Source: an uncultured Elusimicrobiales bacterium (GTDB taxonomy: Bacteria; Elusimicrobiota; Elusimicrobia; Elusimicrobiales; Elusimicrobiaceae). Taken from it: a stretch of 48,692 nt of DNA. The stretch covers positions 1 through 48,692 of the forward strand of contig CALUYP010000016.1 in the NCBI GenBank assembly GCA_944325055.1, in the 5' to 3' direction. A program made the position numbers and the translations under genes. Below the pieces are notes generated by a model. It was given only the letters and a program-made list of their open reading frames with translations, had not been told where the DNA came from and made no database searches. Shown in pieces: positions 1 through 48,692 of this stretch (positions are counted from its first letter, which is position 1; each line of letters starts with the position of its first letter).

Positions 1-69
1 GGCTTTAATCTACAATGGGCATGGAGCAGCGGATATGCGGCAGCCAAAGCGTTAGAAAAACGTTTTTAA
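1..69 (+). CDS. C-terminus of BaiN/HI0933-like FAD-dependent oxidoreductase (partial)
   Basis: Only the last 22 codons and the stop are present. The peptide contains GFNLQWAWSSGYAA, which matches the C-terminal dinucleotide-binding closing motif (G-[YF]-N-L-Q-x-A-x-S-S-G) of HI0933/YhiN/BaiN flavoproteins. These are NAD(P)/FAD-dependent oxidoreductases of about 400 residues. The assignment rests on that motif alone; the body of the gene lies outside the window. A GC-rich hairpin follows the stop by a few bases. Confidence 0.6.
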   Translation, partial: GFNLQWAWSSGYAAAKALEKRF

Positions 70-73
70 AATT

Positions 74-97
74 CGCGCGCGCACAGGCGCGCGTTTT
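74..97 (+). terminator. Intrinsic terminator after the oxidoreductase gene
   Basis: A 7-bp perfect GC stem (74-80 pairs with 87-93) with a 6-nt loop is followed by four T. The next gene's -10 box begins 3 bases downstream, so terminator and promoter are nearly superimposed. Confidence 0.65.
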
Positions 98-99
98 GG

Positions 100-105
100 T
101 ATAAT
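100..105 (+). promoter_or_regulatory. -10 box for the 130-1272 gene
   Basis: Perfect TATAAT preceded by TTGG. The usual -35 position falls inside the terminator hairpin and shows no TTGACA-like hexamer, so recognition probably relies on the extended -10 region. The predicted transcript start is near 112, giving a leader of under 20 nt. Confidence 0.55.
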
Positions 106-129
106 GATGGGGTAGAATGGGACAGAAAA

Positions 130-1272
130 ATGAATTTGAAAGAAAAACAAAATCTTTTTAAATTACTTATAGAGGGTCTTCGCTTGGTAAACCAGGCCGG
201 GACGGCTTTAGTTGTTTTTGTTATTCTTGCTCTGATATCAACTGTATTGCCGTTGCTGTTGTTACACCTAAACATTTCTCCGATTCTAGTTAAATTAACC
301 ATTTCTTTCCTTTCCTCTTTTTTGTTGATTTTGCTGTGGCGCGTTTTAGCGGCCAAAGCTGATAATTTTGGAGAATCTATTTCTAATTCTCTGACGGCTT
401 CGCTAATTCCCAGCGTCTATTTACTGATAGTTAGCCTCATTATAGGCGGATTTACAATATTGGCCTCCTTCGTACTTATTCCTTTACTCAAATATACAGG
501 CAATATAGGACTCATTCTTTTTGCGTTAGTGTTTTATTTTCTCTTTGTGCGGCTTTCTTTTGTACCACCAGCACTGGCACTGCGTGAACAGGGACCGGTC
601 AAAGCAATTATTTACAGCTGGGAAATGACCCGCGGCGTTAAAAATTTCTTTAGAACTTTCTTTGCGCTATTGGTCTGCGGATTGTTATCTCCTCTGTTTT
701 TGCTTATCATTATACGCGCTTTATATATTTTCATTCCTTTGTATTTTGCCGACAGTTTCAACCTTGCCGCTTTGACAACATCGTGGTATGTAGCAGGTGG
801 AATAATTTTATTTTGTTTTTTGGTTGTCAACTTCTGGTCTTTTGCCACTTTCTTGTTATTCTTCTTAAACTGCGATTACGGAGAAAACCGCAGCTCTTAT
901 ACGCCGCTTCCTGAGGCCGAATTAACCTCTCAAACCACTCAAGTTTTCGGCGAGAATAATAACGTGCTTCCTCCCGGCTTGGGAAAAATAGTAACCCAGC
1001 AGGATATCGAAAACGTAACTGTCAAAAAAGCGTCTGTTAAAACCGTATCTGATTCGGATGATTTAAAAGAACATTTAGATAAAGTCTACCAACCCAAACC
1101 GGAGGAGTTTGTCCATTATCAGGAAGAAGACCGGATGCCGACTATTCTGTTTGATGATGAAATGGCAAAACAAATCGAACAAAACAGTCAATTATTTGCA
1201 AAGAAAGAGAAAAGAGAAGAACACAATCAAGAGGATAAAGACGATGGACAAAGTATTAAAATGTCCAAATAA
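130..1272 (+). CDS. Polytopic membrane protein with acidic cytoplasmic tail
   Basis: A 380-residue protein with about six hydrophobic segments in residues 22-255, followed by a hydrophilic charged tail of about 125 residues. The loop RLSFVPPALALREQ followed by a basic stretch ending in WEMTRG resembles the membrane domain seen in YciC-like proteins and in the membrane part of some glycerophosphodiester phosphodiesterases. No catalytic motif is visible. Only a weak ribosome-binding site (GGGACA) precedes the start. The upstream gene is an oxidoreductase ending in its own terminator, so this is a separate unit. Function unknown; a role in membrane organisation or as a scaffold is only a guess. 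Confidence 0.75.
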   Translation: MNLKEKQNLFKLLIEGLRLVNQAGTALVVFVILALISTVLPLLLLHLNISPILVKLTISFLSSFLLILLWRVLAAKADNFGESISNSLTASLIPSVYLLIVSLIIGGFTILASFVLIPLLKYTGNIGLILFALVFYFLFVRLSFVPPALALREQGPVKAIIYSWEMTRGVKNFFRTFFALLVCGLLSPLFLLIIIRALYIFIPLYFADSFNLAALTTSWYVAGGIILFCFLVVNFWSFATFLLFFLNCDYGENRSSYTPLPEAELTSQTTQVFGENNNVLPPGLGKIVTQQDIENVTVKKASVKTVSDSDDLKEHLDKVYQPKPEEFVHYQEEDRMPTILFDDEMAKQIEQNSQLFAKKEKREEHNQEDKDDGQSIKMSK

Positions 1273-1373
1273 GCCTTTGAGCTTTACCATGTTTCAAAGA
1301 AGTATTATTTTTTATTTGCGTTTGCAGACCAGACAGTCGGTATGCAAAAATCAAAATTTTGCCGTATTCAACG

Positions 1374-1408
1374 GGAAGAGTCTTTTTGTAGAGGCTCTTC
1401 CTTTTTTT
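1374..1408 (+). terminator. Intrinsic terminator
   Basis: GGAAGAG (1374-1380) pairs with CTCTTCC (1395-1401), extendable inward with wobbles, and is followed by seven T (1402-1408). It lies about 100 bp after the membrane-protein gene and just before the ribosome-binding site of the phosphate transporter. Confidence 0.65.
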
Positions 1409-1434
1409 GAACAAACATCCAAGGAGAATCCTCT

Positions 1435-3222
1435 ATGTCAACCCTGCTAAATACGCTTAATTTGTTAGGCGGCTTGGCTATTTTTCTATTCGGCATGAAA
1501 ATCATGAGCGACGGTTTGCAAAAAGTATCCGGAGAGAAACTGCGCCAGCTGTTGGGAATCGCTACAACAAACCGTTTTGCCGCCACTGCGTGCGGGGCGT
1601 TGGTAACCAGCATCATCCAGTCTTCCAGCGCTACTACCGTTATGGTAGTGGGATTCGCCAGCGCGGGGTTGTTGAATTTGTACCAATCTTTAGGAGTTAT
1701 CTTCGGTGCAAATATCGGAACCACCATGACGGCGTGGATTGTCAGCTTGTTTGGATTTAAAATGCAAATCTCCTTGTTCGCGCTTCCGGTAATTGCCATT
1801 GGATTTTTTGCCCAGTTTATTCCCCGTTTTATTGTAATACGCCGCTTGGGGGAAACCATGGTGGGATTTGGACTGCTGTTTTTGGGATTAGATATTATGA
1901 AAAACGCTATTCCCGCCGATTTTGCCCAAAACCCGCACGTAGTAGAGTGGATTTCCCGCTTTCAGCCCAACAATCTGCTCAACCTGCTTATCTTGATTTT
2001 CAGCGGCACGATATTAACGGTAATTTTGCAGTCTTCCAGCGCAGTCATGGCCATGACCCTTACCTGCGCCGCGGCGGGAATTATTGATTTCCCGACTTCC
2101 GGCGCACTGGTGTTGGGGGAAAATATCGGTACCACCATTACGGCTAACTTAGCGGCCATCGGCGCCAGCAAAACCGCACGCCGGGCCGCTTTAGGGCATT
2201 TCCTGTTTAATATAATAGGCGTATTCTGGGTGGTATGTATTTTCCATCATTTTGTAGATTTTGTAGATTGGCTGGTTCCGGGGTCTCCCTATACTAAAGA
2301 AACGGATGTTCTGACCGCCGTACTGCCTTATCACATTTCCGCTTTTCACACCGTCTTTAACGTGCTGAACACCATGCTGATGTTGCCGCTGTTAAACCAA
2401 CTGGCCAAACTCACGTACCTGATCATTCCGAAATCCAAACGGGAAGATAAAAAAGAACATGAGCTGATCTATCTGTCGACCCGCTTTACGCAAACGCCGG
2501 AATTGGCGTTGATTGCCGTACGGAAGGAAGTGGAACGGATGATGAGCTTTGTGACTAAAATGACAGACAAATTAATTCACGCCGTCAAAATAGACGATGA
2601 AAAGATGTTCCACCGCTTGATTGAAGATGTCAAAGAAGCCGAGAAAACGACCGATGTGTTAGAACATAAAATCAACTTATATCTAACTTCTTTGTCTCAC
2701 GGCAACCTTTCCCGCCACGCGGTGGCCCAAGCGTTTTCTCTCTTTGACGTATTAAACAGCATTGAACGCATGGGTGACTGCGGCGAAAAAATCGCCCGTA
2801 TCTTAGAAAAATTCCACACCAAACAGCCTTTTGCACCGGCGGATGTAAATGACTTGGAAGTCATTGCCAAACTGACCAAAGAAATTACCAAACGCACCCG
2901 CCGCGTATTGGTGGACTTTCAGCAGCCTACCCGCCAATGGCACGCCGAAGCGGAACGGACTTTTGCCGAAGCGGTAAGAGACGAGGAAGAATTAAACGCG
3001 CTTCGAAAACGCTTCTTGCGGGACCGCCGGGAACGAATTAACGCCGGGCAGGAAGCTTCTCCCGATTCAATTACCGCTTACGCGGATATTTTGAATAATT
3101 TTGAAAGAATCGGCGATTACGCCATGCGCGTGAACGAAAATATCTTAAGTATGCGCGCGGAAGACAATGCCCCGCATACCAAACCGGCCGCCGCTGAACC
3201 GGCGCTTCCGCCGCAGGCATAA
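1435..3222 (+). CDS. Na+/phosphate cotransporter with C-terminal PhoU-like domain (NptA/YjbB family)
   Basis: A 595-residue protein. The N-terminal half is an NaPi-II type transporter: two inverted-repeat signatures QSSSATTVM (about residue 62) and QSSSAVMAM (about residue 199), each followed by a matching G[AE]NIGTT motif. These duplicated QSSS motifs form the sodium and phosphate sites in this family. From about residue 350 the chain becomes hydrophilic and helical with two PhoU-like units (ERMGDCGEKIARI and ERIGDYAMRVNENI), as in bacterial YjbB-type proteins. It should move inorganic phosphate across the inner membrane. Ribosome-binding site AAGGAG is well placed. The DUF1232 gene follows 11 bp later and is probably cotranscribed. 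Confidence 0.92.
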   Translation: MSTLLNTLNLLGGLAIFLFGMKIMSDGLQKVSGEKLRQLLGIATTNRFAATACGALVTSIIQSSSATTVMVVGFASAGLLNLYQSLGVIFGANIGTTMTAWIVSLFGFKMQISLFALPVIAIGFFAQFIPRFIVIRRLGETMVGFGLLFLGLDIMKNAIPADFAQNPHVVEWISRFQPNNLLNLLILIFSGTILTVILQSSSAVMAMTLTCAAAGIIDFPTSGALVLGENIGTTITANLAAIGASKTARRAALGHFLFNIIGVFWVVCIFHHFVDFVDWLVPGSPYTKETDVLTAVLPYHISAFHTVFNVLNTMLMLPLLNQLAKLTYLIIPKSKREDKKEHELIYLSTRFTQTPELALIAVRKEVERMMSFVTKMTDKLIHAVKIDDEKMFHRLIEDVKEAEKTTDVLEHKINLYLTSLSHGNLSRHAVAQAFSLFDVLNSIERMGDCGEKIARILEKFHTKQPFAPADVNDLEVIAKLTKEITKRTRRVLVDFQQPTRQWHAEAERTFAEAVRDEEELNALRKRFLRDRRERINAGQEASPDSITAYADILNNFERIGDYAMRVNENILSMRAEDNAPHTKPAAAEPALPPQA

Positions 3223-3233
3223 AAGGACCCGCT

Positions 3234-3551
3234 ATGAAATTAAATCCGGTAAAAGTCCTTCAAGACTTTTCCAGCTTCTTTCCCATGCTGTGGGCGATTC
3301 TAAGAGGCCGCTGGAAAATGAATTGGAATACGTTTATCTGGACGGTATTGTGCGTGATATATTTAATCTCGCCGATAGATTTCTTGCCGGATGTATTGCC
3401 GATACTGGGAATTACCGATGACGGGGCTTTTATCCTGCTGGTATTAACTCTGATTCACAAGGATTTAGAAGCCTACCGGTCCGCCCAAAAACAACCGGGC
3501 ACTATACGAAAAGAGCTCATTTCCCCCGATGAAAAACAAGAAAAGAAGTAA
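3234..3551 (+). CDS. DUF1232 (YkvA-like) small membrane protein
   Basis: A 105-residue protein. The core LISPIDFLPD followed by a GxTDD motif and a hydrophobic helix is the hallmark of the DUF1232/YkvA family, whose biochemical role is not established. It is separated from the phosphate transporter by 11 bp with an AGGA-type ribosome-binding site, so the two probably form an operon. The overlapping +1-frame reading across the junction is a shadow. Confidence 0.85.
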   Translation: MKLNPVKVLQDFSSFFPMLWAILRGRWKMNWNTFIWTVLCVIYLISPIDFLPDVLPILGITDDGAFILLVLTLIHKDLEAYRSAQKQPGTIRKELISPDEKQEKK

Positions 3552-3564
3552 CCCTTTTCCACGC

Positions 3565-3594
3565 TTGCCCACCCATGCGTAAAAAAACTACAAT
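3565..3594 (+). promoter_or_regulatory. Promoter of the AsmA gene; transcript probably leaderless
   Basis: -35 TTGCCC (3565-3570), 18-bp spacer, -10 TACAAT (3589-3594). The start codon begins at 3601, only 6 bases after the -10, so transcription should start at or next to the A of ATG. No ribosome-binding site is present upstream, which fits a leaderless mRNA. Confidence 0.5.
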
Positions 3595-3600
3595 ATAGCT

Positions 3601-5922
3601 ATGAAAAAATTCTTAAAACTATGCTTCAAAATCGCGGTTGTCCTCGTGGTTTTGGGGGCGGCGGCTTTAGTCGCACTACGGCTGATGTTCCCGCCCGAAA
3701 AACTCAAGGCCATGGCGCTTGAGTATGCAAAAAATAATTTGCACCGGGAAATTACGTTTGACGGGATTTCCTTGAATCTGGTTGGAGTGACGCTGGATCA
3801 TTTTGCTATTTCAGAAAATACCACTTTTCAAGACGGCACTTTTGCACAGGCGGATAAGCTGGTGGTTAAGATTGCACTCAAACCCCTGCTTCAGAAACGG
3901 ATAGAAATCGCCACCGTGCAATTGGACGGATTAAATATTAATCTAATTAAAAATCCCGACGGTTCATTTAACTTTGATTCATTAATTCCGGCCTCCTCCC
4001 AACAGGATACCACTGCGGCCTCTCAGCCGAATCAGCCGGCATCGGCGTCCGAAGCGGGAGCGGGTTTAATATTGCTGGCAGATAAGATTGCCGCCAATAA
4101 CTGCAGTTTCTCCTACAAAGATCTGCAAACCGGGATGAACGCTTCGATAGATAAACTAAACTTGGAAATCAATCATTTCGATTTAACGGATCCGTTCGAC
4201 GTAAAAATTACTTTTAACAGTGCTTATCAGGAAAAGAACGGTCCGGCCGTATCCGTTCCGGTAAATCTGGCCCTGCGTGTATTTTTAGCCGGGCTGGATA
4301 TGCAAAACGCTTATGTAACGGTTAATAATATTTCGGCGTCTTATAAAACCGTTCAGCTCCAACTTAAAGGCGGCGTACGCAATTTTACCGCACCGGAAGC
4401 CGATTTATCCGGCACGCTAAGCGGTATTAGCAACGGCATTCTGGCTGATTTTTTGCCCAATTTGCCGGAATTTTCTTTGCCTGTTATTAATATGAGCCTT
4501 AAAGCGGCGGCAAACTTGGATAAATCCACTGCTACCGTTTCCGAGGCAAAGCTCTCCGTTTTGGACAGTGCATTTTCAGCTTATGGAACAATCGGCTGGA
4601 GCGGGCCGGCGCCCACTTATTCCGTCAATGCCAATCTAACAACCGATCTGGCCCAGATTGTTCATATGACCAGTACCATCGCCGATTTTAATCCTGGCGG
4701 GGTGGTTACGGGTTCATTCAAAGCGACTGACAAACAAAACGGAAAAGATGTAAGCGGATCGGTTACTTTCAAAGAGGTCAATCTTTTATATGAACCGTTT
4801 ACCGTGTCGGAGCTGAATGGAACGGTAAACATCGCTTCTATAGATAATATTTCTTCCAATTCGCTTACCGGATTGCTAAATGGCGAGAAGTTCACGTCCT
4901 CCTTCTCTTACCAAAATATCAAAGACGTAATGAATATTATTCTAAATGTGGATTTGGCTAAATTCACGTTAGATGAAATACCGGCTTCTTCCCAAGAAAA
5001 GAAGTCCCAACCGGATCAAGCGGCTCAAACGGATTCGCAAGCACAGAATACATCTAGTGCGGAAAAAACCGTCCAAACGAATCCGTCCCCGGCCACTACT
5101 CCGGCACAAACCGCTTCCAGCTTGCGGATGAACATTAAAGCCAATGTAAACGTAGGTCCAATCGATGTGCCGTATTTCCGGACGGACGGAATTACTTTAA
5201 CGGCCAATTTGACTGACGTTACCGATACTATGACTCAAGCAAACGGACAGGTAACATTCAAATTGCAGCCGGGTGCAATTACGGATCTGGATTCGTTTGT
5301 GAAAGAGAATAAAATTGCCAAAATACTTCTGCTTCCTATCACCATTGTGCGCAAAGTAGCCAACGCATTAAATATTGAACTGTTCCCAGAACCGGAAAAC
5401 ACAAACAAAGGAGAAATTTCGTTTACTAACGGAGAAGGAGTATATACGTTTGTAAACGGAGTGATGCAAGTAGATAAAACGATATTTAATTCCCAAGTAA
5501 CCGATATCTCTGGTTCTGGCAATATCAACTTCTATACCAAAGCGTTAGATATGCAGGTATCAGCCACGGTACTTACCTCTCAAACGCCGGTGATGATCAA
5601 AATTGGCGGCACTATGGATGAACCAAGCGGCAAGTTAGACGTCGTTGGGACGGTGGGTTCATTGGTGGGGGGAATTTTAAATTATAAGACTCCCGGCAAA
5701 GTAATCAGCGGAACCGCTAACGCTGCCGGAGATGTGGCTTCCGGCGCTGTAAAAACCACGGGGAAAGTGGCTTCCACTGCCGTAAAAACAGGGGTGGACG
5801 TTACTAAAACCGCCGCCAACGTGGCAACAGACACCGTAAAAGGAACAGTTGATGCCGCAAAAGATGCATTAAAAGGAATCGGCGGCTTATTTAAGAAATC
5901 AGATTCTGCCGAACAAAAATAA
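3601..5922 (+). CDS. AsmA-family envelope protein
   Basis: A 773-residue protein with one N-terminal membrane anchor (about residues 8-28) followed by a long beta-rich periplasmic region. It has the AsmA pattern near the N-terminus (FDGISLNLVGVTLDHFAIS; then LDGLNINLIKNPDGSFNFDSLI) and the DUF748/AsmA-type C-terminal region near residues 540-680. A low-complexity Ser/Gln/Pro/Thr linker lies near residues 465-500. The last 80 residues are Ala/Lys/Thr/Val repeats (VASGAVKTTGKVAS type) predicted to be amphipathic helix. AsmA relatives are implicated in bridging inner and outer membranes for phospholipid transport. The gene stands alone between its promoter and a strong terminator. Confidence 0.85.
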   Translation: MKKFLKLCFKIAVVLVVLGAAALVALRLMFPPEKLKAMALEYAKNNLHREITFDGISLNLVGVTLDHFAISENTTFQDGTFAQADKLVVKIALKPLLQKRIEIATVQLDGLNINLIKNPDGSFNFDSLIPASSQQDTTAASQPNQPASASEAGAGLILLADKIAANNCSFSYKDLQTGMNASIDKLNLEINHFDLTDPFDVKITFNSAYQEKNGPAVSVPVNLALRVFLAGLDMQNAYVTVNNISASYKTVQLQLKGGVRNFTAPEADLSGTLSGISNGILADFLPNLPEFSLPVINMSLKAAANLDKSTATVSEAKLSVLDSAFSAYGTIGWSGPAPTYSVNANLTTDLAQIVHMTSTIADFNPGGVVTGSFKATDKQNGKDVSGSVTFKEVNLLYEPFTVSELNGTVNIASIDNISSNSLTGLLNGEKFTSSFSYQNIKDVMNIILNVDLAKFTLDEIPASSQEKKSQPDQAAQTDSQAQNTSSAEKTVQTNPSPATTPAQTASSLRMNIKANVNVGPIDVPYFRTDGITLTANLTDVTDTMTQANGQVTFKLQPGAITDLDSFVKENKIAKILLLPITIVRKVANALNIELFPEPENTNKGEISFTNGEGVYTFVNGVMQVDKTIFNSQVTDISGSGNINFYTKALDMQVSATVLTSQTPVMIKIGGTMDEPSGKLDVVGTVGSLVGGILNYKTPGKVISGTANAAGDVASGAVKTTGKVASTAVKTGVDVTKTAANVATDTVKGTVDAAKDALKGIGGLFKKSDSAEQK

Positions 5923-5934
5923 AATATTCAACAT

Positions 5935-5970
5935 ACAAAAAGCCACAGGAAAACACCTGTGGCTTTTTGT
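5935..5970 (+). terminator. Strong intrinsic terminator after AsmA gene
   Basis: A perfect 15-bp stem (5935-5949 with 5956-5970) around a 6-nt A-rich loop, with A and T runs at its ends. It could work in both directions. Confidence 0.85.
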
Positions 5971-6062
5971 ATCAAAAAATCCATCCAATAAAAGGAAACG
6001 GTTCCGACAGAATGCACGAGTTAATTGAGATTTGCCACTTTTATTCAAACCATTTAAATTGT

Positions 6063-6098
6063 TATATCATGGGGATCGAACCCTAATTAAATGATATA
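6063..6098 (-). other. Inverted repeat enclosing a tRNA T-loop-like hairpin
   Basis: TATATCAT (6063-6070) and ATGATATA (6091-6098) form a perfect 8-bp stem. Inside it on the minus strand is GGG-TTCGATC-CCC, a 7-nt loop identical in form to a tRNA T-loop. The T-stem is only 3 bp and no D-arm or anticodon arm is visible, so it is not a functional tRNA. It may be a tRNA remnant, an operator or coincidence. It abuts the waaA promoter. Confidence 0.3.
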
Positions 6099-6100
6099 GG

Positions 6101-6129
6101 CTGACTCCTAACCGGAAATATCATATAAT
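6101..6129 (+). promoter_or_regulatory. waaA promoter; transcript probably leaderless
   Basis: -35 CTGACT (6101-6106), 17-bp spacer, perfect -10 TATAAT (6124-6129). ATG begins at 6139, 9 bases after the -10, with no Shine-Dalgarno sequence between, so the mRNA should begin within a few bases of the start codon. Confidence 0.6.
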
Positions 6130-6138
6130 AGTGTTTAT

Positions 6139-7419
6139 ATGGGACATTTTTTGCTTATTCTTACAAATTTAATATTCCCGTTGGCCGCTCTGGGCGTGAT
6201 ATTGGGCTTTTTGCTTTCCCCGCGCAGAGGGCTGCTAAAGCATCTAACTTGTGAACTCAGAGAGCGTTTCGGACTGGAAAAAGAAGAAGATATTCCCCAA
6301 AATGCGATTTGGATACATTGTGCCAGCGTGGGCGAAGTAATGTCGATGAAAGAACTTATCTCCCGTTTAAAGAAGTTTTATAGACGCAATATTCTTGTAA
6401 CCACCACCACAGAAGCCGGAAAAGAAACCGCTTCCAAAAATCCGGAAATATCCAAAGCCTTATTAGCACCGCTTGATTTTTACCCGTCTTGCAAACGTTT
6501 CATCCGCATAGCCAATCCTTACAGATTATTTATTGTAGAACGCGAGATATGGCCCAATATGCTGGAAGCGGCCCATAACGCAGGCGTCCCTGCGGCCCTC
6601 CTCAATGGGCGCATTTCCGCAAAATCGGCAAAAGCATATTTACTGATCCGGCCCTTATTTAAACGGGCATTAAACACTTTATCTTTCGCCGCATTGCAAA
6701 CCAAAGAAGCGGCCCAACGATATGAGAAGCTGGGCGTGAAAAAAGAAGATATTTTCGTTTGCGGGAATGTCAAATATGATACGCTAAACGACCACCCCAC
6801 TCAAAAAACAAATGTCACCCGCGTGCTGACCGCGTTAGGATGGAATGGGAAACCCATCTTGGTATGCGGAAGCACCCATCCGTTGGAAGAAACTATGTTG
6901 TTACGGGCAGCGCCGGAATTAACGAAAAAAGGGATTAAAATCGTATTTGCGCCGCGTCATCTGGAGAGAAAACCGGAAATAGAAATATCTCTTCGCCAAA
7001 GCGGCTTACATTACGCTTTTTTCAGCCAACCCAATTTTAATAAAGAAACGGATATTCTTTGCGTAGATGTGATGGGGATATTAACCTCTCTATATGCTTG
7101 TGCCAGTTTGGTGTTTGTAGGCGGATCAGTAGAACGCCGCGGGGCACATAATTTGTTGGAACCGGCTATTCTTTCTAAAACGGTTCTGTTCGGAAAGTAT
7201 TTTTACAATGCTCCGCTCACGGCTCATTCCCTGCTGGAACAAGGGGGCGGGGTATTGGTGGATGAAACCAATTTTAAGGAAACTGTATTAAGATTATTGT
7301 CCAATCCTGGACAATTGGAAAATATGTCCGAAAAAGCACGCCAAACGGCGCTTAGCTTTAAAGGAGCAACCGATAAAATAATGGAAGTGGTAAAGAATTA
7401 TGAACGAAAATCAACCTAA
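6139..7419 (+). CDS. waaA: 3-deoxy-D-manno-octulosonic acid (Kdo) transferase
   Basis: A 426-residue protein with the full WaaA/KdtA layout. It has an N-terminal membrane anchor (residues 3-25), the GEV motif region WIHCASVGEV (about residues 56-65), the central EREIWPNML and LLNGRIS motifs, GNVKYD, the nucleotide-sugar domain with APRHLERKPEI, and the C-terminal VGGS and HNLLEPAI motifs. It transfers Kdo from CMP-Kdo to lipid A precursor at the cytoplasmic face of the inner membrane, so the organism makes LPS. The downstream glycosyltransferase start codon lies 20 bp inside this gene, indicating translational coupling and a shared role in core LPS assembly. Confidence 0.95.
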   Translation: MGHFLLILTNLIFPLAALGVILGFLLSPRRGLLKHLTCELRERFGLEKEEDIPQNAIWIHCASVGEVMSMKELISRLKKFYRRNILVTTTTEAGKETASKNPEISKALLAPLDFYPSCKRFIRIANPYRLFIVEREIWPNMLEAAHNAGVPAALLNGRISAKSAKAYLLIRPLFKRALNTLSFAALQTKEAAQRYEKLGVKKEDIFVCGNVKYDTLNDHPTQKTNVTRVLTALGWNGKPILVCGSTHPLEETMLLRAAPELTKKGIKIVFAPRHLERKPEIEISLRQSGLHYAFFSQPNFNKETDILCVDVMGILTSLYACASLVFVGGSVERRGAHNLLEPAILSKTVLFGKYFYNAPLTAHSLLEQGGGVLVDETNFKETVLRLLSNPGQLENMSEKARQTALSFKGATDKIMEVVKNYERKST

Positions 7420-8977
7420 AATTTTAGTGGTACGCCTTTCTTCTTTGGGAGATATCGTCCTCTCTTCTCCGGTATATAAAAACATCAAAGCGAAATGGCC
7501 ACAATCGCATATCACGCTAATGGTTAAACCCCAATTTGCCCAAGCATTAGCCGGACACCCGGATATTGATGAAATTATGGTGGCCAAAAAAGGACTGTGG
7601 GCCAACATCCGCCAAATCCGGGCAGGCCATTATACGCATTATTTGGATTTACATTCCACATTAAAAAGTATTTTAATGGGTTTTTTCAGCCGTATTCCGA
7701 ACCGTATCCGTTATGATAAAAATTCCGTTGCGCGCAGAATGTTTGTTAAATTTCACAAAAATTCGCCTGTATTGGAAAAACACACGCTGGAAAAATACTT
7801 AGAAGCGCTTAAAGCATGGAATATTGATATCAAATATAAAGAACCCAAACTGGGAGATTGGGCTTACCAACATGCCAATCTCAGCGGTAAAAAAGTGAAT
7901 AAAATCGGTATTTTCCAAACTTCGTTTATAGGCGACAGCGTCTTGACAACGCCCTTAATCCAAAAAACGGCAAAACTATTTCCGGATACTAAAATTGTCG
8001 TTATAACGCGCCCTCAAACTGAAGATATTTTCAGGCCCATGAAAGAAGTTTCGGAAATTATTTTAAATGATAAAAAGGGATGGAATAAGATTTTTGGCGT
8101 ATGGAAAACAGCCAAAGCCATTAAAGCTGCCGGAATTGATATTTTGCTGGTACCGCACCGAAGCTTTAGAAGTGCGCTCATCGCTTGGCTTTCGCGTGTG
8201 CCGGTACGTATTGGGTTTACATCGAGCGAAGGGTGGTTTTTGTATACAAAAACGATTCCTTTCTCTTGGATGATACACGATGCCGAACGGAATTTAGCTT
8301 TATTGCAAGGAATTGTAAAAGAAAAGTTTACAGCCGAGAAATTAAGCATGCGGTATGCCCCCTCTGCGGAAGAAAACGTAGCCCGCTTAATGAAAGATTT
8401 TAATTTGGAAGGCAAAACGCTGGTTGGAATACACGCCGGAAGCGCTTGGCCCACCAAATGCTGGCCGATGGATTATTTCGTACAGCTTATCAGCCGCTTG
8501 CAAACCGAATTAGGGGTAACCGCGGTACTAGTGGGAGGGGGAACGAAAGACGCCGATTTGGGTGAGAAAATCTGTCAATTATCACAAGGACATGCCGCTA
8601 ATTTATGCGGAAAAACCAGTCTGGCGGATTTAATGGCCCTCATGAAACATTTTAAACTATTTATTACCAACGATTCGGGCCCTATGCATATTGCCACCGC
8701 GTTTGATGTGCCTACTTTAGCCATTTTCGGCCCAACTACGCGCGAATTGGGATTCTTTCCCTATGGAGAAGGCCACCGGGTAGTGGAAGTGAAAGACTTA
8801 CCCTGCCGCCCATGCGCTTTGCACGGGGGGAAAAAATGTCCGCTGGGACATTTTAAATGTATGAAAGAAATTCTGCCGGACCGCGTTTTCCAAAACGCCA
8901 AAGAAATGCTGGAAGAAAACCACGCTCTACCCCAGCCAACAACTCCCGCTAAAGAAACGGCAGCAATAGTCAAGTAA
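7400..8977 (+). CDS. GT9 heptosyltransferase-like protein with duplicated N-terminal lobe
   Basis: 525 residues, against about 350 for WaaC/WaaF. Residues 168-490 form a complete GT9 enzyme: acceptor-side Rossmann lobe beginning FQTSFIGDSVLTTPL, linker, then donor lobe with GIHAGSAWPTKCWP (about 343-356), LVGGGTKDADL and NDSGPMHIA (424-432). Residues 7-165 are a second copy of only the N-terminal lobe (VRLSSLGDIVLSSPVY, then HYTHYLDLHSTLKS) with no donor-binding motifs. The C-terminus has a Cys-rich segment (CRPCALHGGKKC). The product probably adds heptose or a related sugar to the core oligosaccharide. It overlaps waaA by 20 bp. The donor sugar and the role of the extra lobe are unknown. Confidence 0.88.
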   Translation: MNENQPKILVVRLSSLGDIVLSSPVYKNIKAKWPQSHITLMVKPQFAQALAGHPDIDEIMVAKKGLWANIRQIRAGHYTHYLDLHSTLKSILMGFFSRIPNRIRYDKNSVARRMFVKFHKNSPVLEKHTLEKYLEALKAWNIDIKYKEPKLGDWAYQHANLSGKKVNKIGIFQTSFIGDSVLTTPLIQKTAKLFPDTKIVVITRPQTEDIFRPMKEVSEIILNDKKGWNKIFGVWKTAKAIKAAGIDILLVPHRSFRSALIAWLSRVPVRIGFTSSEGWFLYTKTIPFSWMIHDAERNLALLQGIVKEKFTAEKLSMRYAPSAEENVARLMKDFNLEGKTLVGIHAGSAWPTKCWPMDYFVQLISRLQTELGVTAVLVGGGTKDADLGEKICQLSQGHAANLCGKTSLADLMALMKHFKLFITNDSGPMHIATAFDVPTLAIFGPTTRELGFFPYGEGHRVVEVKDLPCRPCALHGGKKCPLGHFKCMKEILPDRVFQNAKEMLEENHALPQPTTPAKETAAIVK

Positions 8978-9016
8978 TCCCGTTCCCGTTGTTAGCCTTT
9001 TAAGTAACATAAAAAT

Positions 9017-9043
9017 CCCCGGGTAAAAGCCCGGGGTTCTTTT
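9017..9043 (+). terminator. Intrinsic terminator of the waaA operon
   Basis: CCCCGGG (9017-9023) pairs with CCCGGGG (9030-9036) around a 6-nt loop and is followed by a T-rich tract interrupted by one C. Confidence 0.8.
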
Positions 9044-9178
9044 ATTTAAAAATCCTTGCTGACGGTTTTGTCTGTCCAGAACCATCTGATAAAAAACTCG
9101 GTTTTTATGACAGTCTTCACACGTTGCTACTAAACATACAAAAAGCGGAATCATTACCCTGGTTTTTGTCTGTTTAAC

Positions 9179-9640
9179 TTAAAAATCAATTTCAGGCTTT
9201 TCGTCTAAGGCTTCTTTTGTCTTGAGGAATAATTGCTTGATCTCAGGCAATTTTTCAAGAGGGATCCAGATCCCTTTTTTGGTCAGACCGCAGTCTTCCT
9301 GCCACTGTCTCAAATCCAACCCTCTTTTTCCTTTAAAAGAACCGACCGATGCTACAATACAAATACCGGGCCGTTTGGCAAATTTACCTAATTGTCCGTC
9401 ACAAATGGCGGAAGGAATATCCGGAAGCGCCGCCACCAAAGGAACCAGCACCCGTATAATTTCAGGCGTCATCGTAATGCCGTCCCGGGTGGCTCCCGCA
9501 AAAGTGTCTGACGACACATAACGTCGCACAGATACATAACGATACCCCCGATAAGCATCTATCGTAAAACGGACCTCGCATCCGTCTTCCAACAGACAGG
9601 ACCCAATATCTCTTAGTAAAGTAAAGCTGCTTTCACCCAT
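9179..9640 (-). CDS. Protein with two PC4-like ssDNA-binding repeats
   Basis: A 153-residue protein. Two segments share the pattern of the PC4/YdbC transcription coactivator fold: residues 36-72 (VSVRRY, then TRDGITMTPE and a helix) and residues 107-145 (GLDLRQW, then TKKGIWIPLEKL and a helix). In PC4-type proteins the strand-Arg-aromatic, T-[RK]-[KD]-G-I and terminal helix arrangement binds single-stranded DNA, usually as a homodimer. Here both halves appear in one chain, so it could act as a pseudo-dimer. No signal peptide. It is alone on the minus strand, between two plus-strand units. A perfect hairpin (9650-9670) sits directly upstream of its start codon. The family call is my pattern reading, not a database match. 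Confidence 0.65.
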   Translation of the reverse strand: MGESSFTLLRDIGSCLLEDGCEVRFTIDAYRGYRYVSVRRYVSSDTFAGATRDGITMTPEIIRVLVPLVAALPDIPSAICDGQLGKFAKRPGICIVASVGSFKGKRGLDLRQWQEDCGLTKKGIWIPLEKLPEIKQLFLKTKEALDEKPEIDF

Positions 9641-9649
9641 AAATCTTTA

Positions 9650-9670
9650 CTGCGTCACGACAAGACGCAG
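9650..9670 (-). promoter_or_regulatory. Leader hairpin/operator of the PC4-like gene
   Basis: CTGCGTC (9650-9656) and GACGCAG (9664-9670) form a perfect 7-bp inverted repeat with a 7-nt loop, 9 bases upstream of the minus-strand start codon at 9640. There is no strong Shine-Dalgarno sequence. No T-run follows, so it is not a terminator. It is a plausible operator or mRNA hairpin for autoregulation. Confidence 0.45.
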
Positions 9671-9757
9671 CCCCCCTGTTAATTCTCTGATAAAATATGA
9701 TATGATAGCTTTAGTTATATTTTAGTGCTTGGATAAGATAAAATCAAGCAGTTTTTG

Positions 9758-9763
9758 TATAAT
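9758..9763 (+). promoter_or_regulatory. -10 box for kinase-phosphatase operon
   Basis: Perfect TATAAT preceded by TTTTTG. No good -35 hexamer at 16-18 bp. The same TTTTTGTATAAT string occurs before the ferredoxin gene (32402-32413). Confidence 0.5.
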
Positions 9764-9803
9764 TCATGGGAGATATCTTTTCTAAATTCTAATAAGGAAA
9801 GCT

Positions 9804-12119
9804 ATGAATGAAAATTCTTCTCTGGTAGGACAAGAAATTTCCGGATGCGAGATATTAAATAAAGTGGCAGAAGGCGGAATGGGCGCCGTATATAAGGCGC
9901 GCCATAAAGCTTTAAACCGTATCGTATGCGTAAAAATTTTAAGCCCGGGTTTGGCTAACGACAAGAAAGCTGTTCAACTCTTTCTTACCGAGGCGAGAGC
10001 TATCGCAGAATTAGACCATCCCAATATCGTCAATGTATACAATGTGGGAAAAGAAAAAGGATATTATTTCATTGTTATGTCCTTTATTGAAGGGAATACG
10101 CTTTCCATACTGCTGAAGAAGAACAAAGTCTTGCCGATAGGAGTTATATTAGATTTATTTGAAGGCGTCCTGCTAGGATTAGAAGCGGCACACGAAAAGG
10201 GAATTATTCACCGCGATATTAAGCCGTCGAATATTTTAATCACTCCGCAAGGACAACCTAAGCTGGTAGATTTCGGTATTGCAAAAAAAGTGGATAAAGA
10301 TAAAGGCTCCACCAAAACCACTGAATTGGCCGGCACCGCTTACTTTATTGCTCCGGAACAAGCTTTAGGAAGAGATTTAGACATCCGGGCAGATCTCTAT
10401 TCTGTAGGAGCCAGTTTATATTATGTACTGACTGGGCAATTTCCCTATAATGGGAAGAATACAATTGACATCATTCAAAAACATATTAATGACCCCGTTC
10501 CCGATCCGGCTAAAATCCGCTCAGATATGCCCGGCTGGCTTTCTTTGGCCGTACAAAAATTAATGAGTAAAAATCCGGATGACCGTTTTAGCACAGCTAA
10601 GGAAACCTATCTCTATTTTAAAAAAATGAGAGCGGAAGACCAATTAAAAGTAAAAATGGGCAAATCGGGCCGGGCTATTGATTTGGGGGAAGAAGGACCG
10701 TTGCGTATTGTCAAAGAGGAAAAACTGAATACAGAAAGCATTAAAAAACAACGGGCTGCCCAAATGCCCATACGCCAAACCACGACATCTTCTTCCCAAT
10801 TGCCTCTTATGCCGCAATTAGACGATTCTGTACCCGATATCAATACAGAACCCCGAAAAAATATTCCTGCAGAAAAGGCAAATATGTTAACGGCAGAGGA
10901 GGTGGTACCTGGAAATCCGTTCGTCCCCTCTAAAAAATTAAAAAATGTTTTACCAGATGTGAATCGTACGGAAATGTTCAAATCGTTGAAAAAGATATGT
11001 ATATTCCTGCCGCTTTTTATCGTTTTTACGATTGGGATTTCCTATCTATTCTGTACACTTGGAAAAATATGTTCAGTGCATGTTGCTGAACATGCTGGCT
11101 TTTTCTCCAACTTAATTATGCCGCTTTTTCCTACGCAATATGCGCCTAACCAACTATCCGTTACCGTTTGTGCATTGATAGGATTAGTGCTTATTTTTGT
11201 TTCTTCTAACTTACAAGCGTTTTCCCGCTCAACTACATTTTTGCTGATTATAGCTCTTGTATCCTATATGGCGGGATTGTTTACTCCCGAAGTGCCTTTT
11301 ATGGACCTTTCACACCTTAGCCAGTTTATCTTTACGCCGGAATACTATCTGTGCTACTTCGTATTGGCGTTAGTGTGGGCCATAGGGTTATGTTGGACAA
11401 TAAACCGCACGACGGCACAAGGCATATTAGGCGCCTCGCTAGGAATATTAAGTATAGTACTGGCTTATCTTTCGGCCCATTTAACAATTGCACCGGATTC
11501 CCAGTCGCTGATTGTAAAAGTGATTTTTTACGCGGCTTTATTCTGCGGAATACTATTTGTTTATTATCTGATAGCCAAAAACGAGAAAGAAAGAATCTTA
11601 TTTCCATTTTTGTTAATATTAATCAGCACGGCAGGTGTCTGGATGTATTCCGTATCAGGTTTAGCTGCTAATATCAACACGACATTGAATACGCTTAAAG
11701 AGCACATTGTCATTAAACTGACTCAGGAAGTGAAATCAAATAAAAAAGTAGAGGAACTGATTGGATTAGAATCGGGACGCAAGGCATTCTCCTCTTTAAA
11801 CCAATCCAATGAAGTAACGGAAATGACAGTGGAAGAAGCGTTCCCTTTCTTAGAGAAAAAAATTGACCAAACGGCGCCAAATGTTTTTGACGAACAGATG
11901 TCTACTTTATTTAGTTATTTTTTGTTGAATTATTACCGCGGGGGCGAACAACGAATGCAATTTGCCGTATGGGATTACGCGATGAGTTTTCCTATTAAAA
12001 ATTTTAACAAAAACGCCCAGAGCAATAATGCTTACTTTTTTCTCTTAGGACTGCTGTATATATTTGGAACGGTTTCTTGTGTGGGAACAATTCTCTTTAG
12101 AGAGCGAGAGGAATTATGA
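9804..12119 (+). CDS. Membrane-anchored Hanks-type serine/threonine protein kinase
   Basis: A 771-residue protein. Residues 12-275 form a complete kinase domain: Gly loop AEGGMGAVY (22-30), Lys44 in VCVKIL, Glu63, HRDIKPSN (136-143), DFG (156-158), and APEQ (183-186). All catalytic residues are present. A basic, disordered juxtamembrane stretch (about 275-390) leads into roughly eight transmembrane helices. A hydrophilic extracytoplasmic segment of about 120 residues lies between the last two. There are no PASTA repeats, so the sensing part differs from PknB. Ribosome-binding site AAGGAAAG precedes the ATG. The PP2C phosphatase overlaps its 3' end by 4 bp, the usual pairing of kinase with its antagonist. 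Confidence 0.93.
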   Translation: MNENSSLVGQEISGCEILNKVAEGGMGAVYKARHKALNRIVCVKILSPGLANDKKAVQLFLTEARAIAELDHPNIVNVYNVGKEKGYYFIVMSFIEGNTLSILLKKNKVLPIGVILDLFEGVLLGLEAAHEKGIIHRDIKPSNILITPQGQPKLVDFGIAKKVDKDKGSTKTTELAGTAYFIAPEQALGRDLDIRADLYSVGASLYYVLTGQFPYNGKNTIDIIQKHINDPVPDPAKIRSDMPGWLSLAVQKLMSKNPDDRFSTAKETYLYFKKMRAEDQLKVKMGKSGRAIDLGEEGPLRIVKEEKLNTESIKKQRAAQMPIRQTTTSSSQLPLMPQLDDSVPDINTEPRKNIPAEKANMLTAEEVVPGNPFVPSKKLKNVLPDVNRTEMFKSLKKICIFLPLFIVFTIGISYLFCTLGKICSVHVAEHAGFFSNLIMPLFPTQYAPNQLSVTVCALIGLVLIFVSSNLQAFSRSTTFLLIIALVSYMAGLFTPEVPFMDLSHLSQFIFTPEYYLCYFVLALVWAIGLCWTINRTTAQGILGASLGILSIVLAYLSAHLTIAPDSQSLIVKVIFYAALFCGILFVYYLIAKNEKERILFPFLLILISTAGVWMYSVSGLAANINTTLNTLKEHIVIKLTQEVKSNKKVEELIGLESGRKAFSSLNQSNEVTEMTVEEAFPFLEKKIDQTAPNVFDEQMSTLFSYFLLNYYRGGEQRMQFAVWDYAMSFPIKNFNKNAQSNNAYFFLLGLLYIFGTVSCVGTILFREREEL

Positions 12120-12940
12120 GCAGCTTTGATATCGAATTTGCCGCTGTAACCGATATTGGCAAAATCCGGGAAAAAAATGAAGACAATGTCCTCATTTCCT
12201 CCGACTTGGGGCTTGGCGTGGTGGCAGATGGAATGGGCGGGCACAGCGCAGGGGAAATTGCCAGTAATATTGCGGTTTCGGTTTTGGCGGAAACCGTACG
12301 GAAAGTCAATAACCAACAGCTCAGAATACCCGATAACTTTCTTCCAAAATTGGATTTTGTAGAACGAAAGCTCTTGATGGCGGCCAATTTGGCAAACGCC
12401 GCCATTTATTCCACCGCCCAATCATCGGATATTTACCGGATGATGGGCACCACCCTTACCGGCGTGCTGTTTGATCAAGACTGCGCCACCGCCGTACACG
12501 TTGGGGATTCGCGCCTATATCTCTTTCGGGATGGAAAGATTATCCAAATCACAACAGATCACTCTCTAGCTATGGAACATGTCCGCCGAGGACTTCTCAC
12601 GCGTGCCGAAGCCGATCGTTCAAAAATTCAAAATGTACTGACTAGAGCCATGGGCATCAAAAAAAACATCGAGTTTGACTTACTGAAATTTCCGGTTAAG
12701 CAAGGAGATATCTTGCTCTTATGTTCGGATGGTCTCTATAAAGGACTATGCGAAAAAGATATGGAAAAACTTCTTAGAGAAGGTACAGAAACCCCTATTG
12801 TTAAATTATGTAAACAACTGGTCCGTGTGTCCAACGAAAATGACGGTCAGGATAACATTTCTGCCGTTTTGATTAAAATTCTTCCTGCCCAAAAACTTTC
12901 TTTTAAGCAACGCTTAAAACGGTTTTTTTCTAAAGCCTAA
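12116..12940 (+). CDS. PP2C-family protein phosphatase
   Basis: A 274-residue soluble protein, close to the usual length for bacterial Stp/PppL phosphatases. Metal-binding and core motifs are all visible: KNEDN near residue 22, VADGMGGHSAGE (about 36-47), GDSRLYL, an HSLAMEHVRRGLLT segment, LLLCSDGL and NDGQDNIS near the C-terminus. It removes phosphate from Ser/Thr on the partner kinase and its substrates, using two Mn/Mg ions. The ATG overlaps the kinase stop codon (ATGA), implying translational coupling. The last codons double as a short AT-rich hairpin followed by seven T. Confidence 0.94.
   Translation: MSSFDIEFAAVTDIGKIREKNEDNVLISSDLGLGVVADGMGGHSAGEIASNIAVSVLAETVRKVNNQQLRIPDNFLPKLDFVERKLLMAANLANAAIYSTAQSSDIYRMMGTTLTGVLFDQDCATAVHVGDSRLYLFRDGKIIQITTDHSLAMEHVRRGLLTRAEADRSKIQNVLTRAMGIKKNIEFDLLKFPVKQGDILLLCSDGLYKGLCEKDMEKLLREGTETPIVKLCKQLVRVSNENDGQDNISAVLIKILPAQKLSFKQRLKRFFSKA
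12901..12929 (+). terminator. Possible terminator embedded in the end of the phosphatase gene
   Basis: TTTTAAGC (12901-12908) pairs with GCTTAAAA (12912-12919) over a 3-nt loop, then seven T (12923-12929). It is AT-rich and within coding sequence, so it may be incidental, but no better terminator precedes the groES promoter on this strand. Confidence 0.35.
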
Positions 12941-12969
12941 TTCTCTCTTACTACCGTCTTAAACAAAAA

Positions 12970-12997
12970 CCACTTTATTAGCACTCTAATAAAGTGG
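12970..12997 (+). promoter_or_regulatory. Perfect 12-bp palindrome upstream of the groES -35 box
   Basis: CCACTTTATTAG (12970-12981) and CTAATAAAGTGG (12986-12997) form a perfect inverted repeat with a CACT centre, ending one base before the -35 TTGACA. It contains an exact CIRCE left half-site TTAGCACTC (12978-12986). No T-run follows on the plus strand, so it is not a clear plus-strand terminator. It could be an extra operator or a minus-direction terminator. Confidence 0.55.
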
Positions 12998-13026
12998 TTG
13001 ACAATTTTAATCAGATATGCTAAATT
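12998..13026 (+). promoter_or_regulatory. groESL promoter
   Basis: Perfect -35 TTGACA (12998-13003), 17-bp spacer, -10 TAAATT (13021-13026) preceded by TGC (extended -10). The CIRCE operator begins inside the -10, so bound HrcA would block RNA polymerase. Confidence 0.75.
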
Positions 13027-13051
13027 AGCATTAAGCTCAAGCGAGTGCTAA
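13025..13051 (+). promoter_or_regulatory. CIRCE operator (HrcA binding site)
   Basis: TTAGCATTA (13025-13033), 9-bp spacer, GAGTGCTAA (13043-13051). The right arm is perfect against the consensus TTAGCACTC-N9-GAGTGCTAA and the left arm matches 7 of 9. It is the standard heat-shock operator for groE, bound by HrcA, which GroEL helps to fold. hrcA itself is not in the window. Confidence 0.9.
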
Positions 13052-13105
13052 TAACACCGCCAAGCGATTTTAATGATCTTTTCACACAAAAGGAGTGAAT
13101 AGAAT

Positions 13106-13399
13106 ATGGCAGAAGTAAAAATGAAACCGTTGGGCGACCGCGTAATTGTAAAGCCCATTGAACGCGAAACCATGAAGGGGGGAATCATCATTCCGGACAC
13201 CGCAAAAGAAAAACCGATGGAGGGGGAAGTGCTAGCTGTCGGGCCGGGTAAACTCAATGAGAAAGGCGACCGTGCGCCCATGGATGTAAAAAAAGGAGAC
13301 CGTGTCTTATACGGTAAATACTCCGGTACGGAAATCAAGTTGGATGACGAGACGTATTTAATTATTCACCAAGATGAAATTTTAGGAATTTTGGGGTAA
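13106..13399 (+). CDS. groES: Co-chaperonin GroES
   Basis: 97 residues, the normal length. Begins with the GroES signature [11 protein letters not shown], has the mobile-loop region around residues 17-30 ([17 protein letters not shown]) and the C-terminal EILGILG. It caps the GroEL cavity as a heptamer. Ribosome-binding site AAAGGAGTG lies 11 bases upstream of the start. groEL follows 19 bp later under the same CIRCE-controlled promoter. Confidence 0.98.
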
Positions 13400-13418
13400 A
13401 CGAAAGGAAGATAAACTT

Positions 13419-15053
13419 ATGGCTAAACAAATTATTTACGGCGATGAAGCCCGCGCCAAAATGAAATCGGGCATCGAAAAAGTTGCAAACGCAGTAAAAG
13501 TTACGCTGGGCCCCAAGGGCAGAAGCGTAGTATTGGAAAAGAAATTTGGTTCACCCTTGATCATCGATGACGGCGTGACCATCGCTAAAGACATTGAGCT
13601 GGAAGACAAATTTGAAAATATGGGCGCCCAGCTCATCCGCGAAGTAGCCTCTAAAACCAATGACGTCGCCGGAGACGGTACCACCACCGCCACCGTACTC
13701 GCCAACGCCATGTTGACGGAAGGCATTAAAAATATCACGGCCGGGGCCAACCCGACTTTGGTCAAAAAAGGCATTGAAATGGCCGTAGAAGCCACCAAAA
13801 CCGAGCTGAATAAAATGCATAAGCCGGTCAAGACCAAAGAAGAAAAAGCGCAAATTGCCACCATTTCTTCCAATGACCGCGAAATCGGCAATATGATAGC
13901 CGAAGCCATTGAAAAAGTCGGTGCGGAAGGCGTCATCACGGTAGAAGAAGGCAAAACCGCTACCACCCAATTGGATATTGTAGAAGGTATGCAATTTGAC
14001 CGCGGCTATATTTCGCCTTATTTCGTGACCGATTCCGAAAGAATGGAGTGCGTATTGGAAAATCCGTATATTATCATTACGGATAAGAAAATTTCTTCTA
14101 TGAACGAACTCTTGCCGGTACTGGAAAAAATCGTCCAAAGCGGCAAACAATTCCTCATTATCGCCGAAGACATGGATGGGGAAGCCTTGGCCACGTTAGT
14201 GGTAAACAAACTGCGCGGTACGCTCAAAGGCTGTGCGGTAAAAGCGCCGGGCTTTGGCGACAGACGCAAAGAAATGCTGGAAGACATCGCCATTTTGACG
14301 GGCGGAGAAGTATTAAGCGAAGAGCGCGGTATCAAATTGGATAAAGCCGAACTGGCCATGCTTGGTCAATGCGCCCGCGTAGTGGTGGATAAAGAAAACA
14401 CCACCATCGTCAGCGGAAAAGGCAGCAAAGAAGCCATCGCTGCCCGGGCCGAACAGATCCGCAAACAGATTGAAAACTCCAAGAGCGAATACGACAAAGA
14501 AAAATTGCAAGAACGCTTGGCCAAGCTCTCCGGCGGCGTAGCCGTCATCAGCGTAGGCGCGGCCACGGAAACGGAACTGAAGGCCAAAAAAGCCAAAGTG
14601 GAAGACGCCAAAAACGCCACGAAAGCCGGTGTGGAAGAAGGCTTAGTACCCGGCGGCGGGGTCGCCTTAGCGCGCTGCCAAAAAGCGCTGGAAGCGTTAA
14701 AGACGGATAACGAAGATATCCGCACGGGTATCAACATCGTCCGCAAAGCGCTGACCGCTCCTTTGAAACAGATCGCAGCCAACGCCGGTTTGGACGGAGC
14801 CGTGGTAGTAGACAACGTTCTTAAAATGGCAGGCGCCGCCGACGGTTATGACGCCGAAAAGAACCAATACTGCGACCTTTTGAAAGCAGGCGTAGTAGAT
14901 CCGGCCAAAGTCGTCCGAACTGCCTTAGAAAATGCGGCCTCTATCACGGGAACGGTACTCTTGACCGAAACCTTGGTAGCGGACGCTCCTGAAAAAGAAA
15001 ATGCTCACGCCCCGGCTATGCCCGGCATGGGGGGAATGGGCGGCATGATGTAA
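13419..15053 (+). CDS. groEL: Chaperonin GroEL
   Basis: A 544-residue protein, full length. Conserved ATP-binding segments [11 protein letters not shown] and DGVTIAKDI, the [12 protein letters not shown] motif (with the catalytic Asp), the apical domain and the AAVEEG-like signature [13 protein letters not shown] are present. It ends with the flexible GGMGGMM tail. It forms the 14-mer folding chamber with GroES. Base composition is higher in GC and codon use more biased than neighbours, as expected for a highly expressed gene. Confidence 0.98.
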
Positions 15054-15069
15054 TTTATAAACGCCGCAC

Positions 15070-15101
15070 AAAAAGCCGGTCCATAACAGGGCCGGCTTTT
15101 T
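15070..15101 (+). terminator. Intrinsic terminator of groESL
   Basis: GCCGGTCC pairs with GGGCCGGC (15075-15082 with 15089-15096, one G-T wobble), flanked by five A and five T. Confidence 0.85.
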
Positions 15102-15164
15102 GTTATAGACAACGAAGCTATAAAATGGGTCGATTTGTTTCGGGGGAAAGGTCCTAGAAAATAA

Positions 15165-15205
15165 TAGGTCCAAAAGATTTCGAATTTAGGGCTTTTGGGT
15201 ACTGG
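15165..15205 (+). promoter_or_regulatory. Bipartite TAGGTC regulatory element, copy A
   Basis: TAGGTC (15165-15170), 16-bp spacer, then TAGGGCTTTTGGGTACTGG (15187-15205). The two TAGG boxes are 22 bp apart, two helical turns. A -10-like TATCCT (15226-15231) follows 20 bp later, and the start codon lies 57 bp after the element. Same layout as copies at 18186 and 44770. Of the three copies this is the most divergent in its right half. Confidence 0.6.
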
Positions 15206-15261
15206 TATTTTTTTAAAAAAATCTGTATCCTTTAAGTAAGCAGAAAAATAAGGAGAAATTT

Positions 15262-15933
15262 ATGAAAAAAGCATTTGTGTATTTTTTCGTTATTGTATTG
15301 GGTATGATGGGAACTACATTGGTTGTCAATGCGGAAGATTTTTCTAAACAGATTCAAAATCAAGTACAAAAATCAATGCAAAAACGAGAACTTGAAAGAC
15401 TCTTGTCTTTCCCTGAAGACGCCAAAATGTCTGTAAAAGCCATGTGGACTCTTCATAATACAGCCAGACAACCCCTAGGTTCAAATATCGCGATACCAAC
15501 CGAATCCATTTTGAATACTGCATATTGCAGCGCGGTATTATGCAACTACACAGAAAAACAAAATGTGGGGATAGCCAGCATTGCTTTTGGTAAAGAATGT
15601 TTTAGCCAAGTCCAAAAGGAAAAAGCAGATGCGCCTGTTTTTAGATTTCATGTCAATTTAGGTCAATTTGGCTATTATTTCGAAGGAGAAATGGAAGGAG
15701 AACCTTTCTTCTTTGAGACGGAAGTGGACCAAGAAAAAGATATCAAACGCCTCTTTCATTCTGTTACGACCGCCTCAGGGAAGGAACTCTATCTCTTTAA
15801 TATGCCAGTACGGACTGAGTTATTGAAACAAGCTTTTAAAGATTTCTTTGACAAGAATGAGCCTGTTTCGAATGATTTAGCGGCAGCGGTTTTAAAGTAT
15901 ATGCCTCAGCCGCAATATGAAGTAATTTTATAA
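15262..15933 (+). CDS. Exported protein, unknown family; paralogue of the 18284-18907 product
   Basis: A 223-residue protein with a signal peptide (residues 1-24, cleavage after VNA). The mature part begins with an amphipathic helix, then C-S-A at Cys89, a second Cys at 113 in FGKECF, and ends with the motif ELYLFNMPVRTELLKQAF (175-192). The product of 18284-18907 shares this layout, including YVFNMPVTD. The paired Cys and the hydrophobic YLFNMP strand loosely match the first barrel of the trypsin-like pseudoproteases encoded next door, so it may be a one-barrel relative; that is inference. Ribosome-binding site AAGGAG. Preceded by regulatory element copy A and followed by a strong terminator, so monocistronic. 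Confidence 0.8.
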   Translation: MKKAFVYFFVIVLGMMGTTLVVNAEDFSKQIQNQVQKSMQKRELERLLSFPEDAKMSVKAMWTLHNTARQPLGSNIAIPTESILNTAYCSAVLCNYTEKQNVGIASIAFGKECFSQVQKEKADAPVFRFHVNLGQFGYYFEGEMEGEPFFFETEVDQEKDIKRLFHSVTTASGKELYLFNMPVRTELLKQAFKDFFDKNEPVSNDLAAAVLKYMPQPQYEVIL

Positions 15934-15988
15934 GATGACTATTTATTGAGACAATTACTAAAATTCTGAATTTGGCATAAACCTAATT

Positions 15989-16025
15989 AAAGAAAGCCAG
16001 CCTAAATTATTAGCTGGCTTTCTTT
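15989..16025 (+). terminator. Intrinsic terminator
   Basis: A perfect 13-bp stem (15989-16001 with 16013-16025) with an 11-nt AT loop; the 3' arm is T-rich. Confidence 0.8.
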
Positions 16026-16088
16026 AAGAGAAAAATATGAAATAAAAAGTATATAGATTTATAATGAAAGAACGACAATGGAGCATTT

Positions 16089-17060
16089 ATGAAAAATAAA
16101 AAATTCTTATCCACCTTACTCATACTCGGAGGTGTTTTGGTTTCAAGTCAGGCTGCAATTGCTGCGGATTTAAAGCCAGCATTAGAGAGAAAGATTTCCA
16201 ACATAGTGCTAAATCAAAATGCAATTGAAAACAATTTACGGATAGATTTTGAAATTACCGAATCAGTCTACCGAGAAGATTCGCCTCGTAGCGCATCCTA
16301 CTGGGGAAGGGAATCCAGCAACAACACTGAAATGGGGCCTTATAAGGCAAAACTTTCTTGTAAGGCCTATGCCCTAGACTCCCACTGGCTGATTCTTTCC
16401 AGCACCTGCATGCGATATGGAAATGATGAAGTAGTCATCTATGATCAAATTTATCCTTACCGCACGGGACGTACAATTCATTCCTCGTTTAATGTAGCAG
16501 AATTTCCTGTAGAAAATGCCATTCCAGCCCAAAATATGGCCCTAAAAGGAAATTTAATGCTGTTGTGGACCGATAACGAAGAATTAGCCGCTTCTTTAGA
16601 GACCTTGCCTAAAGCCAATGTACTGGCCGTCAGTTCGCCCAATCAATTATTTGCATTAAGTGCGGATAATATTTTTAAGATTAACACCGCCCGATTGGGC
16701 ACTGACGGCGTACGAATTCGCACTTTAAAAAACAACTCCGTAAATGGAAACAAATTTCAGTTAAATGACAAGTGGACTGATTTGTCCGGCACGGCAACAG
16801 ATCCGTTATTTTTGGTTACACGCAACGGAAACGAATTTCTGGTGGGTTATAACGACGGGATGTTATTATATGCGTTACGTTTTCCACGCAATGATAGTAT
16901 TTGGGATTATCAAGGGAAACCTTCTAAAGACTATTTTTCATTAAATTTAGAGGACCTAAACTTTATTAAAGAAACGGTTTTAAAAGAGCGTCCTCAAGAC
17001 TGGGAACGCATCAAAGAGCGATTATTTTATAACAAAATAAAAAGCCCTTATTTCCAATAA
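16089..17060 (+). CDS. Exported chymotrypsin-fold pseudoprotease, copy 1
   Basis: A 323-residue protein with a signal peptide (1-26, AIA-A). The mature chain reads as a trypsin-like protein without its catalytic triad. Cys91 and Cys107 are 16 residues apart, exactly as Cys42-Cys58 of chymotrypsin, but the His before the second Cys is Thr106 (SSTC for AAHC). The DIALL strand is NLMLL (Asp to Asn155). GDSGGPL is GTATDPL with Ala236 at the nucleophile place, followed by FLV and FLVGYNDG like the S1 strand. The helical N-terminal 60 residues are extra. -10 TATAAT lies at 16060-16065 with a GGAG site before the ATG. It shares about half its residues with the next gene. Probably a binding protein; the ligand is unknown. 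Confidence 0.75.
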   Translation: MKNKKFLSTLLILGGVLVSSQAAIAADLKPALERKISNIVLNQNAIENNLRIDFEITESVYREDSPRSASYWGRESSNNTEMGPYKAKLSCKAYALDSHWLILSSTCMRYGNDEVVIYDQIYPYRTGRTIHSSFNVAEFPVENAIPAQNMALKGNLMLLWTDNEELAASLETLPKANVLAVSSPNQLFALSADNIFKINTARLGTDGVRIRTLKNNSVNGNKFQLNDKWTDLSGTATDPLFLVTRNGNEFLVGYNDGMLLYALRFPRNDSIWDYQGKPSKDYFSLNLEDLNFIKETVLKERPQDWERIKERLFYNKIKSPYFQ

Positions 17061-17061
17061 T

Positions 17062-17102
17062 TTAAATACAAAGGCCTGATAAATAAAACGCCTTGTATTT
17101 AA
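17062..17102 (+). terminator. Hairpin after pseudoprotease copy 1
   Basis: TTAAATACAA(A)GGC (17062-17075) pairs with GCCTTGTATTTAA (17090-17102) with one bulged A. There is no T-run after it, so it may slow or stabilise the transcript rather than terminate it. Confidence 0.4.
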
Positions 17103-17187
17103 GTAATAGGAGCAAAGAGATAAAGGAAAAATGTAATCCATAAAGTTGGATTGATGAAATAGGGAAAAAACACAAACAATTTAAGTT

Positions 17188-18156
17188 ATGAAGAAAATAA
17201 TTGCTTTTCTTTTTTTGTCTGCTTTAGGAACGTTAAGTTTGCAAGCATCAGACTTACCTGTAACGTTATCCAAAAAATTAAGTAGGAAAATAGCGTCTGC
17301 CTTGAAAGAACACAGTGCTATTAGAGCCAATCTACGCATTGATTTTCAAATCAGCGAATTTCTATATAAGCCGAATGCGTTTAGCGGATCCAGCCAATTT
17401 AAATTTGATATGTCTGAAATAGGACCTTACAAAGCGGATTTAGCCTGTAAAGCATATGTATTGGACTCCCACTGGCTGATTGTGTCAGGTACTTGTATGC
17501 GACCAAGCAACGAGAAGATTAATTTTTTTGATTTAGTTTATAGCAAGCGAAAAGACAGGCAAATTCTCTCTCCTTTTGAAATATCCGGATTTCCAATACC
17601 AGACGCTATCCCCGCTCAAAATATCGCCTACAACCGAAATATTATGCTATTGTGGACGGATAACAAGCAGCTAGTCTCTTTTTTAAAGAAAATACCAGCA
17701 GTCAATGTATTAGCAGTTCGTTCGGCAAAAAATTTGTTTGCTTTAAGTGCAGCAAGCACTTTTAAGGTAAATACAGCCCGGTTTGGACTAGACGCCATCC
17801 GAGAAAGGACTTTAAAAGCAGACTCTTACGACAATAATTATTTCCAGCTAAACGAAGGGTTGTTAGATCTGTCAGCAACGGCCACGGATCCGTTATTCTT
17901 GGTTTCCAAAACAGGCAAAGAATTCCTCGTTGGTTTTAATAATGGTTTGCTTTCTTATACGTTGCAAATCACCCAAAACGATATATGGGAAACCTTCGAC
18001 GGCAAACCTTCAGCGGACTTTTTCCCTTTAACTTTGGAAGATTTAAATTTCATTAAATCCACCGTTTTGAAAATTCGTCCGCAAGATTGGATTTCCATTC
18101 AACCGCGGTTATTTTATAATCAAACAAAAACGCCATACTTCAACTTGGAACAATAA
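17188..18156 (+). CDS. Exported chymotrypsin-fold pseudoprotease, copy 2
   Basis: A 322-residue paralogue of the preceding gene with a signal peptide (1-20, LQA-S). It carries the same three losses: Thr102 for His (SGTC, Cys87-Cys103 spacing 16), Asn151 for Asp (NIMLL), and Ala232 for Ser (ATATDPLF). Strand motifs LDSHWLIVS, MLLWTDN, NLFALSA and EFLVGFNNG are kept in both copies, so both are under selection to fold but not to cleave. The C-terminal segment LTLEDLNFIKSTVL-x-RPQDW is also shared. No Shine-Dalgarno sequence or strong promoter is obvious, so it may depend on readthrough from copy 1. Function unknown. Confidence 0.75.
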   Translation: MKKIIAFLFLSALGTLSLQASDLPVTLSKKLSRKIASALKEHSAIRANLRIDFQISEFLYKPNAFSGSSQFKFDMSEIGPYKADLACKAYVLDSHWLIVSGTCMRPSNEKINFFDLVYSKRKDRQILSPFEISGFPIPDAIPAQNIAYNRNIMLLWTDNKQLVSFLKKIPAVNVLAVRSAKNLFALSAASTFKVNTARFGLDAIRERTLKADSYDNNYFQLNEGLLDLSATATDPLFLVSKTGKEFLVGFNNGLLSYTLQITQNDIWETFDGKPSADFFPLTLEDLNFIKSTVLKIRPQDWISIQPRLFYNQTKTPYFNLEQ

Positions 18157-18185
18157 AGAGAATTATGAAAAGTCCCAAAAAAAAA

Positions 18186-18226
18186 TAGGTCTTAAAATCT
18201 TTTAATATAGGTCTTTTATCCTATGG
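18186..18226 (+). promoter_or_regulatory. Bipartite TAGGTC regulatory element, copy B
   Basis: TAGGTC (18186-18191), 16-bp spacer, then TAGGTCTTTTATCCTATGG (18208-18226); the boxes are 22 bp apart. The right half contains TAGG and CCTA as an inverted pair. A -10-like TAGAAT (18246-18251) follows 19 bp later, and the start codon is 57 bp after the element. Confidence 0.65.
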
Positions 18227-18283
18227 TTTTTTATAAAAAAAGAGATAGAATATTTATAATAAAGCAGTAGAGGAGATTCTATT

Positions 18284-18907
18284 ATGAAAAAAGTTTTCTT
18301 TAGTATTATGACAGCATTATGCGGTTTGATTATGAATGCTGCTTTTGTGCAAGCCGAGATGACTTTACGAGAAAATATAGAGGATAAAGTACTAGAAACG
18401 GTCCGCGAACAAGAAAACATACCATCAAAAGCTATCGCTATCTTTAAGACCAATCACCTGCTAAATCAAAGGAAATATCACTCTGTATCCGTTGTGTGTA
18501 ATGCCATTTTACGGAATTACAAAGAACAAGATGCTGAAAGTGGAAATGTAGAAATTGTTTTTGATACCCGATGTTTTGATAAAATTGAGGAATATAGCTA
18601 TACAAACAAATTAAAATTTTCTTTAGAATTAGAATCCTTTCAGGAAAAGAATTCCAAAAATCAAGCTGTAACGAGTTTGGAAATAAATGGGAAAATGTTG
18701 GATTGGAAAAAAGCGATCCAACTTCGTAAGATTAAAAACCAAGATGGAATTGTGGTCATGTATGTGTTTAATATGCCCGTTACAGATAAAAGTATGCTAA
18801 CAGCTTTAAAACTGTTTTTCAAGCAAAATGGGCCTATTGCCAACAAGAACATTTTCAAAAAAATATATAATTTGCCTGAACCTTATACCGTATTTAATAT
18901 TGATTGA
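18284..18907 (+). CDS. Exported protein, unknown family; paralogue of the 15262-15933 product
   Basis: A 207-residue protein with a signal peptide (1-24, VQA-E). Shares with the 15262-15933 product the C-x-A box (Cys72), a second Cys 25 residues on (Cys97, DTRCF), the YVFNMPVTDKS motif, and a C-terminal K-x-FFK-x-NGP segment matching DFFDKNEP. Ribosome-binding site GAGGAG. The two paralogues sit on either side of the pseudoprotease pair, and both have a TAGGTC element in place of a -35 box. No enzyme motif seen; probably a periplasmic or surface protein. Confidence 0.8.
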   Translation: MKKVFFSIMTALCGLIMNAAFVQAEMTLRENIEDKVLETVREQENIPSKAIAIFKTNHLLNQRKYHSVSVVCNAILRNYKEQDAESGNVEIVFDTRCFDKIEEYSYTNKLKFSLELESFQEKNSKNQAVTSLEINGKMLDWKKAIQLRKIKNQDGIVVMYVFNMPVTDKSMLTALKLFFKQNGPIANKNIFKKIYNLPEPYTVFNID

Positions 18908-18928
18908 TTCAGATACCCTGAAAAATAT

Positions 18929-18953
18929 AAAACCCCCGCAAACGGGGGTTTTT
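18929..18953 (+). terminator. Intrinsic terminator
   Basis: AAACCCCCG pairs with CGGGGGTTT around a 4-nt loop (18930-18951), with five T. Confidence 0.85.
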
Positions 18954-19045
18954 ATATTTCAAAAACCTTCTACAAGTAAATTTATTTTCATAATTTTATA
19001 CAATGTAATTATGAAAACGTATAAAATAAACAAGGGGGGTAAGCG

Positions 19046-19768
19046 ATGAATAATCCAATGTTAAATGAAACCGCGTTTCAGCGCGCACAAGAACGCGCTG
19101 CATCCAACGGGATAATGACTATGCAAGGTACAATCAATAAGACTTTTTTATTGTTATTTATCTGCGTTATTGGGGGAATGATTACTTGGACTAATTACCA
19201 GAACTGGGCAAATTACACTGGAATAATTGCCATAATAGGTTTTGTGGTAGCGATGATTACGTCTTTTAAACCAACGGCCGCGCCCATTACTGCACCCATT
19301 TATGCCTTTATAGAAGGCTTGTTTCTAGGTGTTATTTCCGCCATGTACAATGCCAAATTTCAGGGAATTGTATTTAATGCCGTAGCCGTTACAATATTGG
19401 TGTTTTTTGTAATGTTGTTTATATATAGAACGGGCATTATCCGCGTGACGCGCGGGCTGGCGGTAGGTATTTTCTCCGCCACGGCGGCAATCGCAATTTT
19501 GTATTTTGGTTCGTTTATATTGTCAGTTTTTGGCGTCAGCACGGCTTATTTAACTTCTAGCTCGCCGTTATCCATTGGGATTAGCGTGGTAGTTTGCGCT
19601 GTTGCGGCGTTCAATTTTCTGCTCGACTTCCACTTTATTGATACAATGACCACACACTATCAAGCGCCTAAACATATGGAATGGTATGCTGGCTTTGGTT
19701 TGCTGGTTACGCTGGTATGGCTATATATTGAAATTTTACAGCTCTTGGCCAAAACACAGCGCAAATAA
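19046..19768 (+). CDS. Bax inhibitor-1-like membrane protein
   Basis: A 240-residue protein with seven predicted membrane helices after a hydrophilic N-terminus (MLNETAFQRAQ). It contains the family features PIYAFIEGLFLG near residue 87 and AFNFLLDFHFID near residue 192, with paired Asp residues as in the pH-sensing calcium channels of this superfamily. It fits the bacterial BaxI_1 subgroup better than YccA. The ribosome-binding site is a G-rich run directly upstream. It is bounded by a terminator upstream and followed about 100 bp later by pgk. Substrate not shown by the sequence. Confidence 0.85.
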   Translation: MNNPMLNETAFQRAQERAASNGIMTMQGTINKTFLLLFICVIGGMITWTNYQNWANYTGIIAIIGFVVAMITSFKPTAAPITAPIYAFIEGLFLGVISAMYNAKFQGIVFNAVAVTILVFFVMLFIYRTGIIRVTRGLAVGIFSATAAIAILYFGSFILSVFGVSTAYLTSSSPLSIGISVVVCAVAAFNFLLDFHFIDTMTTHYQAPKHMEWYAGFGLLVTLVWLYIEILQLLAKTQRK

Positions 19769-19865
19769 ACGCATGTCGGAACGGTTTAAATTTTGTAAAA
19801 TCTAAGAAGTAAAAGGCGCAAATCTATACAGTTGCGCAGGAATGAAAAAAGGAGTCAAGAAAACT

Positions 19866-21065
19866 ATGAATTTTGACAGCATCAAGAAAATCCAAGATAT
19901 AGACCTGAAAGATAAGAAAGTGTTGGTACGCGTTGACTACAACGTACCACTTAAAGATGGGAAAGTTGATAATAACAAACGTATCGTTGCTACCGAAAAA
20001 ACCATTAAGCATCTGTTGGACAATAACTGCCGCATCGTGCTGGTAGCTCACTTGGGCCGTCCGAAAGGCAAAGTATGCCCGGAATTTAGCTTGGCTCCCG
20101 TGGCGGCTGAAGTGGAAAAACTGTTTGGCGTGCCGGTGCATTTTGCGAAAGACTGCGTCGGTCCGGAAGCCGAAAAAGTAGTAGCCGAAACCAAAAACGG
20201 CGAAATCGCTTTGTTGGAAAACCTCCGCTTCCACCCGGAAGAAGAAAAAAACGATCCCGAATTTGCCAAACAACTGGCTAAACACGGTGAAATTTTTGTA
20301 CAGGAAGCTTTTGGTACGGTACACCGTGCCCACGCTTCTACCAGCGCCGTAGCGGACTTTTTACCCGGCTGCGCGGGTTACCTCGTACAGAAGGAAGTGG
20401 AATTTTTGGGTAAAGCGTTGGAAAATCCGGCCAGACCGTTTGCGGCAGTCGTAGGCGGCGCCAAAGTTTCCGACAAGATTATGTTGCTCAACAACTTGAT
20501 GGACAAAGTAAACGTCCTCGTCATTGGCGGGGGTATGGCTTATACGTTCTTAAAAGTACAGGGATATGAAATTGGCAAATCCTTGTTTGATGCCGAAAAA
20601 GAAAACGAAGCCAAAGCCGTCTTGGCCAAAGCCCAGGAAAAAGGCGTTAAAATTCTGTTGCCTGTAGACCATATCTGCGGCAAAGAATTTGCGGAAACCG
20701 CCGAACCCGTGGTCGTAGAAGACGTCAATATTCCGGCGGACTTAATGGGCTTGGATATCGGTCCGAAAACGGCTGAACTGTTCCGCGAGGAACTCTTGAA
20801 ATGCAAGACCATCTTCTGGAACGGCCCGATGGGCGTGTTTGAATTCCCGAACTTTGCCAAAGGCAGCTTTGCCATTGCCCAAGCGATGATTGACGCCACA
20901 AAAGCGGGCGCTACTACGATTATCGGCGGCGGAGACAGCGTCAACGTCCTCAAAAAAGGCAAATTTAACCAGAAAGAACTCTCCCATGTTTCCACCGGCG
21001 GCGGCGCCAGTATGGAATTTGTGGAAGGGAAAGAATTGCCCGGCTTAGTGGCATTAGCCAAATAG
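19866..21065 (+). CDS. pgk: Phosphoglycerate kinase
   Basis: A 399-residue protein, complete. Motifs in order: VLVRVDYNVPL, HLGRPKG, LLENLRFHPEEE, GGAKVSDKI, GGGMAYTF, DIGPKT, WNGPMGVFE, GGGDSV and STGGGASMEF. It makes ATP and 3-phosphoglycerate from 1,3-bisphosphoglycerate. I start it at 19866 because AAGGAG is 11 bases upstream and the protein then begins MNFDSI. The in-frame ATG at 19842 has its purines too close to be a ribosome-binding site. Codon use is strongly biased, as in groEL. Confidence 0.97.
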   Translation: MNFDSIKKIQDIDLKDKKVLVRVDYNVPLKDGKVDNNKRIVATEKTIKHLLDNNCRIVLVAHLGRPKGKVCPEFSLAPVAAEVEKLFGVPVHFAKDCVGPEAEKVVAETKNGEIALLENLRFHPEEEKNDPEFAKQLAKHGEIFVQEAFGTVHRAHASTSAVADFLPGCAGYLVQKEVEFLGKALENPARPFAAVVGGAKVSDKIMLLNNLMDKVNVLVIGGGMAYTFLKVQGYEIGKSLFDAEKENEAKAVLAKAQEKGVKILLPVDHICGKEFAETAEPVVVEDVNIPADLMGLDIGPKTAELFREELLKCKTIFWNGPMGVFEFPNFAKGSFAIAQAMIDATKAGATTIIGGGDSVNVLKKGKFNQKELSHVSTGGGASMEFVEGKELPGLVALAK

Positions 21066-21098
21066 GACGGCATTTCATTCTATAGGCTGTTTTAAACG

Positions 21099-21125
21099 AC
21101 CGGGCCTTTATTGGCCCGGTTTTTG
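21099..21125 (+). terminator. Intrinsic terminator of pgk
   Basis: ACCGGGCC (21099-21106) pairs with GGCCCGGT (21113-21120) over a 6-nt loop, followed by five T. Confidence 0.88.
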
Positions 21126-21209
21126 TATCGTTTGTCAGTGGGATGAACTAAATTAAGAAGAGATTCCTTTACCGAAAGCTATATCTAACACATTTATTAG
21201 ACGTTATAA

Positions 21210-21238
21210 AAGACATACCCCATAAAAATTGGTATAAT
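21210..21238 (+). promoter_or_regulatory. secG promoter
   Basis: -35 AAGACA (4 of 6), 17-bp spacer, -10 TATAAT (21233-21238) preceded by TTGG. Confidence 0.5.
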
Positions 21239-21271
21239 TATATTGTTATTTTTACAGGAGAGTTGTTACCA

Positions 21272-21568
21272 ATGTATACATTAATTTTGATTTTGCATTT
21301 TATCGTCTGCATACTTCTTATTTTATTGGTTTTGTTACAAAGCGGAAAAGGATCCGCCGCCGGTATTTTCGGTGCTTCGGGAGCGGATAATTTATTTGCC
21401 AGTCCAACGGCTTTTAATGCCGTCAATAAATTTACGGCTATTCTGGCTGCCGTACTTATGTGTACATCTATTATTTTGACTATTGCCTCCAATAAAAAAT
21501 CTTCCGAGTCGGTATTGGACTCCGTTCAAATTCCAGCGCCGACGGCTCCGGCCGAAGCCGGTAAATAA
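21272..21568 (+). CDS. secG: Preprotein translocase subunit SecG
   Basis: A 98-residue protein with two membrane helices separated by the SecG signature LQSGKGSAAGIFG-x-SGADNLF. It is an accessory subunit of SecYEG that assists SecA-driven export. The start is placed at ATG 21272, 11 bases after GGAG; an in-frame TTG at 21263 sits too close to that site. The tail is Ala/Pro-rich. tRNA-Leu follows about 125 bp later, a frequent neighbour of secG in bacteria. Confidence 0.95.
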   Translation: MYTLILILHFIVCILLILLVLLQSGKGSAAGIFGASGADNLFASPTAFNAVNKFTAILAAVLMCTSIILTIASNKKSSESVLDSVQIPAPTAPAEAGK

Positions 21569-21694
21569 GATTAGGCCTGCCCCCGATTTAATAGGCGGTC
21601 GTTTTCTTGCACGGGTGATTTATTTTTTTGTAAAATATTTTTATATTCGAAGGATTGGTTCTTTTAAAACCCTCTGTACTGAAGAATGATTTTC

Positions 21695-21776
21695 GCGCAG
21701 GTGGCGGAATTGGTATACGCGTGCGTTTGAGGGGCGCATGCCGCAAGGCTTGAGGGTTCGAGTCCCTCTCTGCGCA
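21695..21776 (+). tRNA. tRNA-Leu (anticodon GAG)
   Basis: An 82-nt class II tRNA. Acceptor stem 21695-21701 with 21769-21775, D-arm GGCGGAATTGG, anticodon stem TGCGT/GCGCA with GAG at 21729-21731, a short variable arm (GCCGCAAGGC) and T-arm GGGTTCGAGTCCC. Discriminator A; CCA is not encoded. Confidence 0.97.
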
Positions 21777-21784
21777 ATCTATTT

Positions 21785-21814
21785 AAAACCCAAACGAATG
21801 TTTGGGTTTTTTTT
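21785..21814 (+). terminator. Terminator after tRNA-Leu
   Basis: AAAACCCAAAC (21785-21795) pairs with GTTTGGGTTTT (21800-21810) over a 4-nt loop, then more T. Confidence 0.85.
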
Positions 21815-21928
21815 ATGAGGGGAAATTCTGTATTAGCTAAAGATAGCACACTAGGCCCAAAATGGTGGGAAGAACAACATCTTTAAACAAAAGGATTTCT
21901 GTTTAGATATTTTTATGGAGAACCGTTT

Positions 21929-22810
21929 ATGAATACTCCTCTTATGGCGGCTTGGACATGCTGGGCGATTGTAGGCTTATCACCGATAGCCGGCAAATTT
22001 GCAGCAAGCGTTATCAGTCCCGTAATACTTGTCTTTTTAGGTACGCTTCTTGGCGTTTTATATTTCACTCCTTGGATTAGCAAAAATCATAAATGGGGGG
22101 AAGTATTTGCTTCCGAAACCCGTTGGAAATTTTTATTTATAGGCACTTTTGGGACGGCGCTTCCTTTCACAATTTCTTTAATTGCCCTTCATTATACCAC
22201 ACCGGGAAACGCCGCGATTTTACAACAATCGGAACTGCTTTATTCGCTCCTTTTCGCCGGCATTTTCTTAAGAGAATTTCCCAGCCGCCAACAGCTTTTA
22301 GGAAGCACGCTGATCGTGCTGGGCGTGCTGATTATCTTAGCCAAAGAGCAGTATACCCCGCGTTGGACGGGAGATCTACTGATCGTGGGCAGTACCTGGA
22401 TGCTGCAAGCCGGATCTACCGTAGCCAAAAAACTGCCCAAACACTTAGACTACCGCGTCATTGCCATGGCGCGCAATCTATTTGCCATACCAGCCTTGAT
22501 TCTGCTTCTGGGAATGATGGGGTTGCGTCAAGAGATTTTTATTCTAAAACCGAACTTACAGATGTTTTCGGTTTTAGCTTATACGGGATTTTTTAAATAT
22601 GGGCTGGCAATGGTCGTCTGGTATAAGGCCATCCGGTCATTAGATTTAAGCAAAGCAACCGCTATTTATCTATCCTATCCGGTATTATCGCTTATATTAT
22701 CGGCCGCATTAGGGTTGGAAAAGATCAGCTTGTATCAAGCGGGGGGGCTGTTAGTTAGTCTGACAGGAGCTTATTGGATAAGTCTGACGGTCCAAAAAGA
22801 AGGACATTAG
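21929..22810 (+). CDS. DMT-superfamily (EamA) transporter, copy 1
   Basis: A 293-residue protein with about ten membrane helices in two EamA repeats of five. Typical features: FGTALPFTISLIALHYTT and NAAILQQSELLYSLLFA in the first repeat, DLSKATAIYLSYPVLSL in the second. Such proteins are exporters of amino acids, metabolites or nucleotide sugars; the substrate cannot be read here. Ribosome-binding site GGAG. A closely related transporter gene follows 49 bp later. The pair could be redundant or form a heterodimer. Confidence 0.88.
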   Translation: MNTPLMAAWTCWAIVGLSPIAGKFAASVISPVILVFLGTLLGVLYFTPWISKNHKWGEVFASETRWKFLFIGTFGTALPFTISLIALHYTTPGNAAILQQSELLYSLLFAGIFLREFPSRQQLLGSTLIVLGVLIILAKEQYTPRWTGDLLIVGSTWMLQAGSTVAKKLPKHLDYRVIAMARNLFAIPALILLLGMMGLRQEIFILKPNLQMFSVLAYTGFFKYGLAMVVWYKAIRSLDLSKATAIYLSYPVLSLILSAALGLEKISLYQAGGLLVSLTGAYWISLTVQKEGH

Positions 22811-22859
22811 CCTTTTATCCATTCCCGGAATTAGGTACAATATTAAGAAAGGAGAATTT

Positions 22860-23750
22860 ATGTTTAATATCAGCCCTGTATTTGCAATCTGGATTGCTTG
22901 GTTTGCTACAGCCGCGAACCTCGTCATCAGCAAAGCCGCCGTGCCGTATGTCACCTCGGCCTTATTTATTTTATTGGCATGCGTGGTGGCTTCTTTGTGT
23001 TTTTTGCCGTATATTTTGAGGACAGACGGCTGGAAAATATTATTCGATAAAAAGGTTTGGCCGCAATGTTTAGCCATGGGTACTTTTGGTACGGCATTGC
23101 CTATGACGATTTTTATGATTGCGTTAAATTACACGACCCCCGTAAACGGCGCCATTTTAAACCAATTTGAAATTATTTATTCCATTATTCTATCTGCAAT
23201 TATTCTTAAGGAACGCCCTACTTTACGACAAATAGGCGGTTCATTGCTGATCTTATTTGGAGTGGGACTGCTTCTTTGGCAAGCGGGTACTACGGTTCAA
23301 CTCAAAGGCGATTTATTGATTATCGGCTGCCTATGGATGTTTCAAGTAAGTCATATTTTTGCAAAAAAACTGCCTGCCCAAATGCCGCCGCAGCTTATTT
23401 CTGCAGCGCGCGCAATTTTTGCCATACCGGCGCTGCTCATTTTAGTGGCATACTTAGCGATATTTCAAGGCCCGCTGCAATTTGAAAGCAATCTGACCTT
23501 ATGGAGTATGCTTATCTTGTGTGCCGTGGTAAATTATTTTTTGGGGAATACGTATTGGTACCAAGCAATACGCCATATGGATTTAAGCAAAGCTACGGCT
23601 ATTATTTTATCCTATCCGGTAATGACCTTTATTCTCTCCGTTCTGCTGGGGCAGGATAAAATCACGTTATACAAGGTTTTTGGGATGATTTTAGCTATCG
23701 GCGGAGCATATATCGTAACCGGCATGTTGAAACAGGGAGAACAGAAATGA
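22860..23750 (+). CDS. DMT-superfamily (EamA) transporter, copy 2
   Basis: A 296-residue paralogue of the preceding gene. Shares FGTALPMTIFMIALNYTTP-x-NGAIL, the ERPTLRQIGGSLLI segment and MDLSKATAIILSYPV. Ten helices in two repeats. A -10-like TACAAT and AAGGAG site lie just upstream, so it may have its own promoter. The HAD phosphatase gene overlaps its stop codon by 4 bp. Confidence 0.88.
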   Translation: MFNISPVFAIWIAWFATAANLVISKAAVPYVTSALFILLACVVASLCFLPYILRTDGWKILFDKKVWPQCLAMGTFGTALPMTIFMIALNYTTPVNGAILNQFEIIYSIILSAIILKERPTLRQIGGSLLILFGVGLLLWQAGTTVQLKGDLLIIGCLWMFQVSHIFAKKLPAQMPPQLISAARAIFAIPALLILVAYLAIFQGPLQFESNLTLWSMLILCAVVNYFLGNTYWYQAIRHMDLSKATAIILSYPVMTFILSVLLGQDKITLYKVFGMILAIGGAYIVTGMLKQGEQK

Positions 23751-24598
23751 AGAAGCTCGTTTTATTTGATTTGGACGGTACATTAGTCAATGCAGGCGGA
23801 TCCGGCAGGACCGCCTTGAAGAAAGCAATGGCGGAATTATACGGCGCCACCCCGGAATTTGATCATTCTCTCATCTCTGGACGGACGGATTTGGATAACT
23901 TTTCAATTGTTTACGCCTTGATTAAAAAAGGGAAAAAACCATCGGCCGCAGAAATGAAAAAGATGAAAGCAAAATATTTGGAAATACTGCCAGCGGAAGT
24001 ACATGCGGCCGTGCGAAGCAAGAAGTATGACTTGGTTTCCGGAATTGAAAAATTTTTAAAACTGCTTTCCAAAGAGCGAGATATTATTTTGGGTCTGGGT
24101 ACAGGCAACTTGGAAGAAGGCGCCAAAATCAAGTTGCAGCCCTGCCAATTATTAAGCTATTTTAGGGTAGGCGGCTACGGGGAAGACGGACATACCCGGG
24201 AAGAAATGCTGCAAGCGGCGGTTAAACGTGCGGAAAAAAAGTTCAAAACAAGAATTGAGCCGGAAAACGTCTATGTAATTGGCGACACCCATCGCGACAT
24301 TTGCGCCGCTAAAAATTGCGGATTTCACAGCGCCGTGCTTACGAATGGTTTTGGAGAGGCGCAAAAAATACAGCGTGCCGCGGCAGAATTAGAAGCAAAA
24401 AATTTCAACGACATTACCACATTTTGCGTATGGCTGGGCATCAAAACGGATCCTAAAGGAGTAAAACGCGGCAGCTATATTATGCCGGCCAGTGCAATAG
24501 AACATGTATTTTTCAGCCGTACGGGTATTGACGAAGACCGATTAAAAATGCTCCGTATAAAAAAATATTCGGATTTAGAATCCGGTACCATCATGTGA
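23747..24598 (+). CDS. HAD-superfamily phosphatase with C-terminal extension
   Basis: A 283-residue protein. Residues 1-215 are a standard HAD hydrolase: nucleophile motif LFDLDGTLV (Asp8, Asp10), LGLGTGN for motif II, and VIGDTHRDICAAKNCG with the acidic pair for motif IV, with a helical cap between. It removes phosphate from a small metabolite such as phosphoglycolate or a sugar phosphate. Residues 225-283 are an extra tail with KKYSDLESGTIM at the end. ATGA overlap with the transporter indicates coupling, and a cyclodeaminase-family gene follows 9 bp later. Confidence 0.88.
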   Translation: MKKLVLFDLDGTLVNAGGSGRTALKKAMAELYGATPEFDHSLISGRTDLDNFSIVYALIKKGKKPSAAEMKKMKAKYLEILPAEVHAAVRSKKYDLVSGIEKFLKLLSKERDIILGLGTGNLEEGAKIKLQPCQLLSYFRVGGYGEDGHTREEMLQAAVKRAEKKFKTRIEPENVYVIGDTHRDICAAKNCGFHSAVLTNGFGEAQKIQRAAAELEAKNFNDITTFCVWLGIKTDPKGVKRGSYIMPASAIEHVFFSRTGIDEDRLKMLRIKKYSDLESGTIM

Positions 24599-24607
24599 GG
24601 ATATTTA

Positions 24608-25177
24608 ATGGAATGGTTTACAGCAGCTGAACGTTTTACGCAAGCGCTTTCTTCCTCCGAGCCAACGCCGGGAGGGGGAGCCGCCGCCGCCATGACGGGG
24701 GCGATGGGCTGCGCGTTAGCTATTATGGCGGTCAACACAACGCTCAAACGGAAAGCAACCCCCGATTCAATACGTCCTAAGTTAACGGACAGTCTGAAGC
24801 GTTTAATTTCTTTTAAAAATGAATTAAACAGCTACGTCCGGCAAGATGGGGAAGCATATGCCGCCTATTTGACGGCCAAAAAACTGCCTAAAGAAAATCT
24901 ACAGCGGGAACAAGCCATACAAGATGCGCTGATGCTGGCTGCACGCATACCGGCAGATGCAGCCTCCGCTGCGGTACACTGTCTGCGGGAAGTGGAACAT
25001 ATAGAAGGCGATATCGCCGAAATCATTTTTTCCGATATATCCTGTTCTAAATATCTTTTACAGGCATGTATTAAATGCTCGGTTGAAAACATCCGGGCGA
25101 ACTTATCTTTTATTACCCATGAAGACAGGGTAAATGAATTAAATAAGCTGATTGCCTCTTTTTTAAAGGCTTGTTAA
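24608..25177 (+). CDS. Stand-alone cyclodeaminase/cyclohydrolase family protein (FTCD_C)
   Basis: A 189-residue helical protein with the family signature PTPGGGAAAAM near residues 19-29. This is the loop that binds folate in formiminotransferase-cyclodeaminase and in FchA. Length fits the FTCD_C domain alone. Known members convert formimino- or methenyl-tetrahydrofolate. Neither a formiminotransferase nor a formate-THF ligase is nearby, so the substrate is uncertain. It sits between the HAD gene and the helical-repeat gene with gaps of 9 and 12 bp, hence one operon. Confidence 0.85.
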   Translation: MEWFTAAERFTQALSSSEPTPGGGAAAAMTGAMGCALAIMAVNTTLKRKATPDSIRPKLTDSLKRLISFKNELNSYVRQDGEAYAAYLTAKKLPKENLQREQAIQDALMLAARIPADAASAAVHCLREVEHIEGDIAEIIFSDISCSKYLLQACIKCSVENIRANLSFITHEDRVNELNKLIASFLKAC

Positions 25178-25189
25178 AAGGAAACGGTT

Positions 25190-26752
25190 ATGAGCGAGAA
25201 AGCAAACAGACGAAGCGGTATGCTGGGTACGATTTACAACATGCTCCCGGAAATAGACGATGATTACGCCGCCAAATTGGTGTATACGTTAGAAAATAAA
25301 AAAACGTTATCCCAACTGGAACAAGATATTGCCAATATTGCGGCGCAGCTAAGTTCAGATTCGCCCATGACGGATACCATCGTCGCTAAGATTTTATTAG
25401 ATGAAATCACGATTCCAGCCGCTTTGCGCCAGCTGCGCATTTATAACAACGCCACCTCCATCAGCGAACTTTGCGCCGCCCTAGAAATTGCGGCAACGGA
25501 TACCTCAAAACTGCTGGACGTATATGCTTCATTTTGTTCCAGGAAATACTTCGACGAACAATTTGCCACGGCTTTAAAAGATGTCCAGGATGCGGCCGAT
25601 ATAACCGATTCCCAAAAAGCGCTTCACGCCGTAAATATTCTGCTTAAAAATGCCGACGATTTGTTGGACGACTCACCCCGTATTTCAAAACAGAATAAGA
25701 AAGATATCTTTAAAATAGCAGATAAATATCATCTGTCCGTAAAACTGACCGCCGAATTGGAATCGCTGTATACCCAAAAAGCAAGTATTCCTTTTCAGGC
25801 TGAGTTTGACCGGTTACTTAAGTTATTGTTAAAACAAAATCCGGATAAATATCTCTGCGCTTCTCTGGCGGCCCATGCCATGTTATGTCAAATAACGGCA
25901 AAAGACGCCCAAGATATTGCCTTACTTTCCAAACTTTTAAATGGACGGATTTTAGAAGAAGACTTATTGATTATTGCCTGCCGGTATCTAAAGGTTAAAA
26001 CCCCGTCAGATATTGCCGCTACTTTCGAAGCCGTTTTGAAAAAATTGCCTCATGTTGCCAGTCCGGAAGAAAATTTGGGGTTGGCGGTACGGGTCCTATT
26101 AGACGGGACGGCTGAAAGCTTTGAAACCGCCAGCCAAAAGGCTTCTGTGCTGCGGGAACGGGAAGTGCTTCGACGAACCTTATCCAAAAAGGATTTGTAT
26201 AGCGGATATGAATATGATTTGGCGGAACATTTCGGAGGCAAGAAATCGTTCGTCCAAATCGAGCGCGAGATGAGTGAATTATTAAAATCACTTCCTTTTT
26301 GTAATGACGAAAAGGATAATAAAGAGCTCGCCTGCAAAGTACTGTTGGGTTCTTTAAGCTTGGAAGAAGCCTCAAAACAAGCCCAATATTTACGCGATTT
26401 AAAAGCCCAAACGCTTACCCAAGGATTGGCCCCGGAAATAATGAAAAGCTACTTAGGGACCAAACCGGCCGAAGAACTGATGAAGTTTTTTGAGCAGTCG
26501 CTTCACTCTTATACTTTCTGGAAATCCGACCGGGACAAGCATATTTTTGCTTTACGTGTATTGGTTGGCGAGCTGAATGGCACCTATAACCGCCAGATAT
26601 CGCAATTTGTATTGGAAATGCTGGAAAATGGATCTTCGTTGGACGTCATGACGGATATGATGGATAATATCCAAAAGAAAAAGAATAACGCTGAAGAATT
26701 GAAACAGCTGCTGGAACGTTACAAACAAGCCAGAGCATCTTCCAAAGCATAA
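25190..26752 (+). CDS. Helical-repeat protein, unknown function
   Basis: A 520-residue soluble, almost wholly alpha-helical protein without signal peptide. I can trace about six units of 70-95 residues. Each has a helix rich in Leu/Lys, then a [DE]-x-x-[LI]-A-x-[KR]-[VI]-L-[LV] helix: VAKILLDEI near 65, LAVRVLLDG near 305, LACKVLLGS near 384 and FALRVLVGE near 448. Then come an Ala/Gln helix and a Leu-rich linker. Units 4 to 6 are the most alike. The fold is probably an alpha-solenoid for protein binding. I do not recognise the family. Ribosome-binding site AAAGGAAA; cotranscribed with the cyclodeaminase-family gene. Confidence 0.7.
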   Translation: MSEKANRRSGMLGTIYNMLPEIDDDYAAKLVYTLENKKTLSQLEQDIANIAAQLSSDSPMTDTIVAKILLDEITIPAALRQLRIYNNATSISELCAALEIAATDTSKLLDVYASFCSRKYFDEQFATALKDVQDAADITDSQKALHAVNILLKNADDLLDDSPRISKQNKKDIFKIADKYHLSVKLTAELESLYTQKASIPFQAEFDRLLKLLLKQNPDKYLCASLAAHAMLCQITAKDAQDIALLSKLLNGRILEEDLLIIACRYLKVKTPSDIAATFEAVLKKLPHVASPEENLGLAVRVLLDGTAESFETASQKASVLREREVLRRTLSKKDLYSGYEYDLAEHFGGKKSFVQIEREMSELLKSLPFCNDEKDNKELACKVLLGSLSLEEASKQAQYLRDLKAQTLTQGLAPEIMKSYLGTKPAEELMKFFEQSLHSYTFWKSDRDKHIFALRVLVGELNGTYNRQISQFVLEMLENGSSLDVMTDMMDNIQKKKNNAEELKQLLERYKQARASSKA

Positions 26753-26847
26753 ATAGGCCGTATTGGAAAAAAGGCTGTTAAATTGCGCGATAATTTGCTA
26801 TGCTTTTATCGTGCCGTGTTATATTTATTTTTTCAAGGGTGAGGAAT

Positions 26848-29610
26848 ATGAGATATTGGGTCTATATCAACGACAAGGTGGAGGGTCCTTACGAAGAGGA
26901 TAAGTTAGTAACCCTGCAAGGGTTTACCCCGGATACGTTAATTTGTACGGAAGAAGTGGCCGCAGGAAGCAATCAAGAATGGGTAAAAGCTTCCAGTATT
27001 TTTGAATTTGACCAAATTGAACAAACTATAAACCAACCCTTTTCGGAAAAACAAACTTGGAATGATACCCCTGTTAACGGCGGAGCAGTTTCGTCCGTAC
27101 AAACGGATGCTAATTCTAATTTAAACAACTTGCTCCTTGAAAAGATCGATTTGCTGACCCGTGAAATTACCGGCTTGCAATTAAAATTGGATGACATGAA
27201 AAACAAATTAGATACGGCTTTCGTGGCATCGCAGTACAACCGGCCGGAATCTTCTTCTATGCAAAATTCTTATATTCCGCCAGAAGATAATGCCCACAAT
27301 ACCATTACCCTTACCCAACATGATATCAATCCAACCAATGAAGAAGCCCTGATCACTAATACACAAAGCTTGGTTTCCCAGGCAGAAAATATAGTAGCTG
27401 CCGCCAAGCAAGAAAAAATTGTTGAAGAAAAACCTTTGGATATGCTTGGCCCTGTAGATTTGGGAGAAAAGAAGGAGCAAGCCTCTCCAACAGAAGTCAC
27501 TCTTGGTTCTAAAGCGGAGGAAGAGGTGGTACTCCGATCTGCCTTGGATTCTTTATACAACGCCAAAGCCATGGAACAATCCCAAGAAGAAAAAGAAAGT
27601 ACTTTTCAGGATCTCTTAACCCCTCAGCAAGCCGAAGTGTTGGCGGCCCAAGCAGATGCTTTACAAAAACAGCAAAAATCTCAAGAAAAGCCTTCTTTGG
27701 ATAAAGTCATAGAAACGGTACAGAAGGAAGATGCCGCTCTAGCCGCAGATGAATTGGCAAAAGATGCTTTGTTAAATGAATTAACTGCTGAACCAAAGGA
27801 AGATATATTAGACAAAGTTATTAAAGAAAGAGAAGAAGAAAAGAAGGAAGAGACTTTTAAAATGGCACAAGCCGCAGCAGCAGGTGTTGCGGCAGGAGTG
27901 GCTGCAGCAGAAATATTAGATAAATCCGTTGCGGAACAACCAAAACAGGAAGAAGCCTCCGGCTTAGAAACGGTACAGGAAGTGACCGAAGAACCGCTTC
28001 CGGAAAAACTAACATTGGATTTCACAGCGCAGACGCAGGAGCCTGCTCTCTCTATTGCAACGGATCCTGAGGCACCCGAAAAACTGGAGGAAGTAAAACC
28101 AGCAAACGAGATGCCAGGGGATATTCCACAAGAAAAGCCAAAACAAATTAATAATGAAGAACATTTGTCTGTTTTGCCAGAAAATGACGACTTTATTCCA
28201 GAAAGCCAACCGGAAATAAATACTGAAAAAAAAGAAGAAACCCTGCAAGAGCTCGTGCCTGGAGCGAAGATGGAAAAACCGGATAATATTCTTATCATGG
28301 AATCTGATTTGAATGAAGCCTTCCGGGAACGAAACAATAAAGCCAGCGAGTCGGTGGAAGAGCTCTTCGGAATCGAGCCAGCAAAACCGATTCAAAACGA
28401 TCCCAACCAAGAACAGGTCCACATGCCGCAATTTAGCGATCAAACGGCAGATAAACCGCTTCCGGTAGGCAACCCCGACGATTTAACCGAAATTGAGCTT
28501 AAAGAAGGTTCTACTTACCTTATTTCAGATTTTGTTCCTCCCGCGCAAACGGGCAAAGAATTGCCTAAAGAGTTACATGGCGTGGATAAACAGGAATACC
28601 ATGAAGCCTCCGTGCCAGCAGAAAAGGCCTCCGTCAATAAAGACCAAGAACCGGAAGTGGAGGAAATAGTCTCCTCTTTAAAGCAGACGGAAAAGCCGCT
28701 AGAACCAGCGAAAGAAGTGCCGCAGGATGTTTCCGTTTCACAAATTATATTGGAAAATACCATTAAAACCAAACGCGGTGCTACATTAGATATAAAAACA
28801 GTTCCGATGGTACCGGAGCCGGCTCAGAGCGAGCGCTTAAATTTAGAAAACATGGATGATGACATTAATACGCAGCATGATCTTAAGAGTGCGGATGTAA
28901 AACCAGCCCATAAAATGACAAAAGTCATTATGGGGTCAATAGTAGCAGTCATTTTGGCGGCAATCATCTATGTAATGCTGGCCTTTATGAATCTGATTCC
29001 CGCTCAGTTTAATTTACTTGCTGCCAAACAAGCAAGCCAACAAGATGTACAACTGGAAGAAATATTGCCAAATACCGAACCAAACACTCCAACCACAGAA
29101 TCAGCCGTTCCAGCGGCTCCAGTTAACCCCATGGATAGTATTTTACTGGAAGTGAAAAACTTTCCGTTATTCAATGGTTATACGCTTCAGCAGTTCATTG
29201 AAGCCAAACATTTGGCAGCAAAAGACTTAATCACATGGGATATCTCAACAGCGGTGGATCCGGATAATTACTCGGTGCTTGTAAAAGTTCCCCCAGAGAA
29301 TCCACAAAGTTTCAAAATATCTTACCGCTTTAATTACAATACGGTTACCAAAACGCTAGACCCGACAATTTCCGATGCAAAAAACCTGCTGGATTCCATT
29401 GCCCAAGGTACAGCTGTAATGCCGCAAGGAATGCCTTCGCAAATGCCGGTGCAAACATCCCAAACCGTCACAGAACCCGTTCCAGCCGGGGGATCTAGCA
29501 ACCTGCAGCCGACTACGATGCCATCGGTGCAGACTACAGGACAGGGAATCAAACCCACACAGGCCAATCCAATGGCCCTGCCTGCAAATGCCGTTCCTAC
29601 TCCTCTATAA
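26848..29610 (+). CDS. GYF_2-domain protein with long acidic region and one membrane helix
   Basis: A 920-residue protein starting MRYWVYINDKVEGPYEEDKL. Residues 1-55 match the GYF_2/DUF4339 module (W-x-Y, then GPY, a PDTL turn, and a Trp near 49). A coiled coil follows (about 95-125), then roughly 550 residues of acidic, Glu/Gln/Pro/Lys-rich disordered sequence. One membrane helix (about residues 695-720, VIMGSIVAVILAAIIYVML) leads to a small C-terminal domain of about 150 residues plus a Pro/Gln/Thr tail. The GYF end is therefore cytoplasmic, where it may bind proline-rich partners, and the end is periplasmic. Start chosen at 26848 by GAGG and domain start, not the upstream in-frame ATG at 26800. 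Confidence 0.75.
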   Translation: MRYWVYINDKVEGPYEEDKLVTLQGFTPDTLICTEEVAAGSNQEWVKASSIFEFDQIEQTINQPFSEKQTWNDTPVNGGAVSSVQTDANSNLNNLLLEKIDLLTREITGLQLKLDDMKNKLDTAFVASQYNRPESSSMQNSYIPPEDNAHNTITLTQHDINPTNEEALITNTQSLVSQAENIVAAAKQEKIVEEKPLDMLGPVDLGEKKEQASPTEVTLGSKAEEEVVLRSALDSLYNAKAMEQSQEEKESTFQDLLTPQQAEVLAAQADALQKQQKSQEKPSLDKVIETVQKEDAALAADELAKDALLNELTAEPKEDILDKVIKEREEEKKEETFKMAQAAAAGVAAGVAAAEILDKSVAEQPKQEEASGLETVQEVTEEPLPEKLTLDFTAQTQEPALSIATDPEAPEKLEEVKPANEMPGDIPQEKPKQINNEEHLSVLPENDDFIPESQPEINTEKKEETLQELVPGAKMEKPDNILIMESDLNEAFRERNNKASESVEELFGIEPAKPIQNDPNQEQVHMPQFSDQTADKPLPVGNPDDLTEIELKEGSTYLISDFVPPAQTGKELPKELHGVDKQEYHEASVPAEKASVNKDQEPEVEEIVSSLKQTEKPLEPAKEVPQDVSVSQIILENTIKTKRGATLDIKTVPMVPEPAQSERLNLENMDDDINTQHDLKSADVKPAHKMTKVIMGSIVAVILAAIIYVMLAFMNLIPAQFNLLAAKQASQQDVQLEEILPNTEPNTPTTESAVPAAPVNPMDSILLEVKNFPLFNGYTLQQFIEAKHLAAKDLITWDISTAVDPDNYSVLVKVPPENPQSFKISYRFNYNTVTKTLDPTISDAKNLLDSIAQGTAVMPQGMPSQMPVQTSQTVTEPVPAGGSSNLQPTTMPSVQTTGQGIKPTQANPMALPANAVPTPL

Positions 29611-29619
29611 AAATCATTT

Positions 29620-29646
29620 AAGCCCCGCCAAAAGGCGGGGCTTTTT
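29620..29646 (+). terminator. Intrinsic terminator
   Basis: A perfect 10-bp stem AAGCCCCGCC/GGCGGGGCTT (29620-29629, 29634-29643) with an AAAA loop and a T-run. Confidence 0.9.
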
Positions 29647-29835
29647 GCTGCCGGATAAATACAGCTTATTTGATAATGAAAAAGAGATGTGACTGGATAT
29701 AGGTAAAATTATACTGGAAAGCATTCCAACCTTTCCCTGCCAATTATCAACGAGAAAAAAGAATCAATATAATACCGTTTCCATAAAAGCCGGGTTTTAT
29801 TATACAATTTATTATTATAAAAGTTTGGAGGGGAC

Positions 29836-30300
29836 ATGAAAAAACTATTTTTATTCTTAATGACGGCTCTTTTCCTGACAGCCTGCGCATCCGTAGATGA
29901 AACGGAGAATATGGCTAACTGTAAATTTGCATTAAGGAGCGTAGAATTAACAAATTATAATTTAACTTCTTTTGATTTTGATGTAATTATAGCTATTACC
30001 AATATGAATCGCAAAGACGCCGCTTCGCTGAAACGTTTTGAAGGGGAATTGACAGCCAATGAAACCAAAATGGCAGATGTAAAGTTAGATGAAATGACGA
30101 TAGAACCCAACAGTACTAAAAATGCCAAAGCCAAACTAAACGTACCGATGACTGCCTTTAATAGCAAATTATTGGGGCTTATCAGTATGGGCAGTGCTAC
30201 GCTGGACTACCATTTAACGGGAACGATGTACTTTGAAGGGCCGATGGGATCGGAAATTCCGGTTCCGGTAGATATTGGCCGAATTGGGAGTTATAATTAA
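29836..30300 (+). CDS. LEA14-like (water stress/hypersensitive response domain) lipoprotein
   Basis: A 154-residue protein with a lipoprotein signal peptide (lipobox FLTAC, Cys17). The mature part fits the LEA type 2 immunoglobulin-like fold: N-terminal strand ALRSVELTNYNLTSFDFDVII with the N-x-N (ITNMNRKD) turn, a basic/acidic middle, and the late strand LDYHLTGTMYFEGPMG. Probably anchored to the outer or inner membrane facing the periplasm. It has its own region of -10-like AT sequence (TATACAAT near 29801) and a GGAGGGG ribosome-binding site. Function of the family is poorly known. Confidence 0.78.
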   Translation: MKKLFLFLMTALFLTACASVDETENMANCKFALRSVELTNYNLTSFDFDVIIAITNMNRKDAASLKRFEGELTANETKMADVKLDEMTIEPNSTKNAKAKLNVPMTAFNSKLLGLISMGSATLDYHLTGTMYFEGPMGSEIPVPVDIGRIGSYN

Positions 30301-30312
30301 TCTTTCTCTTGA

Positions 30313-30344
30313 AAAAGCCCCGGGCCGTATAGTCCGGGGCTTTT
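30313..30344. terminator. Bidirectional terminator between convergent genes
   Basis: AAAAGCCCCGG (30313-30323) pairs with CCGGGGCTTTT (30334-30344) over a 10-nt loop. The A and T runs let it serve both the lipoprotein (+) and feoB (-). Confidence 0.88.
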
Positions 30345-30355
30345 CTGTCTATTGA

Positions 30356-32299
30356 TTAGATTAAAAATAAACGCAAGATAAATGCCGTTAGGAAAGATAA
30401 AGAGAGGGTTAAAGAAACCACTTTAAGGGTGTCTTTCCAGCCACTCTCGCGCAGCATAACAAAGAAAGTCGCCACGCAGGGCAGATACATTGCCATAAAA
30501 ACACACGCCACTACCAATTCCGGTGCAGAGAGATGAAAAGGTTCTAATAAAGCGATGGAAACATCTTTACGCAAGAATCCCAAGATTAAAAGAGGGGTTG
30601 TTTCCGCCGGAAGCCCCAATAGACATTCAACGGGATAACGCGCTATTTTAGCGACCCAATCCGTTAATCCGGAAAGTTGCATTAAATCTACAAATAATAC
30701 GCCAAATAAAATCAAAGGCAAGGCATCGAAGAAATACTCCCGCATCCGAATCCATAATTTGCGCAAAAGCGGACGGATTTGAGGAATTTGCCAAGAAGGT
30801 ATCTCCATAAATAATTCCGGCGTTTCGCCCTTCATTAATTTATTTAATACCGTTCCAGCCAAAATTCCGTTAATAAACAATGTAAAAAAGACAATCAACA
30901 TATATTTCAGGCCATAAGGAGAAAGAATGGAAATAATCATAGCGGTTTGAGAAATACACGGTGCTAAAACCAAAATAAGGGCTAAAGCAATAATACGTTC
31001 TCTCTTAGTTTCCAATACGCGTATCCCCATTACGGCAGGCACTTTACAGCCAAATCCCAGCATAATTGGAAGAGAACCATAACCATGCAAACCGATTTTA
31101 TGGAGCAAACTGTCCAACAATACCGCCAACCGCGGCAAATACCCTAGATCGCCCAAAAATCCAAGCAGCGCATAGAACGCCAAAACGTAAGACATGACTT
31201 CAATTAAGGCAATATGAAGGCCGTCAGTCAATACTCCAAAGTATTTTACTCCTCCGTCGCCCAAGAGAAGCATTCCCAACGCATTGTCTTTAACGGGAGC
31301 GAGCAAATCTTGAAGAAAAGGAACGTAATAATTTTCGTATAACGGGTCTAACAAAGCGATCAAGTTTTCACCCACAAAGCGCACCAAAAAGAAAGAAAGC
31401 ACTAACACCAACAATGCGATCGGCAACCCGGTAGCGGGTGTAGTGGCCCAGCCTTGCAGTTTTTCCCAAAAAGAAGCATGTTTATGCTTTACTGTTTGTA
31501 CGTTGTGAATGATGTGTCCAATGGTATTCCATTTGCCTTCAGGGGTGGGGGGGACGGTTAAAGAGCTTTCCGGCATTTTGCGCGACGCAATACGAGCAGC
31601 TTGAAAAGCCAAGTCCTTTAAGCCTTCTCCGGTTGTAGCAACCGCCGGGATGACTGGAATTCCCAATAATTTTTCCAGCTGTTTTACATCAATTTGAATT
31701 CCTTTTCTCTGCGCTTCGTCGAATTTATTAAGCAAAAGGATGACAGGTTTCTTCAACTGCATGATTTCCAACAGAAAATACAAATTGCGCTCTAAATGAG
31801 AGGCATCCGCTACACACACAATAAAATCGTACTCTAATTCTTTAAACAGATTGCGTTTTTTTCCTTCAATCAACCACTCCTCTTCCAAACGGTAGAGTCC
31901 GGGAATATCAATAATATCGTAAGCTTCTCCGTCAAAATGAGTTTGTCCATAGTTAAGTCCGACAGTAGTGCCTGGGAAATTAGAAGAAATAACCCCAATT
32001 CCAGTCAAACGGGAAAAAATAAGGCTTTTCCCCACATTGGGATTTCCCGCCAATAAAAATGTATTTTTTTTCGCGGCGACGAGAATTTTTTTTGCGGTTT
32101 CTCGTCCAATAGCCACTTCCGTGCCGGATATGCTTACTACAACGGGACTAGATCCCGGTTTGCGGGTGATAAATTGTCCGCGTACAATGCCCATAGCCGC
32201 CAATTTCCCAGCCATTTTGGCATCGGTTTGGATTTGTTTAATTTCTGCTGTTTGACCCGGTTTTAACTGGTGCAGGGAACGAAAATTATCTTTTTCCAT
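30356..32299 (-). CDS. feoB: Ferrous iron transporter FeoB with fused N-terminal FeoA domain
   Basis: A 647-residue protein. Residues 8-75 form a FeoA SH3-like domain (LKPGQTAEI, then MGIVRGQFI, then GTEVAIGRETAKKI). Residues 79-250 are the G domain: P-loop GNPNVGKS (85-92), FPGTTVG, switch II DIPGLYRL and NKFDEA as the G4 box. The remainder is the FeoB membrane core with Gate-type segments (GFGCKVPAVMGIR). It imports Fe2+ through the inner membrane. The start is set at 32299 so that the protein opens MEKDNFRSL; the longer in-frame reading to 32401 adds an unrelated 34 residues. Divergent from a ferredoxin gene across a 149-bp region that probably holds both promoters. Confidence 0.93.
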   Translation of the reverse strand: MEKDNFRSLHQLKPGQTAEIKQIQTDAKMAGKLAAMGIVRGQFITRKPGSSPVVVSISGTEVAIGRETAKKILVAAKKNTFLLAGNPNVGKSLIFSRLTGIGVISSNFPGTTVGLNYGQTHFDGEAYDIIDIPGLYRLEEEWLIEGKKRNLFKELEYDFIVCVADASHLERNLYFLLEIMQLKKPVILLLNKFDEAQRKGIQIDVKQLEKLLGIPVIPAVATTGEGLKDLAFQAARIASRKMPESSLTVPPTPEGKWNTIGHIIHNVQTVKHKHASFWEKLQGWATTPATGLPIALLVLVLSFFLVRFVGENLIALLDPLYENYYVPFLQDLLAPVKDNALGMLLLGDGGVKYFGVLTDGLHIALIEVMSYVLAFYALLGFLGDLGYLPRLAVLLDSLLHKIGLHGYGSLPIMLGFGCKVPAVMGIRVLETKRERIIALALILVLAPCISQTAMIISILSPYGLKYMLIVFFTLFINGILAGTVLNKLMKGETPELFMEIPSWQIPQIRPLLRKLWIRMREYFFDALPLILFGVLFVDLMQLSGLTDWVAKIARYPVECLLGLPAETTPLLILGFLRKDVSIALLEPFHLSAPELVVACVFMAMYLPCVATFFVMLRESGWKDTLKVVSLTLSLSFLTAFILRLFLI

Positions 32300-32407
32300 A
32301 AAAGTTAGCTTTTCCTTACTTTTATATTTTACCACTATTTTATTTCCTTTACAAGGGCAGTATGCCGACGTAAAAAATTCATACTCAACCGAAAAAGTCA
32401 TTTTTTG

Positions 32408-32413
32408 TATAAT
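32408..32413 (+). promoter_or_regulatory. -10 box for the ferredoxin gene
   Basis: TATAAT preceded by TTTTTTG, 35 bases upstream of the start codon. No convincing -35 hexamer. Confidence 0.5.
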
Positions 32414-32448
32414 AAAAGTATCTATTTTAGCAAATAGGAGATCTCAAA

Positions 32449-32619
32449 ATGGCTTATAAAGTAAATCCGGATGTATGCATTAACTGCGGTGCTTGTGAAT
32501 CCGCCTGCCCTGTTGCCGCTATTAGCGAAGTAGAGGGTAAAAGAAAGATTGACGAGACCAAATGCATTGAATGCGGAGCTTGCGCCGGCACCTGCCCCGT
32601 AAGCGCAATTGCTCTGTAA
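32449..32619 (+). CDS. 2[4Fe-4S] ferredoxin
   Basis: A 56-residue clostridial-type ferredoxin. Two motifs CINCGACESACP (10-21) and CIECGACAGTCP (39-50) provide the eight Cys ligands for two [4Fe-4S] clusters, with VAAI and VSAI following each. It carries low-potential electrons for anaerobic enzymes such as pyruvate:ferredoxin oxidoreductase or hydrogenase. Ribosome-binding site TAGGAG. Monocistronic, with tandem terminator hairpins behind it. Confidence 0.97.
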   Translation: MAYKVNPDVCINCGACESACPVAAISEVEGKRKIDETKCIECGACAGTCPVSAIAL

Positions 32620-32638
32620 AAAATTGATTATAAGAATA

Positions 32639-32672
32639 AAAACTCCCCGGGGGTTCATCTCCGGGGAGTTTT
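32639..32672 (+). terminator. Intrinsic terminator of ferredoxin gene
   Basis: Perfect 12-bp stem AAAACTCCCCGG/CCGGGGAGTTTT with a 10-nt loop. Confidence 0.9.
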
Positions 32673-32714
32673 CTTTTGAAGAGAGAAGCCCTATTTTGAA
32701 AATTTTTACATAAA

Positions 32715-32742
32715 AAGAGCCGGGGGATGTTACCCGGCTCTT
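32715..32742 (+). terminator. Second hairpin after ferredoxin
   Basis: AAGAGCCGGG (32715-32724) pairs with CCCGGCTCTT (32733-32742) over an 8-nt loop, about 40 bp after the first terminator. Only a short T tract follows; a backup terminator. Confidence 0.6.
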
Positions 32743-32985
32743 ATTCAGAACCGTTCGGGGGGTAAATCGAAAGGTTCTGGGGGATAAATCGAATTCTTGC
32801 TATAGCCTGAACTATATATTAATCATACAACCTGGTTATAAAAAAAGCAAGCTTTTATATACAAAAATTAAGGTTTATTTTTGGAATAATCTTTTTATAT
32901 TAAAAAGCATTATTTGTTTTTTGAGAAAAAATTTAAAAACTTTCTTTCGTTAATTGGTTATAATATAACAGGAGGGAAATTTTTT
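32743..32985 (+). other. AT-rich upstream region of the ankyrin gene
   Basis: With the ferredoxin terminators this closes a 366-bp gap between genes. It holds a near-perfect direct repeat (32757-32793), then about 150 bp of AT-rich sequence. A TATAAT preceded by TTGGT at 32959-32964 is the likely -10, and AGGAGG at 32970-32975 is the ribosome-binding site. No further gene seen. Confidence 0.6.
32757..32793 (+). repeat. 15-bp direct repeat at 22-bp period
   Basis: GGGGGGTAAATCGAA (32757-32771) and GGGGGATAAATCGAA (32779-32793), one mismatch, 22 bp apart. It lies between the ferredoxin terminators and the ankyrin gene promoter; possibly a pair of protein-binding sites on one DNA face. Confidence 0.6.
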
Positions 32986-34698
32986 ATGAAAAAATTAACA
33001 CTTACTTTTGTTTTCGCATTGGCTGCCAGTTTTGTGTTTGCACAAAACGCACAAAAACGAACTGACGGTTATAAAGGATATGAAGGGTTAGTATTGGGTG
33101 GAAATACTTCTCACTCCACCACCGATGCCATTGCTAAGCAAGTTACGCAGGATCCAGGAGATATTTACCGGGGAACCGTATTTGGAGCCGAACAGAAAAA
33201 ATATGAAGGAGATACTTTAGGAACCCGTCCCAAGGCAACTACAAAATACGTCTACGATACGTCACTAGTCCGTGCAATCAAAATCAATGATCCGGACCGA
33301 GTGCGTACCTTGATGTATGCGAACGTGGATGTAAATGAAAAAAACTACGCGGGAATTACTCCACTGACTTTTGCGGCTGAAAAGGGAAATATGGAAATTA
33401 TAAAAATGCTGGTAGAAGATGGAAAAGCGTATGTAAACGAACCGTCCAGCTATGGAGTGACCCCTTTAATTGCTGCCGCAGCTGCGGGGAATGTAGAAGC
33501 CGCTTCTTATTTAATAGCACACGGAGCGGATGCAAGTGCAAAAGATGATTGGGGGAAAACGGCTTTGATTTATGCAGCAAATGCCGAAAATCCCAAACTG
33601 CTCGCCAGTGTAATCAAATTAGACAACAAAGCGGTCAACCTTCCTGATAATTCCGGAAATACCGCCCTTATTTACGCGGCACAGAAAGGTTTTGCTAATC
33701 ACGCTAAAATATTATTAGCCAACGGAGCTAACCCGGATTACCGTAATCCGGCTACAGGCCTTTCGGCCTTGTCTGCGGCCGCGGCGGAAGGCCATAGTTC
33801 CGTTATCCGTTTATTAGCGCATACGGGAAAAGCTGATATTAATATTTCCGATTTATCCGGCAGAACGCCTATTTTTTATGCTGTTGAGCAAAACCAAGTA
33901 GACGCGTTGCGAGCGCTTGTGTCTCTAGGAGCTAATACCAACGCGCAGGACAATAATGGGGTTACAGCCTTAATGCGTGCAGCAGCAAAAAATCGGCAGG
34001 ATTGTGTAGATAATTTATTGAGACAAAAAGGGATTGACCCTAATCTAAAAGATTTACAAGACCGTACTGCTCTAATTTATAGCGTATACGCAGAAGATTT
34101 AGAGCCGGCAAAATCACTTTTAAAAGCCGGAGCCGATTTGAATTTGGCGGACAGCACCCAAAATACTCCGCTTATGAGTGCCATAAAAGCTAAAAATGAC
34201 CGTATGGCATTATATTTTATTCAGCAAGGAGCCGATTTAACACGATCCAATACGGCCGGTGAGAATGCTTTCATACTGGTAGAAGAATATCTTCCCAATT
34301 CTATGACTGCAAACGTATTGGGCATCAAAAAAGCAGAAGCATATCAAAATGCCCTGCAAATACAGGCTCAAAAATTAGCGGAAGTACGCACGCTAGAGCT
34401 GCAACTCTCCCAGGAAGAAGAATTAGTCCAACAATTACAGGCAGAAAAACAGGCTCAAGAGCAAGCAGCTGCACAAGCCAAAGAAGCCGCTCTTCGAGCT
34501 CAGCTGGAAGAAGAATATAAAGCAAAAGCCGCTTCCGAGTTAGCAAACGATCCGGAACTTATCCGCCTGCAACAACAATTAGAAGCGGTAAAAGCCCAAC
34601 GTGAAGCAGCTGCTCAAGAAGAAATAGACAGACAAGTTGCCGAACAATTGCAAAAAAATCTTCCGGAAACGACACCTGTTTCCACAGCATCCAAATAA
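32986..34698 (+). CDS. Exported ankyrin-repeat protein with C-terminal coiled coil
   Basis: A 570-residue protein with a signal peptide (1-20, VFA-Q). After a Gly/Tyr-rich linker, about nine ankyrin repeats run from residue 90 to 445. Typical signatures are GITPLTFAAEKGN, GVTPLIAAAAAGN, GNTALIYAAQKGF, GVTALMRAAAKN and NTPLMSAIKAKND. The remaining 120 residues are a Gln/Glu/Ala-rich coiled coil (EELVQQLQAEKQAQEQAAAQ and on). It should act outside the cytoplasm as a binding protein, perhaps trimeric or tethered. In gut bacteria such proteins may be structural or may contact other cells; no target is indicated. Start is at 32986, not the in-frame ATG 72 bp upstream, because of AGGAGG and the signal peptide. 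Confidence 0.9.
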   Translation: MKKLTLTFVFALAASFVFAQNAQKRTDGYKGYEGLVLGGNTSHSTTDAIAKQVTQDPGDIYRGTVFGAEQKKYEGDTLGTRPKATTKYVYDTSLVRAIKINDPDRVRTLMYANVDVNEKNYAGITPLTFAAEKGNMEIIKMLVEDGKAYVNEPSSYGVTPLIAAAAAGNVEAASYLIAHGADASAKDDWGKTALIYAANAENPKLLASVIKLDNKAVNLPDNSGNTALIYAAQKGFANHAKILLANGANPDYRNPATGLSALSAAAAEGHSSVIRLLAHTGKADINISDLSGRTPIFYAVEQNQVDALRALVSLGANTNAQDNNGVTALMRAAAKNRQDCVDNLLRQKGIDPNLKDLQDRTALIYSVYAEDLEPAKSLLKAGADLNLADSTQNTPLMSAIKAKNDRMALYFIQQGADLTRSNTAGENAFILVEEYLPNSMTANVLGIKKAEAYQNALQIQAQKLAEVRTLELQLSQEEELVQQLQAEKQAQEQAAAQAKEAALRAQLEEEYKAKAASELANDPELIRLQQQLEAVKAQREAAAQEEIDRQVAEQLQKNLPETTPVSTASK

Positions 34699-34717
34699 TC
34701 TAATCATTACTCATAAA

Positions 34718-34746
34718 AAAATCCCCCGGTATCGCCGGGGGATTTT
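34718..34746. terminator. Bidirectional terminator between ankyrin gene and FGGY kinase
   Basis: Perfect 12-bp stem AAAATCCCCCGG/CCGGGGGATTTT (34718-34729 with 34735-34746), 5-nt loop. On the minus strand it ends with seven T, 147 bp past the kinase stop codon. Confidence 0.85.
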
Positions 34747-34892
34747 AATTTTGGAAGATCTCATCTTTGATCCGAGCTTTTATAACTACCGCTCCCTATG
34801 AAATTTCCCGGTATTACACTCAGAGATTTCTATTGCAAAAATTCCAGTGGATAAAAACACTCAAAAAACATTTATAATACCCATCTTAGCAC

Positions 34893-36350
34893 TCAATTGG
34901 GATACTCTTTACACCATACCGTAAACATTTTCCATCTGTTATATAACGCCGCCGCCTCCACTTCACTTACTGACGGAAATACCTTTTCAGCAACGACCGG
35001 CTTCCAAGAAGCGACATTCCACCCTGCTTTCTCTGCCGCCAACCGGGCAGCTCCCAATACCGTGCTTTCCGTCTCCCGCAAAAGAAGAATTTCTGTTTGG
35101 AAAAGATCCGCTTGATGCTGAACCAACTCTTTAATTTTAGAAAGTCCGCCCGATACTCGGACTGGAGAAGAAACAGAAAATCCGTTCACACGCAAATAAG
35201 CGGCGATATCCGCCAGCAAAAAACCCACTGACCGTACCGCTCCGGCAACCCAATCTTCCTTACGGGTAAGAACAGACAATCCCGCCGCAACTGGAGATAA
35301 GGCAAAATCCCAATACGGCGCCCCTAATCCTCCTAAGGCAGGGAAAAACCAAATCGGATTTTTGGATTCTTTGCACAATCTATCTATTTCTTGCGGCACA
35401 AAACTAATTCCTTGGGCATTTAGCCACTGAAAAACGCTTCCTGCCGCATTGACAGGCCCCTCCAGCAAAAAATCACAACTGCCGTCCGGACGTGATACCG
35501 AAAGAGAAGTTAATAACCCTGGCAAAAAGACGGATTCTTTCGGTCCCGCATTGTACATCAAAAACGCACCCGTTCCATAATTGATCAGTGATTCTCCAAC
35601 AGATAGTTGCGTAAATGCAACAGAAGCTTGTTGGTCTCCTGTGCAAACCGTTATAGGGATGGAAATTCCGTTATATTCATAAAAACCATAATCGGCTACA
35701 CTTGGATAAACGTAGGGCAGGATGGAAGAGTCCACCGCAAACGCCCGGCACAGCTTTTCGCTCCAATTACGAGTACGGATATCGAGCAAAAGCATACGCT
35801 GGGCAAGGGTGAAATCCGTTGCAAATATCTTGCCTTTCGTCATCTTCCAAATTAAAAAAGAAGCTACAGGTGCGGCCAGCAAATTTCCCGTTTCCAAGGC
35901 TAAACGCACTTGTGGAATATGTCTTAGACACCAAGCAATTTTAGGAGCAGAAAAATAGGGCGTTTTGTACAAGCCCGTAAGGGTATGCACTTCTTCTTGG
36001 GAAATAGGAGCCCGATTCGCTTCTGCAAAAGCGCGTCCGTCTTCCCACGTTAATACCGGGGCAAGCGGATGGCCCGTCCGTCCATCCCAAAGCACCACTG
36101 TAGAACGTTGGGAAGTAACTGCCAAAGAAAGGACATTTTGCGGCCCGATTTCATCCAATAATGCGTTTAATACGCCTAACTGGCTGTCTGCTAAAGATTG
36201 GGCATCGTATTCGGAAAAACCTTCCGCCGTACGAGTGGGACAAAAGGATATTTTTTTCTGCGCATAAATGCTCCCATCTGGCGCCACCGCAACAGCACGT
36301 GAGGCGGATGTTCCTTGGTCTAATGCAACAATAAACTGCTTTTTCTGCAT
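34893..36350 (-). CDS. FGGY-family carbohydrate kinase, glycerol kinase-like
   Basis: A 485-residue protein. Actin-fold ATPase motifs: ALDQGTSASRAV (9-20), YFSAPKIAWCL near 133, GDQQASVAF near 242 (catalytic Asp), NYGTGAFL and VSGGLSKI. The layout is closest to glycerol kinase, including YFSA and GDQQA. However, the NQRET box is SQRST, so the Glu that with Arg binds glycerol hydroxyls is Ser, and the substrate may be another polyol or ketose. It is the last gene of a minus-strand operon, 4 bp after the LtaS-like gene; both could handle glycerol-phosphate units. Confidence 0.88.
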   Translation of the reverse strand: MQKKQFIVALDQGTSASRAVAVAPDGSIYAQKKISFCPTRTAEGFSEYDAQSLADSQLGVLNALLDEIGPQNVLSLAVTSQRSTVVLWDGRTGHPLAPVLTWEDGRAFAEANRAPISQEEVHTLTGLYKTPYFSAPKIAWCLRHIPQVRLALETGNLLAAPVASFLIWKMTKGKIFATDFTLAQRMLLLDIRTRNWSEKLCRAFAVDSSILPYVYPSVADYGFYEYNGISIPITVCTGDQQASVAFTQLSVGESLINYGTGAFLMYNAGPKESVFLPGLLTSLSVSRPDGSCDFLLEGPVNAAGSVFQWLNAQGISFVPQEIDRLCKESKNPIWFFPALGGLGAPYWDFALSPVAAGLSVLTRKEDWVAGAVRSVGFLLADIAAYLRVNGFSVSSPVRVSGGLSKIKELVQHQADLFQTEILLLRETESTVLGAARLAAEKAGWNVASWKPVVAEKVFPSVSEVEAAALYNRWKMFTVWCKEYPN

Positions 36351-36354
36351 ATTT

Positions 36355-38289
36355 TTATTTTTTCTCTATATTTTTCTCGTCAAAAGCCGGATTATACCAA
36401 CGGTTCTCTTTTAATAACGTATGGGCGGCCTTTTCCAAGGATAAAAGCGTTTCTTCTGCTTGCCGTTCATCAAATCCGGGAACATAAGATTTTGATGTTA
36501 AAATTTTACCGCCTCCATGGCGGATTTCACCTTCAGGGGTGATCAGTCCAATATTCACTCCCTCCGAAACCAAAGCCACCCGCCTGCCGGATCCGTCAAA
36601 CATATCGCGCCCGAAAGAAGTATAGACGGGAGTAAGCCCGGTCAAACGGTAGATAGTAGGTATTAAATCCGTTTGAGAAACAATATAGTCAATCTGCCGC
36701 GGTTTTAAAATCTTGGGAGCATAAATAACCATTGGAATACGGAAATGATTTTTCAGCGAATCATCCGCAGGGCCTCCTGACGTATGGTCCGCCACAAACA
36801 CGAAGATCGTATCATCAAACCATCCATCTTGTTGGGCCCGTTTTAAAAGTTCCCCGATAGACCAATCCGCAAAAGAAAGCGTATTTAAGAAGCCATGCTC
36901 CCACGAATCATATGGATATTTATCAAACTGTGGCAAAGTGGAAGTAAACGGTTCATGCGTAATACCGGTAAAAAGCATGCCCATAAAATTCTTTTCTTTA
37001 CGGTTTTTAATTTTATCGGCCGCAAACATCATGGCGTCGTAATCATAGCCAAAAGGGGGAGTCTGTTTGTAAGGAAGCAGCTGAGGCATATCTTCCCAGC
37101 CATAACTTTCTTTAGCGCCCAAATACGACGCTAAAGAACATAACCGATACGAAGAACGTTTGGAAGTTTGCGCAAAAAAAGTATAATAGCCCAAATTAGA
37201 AAAGTGTTTAGGCATCGGCGAAAGAGCGGCCAATTCCAACCCATAGCCAAACATCGGCAGCCCCGGAACCCTCGGCAATCCGGCAAATACGGCAGCAAAT
37301 CCAAAAATGCTTCGCTGGCCAACCGCATAAGCATTGGTAAAAACAACCCCGTCTTGAATAATTTGGTCGAAAACAGGAGTTACCCCAAAGTCATTATGGG
37401 ATAAACCGTCTATATAATACGGATGCCATCCTTCCAAAAGAACAATAAGCACATTGTAATGGATAGCCTCTTTCTCATCCATATGTTGGCGCATTAAAGG
37501 ATATGAAGCGTCCAGTACGGTTTCATCAGACGAAATCAATAATTGTTGAACATTTTTTATCGCCTGCTCTGTAGGATAATCGTTTACCGTATCTACAGTC
37601 CCTTTACGACCCACCTGATAGGCGGTAAATACACCGTTTAAAGTAAGAGCTGAACCGGCGGGGGAATCCGTGTAATTATACACATCCGCTACTCCAAGCG
37701 ATTTACCGCCGCCCAAATGCCCTCGTATACCTAATACGCATAAAAAAATGATTCCCAAAAAAAGCATGGCATTTCTAGCAACTCCCCATCTGCGCGGTGC
37801 ATAATATTTATCAATATAGCGGGAAACAAAGAATATAGCCGCCCCCAAAATACCCAATAGTAAAATCAAGGGAAGCCATGTTTGGGTAAACATATATGAA
37901 AGGATAAAACCCCAATCATTGGACAGCTGTACAATTTCTTCAGCAATATGCCGGTTTACCTTGGGGAAATAAATCAAATCCCCAATTAAAAAACCAGCCG
38001 CTACCACCCACTCCGCTATCAAACAAGAAACCCAAAATTTTACCCACCACTTCCAAGAAACCGGAAAATTCAACAATAAAATAATCGGCCCGGCAAAAAG
38101 CGCAATTACATAAAAATCAAAGCGTAATCCATTTAAAAAAGCCCTCGCTATTTCCGCAGTGGAAAGCCCGGAAAAAAAATCCGGGTTTAATAACAACAAG
38201 ACGAGCCTTGCCATACTAAACAATAAAACAAACGCCAATATGGAAAATAATGAAAATTTAAACCGAAAATCTTTTTTTTCTTTTGCCAT
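36355..38289 (-). CDS. LtaS/OpgB-like membrane sulfatase-fold phosphotransferase
   Basis: A 644-residue protein: five membrane helices in residues 15-215 and an alkaline phosphatase/sulfatase-fold domain outside (about 300-600). Active-site features: metal-binding LLEGWHP near 305, nucleophile Ser in GQRSIFGF near 350, HEP near 470 and FVADHTSGG near 520. LtaS and OpgB move glycerol-phosphate from phosphatidylglycerol to a glycolipid or glucan. In an LPS-bearing organism an OpgB-like or cell-surface modification role is likelier than lipoteichoic acid. Start at MAKEKKDF (38289), just past the stop of the nuclease gene; the longer reading overlaps that gene. Confidence 0.88.
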   Translation of the reverse strand: MAKEKKDFRFKFSLFSILAFVLLFSMARLVLLLLNPDFFSGLSTAEIARAFLNGLRFDFYVIALFAGPIILLLNFPVSWKWWVKFWVSCLIAEWVVAAGFLIGDLIYFPKVNRHIAEEIVQLSNDWGFILSYMFTQTWLPLILLLGILGAAIFFVSRYIDKYYAPRRWGVARNAMLFLGIIFLCVLGIRGHLGGGKSLGVADVYNYTDSPAGSALTLNGVFTAYQVGRKGTVDTVNDYPTEQAIKNVQQLLISSDETVLDASYPLMRQHMDEKEAIHYNVLIVLLEGWHPYYIDGLSHNDFGVTPVFDQIIQDGVVFTNAYAVGQRSIFGFAAVFAGLPRVPGLPMFGYGLELAALSPMPKHFSNLGYYTFFAQTSKRSSYRLCSLASYLGAKESYGWEDMPQLLPYKQTPPFGYDYDAMMFAADKIKNRKEKNFMGMLFTGITHEPFTSTLPQFDKYPYDSWEHGFLNTLSFADWSIGELLKRAQQDGWFDDTIFVFVADHTSGGPADDSLKNHFRIPMVIYAPKILKPRQIDYIVSQTDLIPTIYRLTGLTPVYTSFGRDMFDGSGRRVALVSEGVNIGLITPEGEIRHGGGKILTSKSYVPGFDERQAEETLLSLEKAAHTLLKENRWYNPAFDEKNIEKK

Positions 38290-38293
38290 AACT

Positions 38294-39502
38294 TTACTCT
38301 GTCCTTTGAATATCCAAGCTGTCCTCTTCGGATTTTTTGGCAAGCGCTTTGAGTTTATTTTTCGCTTCCGCCGAAACAGACGGGTCTTCCAATAAACCCG
38401 CCACTGTACTTTGGGTAGGCACCAGCACTTTGGCGATTAGCTCAAGCGCACGCAATAGTTCTATGACTTTTTGTTTATCGGTAAATTCCAGTTTTTCAAT
38501 ATGCGAAAGTTCCGCTTTATAATTTTTTCCAAAGTGAATGTCAAAATTATTTTTTTTCATTAAAGCAATGATTTCTTTTTGGAGAATTTTAACCTCTTCA
38601 ATCAATTGGCCGCAGCGGTCTATTTTGGCACTTAAAAGTTCCTGTTCATTTTGGATGGGTTGCGTAATATCAGCCATCTTTGTTTGGCAGGAGGACGCAT
38701 CAGCCGGCTCCGCGGGATTATATTCTTTTCCCGTAAATACGGGGCAAATATTTCGATAGTCACACCAACGGCATTGGCTTTCCCCCGGAGTAGGGGTAAA
38801 TTTTCCGGCTCGGATGTTACCGGCTATTTTTAAAACGCCTTGCCAAAATTCAAAAATTTCCTTATCCGGGGCCCGTTCAAACGTCATTTCTTGGAGAGTG
38901 GGCAAATGATAAAAACTTAATTGCCCAACGCGCAATTCCTTGACGGACGGATCTTTTTGCTGCACTAAAGACCGAATAGCGGGGGAATTTTCAACTACTT
39001 TCTGATACATATAAAGCTGATCCGGCTCACGCTGAACGGTTTTTCCCGTTTTGTAATCTAAAATTTTCACCAAGCCGCCGCCCATATAATCAACGCGGTC
39101 CAAGATGCTGATTAAGTTGAGGCCATCTATATCCAAGTTCGTTTTCATCTCCACCGAAAGCGGATGAATAAATCCAGCGGCATTTTTATTGTAATAAGCT
39201 TCAATAATCCGTCTGCCTTCCGCATAACCTGCCAATTCTTTCTCTAGGGAAGAATATCCTTTTTGCTCGAAAGAAGTTTTATTCCAGTGTTTCTCAAAAA
39301 AATCCAATGCTTGGGCTAATGTGGGAAAAACAGGATTGGCCGGATTATAAATATATTCCATTACTTCATGCAACGCCGAACCAAATGCAAAATAATATTT
39401 GGGCTGCTCCGGAATCATATAGATATAGCGAAATTTATATTTTTGGGGACATTCTTTGTACATTCCCAGTTTAGAATAGGAAAAAGACAAGTTTTTAGAC
39501 AT
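38294..39502 (-). CDS. PD-(D/E)XK nuclease of AddB/Cas4 type with Fe-S cysteines
   Basis: A 402-residue protein. Opens with SYSKLGMYKECPQKYKFRY (RecB-like start with first Cys), FGSALHEVMEY (motif I His), ILDRVDYMG and ILDYKTGK (catalytic D-x-n-D-x-K), QLYMYQKVV (motif QxxxY) and three more Cys in CRWCDYRNICPVF. This is a PDDEXK_1 domain with a [4Fe-4S] cluster holding both ends together. Such proteins act in DNA end processing. After residue 265 a helical tail of about 130 residues with coiled coil is added. First gene of a minus-strand operon with the LtaS-like and FGGY genes; the functional link between them is not obvious. There is no CRISPR array nearby to suggest Cas4. Confidence 0.88.
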   Translation of the reverse strand: MSKNLSFSYSKLGMYKECPQKYKFRYIYMIPEQPKYYFAFGSALHEVMEYIYNPANPVFPTLAQALDFFEKHWNKTSFEQKGYSSLEKELAGYAEGRRIIEAYYNKNAAGFIHPLSVEMKTNLDIDGLNLISILDRVDYMGGGLVKILDYKTGKTVQREPDQLYMYQKVVENSPAIRSLVQQKDPSVKELRVGQLSFYHLPTLQEMTFERAPDKEIFEFWQGVLKIAGNIRAGKFTPTPGESQCRWCDYRNICPVFTGKEYNPAEPADASSCQTKMADITQPIQNEQELLSAKIDRCGQLIEEVKILQKEIIALMKKNNFDIHFGKNYKAELSHIEKLEFTDKQKVIELLRALELIAKVLVPTQSTVAGLLEDPSVSAEAKNKLKALAKKSEEDSLDIQRTE

Positions 39503-39566
39503 ATATCAAACTACTCCGAAGAAATATTCATTTTATTGTAGCATTTTAGGCAATATCTATAGGATA

Positions 39567-39594
39567 AAAAATTCCCGCCTAAGCGGGAATTTTT
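39567..39594 (-). terminator. Intrinsic terminator after exported-protein gene
   Basis: AAAAATTCCCGC (39567-39578) pairs with GCGGGAATTTTT (39583-39594), 4-nt loop, directly next to the stop codon of the minus-strand gene. Confidence 0.85.
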
Positions 39595-40530
39595 TTATTC
39601 AAATCCTGAAAAGGTTTTTCCGGTTATTTGCGGCGAGTTGCTTTGTCTTGTTTGAAAGCCTATGGGCCCCTTCTCCTTTTGGGTAGGGATCTGTATTTGT
39701 TTGCGTAAATAAGAAGTAAATTCAGTCTGCAACGAAAAATTCAGCTTAAGTGTTAATTGTTTAAGAGAATCTTCAAACACGGAAGGATACAAGTTTAAGA
39801 TATACACTAAGTCCGAAACACATTGTGCCGATTCTTTAGATAAACGCAGTAAGTTTCGTTCCGCTTGAATCATCTGTTTATGATAAAAGCGATTTGTATT
39901 CATTACATCGGATGTTTGAAGTTTGCTTTTCGCTTTATTATATTGATCAATTGATTTAAATATTTCCATTTCCATAACACTTAATTTTTTGCGCAGCCCC
40001 ACAATCAAACCATTTACTTCCAACGGCAAGTTATCATAGGTCGGGATCAGAAAAGCCCACTCCCGAAATACACGCGGCGTCATATGAGCCACCCGTTCCG
40101 GGTTTGGCGAAAAGGCCAGCAAGCCCGGAATAGCGGCATCTTTTTTGGGCAAGAAATTCGGATCCCGTTCCCGGAGCAAGGCATCAGCCCATTGGGCATA
40201 TTCTTTATCTACTTGGGCGGAAAACATCGCCATGGAATTAGCGGCTTCTTCTTTAAAACGTTCCAGACGCTCCGCCCGTATGGCAGATTCGATGTTTTCT
40301 TCAGAAAGGAGAGCTTGTATCCGCTGGGAATTAATTCGTTGTAAAGTTTCCAAAGACTGACTGGCTAAAATATAACGGGCCTGTAACAATTTACTGGAGA
40401 CATTGCCTATTCTTTTAGAAGAATTTGCAAACAACGCCTTGCCAATATCAGCTGGATTAATAATCTTAATCTGAGCTTCTAAAAAAACGGGCAAGAAAAT
40501 CATTAATATAAGAGTAAAAATTTTTTTCAT
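39595..40530 (-). CDS. Exported helical protein, unknown family
   Basis: A 311-residue protein with a signal peptide (MKKIFTLILMIFLPVFLEA-Q). The mature chain is mainly helical with many Gln, Arg and Leu, and a Ser/Gln-rich C-terminus. No domain recognised. I set the start at 40530, preceded by GGAG on the minus strand at a good distance; the in-frame ATG at 40569 would spoil the signal peptide. It is of the same general type as the 44872-46176 product (exported, helical, of unknown role) but I could not align them convincingly. Confidence 0.75.
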   Translation of the reverse strand: MKKIFTLILMIFLPVFLEAQIKIINPADIGKALFANSSKRIGNVSSKLLQARYILASQSLETLQRINSQRIQALLSEENIESAIRAERLERFKEEAANSMAMFSAQVDKEYAQWADALLRERDPNFLPKKDAAIPGLLAFSPNPERVAHMTPRVFREWAFLIPTYDNLPLEVNGLIVGLRKKLSVMEMEIFKSIDQYNKAKSKLQTSDVMNTNRFYHKQMIQAERNLLRLSKESAQCVSDLVYILNLYPSVFEDSLKQLTLKLNFSLQTEFTSYLRKQIQIPTQKEKGPIGFQTRQSNSPQITGKTFSGFE

Positions 40531-40707
40531 ATGCTTGCTCCAGACAGAGATTATTTCGTAATATAACATTTTTTTATTTAAAAACCAACTGCAAATTCCG
40601 TAAAAAATGGATCTAGTAAATAAATCTAAAATTCATTTCGCTACTACCATCTTTTGTGACTCTGATTCATTCATATAAAGATATACAAAAAATTGAACCT
40701 GATCAAA

Positions 40708-41055
40708 TTACTGGACGTTTTGTTCCAACTTGGTTAATTGCTCCACGATGCACTTATACATTTTTTTGTAATTAGGGCGTGATTGTACTTTAATAGATTG
40801 TATATTACACTGATCGGCAATTTTGGCTAATTCGGCCCGAGCAGAAGAAGAATTATAATTGGTTGGCAGGGGTTGTGTTTGGGGTTCTTCAAGCAACGTC
40901 AATGTACTTGGGCTGCTCCATTCTCCTATCAAAAAGCCATAAGTTTTAGTTTCTATTAAATAAGGCTTTCCCTTGATGGTTGCCACATTGTGATTAATTC
41001 CCATGGCACAACCAGAAAGTATAGAAAAAGCCGACAGCACAACCCATTTTTTCAT
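40708..41055 (-). CDS. Small lipoprotein
   Basis: A 115-residue protein with a lipobox (ILSGC, Cys16). The middle has a Thr/Leu/Pro-rich stretch with a QTQPLPTNYNSSS segment, then a helical end with two Cys (CNIQSIKVQ and KMYKCIVEQ) that may form a disulfide. No family recognised. It lies 42 bp behind another lipoprotein gene in the same direction and probably belongs to that operon. Confidence 0.7.
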   Translation of the reverse strand: MKKWVVLSAFSILSGCAMGINHNVATIKGKPYLIETKTYGFLIGEWSSPSTLTLLEEPQTQPLPTNYNSSSARAELAKIADQCNIQSIKVQSRPNYKKMYKCIVEQLTKLEQNVQ

Positions 41056-41097
41056 AAACGCTCCCTATCTATTAATTCGATATTACCAGAAGAACAG

Positions 41098-42033
41098 TCA
41101 ATTCTCCATAACCCATTGAGAAAAATCCTGCATGGTTTCTTGTATTTCTTCCTTATATACGGAGTACCAATCGTTACCAGATTGCTCCATTTTTTGTAAT
41201 TTTTCTTTGACAGCGAATAATTGTTTTCCTTCTTGTTCGGTAAAATTATCTCTCCATAATAACCGGTTTTTGGCCCCATATACTTCAAGAATTTTAAGAA
41301 TTAAAACACTTCCTTTTGGGTTTTGGGCTTCTGCCCAATCGCTCCATCGGTTCAATCTGCTAATAAAGTGCTGTTTTTCTAACGGTTCCAACCCTCCCGG
41401 AAACAAAGCATTAATCTTTCCCTCAAAACATGGGATAGTACGACCTGGCATTTCAATGGTTCCGTTCAATAATATAGACGATATCGCCTCCGAAGTTCCA
41501 TTATCAATATCGAACTCTACAAAATAGTCCCGAAAAATAGGGTTGCTCCAACCCAATTCTTGAGCCGTTTTATTAAACTTGCTATAAAACTTAGGGTTGG
41601 ATATCGTAATATGAGAGATTTTTTCCTTACTCTGAAGGGATTGAGCCAATTGCTCTTCTAGTTTTTTTGCCAAAGAAGTTAACTCCTCTTTATCTTGTTG
41701 CATTTTAGGCAACATGATTGCATCCGCTTCTGTAATAATTTGTTTATAATCTTTTCCATTTAATTTGGAATAGAAAGCTTGTTCTGGATTGGGAGCATCC
41801 GACATATCTTTCCCCGCAAAAGCAGCAATGAAAATTTTACCTATTTCATTTCGAAAAAAATCGCCTGCAAGCGCCAAACAAGCTAATTGAAATTTCTCCC
41901 TGTCTGAACTGGATAAAGAATCTGAAATATGCTGGATAGATTTTTTAAAAGTTTCCTCATTGGTGCCGTCTATTTTAGGGGAAGAACATGCCCCCAATAA
42001 CAATATTAAAACGAACGTCAATAAATTTTTCAT
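41098..42033 (-). CDS. Lipoprotein, possibly DUF6694-like at its N-terminus
   Basis: A 311-residue protein with a lipobox LLGAC (Cys16). After it, KIDGTNEETFKKSIQHISDSL resembles the start of the DUF6694 lipoproteins (DGTSEExFKKSIxxI type), here extended by about 200 residues. This extension includes a beta-rich middle (FVEFDIDNGTSEAISSILLNG) and a helical end. Function unknown. Cotranscribed with the 83-residue zinc-ribbon protein upstream (24-bp gap) and the small lipoprotein downstream. Confidence 0.72.
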   Translation of the reverse strand: MKNLLTFVLILLLGACSSPKIDGTNEETFKKSIQHISDSLSSSDREKFQLACLALAGDFFRNEIGKIFIAAFAGKDMSDAPNPEQAFYSKLNGKDYKQIITEADAIMLPKMQQDKEELTSLAKKLEEQLAQSLQSKEKISHITISNPKFYSKFNKTAQELGWSNPIFRDYFVEFDIDNGTSEAISSILLNGTIEMPGRTIPCFEGKINALFPGGLEPLEKQHFISRLNRWSDWAEAQNPKGSVLILKILEVYGAKNRLLWRDNFTEQEGKQLFAVKEKLQKMEQSGNDWYSVYKEEIQETMQDFSQWVMEN

Positions 42034-42057
42034 ACATTATCTCTTTGCCATTTATAG

Positions 42058-42309
42058 TTAGTTAAATTTTGCCATTAATTCTCTCCCGGCTGGAGTATCT
42101 ACAGGAATCATGGCGCCTCCACGGCACTTAGGACAGATTTTACTTTTTGAGCATAAACGCCAAATAGAATATGGAATAGCAATTAAGAGAAAAATTCCGA
42201 ATGTAAACACTCCCAATACCCACAAAATAATTTCAATAACCAGAGAACCTTTTGTATAGGTAATTTCAAAACCATAATATCCGCATTGTGTGCAAATTTT
42301 TTTAGTCAT
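42058..42309 (-). CDS. Small membrane protein with split zinc ribbon
   Basis: An 83-residue protein. CTQC near the N-terminus (7-10) and CPKC near residue 59 flank a hydrophobic helix or hairpin (about residues 24-50). This CxxC-membrane-CxxC plan is like LITAF-type zinc proteins, where the two CxxC knuckles join at the membrane face. First gene of a three-gene minus-strand lipoprotein operon. Confidence 0.68.
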   Translation of the reverse strand: MTKKICTQCGYYGFEITYTKGSLVIEIILWVLGVFTFGIFLLIAIPYSIWRLCSKSKICPKCRGGAMIPVDTPAGRELMAKFN

Positions 42310-42670
42310 TTTTTCTTCCCCATCTTAATTAATTTACCTTCAATAAACTTTAACTTTTATCTAAGTAATCGAATTTCCTTTTTACAAGCCCACACCAGAA
42401 AGTATTTATTTAAATCGGCTTTCAAAAATTCTGACGGAAACAGCAAGGCTGGCTTTTTTAAACAATCAACATATGCAAGTATTTTGACCCACTATTTTCC
42501 CAATCAGAAAAGTCAAAAGCAACGTGCAAAACGTCTCTTTCCTGTATAGTTGTTGTTTATTTTAACAAATTTTATTTACTGTTACCCGGCATATTTATTA
42601 GCAAATAACAGTCAGAAAAGCATAAAAATTCTAGATATTCACAATTTACACTGCACAAGAGGCGTCAAGA
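42310..42670. other. Intergenic region without recognised gene
   Basis: About 360 bp of AT-rich sequence between the zinc-ribbon gene and the terminator of tRNA-Arg. An 87-codon plus-strand reading (42286-42549) has no ribosome-binding site, overlaps the start of the minus-strand gene and has an implausible composition. I see no convincing gene; the promoter of the minus-strand operon must lie at its left end. Confidence 0.55.
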
Positions 42671-42707
42671 AAGAAAAACGGATTTCAGCAATATAAAGCT
42701 AAAATCC
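42671..42707 (-). terminator. Terminator of tRNA-Arg
   Basis: On the minus strand GGATTTTAGC pairs with GCTGAAATCC (42698-42707 with 42680-42689, one wobble) and is followed by a T-rich tail. Confidence 0.75.
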
Positions 42708-42719
42708 ATTTAATAAGTA

Positions 42720-42791
42720 TACCCCCAATAGGAATCGAACCTATATCCCCTGCTTAGAAGGCAGATGCTCTATCCATTGAGCTATGGGGGC
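42720..42791 (-). tRNA. tRNA-Arg (anticodon UCU)
   Basis: A 72-nt cloverleaf. Acceptor GCCCCCA with TGGGGGT and discriminator A; D-arm GCTCAATGGATAGAGC; anticodon stem CTGC/GCAG with loop CTTCTAA, anticodon at 42756-42758; T-arm AGGTTCGATTCCT. CCA not encoded. Confidence 0.96.
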
Positions 42792-42933
42792 AAAAATTAT
42801 TTAATATCTGTTATATTTTACAACAAATTTTCAGAAGATTCCAGTCCCTTATCTTCTCGCTAAAAATAATTTTTTAACTTCGATTAACCGACACTTTTCA
42901 AGACGATCGGTCCCTTCTGTAGATATTGGAATT

Positions 42934-42942
42934 TGCTATAAT
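42934..42942 (+). promoter_or_regulatory. Extended -10 promoter of the phosphofructokinase gene
   Basis: TGC-TATAAT (42934-42942), a canonical extended -10, with no clear -35. Transcription would start near 42949, about 30 bases before the ATG. Confidence 0.6.
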
Positions 42943-42977
42943 AATTAAAAGATTTTTATTTGTTACAGGAGAGTAAA

Positions 42978-44672
42978 ATGTCTACAAAACGCGCCGCAAA
43001 ATGCAATTGTTCCCAATTGCAGCAGCACCGCTGCAAATTTCAGCCCGTATTGCCTAATATCTTAAAAAAAGGACCGGCTTGTGTTAAAGCCAAAGCGGGC
43101 AAAGCTACTAAAAGCGTAGCCGACCAAGCCGCCGTCAAGCGGATTTTCCCCAATACATACGGCCTGCCGGAAATTACTTTCGTAAAAGGAGCCAACAGCG
43201 CAATAACCAAAAAAGCCGTGCGGGTAGGCGTAGTGTTATCCGGAGGCCAAGCCCCCGGCGGACATAACGTCATCGGCGGGCTTTTGGACGGACTCAAAAA
43301 AGCCAACCCCAAAAATAAACTCTTTGGATTCTTAGGCGGCCCCAGCGGTATCGTAGATAATAAATGGGTGGAAATTACACCAGCCTTGATGAAAGATTAC
43401 CGCAATACCGGCGGGTTTGATTTAATCCAGTCCGGACGTACTAAAATCGAAACGGATGAACAACTAAAATCCGCTAAAGACAATTTAATTGCCAATAAGA
43501 TGGACGCTTTAGTTGTAGTAGGGGGGGATGACTCCAACACCAATGCCTGCGTGATTGCCGAATACCTCAAACAACAAGGGGTGGACATCAGCGTCATCGG
43601 CGTACCCAAGACCATCGACGGCGATCTTAAAAACAAACAAATTGAAACCTCTTTTGGCTTTGATACCGCCACCAAAATTTACGCCGAACTGGTAGGCAAC
43701 ATCTGCCGCGACGTCAATTCCGCGCGCAAATACTGGCACTTTATCCGTCTGATGGGCCGAAGCGCTTCCCATATTACATTGGAAGTGGCCTTTAAAACAC
43801 ACCCCAACGCCGTATTAATTGGCGAAGAGGTATTGGCTAAAAAAATGACGCTCGGACAAGTAGTGGATAATCTGGCGCAGTTAATTGCAAAACGTGCTAA
43901 AGCGGGTAAAAACTTCGGCGTGGTACTCGTACCGGAAGGACTGATTGAATTTATTCCGGAGATGAAAGAACTCATCAGCGCGCTTAACGATTCGCTGGCG
44001 GACAACGAAGCGGAACTGTCCAAAATGGCGTCTGTGGCGGAAAAGAAAGCGTTTATCCTTTCCAAACTGCCGGCTAAGCTCTCGGATCTGATGAAATCCC
44101 TGCCCGACGGCATCGCCAGCCAATTGATGTTAGACCGCGATCCGCACGGCAACGTACAGGTTTCCTTAATTGAAACCGAAAAACTGCTGGTGGAAATGCT
44201 GCGCACCAAATTGGCTGAAATGAAAAAAACGGGCAAATACAACGGCAAGTTTTCCGCCATTACCCATTTCTTCGGCTACGAAGGCCGTTGCGGAGTACCC
44301 TCTACCTTTGACGCTAACTATACATATGCCTTGGGCTACAACGCCGCGGTTTTGGCGCTTAATAAATGCTCCGGCTACCTTTCTTCCGTCCGTAAACTGA
44401 CGAAGAAAACACAGGATTGGGAATGCGGCGGCATCCCGCTGACGATGATGATGAACATCGAACGCCGCAAAGGCAAAGAAAAACCCGTCATCAAAAAAGC
44501 GCTTGTAGAACTAAAAGGGGAACCCTTCAAACATCTTGCCAAGAACCGCACCATCTGGGCGGGAGCGGACGTATATGTATTTCCAGGTCCGATTCAATTC
44601 TTTGGTCCGGCGGAGATTACGGATATGACGACCTACACCTTGCTTTTGGAACAGGGCAAGAAAATTAAGTAA
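42978..44672 (+). CDS. pfp: Pyrophosphate-dependent 6-phosphofructokinase (long type)
   Basis: A 564-residue protein of the long PPi-PFK class found in spirochaetes, Elusimicrobia and plants (beta subunit). N-terminal SQLQQHR and FQP-x-LP-x-IL correspond to the usual start. Key motifs: VVLSGGQAPGGHNVI, GGDDSNTNA with Asp in place of the ATP-type Gly (PPi specificity), PKTIDGDLKN with catalytic Asp and Lys, and MGRSASHITLE. It phosphorylates fructose-6-phosphate with PPi reversibly, saving ATP in fermentation. The first 12 residues add a KCNC pair of unknown role. Start at ATG 42978 after CAGGAGAG; the upstream in-frame TTG is too near that site. Biased codon use suggests high expression. Confidence 0.94.
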   Translation: MSTKRAAKCNCSQLQQHRCKFQPVLPNILKKGPACVKAKAGKATKSVADQAAVKRIFPNTYGLPEITFVKGANSAITKKAVRVGVVLSGGQAPGGHNVIGGLLDGLKKANPKNKLFGFLGGPSGIVDNKWVEITPALMKDYRNTGGFDLIQSGRTKIETDEQLKSAKDNLIANKMDALVVVGGDDSNTNACVIAEYLKQQGVDISVIGVPKTIDGDLKNKQIETSFGFDTATKIYAELVGNICRDVNSARKYWHFIRLMGRSASHITLEVAFKTHPNAVLIGEEVLAKKMTLGQVVDNLAQLIAKRAKAGKNFGVVLVPEGLIEFIPEMKELISALNDSLADNEAELSKMASVAEKKAFILSKLPAKLSDLMKSLPDGIASQLMLDRDPHGNVQVSLIETEKLLVEMLRTKLAEMKKTGKYNGKFSAITHFFGYEGRCGVPSTFDANYTYALGYNAAVLALNKCSGYLSSVRKLTKKTQDWECGGIPLTMMMNIERRKGKEKPVIKKALVELKGEPFKHLAKNRTIWAGADVYVFPGPIQFFGPAEITDMTTYTLLLEQGKKIK

Positions 44673-44685
44673 AACAATTCCGACG

Positions 44686-44714
44686 AAAAAGCGGGCTAAC
44701 AGGCCCGCTTTTTT
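44686..44714 (+). terminator. Intrinsic terminator of phosphofructokinase gene
   Basis: AAAAAGCGGGC (44686-44696) pairs with GCCCGCTTTTT (44703-44713) over a 6-nt loop. Confidence 0.9.
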
Positions 44715-44769
44715 ATTGTATTTGAATATCAGACCGCCTTTCTAGCACAGAGAGATATGCTTTAACGTG

Positions 44770-44811
44770 TAGGTCTAAAATACTTCGTAATATGGGTCTT
44801 TTAGCCTATAG
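44770..44811 (+). promoter_or_regulatory. Bipartite TAGGTC regulatory element, copy C
   Basis: TAGGTC (44770-44775), 17-bp spacer, then TGGGTCTTTTAGCCTATAG (44793-44811), 16 of 19 identical to the right half of copy B. A perfect TATAAT (44832-44837) starts 21 bp after the element, and the start codon lies 61 bp after it. No TTGACA-like hexamer at the -35 place. Confidence 0.65.
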
Positions 44812-44871
44812 TGCTATTTTAGATTTTTAAATATAATTAAATTAAGATCCTGCTTTTTAATGGAATAAAAA

Positions 44872-46176
44872 ATGAGAAATAAACAACCCGTTATCCGATT
44901 CTTCGTTTTCTGGACATTGCTTTTTATTTGTCCTTTGTCTACCCAAGCCCAAGCCATTTCTCCATGGTTTCGTGGGGGAAAACAAGTATGGGAGGCCTTG
45001 CTCAAAAAACCAATGGAACTCATTCCCGGAAAAGCTGCTTTCTCCGTACCTTTAAGTCATGCAGTAGCCGGTTCTTCCATAAAAACGACTCCCCATAACT
45101 GGATGTTACACCGTATCAGTTATTCAGGTCTCTTTTGTCGAATAGAAAAAGATATCCTGCTTCAAAAAAATGCTACTGAAAAAGCTATTTTAGGAAAATT
45201 GGCTTATTTTCACGACCGGGATGCGCAGCTGTTTAATACCCTTTCAAGACAATTAGATTTTCAATCAAATGAAACCGCTTTTTGGAGTCACCAAAATGTG
45301 CTGGCTAATACCTTGGCGGAACTGGAAGGATTTTACCAAAGCGTTTTTCCGATCCGGTTTTCAGGCTATCTTTTCACACCTGAACATATCAAACACTTAC
45401 TTGCAGATCCAATACAACCCCCTGCTTTCATATTAAATACCTCCGAAATAGACACCTTTGCTTCTCTAAACACGTTAGACCAGCAACGCGTTTGGCTGGA
45501 AGAAACTTTAAGTTACACCAAAAAAGATCTAGCCGCCTTGCTGAACAAACAACCGGGGAGTCTGAAAAATTATGAATTTGAACGTTATTATCTGCAAAAA
45601 TTACGTTTAGTTTATTTTCAGACGTTACAAAAAATATTGGAAAAAGCCACCGATAGACGCCTTTCTTTAATTTATAGACGCAAACGCAGCCTAAACTTGG
45701 ATTTGCCCGGCGCAAAACAACCCATGACTGACGCCCAACGGCTAGGCTTTTTACGTTACCACTTAGCCAGACAAAACATTGCTCAGATTAATTTTGATCA
45801 ACCAGCACAAAATAGCTTTCAAAAATATACGGAAATCAAGGTTCTTCTTTCCCAACTGGCTCCTATTTACGAACCTTATGCCACAGCAGAAGCATTTGGA
45901 GTTCCTTATGAAAAAGCACTTCGTTTGGGTCCTTCCGCACCAGAAATCATATTAGGAGAAGAGGAAGGAGCAAAACTGCGGCAATATTTTGAAAAAGGTG
46001 ATGCTTCTAAATGGCAGCAACAGCTTCTGACATTGGAAAAACAACTAAATCGCCTACTCAACCAAGATCCTGACGGAGTGGATTTTTATACGCGTTATTA
46101 CCGTTTGGAGCGGGAAAAAACGTTATATAGCACTCTGTTCCTTCGGAAAAATATTATGAGCCAATTTAAGCAATGA
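44872..46176 (+). CDS. Exported helical protein, unknown family
   Basis: A 434-residue protein with a signal peptide (about 1-27, TQA-Q). The mature chain is predicted mostly helical with many aromatic and Gln residues, without Cys pairs or metal motifs. One segment, AAKLRQYFEKGD-like (about 366-378), precedes a long coiled region with ENL-type heptads. No domain recognised. Only a weak ribosome-binding site (TGGAATAA). It is controlled by element copy C. The start codon of a decayed reading frame overlaps its stop (ATGA at 46173-46176), showing it was once the first gene of an operon. Confidence 0.78.
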   Translation: MRNKQPVIRFFVFWTLLFICPLSTQAQAISPWFRGGKQVWEALLKKPMELIPGKAAFSVPLSHAVAGSSIKTTPHNWMLHRISYSGLFCRIEKDILLQKNATEKAILGKLAYFHDRDAQLFNTLSRQLDFQSNETAFWSHQNVLANTLAELEGFYQSVFPIRFSGYLFTPEHIKHLLADPIQPPAFILNTSEIDTFASLNTLDQQRVWLEETLSYTKKDLAALLNKQPGSLKNYEFERYYLQKLRLVYFQTLQKILEKATDRRLSLIYRRKRSLNLDLPGAKQPMTDAQRLGFLRYHLARQNIAQINFDQPAQNSFQKYTEIKVLLSQLAPIYEPYATAEAFGVPYEKALRLGPSAPEIILGEEEGAKLRQYFEKGDASKWQQQLLTLEKQLNRLLNQDPDGVDFYTRYYRLEREKTLYSTLFLRKNIMSQFKQ

Positions 46177-46714
46177 ACTTAATTACATTACGCCGCATTA
46201 CCCATTATTTACAAAAATCCGGTTGGAACAGTTCAGCCGGATATCATTTTTTACGGTTAGAAATGACCAAACGTATAAGAGAAGAAAATCAACCTCGGTT
46301 TTCTCTTTTTTTAATCACTCCGTCCATGAAACCCAATTCCACCTCTATACGGTACAAGACTTATTACAATCTCTTCCTGTTGTTTCCAAAACTTCGTCAA
46401 CGGGAATGCCCCCGGAAAGTATTCCTAGCTAAAATGGACACTTTACCATAAAGGATACCGCTAAAGGCATTTTTATATCTCTTAGGAAACCCGGCCTAAT
46501 ATTGAGTTCGACAAATTCTCCTGCCAAGAATCCCCCGATACGCAAAATTAAAAGCAGTTTTAGCATCAAAACTTTTTTCGAAAACAAACCTATATATCCT
46601 CCCTTTAGCCGTGAAAAAGCACTACAAATAGAGCATTTTTTCAAGAATTTAGATATTCTCTATGCCGCTCTGCGCAGCACTTCTCTGGGCAGCTACCAGT
46701 TGATTCATGTTTGA
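46173..46714 (+). pseudogene. Disrupted reading frame, unrecognised
   Basis: Starts with ATGA overlap behind the exported-protein gene (MNLITLRRITHYLQ). After about 45 codons the better reading moves to another frame at a T7 run (about 46305). That frame is interrupted by TAA at 46430-46432 and then stays open to 46714. The joined product would be about 180 residues with no recognised domain. The damage is one frameshift and one nonsense codon. It could be the remains of the gene whose end is the TaqI-type fragment downstream, but no methyltransferase motif is visible here. Sequencing error at the homopolymer cannot be excluded. Confidence 0.5.
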
Positions 46715-46760
46715 ATCCGAATAATCGAACTGCAATGTTTCTCTTTATTCGCGTCCGTAA

Positions 46761-47318
46761 ATGCATTTAGCACATTCAGCAGATTTTACACCACTCCTTC
46801 TAGACCGCAAGAAAAACAACAATGGGATGAACAATCTGTTGGCAAAAGGGATTTATTGGTTTGGGTCCGTTCGACGGAAAATGGATTTTGAAGCCGATAA
46901 AATAGCCGCTCCCCACCGGGCGATACGCAACGTTTTTGCTTTTGCTCCCGGCCCTTGGTATGCCAGTTCGGACGTCTATTTCATTTCCCATCCACAAAAG
47001 GGATTTTCGCTGTGGTATTTTTTGGGGTTATTCAACTCGGCCCCTTATTTTGCGTGGCTCTTCTCCTGCGGAAAACGAAAAGGCCGTTTATTAGAACTTT
47101 ATGCTGCTCCACTCAATACACTGCCAATACCCCAGCCCCCAGCAAAATTTCGGCAAGAATTAGAAACATTAGCCCAACAAATACATCATTTAAAATTGGA
47201 AAATCCGCTGGCTGACACATCACATCTTCAAAAGAGAGCGGATATATTAGTCGGACAAATTTTTGGGTTCACTCCAGATGAAAACAAAGCGGTCCACCAT
47301 TTCTCCATTTCCCATTAG
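46761..47318 (+). pseudogene. Fragment of Eco57I/TaqI-type restriction-modification enzyme (C-terminal specificity domain)
   Basis: A 185-codon open frame lacking a plausible start of its own; a stop codon sits directly upstream. It matches the C-terminal TaqI-like specificity domain of type IIG enzymes: FEADKIAAPHRAIRNVFAF, then WYASSDVYFI, LGLFNSAPYFAWLF, and GKRKGRLLELYAAPLNTLPI, the classic K-[RK]-K-G-x-x-L-E-L-Y-x-x-P-L-x-x-[IL]-P-I-P box. The coil after it is the usual end. The N-terminal methyltransferase domain (NPPY motif) and nuclease domain are missing, so this is a decayed remnant. Confidence 0.75.
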
Positions 47319-47414
47319 AAATGATTCTTATCTTTCCTTTAAATCCATGAATTATTTTTGCCTAACGAATATTTTTATTGTATGCTTTAAATAGAAATAA
47401 ACCGAGGAGGATTT

Positions 47415-47765
47415 ATGTCCACATTCATAAATTATTACTGGAACGTCTTAAAAAACGATTACATTAAGTTTTCGGGACGTGCAACCCGCAAAATGTATTG
47501 GTTGTTTGTATTATTTAATACAATTGTATTTATATTGCTAAGTATTATTTTAAGTTTCTTTGGAGATCTAGGTAATATATGTTACTTGCTATGTGCATGT
47601 GCCGTATTATTGCCTTCTTTCGGTATTTTAGTACGCCGCCTGCATGACGCAAATTTTTCTGCTTGGTGGATCTTAATTTCCCTACTACCTTTTGTTGGAA
47701 GTTTAATTTTACTGATCTTGTTAATTTTGCCTGGCACGGAAGGCGAAAACCGCTTTGGCAAGTAA
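47415..47765 (+). CDS. DUF805 family membrane protein
   Basis: A 116-residue protein with the DUF805 (YhaH-like) plan: YYWNVLKNDYIKFSGRATRKMYWLF at the start, three or four membrane helices, the loop ILVRRLHDANFSAWW and a C-terminal PGTEGENRFG. Family function is unknown. Ribosome-binding site GAGGAGG is clear. Followed by a terminator. Confidence 0.92.
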   Translation: MSTFINYYWNVLKNDYIKFSGRATRKMYWLFVLFNTIVFILLSIILSFFGDLGNICYLLCACAVLLPSFGILVRRLHDANFSAWWILISLLPFVGSLILLILLILPGTEGENRFGK

Positions 47766-47776
47766 ACAACTTTTTA

Positions 47777-47817
47777 TACCGCTCCTTTAAAAAAGCGTAA
47801 GGGAGCGGTACTTTTTT
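47777..47817 (+). terminator. Intrinsic terminator of DUF805 gene
   Basis: TACCGCTCC (47777-47785) pairs with GGAGCGGTA (47802-47810), then six T (47812-47817). The GDPD-like gene begins only 13 bp later, without its own ribosome-binding site. Confidence 0.85.
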
Positions 47818-47829
47818 GTCTGTTTATCT

Positions 47830-48651
47830 ATGAAAAAATCACGGATTATCTTATATATTGCTTTATTAATTGTATTTTCATTTGGGGCATACGCGGCATT
47901 TATGTATGTATACACTGAATGGAAATTTCTGCCAATTACCCTCTTGCAGGAACCCAATCTGCAAGCGCCGCATTCGGAATGGAAAGCGATGGAGAACATC
48001 CTCTACATCCACAAAGTCAACACCCCACGCCGTGCGGAAAGCAAAGAGAAATCTTACGACGGCTACGAACTAGATATATACGCCACCCCCAATGAAACAC
48101 TGACAATTGCCCACGATCCGGAAGAAATCGCTGACGGAATCAAACTGGCCGATATTTTTGCCGCTATAGATCATCCTGAAGAAAAAAGTTATTGGCTGGA
48201 TTTAAAAACCGAGTTTACGCAGCCGCAGCTGGAACAAATTCTTTTAACGGCAAAATCTTTTGGTATTCCGCCAGAGAACTTGCTATTGGAAACTGTTCCC
48301 GGTCCGACGGCCAAGTTAATCAAAGAGAAAGGCTTGGGTTTGTTGTTGCAACTTCCATCCGATTTTGATGACGATTCCGCAGACCCGCAAAAACGTAAAG
48401 AGATTAACGAAAAAGCGCTTAAACAATGGCAAGAATACCTGCCAGCCGCCGTATCAGCCAGTTTTGGCAAATATCCCTATCTGCGGGACTATTTTCCGAA
48501 TATGCCCAAAGCCATTTATTACTCCTCCACCATACGACCCAGCTTAAAAAAAACATTTATGATAAAACATATGCAGGAAGATCCTTCCGTAAAAATTTTT
48601 ATGATTGACGAATACACTTGGTACCCTTCAGGAGCTGCTAATGAACCCTAA
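47830..48651 (+). CDS. Membrane-anchored GDPD/PLC-like phosphodiesterase-fold protein
   Basis: A 273-residue protein with an N-terminal membrane anchor (about 6-28). The rest fits a TIM-barrel of the glycerophosphodiesterase superfamily: IHKVNTPRRA (first catalytic His), YDGYELDIYAT with E-x-D metal residues, LTIAHDPE with second His, then YWLDLKTE. The HKVN form is closer to FAM151/menorin-like or PLC-like branches than to classical GlpQ. The substrate is unknown, perhaps a glycerophosphodiester or lipid. It overlaps the next gene by 11 bp. Confidence 0.75.
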   Translation: MKKSRIILYIALLIVFSFGAYAAFMYVYTEWKFLPITLLQEPNLQAPHSEWKAMENILYIHKVNTPRRAESKEKSYDGYELDIYATPNETLTIAHDPEEIADGIKLADIFAAIDHPEEKSYWLDLKTEFTQPQLEQILLTAKSFGIPPENLLLETVPGPTAKLIKEKGLGLLLQLPSDFDDDSADPQKRKEINEKALKQWQEYLPAAVSASFGKYPYLRDYFPNMPKAIYYSSTIRPSLKKTFMIKHMQEDPSVKIFMIDEYTWYPSGAANEP

Positions 48652-48692
48652 TTTTACGCGAGAACAAGCCCTTTCTTTACTAAAAAAATACA
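48641..48692 (+). CDS. Start of probable HD-domain phosphohydrolase (partial)
   Basis: ATG at 48641, GGAG 6 bases upstream, gives MNPNFTREQALSLLKKY before the window ends. This opening (T-R-E-x-A-L-x-L-L-K-x-Y) is typical of small HDIG-type HD-domain proteins, whose metal-binding residues would come later. The identification is from 17 residues only. It overlaps the GDPD-like gene by 11 bp, so the two are coupled. Confidence 0.4.
   Translation, partial: MNPNFTREQALSLLKKY

What the first reader, a model, noticed from the sequence alone, without database searches (positions are those of the whole stretch)
15165..15231. Three-copy bipartite TAGGTC element replaces the -35 box of exported-protein genes (copy A)
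The 15165-15205, 18186-18226 and 44770-44811 sequences share one layout: TAGGTC, 16-17 bp, then T[AG]GG[TG]CTTTT followed in copies B and C by a CCTAT box. The gap from element to start codon is 57, 57 and 61 bp, and 19-21 bp separate the element from a -10-like hexamer (TATCCT, TAGAAT, TATAAT). None has a TTGACA-like -35. All three target genes encode signal-peptide proteins of unknown function, and two of these are paralogues. This strongly suggests a dedicated activator or alternative sigma factor controlling a secreted-protein regulon that I do not recognise.
Basis: partly seen in the sequence, partly recalled or inferred. Interest (0 to 1): 0.85.

Follow-up and report, generated by a model that had tools for sequence, protein, structure and literature searches.

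The report
Exported-protein promoter box in gut Elusimicrobiota
A short palindromic DNA box, usually paired, sits just upstream of the promoters of dozens of secreted-protein genes across an order of little-studied gut bacteria, and it looks like the docking site of one regulator, probably a two-component response regulator, that switches on much of what these cells export.

Summary
The three copies are real and not chance (3 seen, 0.07 expected). They are divergent members of a much larger family. In other species of the genus (gut Elusimicrobiaceae, Candidatus Avelusimicrobium-like) the box is TAGGTCTTTTGRCCCTTGT, a near-palindrome GGTC-N4-GRCC. A -10 hexamer starts 37-38 bp after the A of AGGTC, 17 bp past a degenerate TTG -35, and all three window copies keep that offset. 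A second palindrome usually lies 22.5-25 bp upstream. Genomes of the box-rich genera carry about 12-32 boxes against 1-3 for a reversed control; at the loci examined, 86-91% of the genes behind a box encode signal-peptide proteins, against 33% of background genes. The same promoter occurs in a second family of the order. About a third of these promoters put the ATG 6-8 nt after the -10, so the box is not transcribed: it acts as DNA. An activator bound at about -42 of a sigma-70 promoter fits best; an alternative sigma factor does not. Of two conserved NarL-type response regulators, the better candidate is the VraR/DosR-like one beside a CACHE-sensor kinase; that assignment is inferred. Verdict: real, new regulon of a known kind.

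The parts
15165..15170 (+). copy A, distal half-site TAGGTC (left half of the upstream partner site)
   Evidence: partner sites 22.5-25 bp upstream are general in the family
15187..15205 (+). copy A, proximal box TAGGGCTTTTGGGTACTGG
15226..15231 (+). copy A, -10 TATCCT, offset 38 from the A of the box
   Evidence: family mode 37-38
15262..15933 (+). copy A target: 223-aa signal-peptide protein of unknown function
18186..18191 (+). copy B, distal half-site TAGGTC
18208..18226 (+). copy B, proximal box TAGGTCTTTTATCCTATGG
18246..18251 (+). copy B, -10 TAGAAT, offset 37
18284..18907 (+). copy B target: 207-aa signal-peptide protein, distant paralogue of the copy A target
44770..44775 (+). copy C, distal half-site TAGGTC
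44793..44811 (+). copy C, proximal box TGGGTCTTTTAGCCTATAG (weakest match to the family matrix)
44832..44837 (+). copy C, -10 TATAAT, offset 38
44872..46176 (+). copy C target: 434-aa signal-peptide protein of unknown function

Best explanation
Each element is an operator-promoter for a transcription activator. A dimer of the regulator binds the near-palindrome GGTC-TTTT-GRCC centred about 42 bp before the inferred transcription start, next to a weak TTG -35, and recruits sigma-70 RNA polymerase (class II activation). A second dimer usually binds 22.5-25 bp upstream. Nearly all genes controlled this way encode Sec-exported proteins of many unrelated families, so the regulator sets much of the exported or surface complement. 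The most likely regulator is a NarL/FixJ-family response regulator. Of the two present, the better candidate is the VraR/DosR-like one (here RR2), encoded after a transmembrane CACHE-HAMP histidine kinase and a REC-histidine kinase, next to TadE-like pilus genes. Shown here: the box, its spacing, its targets and its spread. Inferred: activation, the start site and the identity of the regulator. My estimates: DNA operator of an exported-protein regulon about 0.92; NarL-family regulator about 0.7; RR2 specifically about 0.5.
For: Box: 67-72 sites, -10 at +37 in 37 of 67 and +38 in 15, TTGT at the -35 position with a 17-bp spacer. Partner dyad in 45 of 72 sites against 9.5 expected, peak at 23-24 bp centre to centre. 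Spread: 22.9 (first ten g1 genomes), 32 (g11) and 12.5 (g14) hits per genome against 2.6, 1.7 and 1.3 for the reversed pattern. Targets: 30 of 33, 55 of 63 and 67 of 78 downstream genes (0, up to 1, up to 2 mismatches, -10 present) pass the signal-peptide rule against 351 of 1075 background ORFs, Fisher p 1e-11 to 9e-21; they fall in about 44 sequence clusters. Same promoter type in family f2 (G027, G109), often with palindromic partners. Regulator by elimination: HTH_Crp_2 over cut-off in none of five g1 genomes, OmpR winged helix in none of four box-rich genomes, AraC in one of four, LytTR in none; NarL/GerE regulators in every genome tested. RR2's nearest solved relatives are VraR and DevR/DosR; the DosR base-contact residues Lys179, Lys182, Asn183 (PMC4082495; PMC5861037) align with identical residues in RR2's KTIKN, while RR1 has NTIHV. 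G109 yields only an RR2-type GerE protein yet has three well-formed box promoters before exported genes (L267, L301, L306). G105, the one tested genome without the box (1 hit, control 8), has NTVKN in RR2, whereas the other 80 RR2 sequences aligned keep KT[IV]KN; its RR1 recognition helix matches that of box-rich g11.
Against: No box lies near either regulator operon, so there is no autoregulation or neighbourhood link. The G105 argument rests on one genome. Other regulator families (TetR, Xre, Rrf2, Fis-type, proteins without a model) were not searched. NarL-type regulators usually pair with HisKA_3 kinases, as RR1's kinase does, while RR2's neighbours are HisKA kinases. Activation is inferred from position and the weak -35; a repressor at the same place is not excluded. 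The signal-peptide rule is home-made and permissive.
Confidence: 0.55

Rival explanations
1. Same operator and regulon, but bound by the other conserved NarL-type regulator, RR1, encoded with a HisKA_3 kinase next to a penicillin-binding protein gene.
For: RR1 is present in all box-rich genomes tested with a canonical HisKA_3 partner and an envelope-related neighbour.
Against: Its recognition helix NTIHVH lacks the DosR-type contact residues. G109 has box promoters but no RR1 hit. G105 keeps the same RR1 helix but has no box enrichment.
Confidence: 0.18
2. The box is bound by an activator or repressor of a family not searched here (for example TetR, Xre, Rrf2, Fis-type, or one with no model).
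For: Only five DNA-binding families were searched; palindromes of this length suit many families.
Against: The dyad arrangement and the paired sites about two turns apart at a class II position suit NarL/LuxR-type activators; the one regulator found in every genome tested is of that type.
Confidence: 0.25
3. Promoters of an alternative sigma factor, with TAGGTC..GGTCTTTT as its recognition element.
For: No TTGACA in the three window copies; strong, position-fixed conservation upstream of the -10.
Against: -10 TAnnnT, TTG at -35 and a 17-bp spacer are kept; the conserved core lies upstream of the -35 hexamer, overlapping only its first T, and a second copy lies 22.5-25 bp further up. Housekeeping promoters of the same genus use TTGACA-N17-TATACT.
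Confidence: 0.03
4. A structured RNA leader (riboswitch or attenuator).
For: Inverted repeats such as CCAAAAG..CTTTTGG can be drawn through copy A.
Against: Folding is no better than shuffles (z -0.2, -0.9, -1.7), no Rfam match, and in about a third of the promoters the ATG comes 6-8 nt after the -10, so the box lies upstream of the transcript.
Confidence: 0.01

Closest known systems
DosR/DevR regulon of Mycobacterium tuberculosis (NarL-family response regulator)
   Same: Operator of the GG.C-N4-G.CC dyad type (DosR box from memory), paired sites with cooperative binding at a second site (PMC4082495), and a candidate regulator with the same three base-contact residues.
   Different: Different half-site, different phylum, targets defined by export rather than by hypoxia, no autoregulation seen, HisKA rather than HisKA_3 kinases beside RR2.
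VraR/LiaR cell-envelope response regulators
   Same: Closest solved relatives of RR2 over the full length; envelope-related output.
   Different: VraR has KTVKT where RR2 has KTIKN; regulated genes and sensor differ.
PIP box / hrpII box of Xanthomonas and Ralstonia (HrpX/HrpB, AraC family)
   Same: Works like it in outline: a bipartite box with a roughly 15-16 bp gap upstream of a -10, marking genes for exported effectors (layout from memory).
   Different: No AraC protein in G000, G045 or G099; proximal element is a dyad, not a plain direct repeat; targets carry Sec signal peptides.
Sigma-54 as controller of the bacterial exterior
   Same: One transcription system devoted largely to surface and exported functions.
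   Different: Elusimicrobium minutum is reported to lack sigma-54 (PMC3162934); promoters here are sigma-70-type.

Membership tests
Regulon of a NarL/FixJ-type response regulator (DosR/VraR-like) | Regulator of the REC-GerE type present in every genome that has the box | tested here: met
   RR2 domains confirmed
Regulon of a NarL/FixJ-type response regulator (DosR/VraR-like) | Dyad operator, often paired, near -42 of a sigma-70 promoter | tested here: met
   start site inferred from the -10, not mapped
Regulon of a NarL/FixJ-type response regulator (DosR/VraR-like) | Recognition-helix contact residues K, K, N as in DosR | tested here: met
   RR2 KTIKN against DevR KTVKN; contacts from PMC4082495
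Regulon of a NarL/FixJ-type response regulator (DosR/VraR-like) | Direct binding of the regulator to the box | not testable with these tools
   needs EMSA or DAP-seq
DosR regulon proper | Autoregulation through a box at the regulator's own operon | tested here: not met
   no box at RR2 in 80 named loci
OmpR/PhoB-type direct-repeat regulon | Winged-helix (Trans_reg_C) regulator present | tested here: not met
   0 in G000, G045, G083, G099
CRP/FNR class II regulon | HTH_Crp_2 protein present | tested here: not met
   0 in G010, G045, G071, G063; the one sub-cut-off hit in G000 reads as a LexA-like protein
AraC-type PIP/hrpII box | HTH_18 protein present in all box genomes | tested here: not met
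   only G083 has one
LytTR regulon | LytTR domain present | tested here: not met
   0 of 6 genomes
Alternative sigma factor regulon | Non-sigma-70 -35/-10 pair | tested here: not met
   TTG -35, 17 bp, TAnnnT
Riboswitch or leader RNA | Element lies in the transcript | tested here: not met
   box upstream of the inferred start; ATG 6-8 nt after the -10 in many promoters

The most novel reading that the evidence does not exclude
One conserved CACHE-sensor / REC-kinase / NarL-type response-regulator system governs most of the exported proteome of the order Elusimicrobiales through a single promoter type, in a lineage whose cultured member is reported to lack sigma-54, so that the cell's outer and secreted repertoire is switched as a unit in response to an extracellular signal.
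Probability: 0.35. Interest if true: 0.75.

Novelty: new member of a known kind. Interest (0 to 1): 0.6.

Why it matters
Almost nothing is known of gene regulation in Elusimicrobiota. A box that predicts exported, mostly unannotated proteins across an order gives a sequence handle on its secreted and surface repertoire (proteases, TIKI/ChaN-like proteins, proteins with receiver-like domains, many families without a name) and names two testable regulators. It also offers a case where genes are grouped in one regulon by destination (export) rather than by pathway.

Tried and rejected
RNA element: folding, Rfam and leaderless promoters speak against it. Alternative sigma factor: spacing and -10 speak against it. 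CRP, OmpR, AraC and LytTR regulators: not found in the box-rich genomes as a set. Autoregulation or neighbourhood of the regulators: none found; one 2-mismatch hit in the RR2 cluster (L174 12570) is a chance match inside an ordinary TTGACA/TATACT promoter. A supposed family of about 480-aa targets was an artefact of the 1500-base flank of the fetched loci and was dropped. My first signal-peptide rule was too loose (53% of background) and was replaced by a stricter one (33% of background). No report of this motif was found in the paper library.

Full report
What was checked. A common pattern AGGTC-N10-25-GGKCTTTT is found three times in the window and nowhere else in it; shuffled windows give 0.07 on average and none of 100 reaches three. 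Because that pattern was drawn from the copies, I tested it elsewhere. TAGGTC-N14-18-WRGGKCTTTT occurs at 25 places in other species of the same genus and not once in reversed form in that genus. For 25 of the 28 genus sites, window copies included, a downstream ATG gene could be assigned, and every one starts with a signal-like hydrophobic N-terminus.

Where this is. The genome has 1.32 Mb in 81 contigs. A named scan with one of its response regulators returns, where the record names a taxon, only Elusimicrobiota, mostly gut Elusimicrobiaceae, including Candidatus Avelusimicrobium excrementipullorum. I therefore read the window as a gut Elusimicrobiaceae genome; the exact genus name was not given.

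The real motif. The proximal box is TAGGTCTTTTGRCCCTTGT, core GGTC-N4-GRCC. A -10 TAnnnT starts at +37 (37 of 67 sites) or +38 (15 of 67) from the A of AGGTC. TTGT at +14 gives a -35 hexamer with a 17-bp spacer. If transcription starts about 7 nt after the -10, the proximal dyad is centred near -42, the class II position. A second dyad scores well in 45 of 72 sites (9.5 expected from shuffled upstream sequence), with centres mostly 22.5-25 bp apart and a peak at 23-24. The window copies have the -10 at +38, +37 and +38. By the family matrix they are weak members (total about 8, 9 and 5 bits against 26-41 for most training sites), yet copies A and B are the only sites in the window above 6; random windows gave 0.33 such sites on average.

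Targets. Sites were chosen by DNA pattern only. With a -10 present, 30 of 33 genes (0 mismatches), 55 of 63 (up to 1) and 67 of 78 (up to 2) pass a strict home-made signal-peptide rule; 351 of 1075 background ORFs do (p between 1e-11 and 9e-21). The background came from neighbourhoods of one regulator and may not be typical. The targets fall in about 44 sequence clusters. Those recognised by Pfam include an M20 peptidase, a ChaN/TIKI-like protein (below the curated cut-off) and a protein with a receiver-like domain (below the cut-off). By eye, some carry HExGH motifs. The window targets have no Pfam match. Many target proteins were cut by the 1500-base flank, so lengths are not reliable.

Spread. 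Counts with the 18-base box at up to 3 mismatches, against the reversed pattern: g1 22.9 vs 2.6 (first ten genomes), g11 32 vs 1.7, g14 12.5 vs 1.3, g12 11 vs 7, g13 9 vs 6, g15 1 vs 8, family f2 9.7 vs 5.1. Reading single sites shows that f2 and g13 do have real members. In G027 many sites pair with clean palindromes such as ATAGGTCTTTGGGCCTAT and precede exported genes. G109 has well-formed promoters at L267, L301 and L306. In g13 (G086), L271 has TATAAT at +37 and an ATG 50 bp after the box start, though its gene fails the loose signal-peptide rule. So the system is older than the genus and is most frequent in gut genera g1, g11 and g14.

DNA, not RNA. In 27 of 72 promoters the ATG lies within 10 nt of the -10, mostly 6-8 nt, and none of these has a Shine-Dalgarno sequence; of 45 longer leaders, 32 have one. 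The box is then upstream of the transcript. Folding and Rfam give nothing. I infer leaderless mRNAs for that third; starts were not mapped.

Which regulator. In genomes that have the box I looked for five regulator families. CRP-type: none over cut-off in five g1 genomes. OmpR-type: none in G000, G045, G083, G099. AraC-type: one, in G083 only. LytTR: none. NarL/GerE-type: always present, usually two. RR1 sits with a HisKA_3 kinase next to a penicillin-binding protein gene. RR2 follows a CACHE-HAMP-HisKA kinase and a REC-HisKA kinase and precedes TadE-like genes. RR2's closest solved relatives are VraR and DevR/DosR. DosR reads DNA with Lys179, Lys182 and Asn183 (PMC4082495; PMC5861037), and these align with K, K and N of RR2's KTIKN; RR1 has NTIHV. 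The DosR box, recalled from memory as GGGAC-TWWA-GTCCC, has the same GG.C-N4-G.CC layout. G109 has the box but only an RR2-type protein. G105, the one genome without box enrichment, has NTVKN in RR2 while its RR1 helix is unchanged. These points favour RR2, but no box lies near RR2 or RR1, the G105 point is a single genome, and unsearched families remain. I give RR2 about even odds.

Mechanism. Shown: the dyad, its pairing, the fixed distance to the -10, the weak -35, the exported targets, the order-wide spread. Inferred: class II activation by a dimer at the proximal site, help from a second dimer upstream, control by a two-component system that senses something outside the cell. A repressor at the same position cannot be excluded; the weak -35, in contrast to the TTGACA of an ordinary promoter conserved in the same genus, speaks for activation.

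Known or new. No paper found in the library describes this motif; subscription journals are largely missing from it. It works like known class II regulons and, in outline, like effector boxes such as the PIP box. Elusimicrobium minutum is reported to lack sigma-54 (PMC3162934), which elsewhere is linked to exterior functions; that this box fills that role is speculation. I class it as a new member of a known kind, of solid but not exceptional interest.

Noticed in passing
L174 12553-12682, L183 12554-12683 and the matching place in 16 other named loci: A conserved leader AACTCTGTGTTTGAGCGT...ACGGGTCAACAAGAGTAGTTTTTATTAT between a TTGACA-N17-TATACT promoter and a gene in the RR2/Tad-like cluster; it looks like a structured RNA and has no Rfam match.
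   Followed up: partly
box promoters across the genus, e.g. L009, L014, L022, L023, L028: About a third of box promoters put the ATG 6-8 nt after the -10 with no Shine-Dalgarno sequence, suggesting leaderless mRNAs.
   Followed up: partly
L101, L013, L033 (targets behind boxes): Signal-peptide proteins whose C-terminal part resembles a response-regulator receiver domain (Pfam E 9e-4 for L101, below cut-off), odd for exported proteins.
   Followed up: no
L131 (G000:C41) and L136 (G000:C75): Two related 82-86-aa proteins without a signal peptide behind well-formed boxes with TATAGT at +37: the clearest exceptions to the export rule.
   Followed up: no
window 16089-18156: Two exported proteins, 53% identical to each other, lie between copies A and B; one has a weak DUF1986 hit (E 0.0035, below cut-off). 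No box precedes them, so they may be read through from copy A.
   Followed up: partly
G045 upstream sites, e.g. L089, L092, L095, L119: In some promoters the partner site is a mirror image, GGGGCCAAAAGACCTA-N8-TAGGTCTTTTGRCCC, making a large palindrome of two dyads.
   Followed up: partly

Follow-up and report, generated by a model that had tools for sequence, protein, structure and literature searches.

The window, i.e., the whole stretch of 48,692 nucleotides analysed here (contig CALUYP010000016.1 of an uncultured Elusimicrobiales bacterium), carries a slot between groEL and a BaxI-like gene in which two tandem genes encode proteins resembling chymotrypsin-type serine proteases without a catalytic triad (Table 1). 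The pair is flanked by genes for small exported proteins of ca. 220 residues, a type that we call c9 and that also occurs in the slots of other genomes. A preliminary description of this DNA had presented the pair as exported proteins that keep a Cys pair spaced 16 residues apart and have lost all three catalytic residues. Both open reading frames are indeed real, and each product begins with a Sec-type signal peptide (recognized by eye) followed by a short helix and the barrel region. The Cys pair is likewise present at this spacing in each copy (C91/C107 and C87/C103), and Thr, Asn and Ala occupy the His57, Asp102 and Ser195 sites of both, a placement that is now backed by homology and not by eye alone. 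Aligned over 318 columns, the two copies share 164 identical residues (52%).

Table 1. Features of the groEL-BaxI slot in the window (z, hairpin score; residue numbers of the classical protease in the last column).
Feature	Position	Strand	Remarks
groEL	13419..15053	+	left edge of the slot
Terminator hairpin after groEL	15068..15104 (approximate ends)	+	strong; z -4.1
Exported slot protein, c9 type	15262..15933	+	223 aa
Hairpin between the 15262 ORF and pseudoprotease 1	15987..16029	+	z -5.9
Pseudoprotease 1	16089..17060	+	323 aa; ATG start; clade A; GTATDP motif
Copy 1 Cys91	16359..16361	+	Cys42 position
Copy 1 Thr106	16404..16406	+	His57 position; precedes the second Cys
Copy 1 Cys107	16407..16409	+	Cys58 position
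Copy 1 Asn155	16551..16553	+	Asp102 position; precedes LMLL
Copy 1 Ala236	16794..16796	+	Ser195 position; GTATDPLF (clade B: GDSGDPVF)
Hairpin between the two pseudoprotease genes	17060..17105 (approximate ends)	+	z -4.8
Pseudoprotease 2	17188..18156	+	322 aa; ATG start; clade A; sister of copy 1
Copy 2 Cys87	17446..17448	+	Cys42 position
Copy 2 Thr102	17491..17493	+	His57 position
Copy 2 Asn151	17638..17640	+	Asp102 position
Copy 2 Ala232	17881..17883	+	Ser195 position; ATATDPLF
Exported slot protein, c9 type	18284..18907	+	207 aa
Terminator after the 18284 ORF	18929..18952	+	strong; closes the slot; z -4.9
BaxI-like gene (PF12811)	19046..19768	+	right edge of the slot

Since a hairpin follows groEL and others separate the slot genes, transcription of the slot by read-through from groEL appears unlikely as judged from the DNA sequence. 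Promoter predictions were indistinguishable from chance (14 found, 14.9 expected). Just upstream of groES/groEL, a Ser/Thr kinase gene is followed by one for a PP2C-type phosphatase (window positions 9804-12940), an order kept in many genomes, and two tandem transporter-like genes downstream of PGK/SecG (21929-23750), which we take to be of the EamA type, are also kept in relatives.

The chymotrypsin-type fold proposed in the preliminary description, for which structure prediction followed by a fold search had been suggested as a check, is concordantly indicated by a profile search of PDB sequences, a predicted structure and profile-profile comparisons with controls. An AlphaFold2 model computed without templates (pLDDT 87.8, pTM 0.83) is a double beta-barrel that matches trypsin-fold structures. 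VIA-align placed MASP-3 first (Z 12.8, 193 residues aligned, 3.4 Å) and assigned Z ≥8 to 915 of the 1000 chains, with all of the best 50 rows being trypsin-fold chains or complexes containing one; a chain of the Umb1 particle (8w20_C) scored Z 12.1 over 174 aligned residues (3.1 Å). Foldseek gave 82 matches in the PDB at E ≤0.001, the best 50 of which were all S1-fold proteins, and among the matches listed are 3h7o, the dead SMIPP-S-I1, and 8w20, the Umb1 particle. Because the TM-scores are modest (query-normalised 0.28-0.39 among the matches listed), this seems to be a distant version of the fold, unlike known structures in its loops and in how the barrels pack.

Sequence profiles lead to the same protein family. 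A profile of 44 relatives matched protein C at E 9.8e-5, with the columns of T106 and N155 aligned to its His57 and Asp102, and the best 60 of 240 matches among PDB sequences were all S1A proteases or complexes that include one. When the mature pseudoproteases were compared profile to profile with intact S1 paralogues of the same genus, the probability was 94.8% (E 5e-8), and the N-terminal barrel alone reached 96.9% (E 1.9e-10), against values of at most 0.4% for seven unrelated families serving as negative controls. The C-terminal barrel alone gave no significant match to the intact paralogues (5.9%, E 0.0064); within this non-significant comparison, GTATDPLF aligns to their GNSGGGVF. No Pfam or NCBIfam family reached its cut-off for either pseudoprotease of the window. 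The nearest approach was DUF1986 (PF09342) on the His57 strand region of copy 2 (E 0.0035; 18.2 bits compared with a curated cut-off of 25.2), and the Trypsin family PF00089 weakly matched the same region in 2 of 44 family members (best E 0.079). A PF00089 scan of the organism's own genome listed eight places at E up to 1, none of them in the window. The search for a viral origin produced three pattern matches and no relative in IMG/VR.

At E 0.001, the profile of the family has matches in 62 of the genus' 66 genomes, though many of the weak rows are intact proteases. From 51 family matches, 7 partial or doubtful ones were left out to give the alignment of 44 relatives; a larger set, defined by E <1e-20 and a length of at least 250 residues, held 62 proteins, or 61 full-length members from 45 Elusimicrobiota genomes once one contained in another was removed. 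Both Cys residues are kept in every protein of either set (44/44 and 61/61). By comparison, the triad has almost vanished: across the 61 members its His is found once, its Asp twice and its Ser nine times, such that 49 members have none of the three, 12 have exactly one and none has more. The only His at the His57 site (SAHC) belongs to a member from genome G007 (L109, 7419-8276), which has Ser at the Asp site and Phe at the Ser195 site. We are highly confident that these proteins are S1-fold pseudoproteases, unable to work as serine proteases, and that they form a family specific to this lineage with an S1 protease as its ancestor.

A phylogenetic tree splits the family in two (support 95/93), with 32 rows in clade A and 29 in clade B. 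The Ser-loop motif is mostly GTATDP in clade A, while clade B displays GDSGDP, GDTGDP, GDFGDP and similar motifs, the first of which deviates from the classic GDSGGP solely by an Asp at position 197. This Asp is shared by 55 of the 61 members, clade A included, and clade A thus appears to have lost its Ser on a loop that was already altered. The two genes of the window are sisters inside clade A that arose by a lineage-specific duplication (support 96/83). The identical replacement of the triad in both, which had been pointed out in the preliminary description, is for this reason, judging by the tree, a matter of inheritance and not of two independent replacements.

Conservation within clade A is highest in the former active-site loops (residues 85-108 around the His site and 229-240 around the Ser site) and in a C-terminal helix region (289-312). 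Ser279 (94%), Asp289 (100%) and Asp238 (91%) also stand out, and one could imagine that these residues serve an enzyme of unrecognised chemistry. We consider this very unlikely, because no His is conserved to at least 60% in clade A, the conserved Asp and Ser residues lie outside the classical sites, and position 279 is Gly in 90% of clade B, where the Ser is not kept. The same survey of His residues led us to reject an alternative triad, the presence of which had been named beforehand as an argument against pseudoproteases.

Beyond the genus, we searched 340 genomes of the phylum and found clear members only in one other genus, which belongs to the same taxonomic family. This search was shallow, with six candidates scored per genome, and absence outside the taxonomic family is therefore provisional. 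Sister-genus members from G143 (L168, 6893-7876) and G141 (L169, 7177-8172) are encoded at a locus other than the groEL slot. Both have Tyr for His57 and keep the Asp and the Ser (MSGDPLF), a state that would correspond to an early step of inactivation. A further member, from G140, lies directly 3' of groEL and has Lys in place of the His. Two proteins of G134 scored more weakly, and one of them keeps THKHC and TDLVL with YPGEP at the Ser loop, where the automatic column assignment is unsure. Weak rows from G122, G127 and G142 were rejected as family members since they are intact proteases. Given the sister-genus intermediates and the position of the G140 gene after groEL, it looks as if inactivation proceeded stepwise and as if the slot predates the genus, as far as sequence comparison can tell.

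A plausible source of the family is encoded in the same genomes. One of the PF00089 places in the organism's own genome, an intact S1 protease beside hflX and plsY (L063, 1282-2319, on contig 28 of G000), carries its triad in AAHC, GMDAAL and GNSGG, and 65 of the genus' 66 genomes yielded matches when searched with it. The best 30 of these all have SAHC or AAHC, 29 of 30 fit GxSGG/S by pattern and 13 of 30 a narrow Asp pattern. Proteases of this type are apparently the ancestor type of the dead family or its cousins. Like the pseudoproteases, they are exported and share the strand-turn CxAxxLxxxWxxxxxxC in addition to the profile-profile homology; unlike them, they keep SAHC/AAHC, remain at the conserved hflX-plsY locus and vary little.

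The near-universal presence of active paralogues raises the question whether the pseudoproteases could be partners or regulators of the active S1 protease that the genus itself encodes, for which MamO, reported to promote MamE-dependent proteolysis, would be a precedent (PMC4794232). Tighter co-evolution than is seen here would be expected if the partner were fixed: the active gene is conserved at its own locus, while the set of pseudoproteases varies from none to three, and the slots of G008 and G022 are empty (ca. 110 bp from groEL to BaxI) even though G022 encodes an active protease (E 4e-34). A regulatory role of this kind thus seems improbable.

Most members of the family reside in the groEL-BaxI slot, which we surveyed in the 45 of 65 stretches that contained both anchors. 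Its order is groEL, then zero to six mostly signal-peptide-bearing ORFs, then BaxI and usually PGK. At least one full-length pseudoprotease is present in 34 of the 45 intervals (one in 27, two in five and three in two), counts that come from a gene caller that retained the longest ORF, with a second gene of G042 masked by an antisense ORF and the slot of G044 rearranged. Type IV pilin-like ORFs are found in or beside the slot in L076, L082, L085 and L126. In G055 and G018 (L083 and L136), a pair of one clade A and one clade B gene has been relocated from the slot to another conserved neighbourhood. An order rule placing the clade A gene first and the clade B gene last was dropped because it is broken by G010 and by G055/G018.

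Small exported proteins of the c9 type occur in 16 of the 45 intervals. Iterated HMMER searches connect them to the pseudoproteases (E 1e-6 to 1e-8), but profile-profile comparison without the signal peptide region gave a probability of 0.5%, and the mature sequence thus lends no support to kinship. The c9 model (pLDDT 85.8) consists of a single barrel-like sheet that weakly resembles one of the two barrels of HtrA/DegS, and it has no Foldseek match at E ≤0.001. In VIA-align, ten trypsin-fold chains scored Z 6.3-5.3, followed by MamO at Z 4.5, with alignments of 96-109 residues that mostly cover one barrel, all of which falls within the stated noise range of the tool.

The small exported neighbours, together with the Umb1 chain among the structural matches, might suggest that the pseudoproteases assemble with other proteins into a toxin particle like that of the Umb proteins or into a different secreted complex. 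However, they have no lectin domain, as the barrel pair fills residues 42-310 of 323, and the c9 genes are not linked to them (c9 without pseudoprotease in 9/45 intervals, the reverse in 27/45). Neither is there a large toxin gene in the slot, and PADLOC, run on five proteins for anti-phage systems, reported no match. Such a complex therefore strikes us as quite unlikely.

The pseudoproteases diverge much faster than the products of the anchor genes. Across 496 genome pairs, the median best identity is 0.24 for the pseudoprotease, 0.59 for BaxI and 0.92 for groEL, and pseudoprotease identity is below that of BaxI in 495 of them. For dN/dS between the copies and among homologues, which had also been recommended as a check, only the second half is informative: the window copies are saturated (dS 2.3) and say nothing about selection, whereas among the 22 closest pseudoprotease pairs of the family the 19 with finite dS have an omega of 0.07-0.35 (dS is infinite in the other three). 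In the same comparison, omega is 0.05-0.19 for BaxI (with one pair without any BaxI change) and 0.013-0.055 for groEL. The pair of G046 and G015 goes against the trend, with a pseudoprotease dN of 0.18 below the BaxI dN of 0.205. These values mean that the pseudoproteases are constrained, but loosely, and the view that the copies are maintained holds up in that they evolve under purifying selection.

This bears on two further explanations. Stepwise loss of the triad along the family would also be expected of decaying relics of a lost protease, but the genes are open and full-length in 34 of 45 intervals, the Cys residues are invariant, omega is low and duplication has occurred repeatedly, so that we give decay hardly any credence. 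Alternatively, the dead proteases could be decoys that absorb protease inhibitors of a host or rival and thereby spare the active S1 proteases of the organism. Their fold resembles the targets of such inhibitors, active exported paralogues to be spared are encoded by the 65 genomes mentioned above, and fast divergence is reminiscent of an arms race. Canonical-type inhibitors bind the specificity loops and the oxyanion region. In the pseudoproteases, the catalytic loop has been rewritten (GTATDP) and is constant within clade A, and no omega above 1, as a sign of positive selection, appeared in whole-gene comparisons; we thus regard decoys as rather improbable.

Homology, the predicted fold, loss of the triad, the conserved slot and fast divergence under purifying selection are results of computation, and we lean slightly towards a reading that accommodates them as a whole, i.e., S1-fold pseudoproteases that reuse their cleft to bind a varying partner. 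The protein would fold extracellularly or in the periplasm, held together by one disulfide. Its former substrate cleft and surface would then bind a partner, either a protein or a peptide, without cutting it, by analogy to UmbA and the UmbB N-terminal strand that it holds. That the repertoire changes while the locus stays fixed would reflect variation in what is bound, be it surface proteins of the host, of a rival or of the organism itself. The argument for binding by the cleft is that the former His and Ser loops and the C-terminal region are the best conserved parts of clade A, as expected of a binding cleft that has been kept, though these loops may be structural core instead; for this part of the explanation we see even chances. 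Variation between species in turn suggests that the ligand varies too. More tentatively, the slot could be a diversification locus at which one bacterial lineage uses the chymotrypsin fold as an exported scaffold for variable binding, where species differ by gain, loss and rewriting of copies under the constraint of the fold and with c9 proteins perhaps as single-barrel reductions.

Several aspects make the family worth following. Its phylogeny dates a series of triad loss during which the fold stays under selection, from the sister genus through the GDSGDP relics of clade B to GTATDP in clade A. Because dozens of natural variants occupy the same locus, the question of what a dead protease binds becomes testable by comparison. 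The proteins also constitute an exported group of gut-type Elusimicrobiota that annotation pipelines have left without a family, and in their candidate role they would be a further bacterial case of a protease cleft reused without catalysis. In the open-access literature that we searched, we found no description of the family, its clades, the relic motifs or the hypervariable slot. The family and its slot thus appear to be undescribed there, while dead bacterial S1 proteases are already known as a kind. The earlier statement that no bacterial family of this kind had been described was too strong, because MamO (PMC4794232) and UmbA (PMC11062931) are dead bacterial S1-fold proteins.

The umbrella toxins of Streptomyces contain UmbA, whose trypsin domain lacks a complete triad and holds the N-terminal strand of UmbB uncut (PMC11062931). 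UmbA resembles the pseudoproteases in being bacterial and secreted, in its trypsin fold with an incomplete triad and in the several divergent paralogues per genome. It differs by its C-terminal lectin domains and its assembly into an UmbA/B/C particle, whereas the window proteins have no room for a propeller with a fold spanning about residues 40-310 of 323. UmbA also comes from another phylum, and the likeness consists of the fold and the state of the triad. MamO of magnetotactic bacteria is a trypsin-like pseudoprotease that arose from an active paralogue, in a loss that happened repeatedly (PMC4794232). It shares with the pseudoproteases a bacterial origin and a degenerate trypsin-like active site; however, it is of the HtrA type, has two of the triad residues left, with the Ser replaced by Thr, and binds metal via two His (PMC4794232). 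With no conserved His, clade A does not have such a di-histidine metal site, and it does have the Cys42-Cys58 pair. The SMIPPs of the scabies mite, finally, are a multi-copy secreted family of dead S1 proteases and a precedent for decoy or binding roles (PMC5427104). Compared at the level of the S1 fold, they are like the pseudoproteases in copy number, dead triad and secretion (here by signal peptide only), and they differ in belonging to an animal parasite. If the tentative reading as a diversification locus is true, the groEL-BaxI slot would represent in bacteria what the SMIPPs are in the mite, facing a varying ligand of a host or rival.
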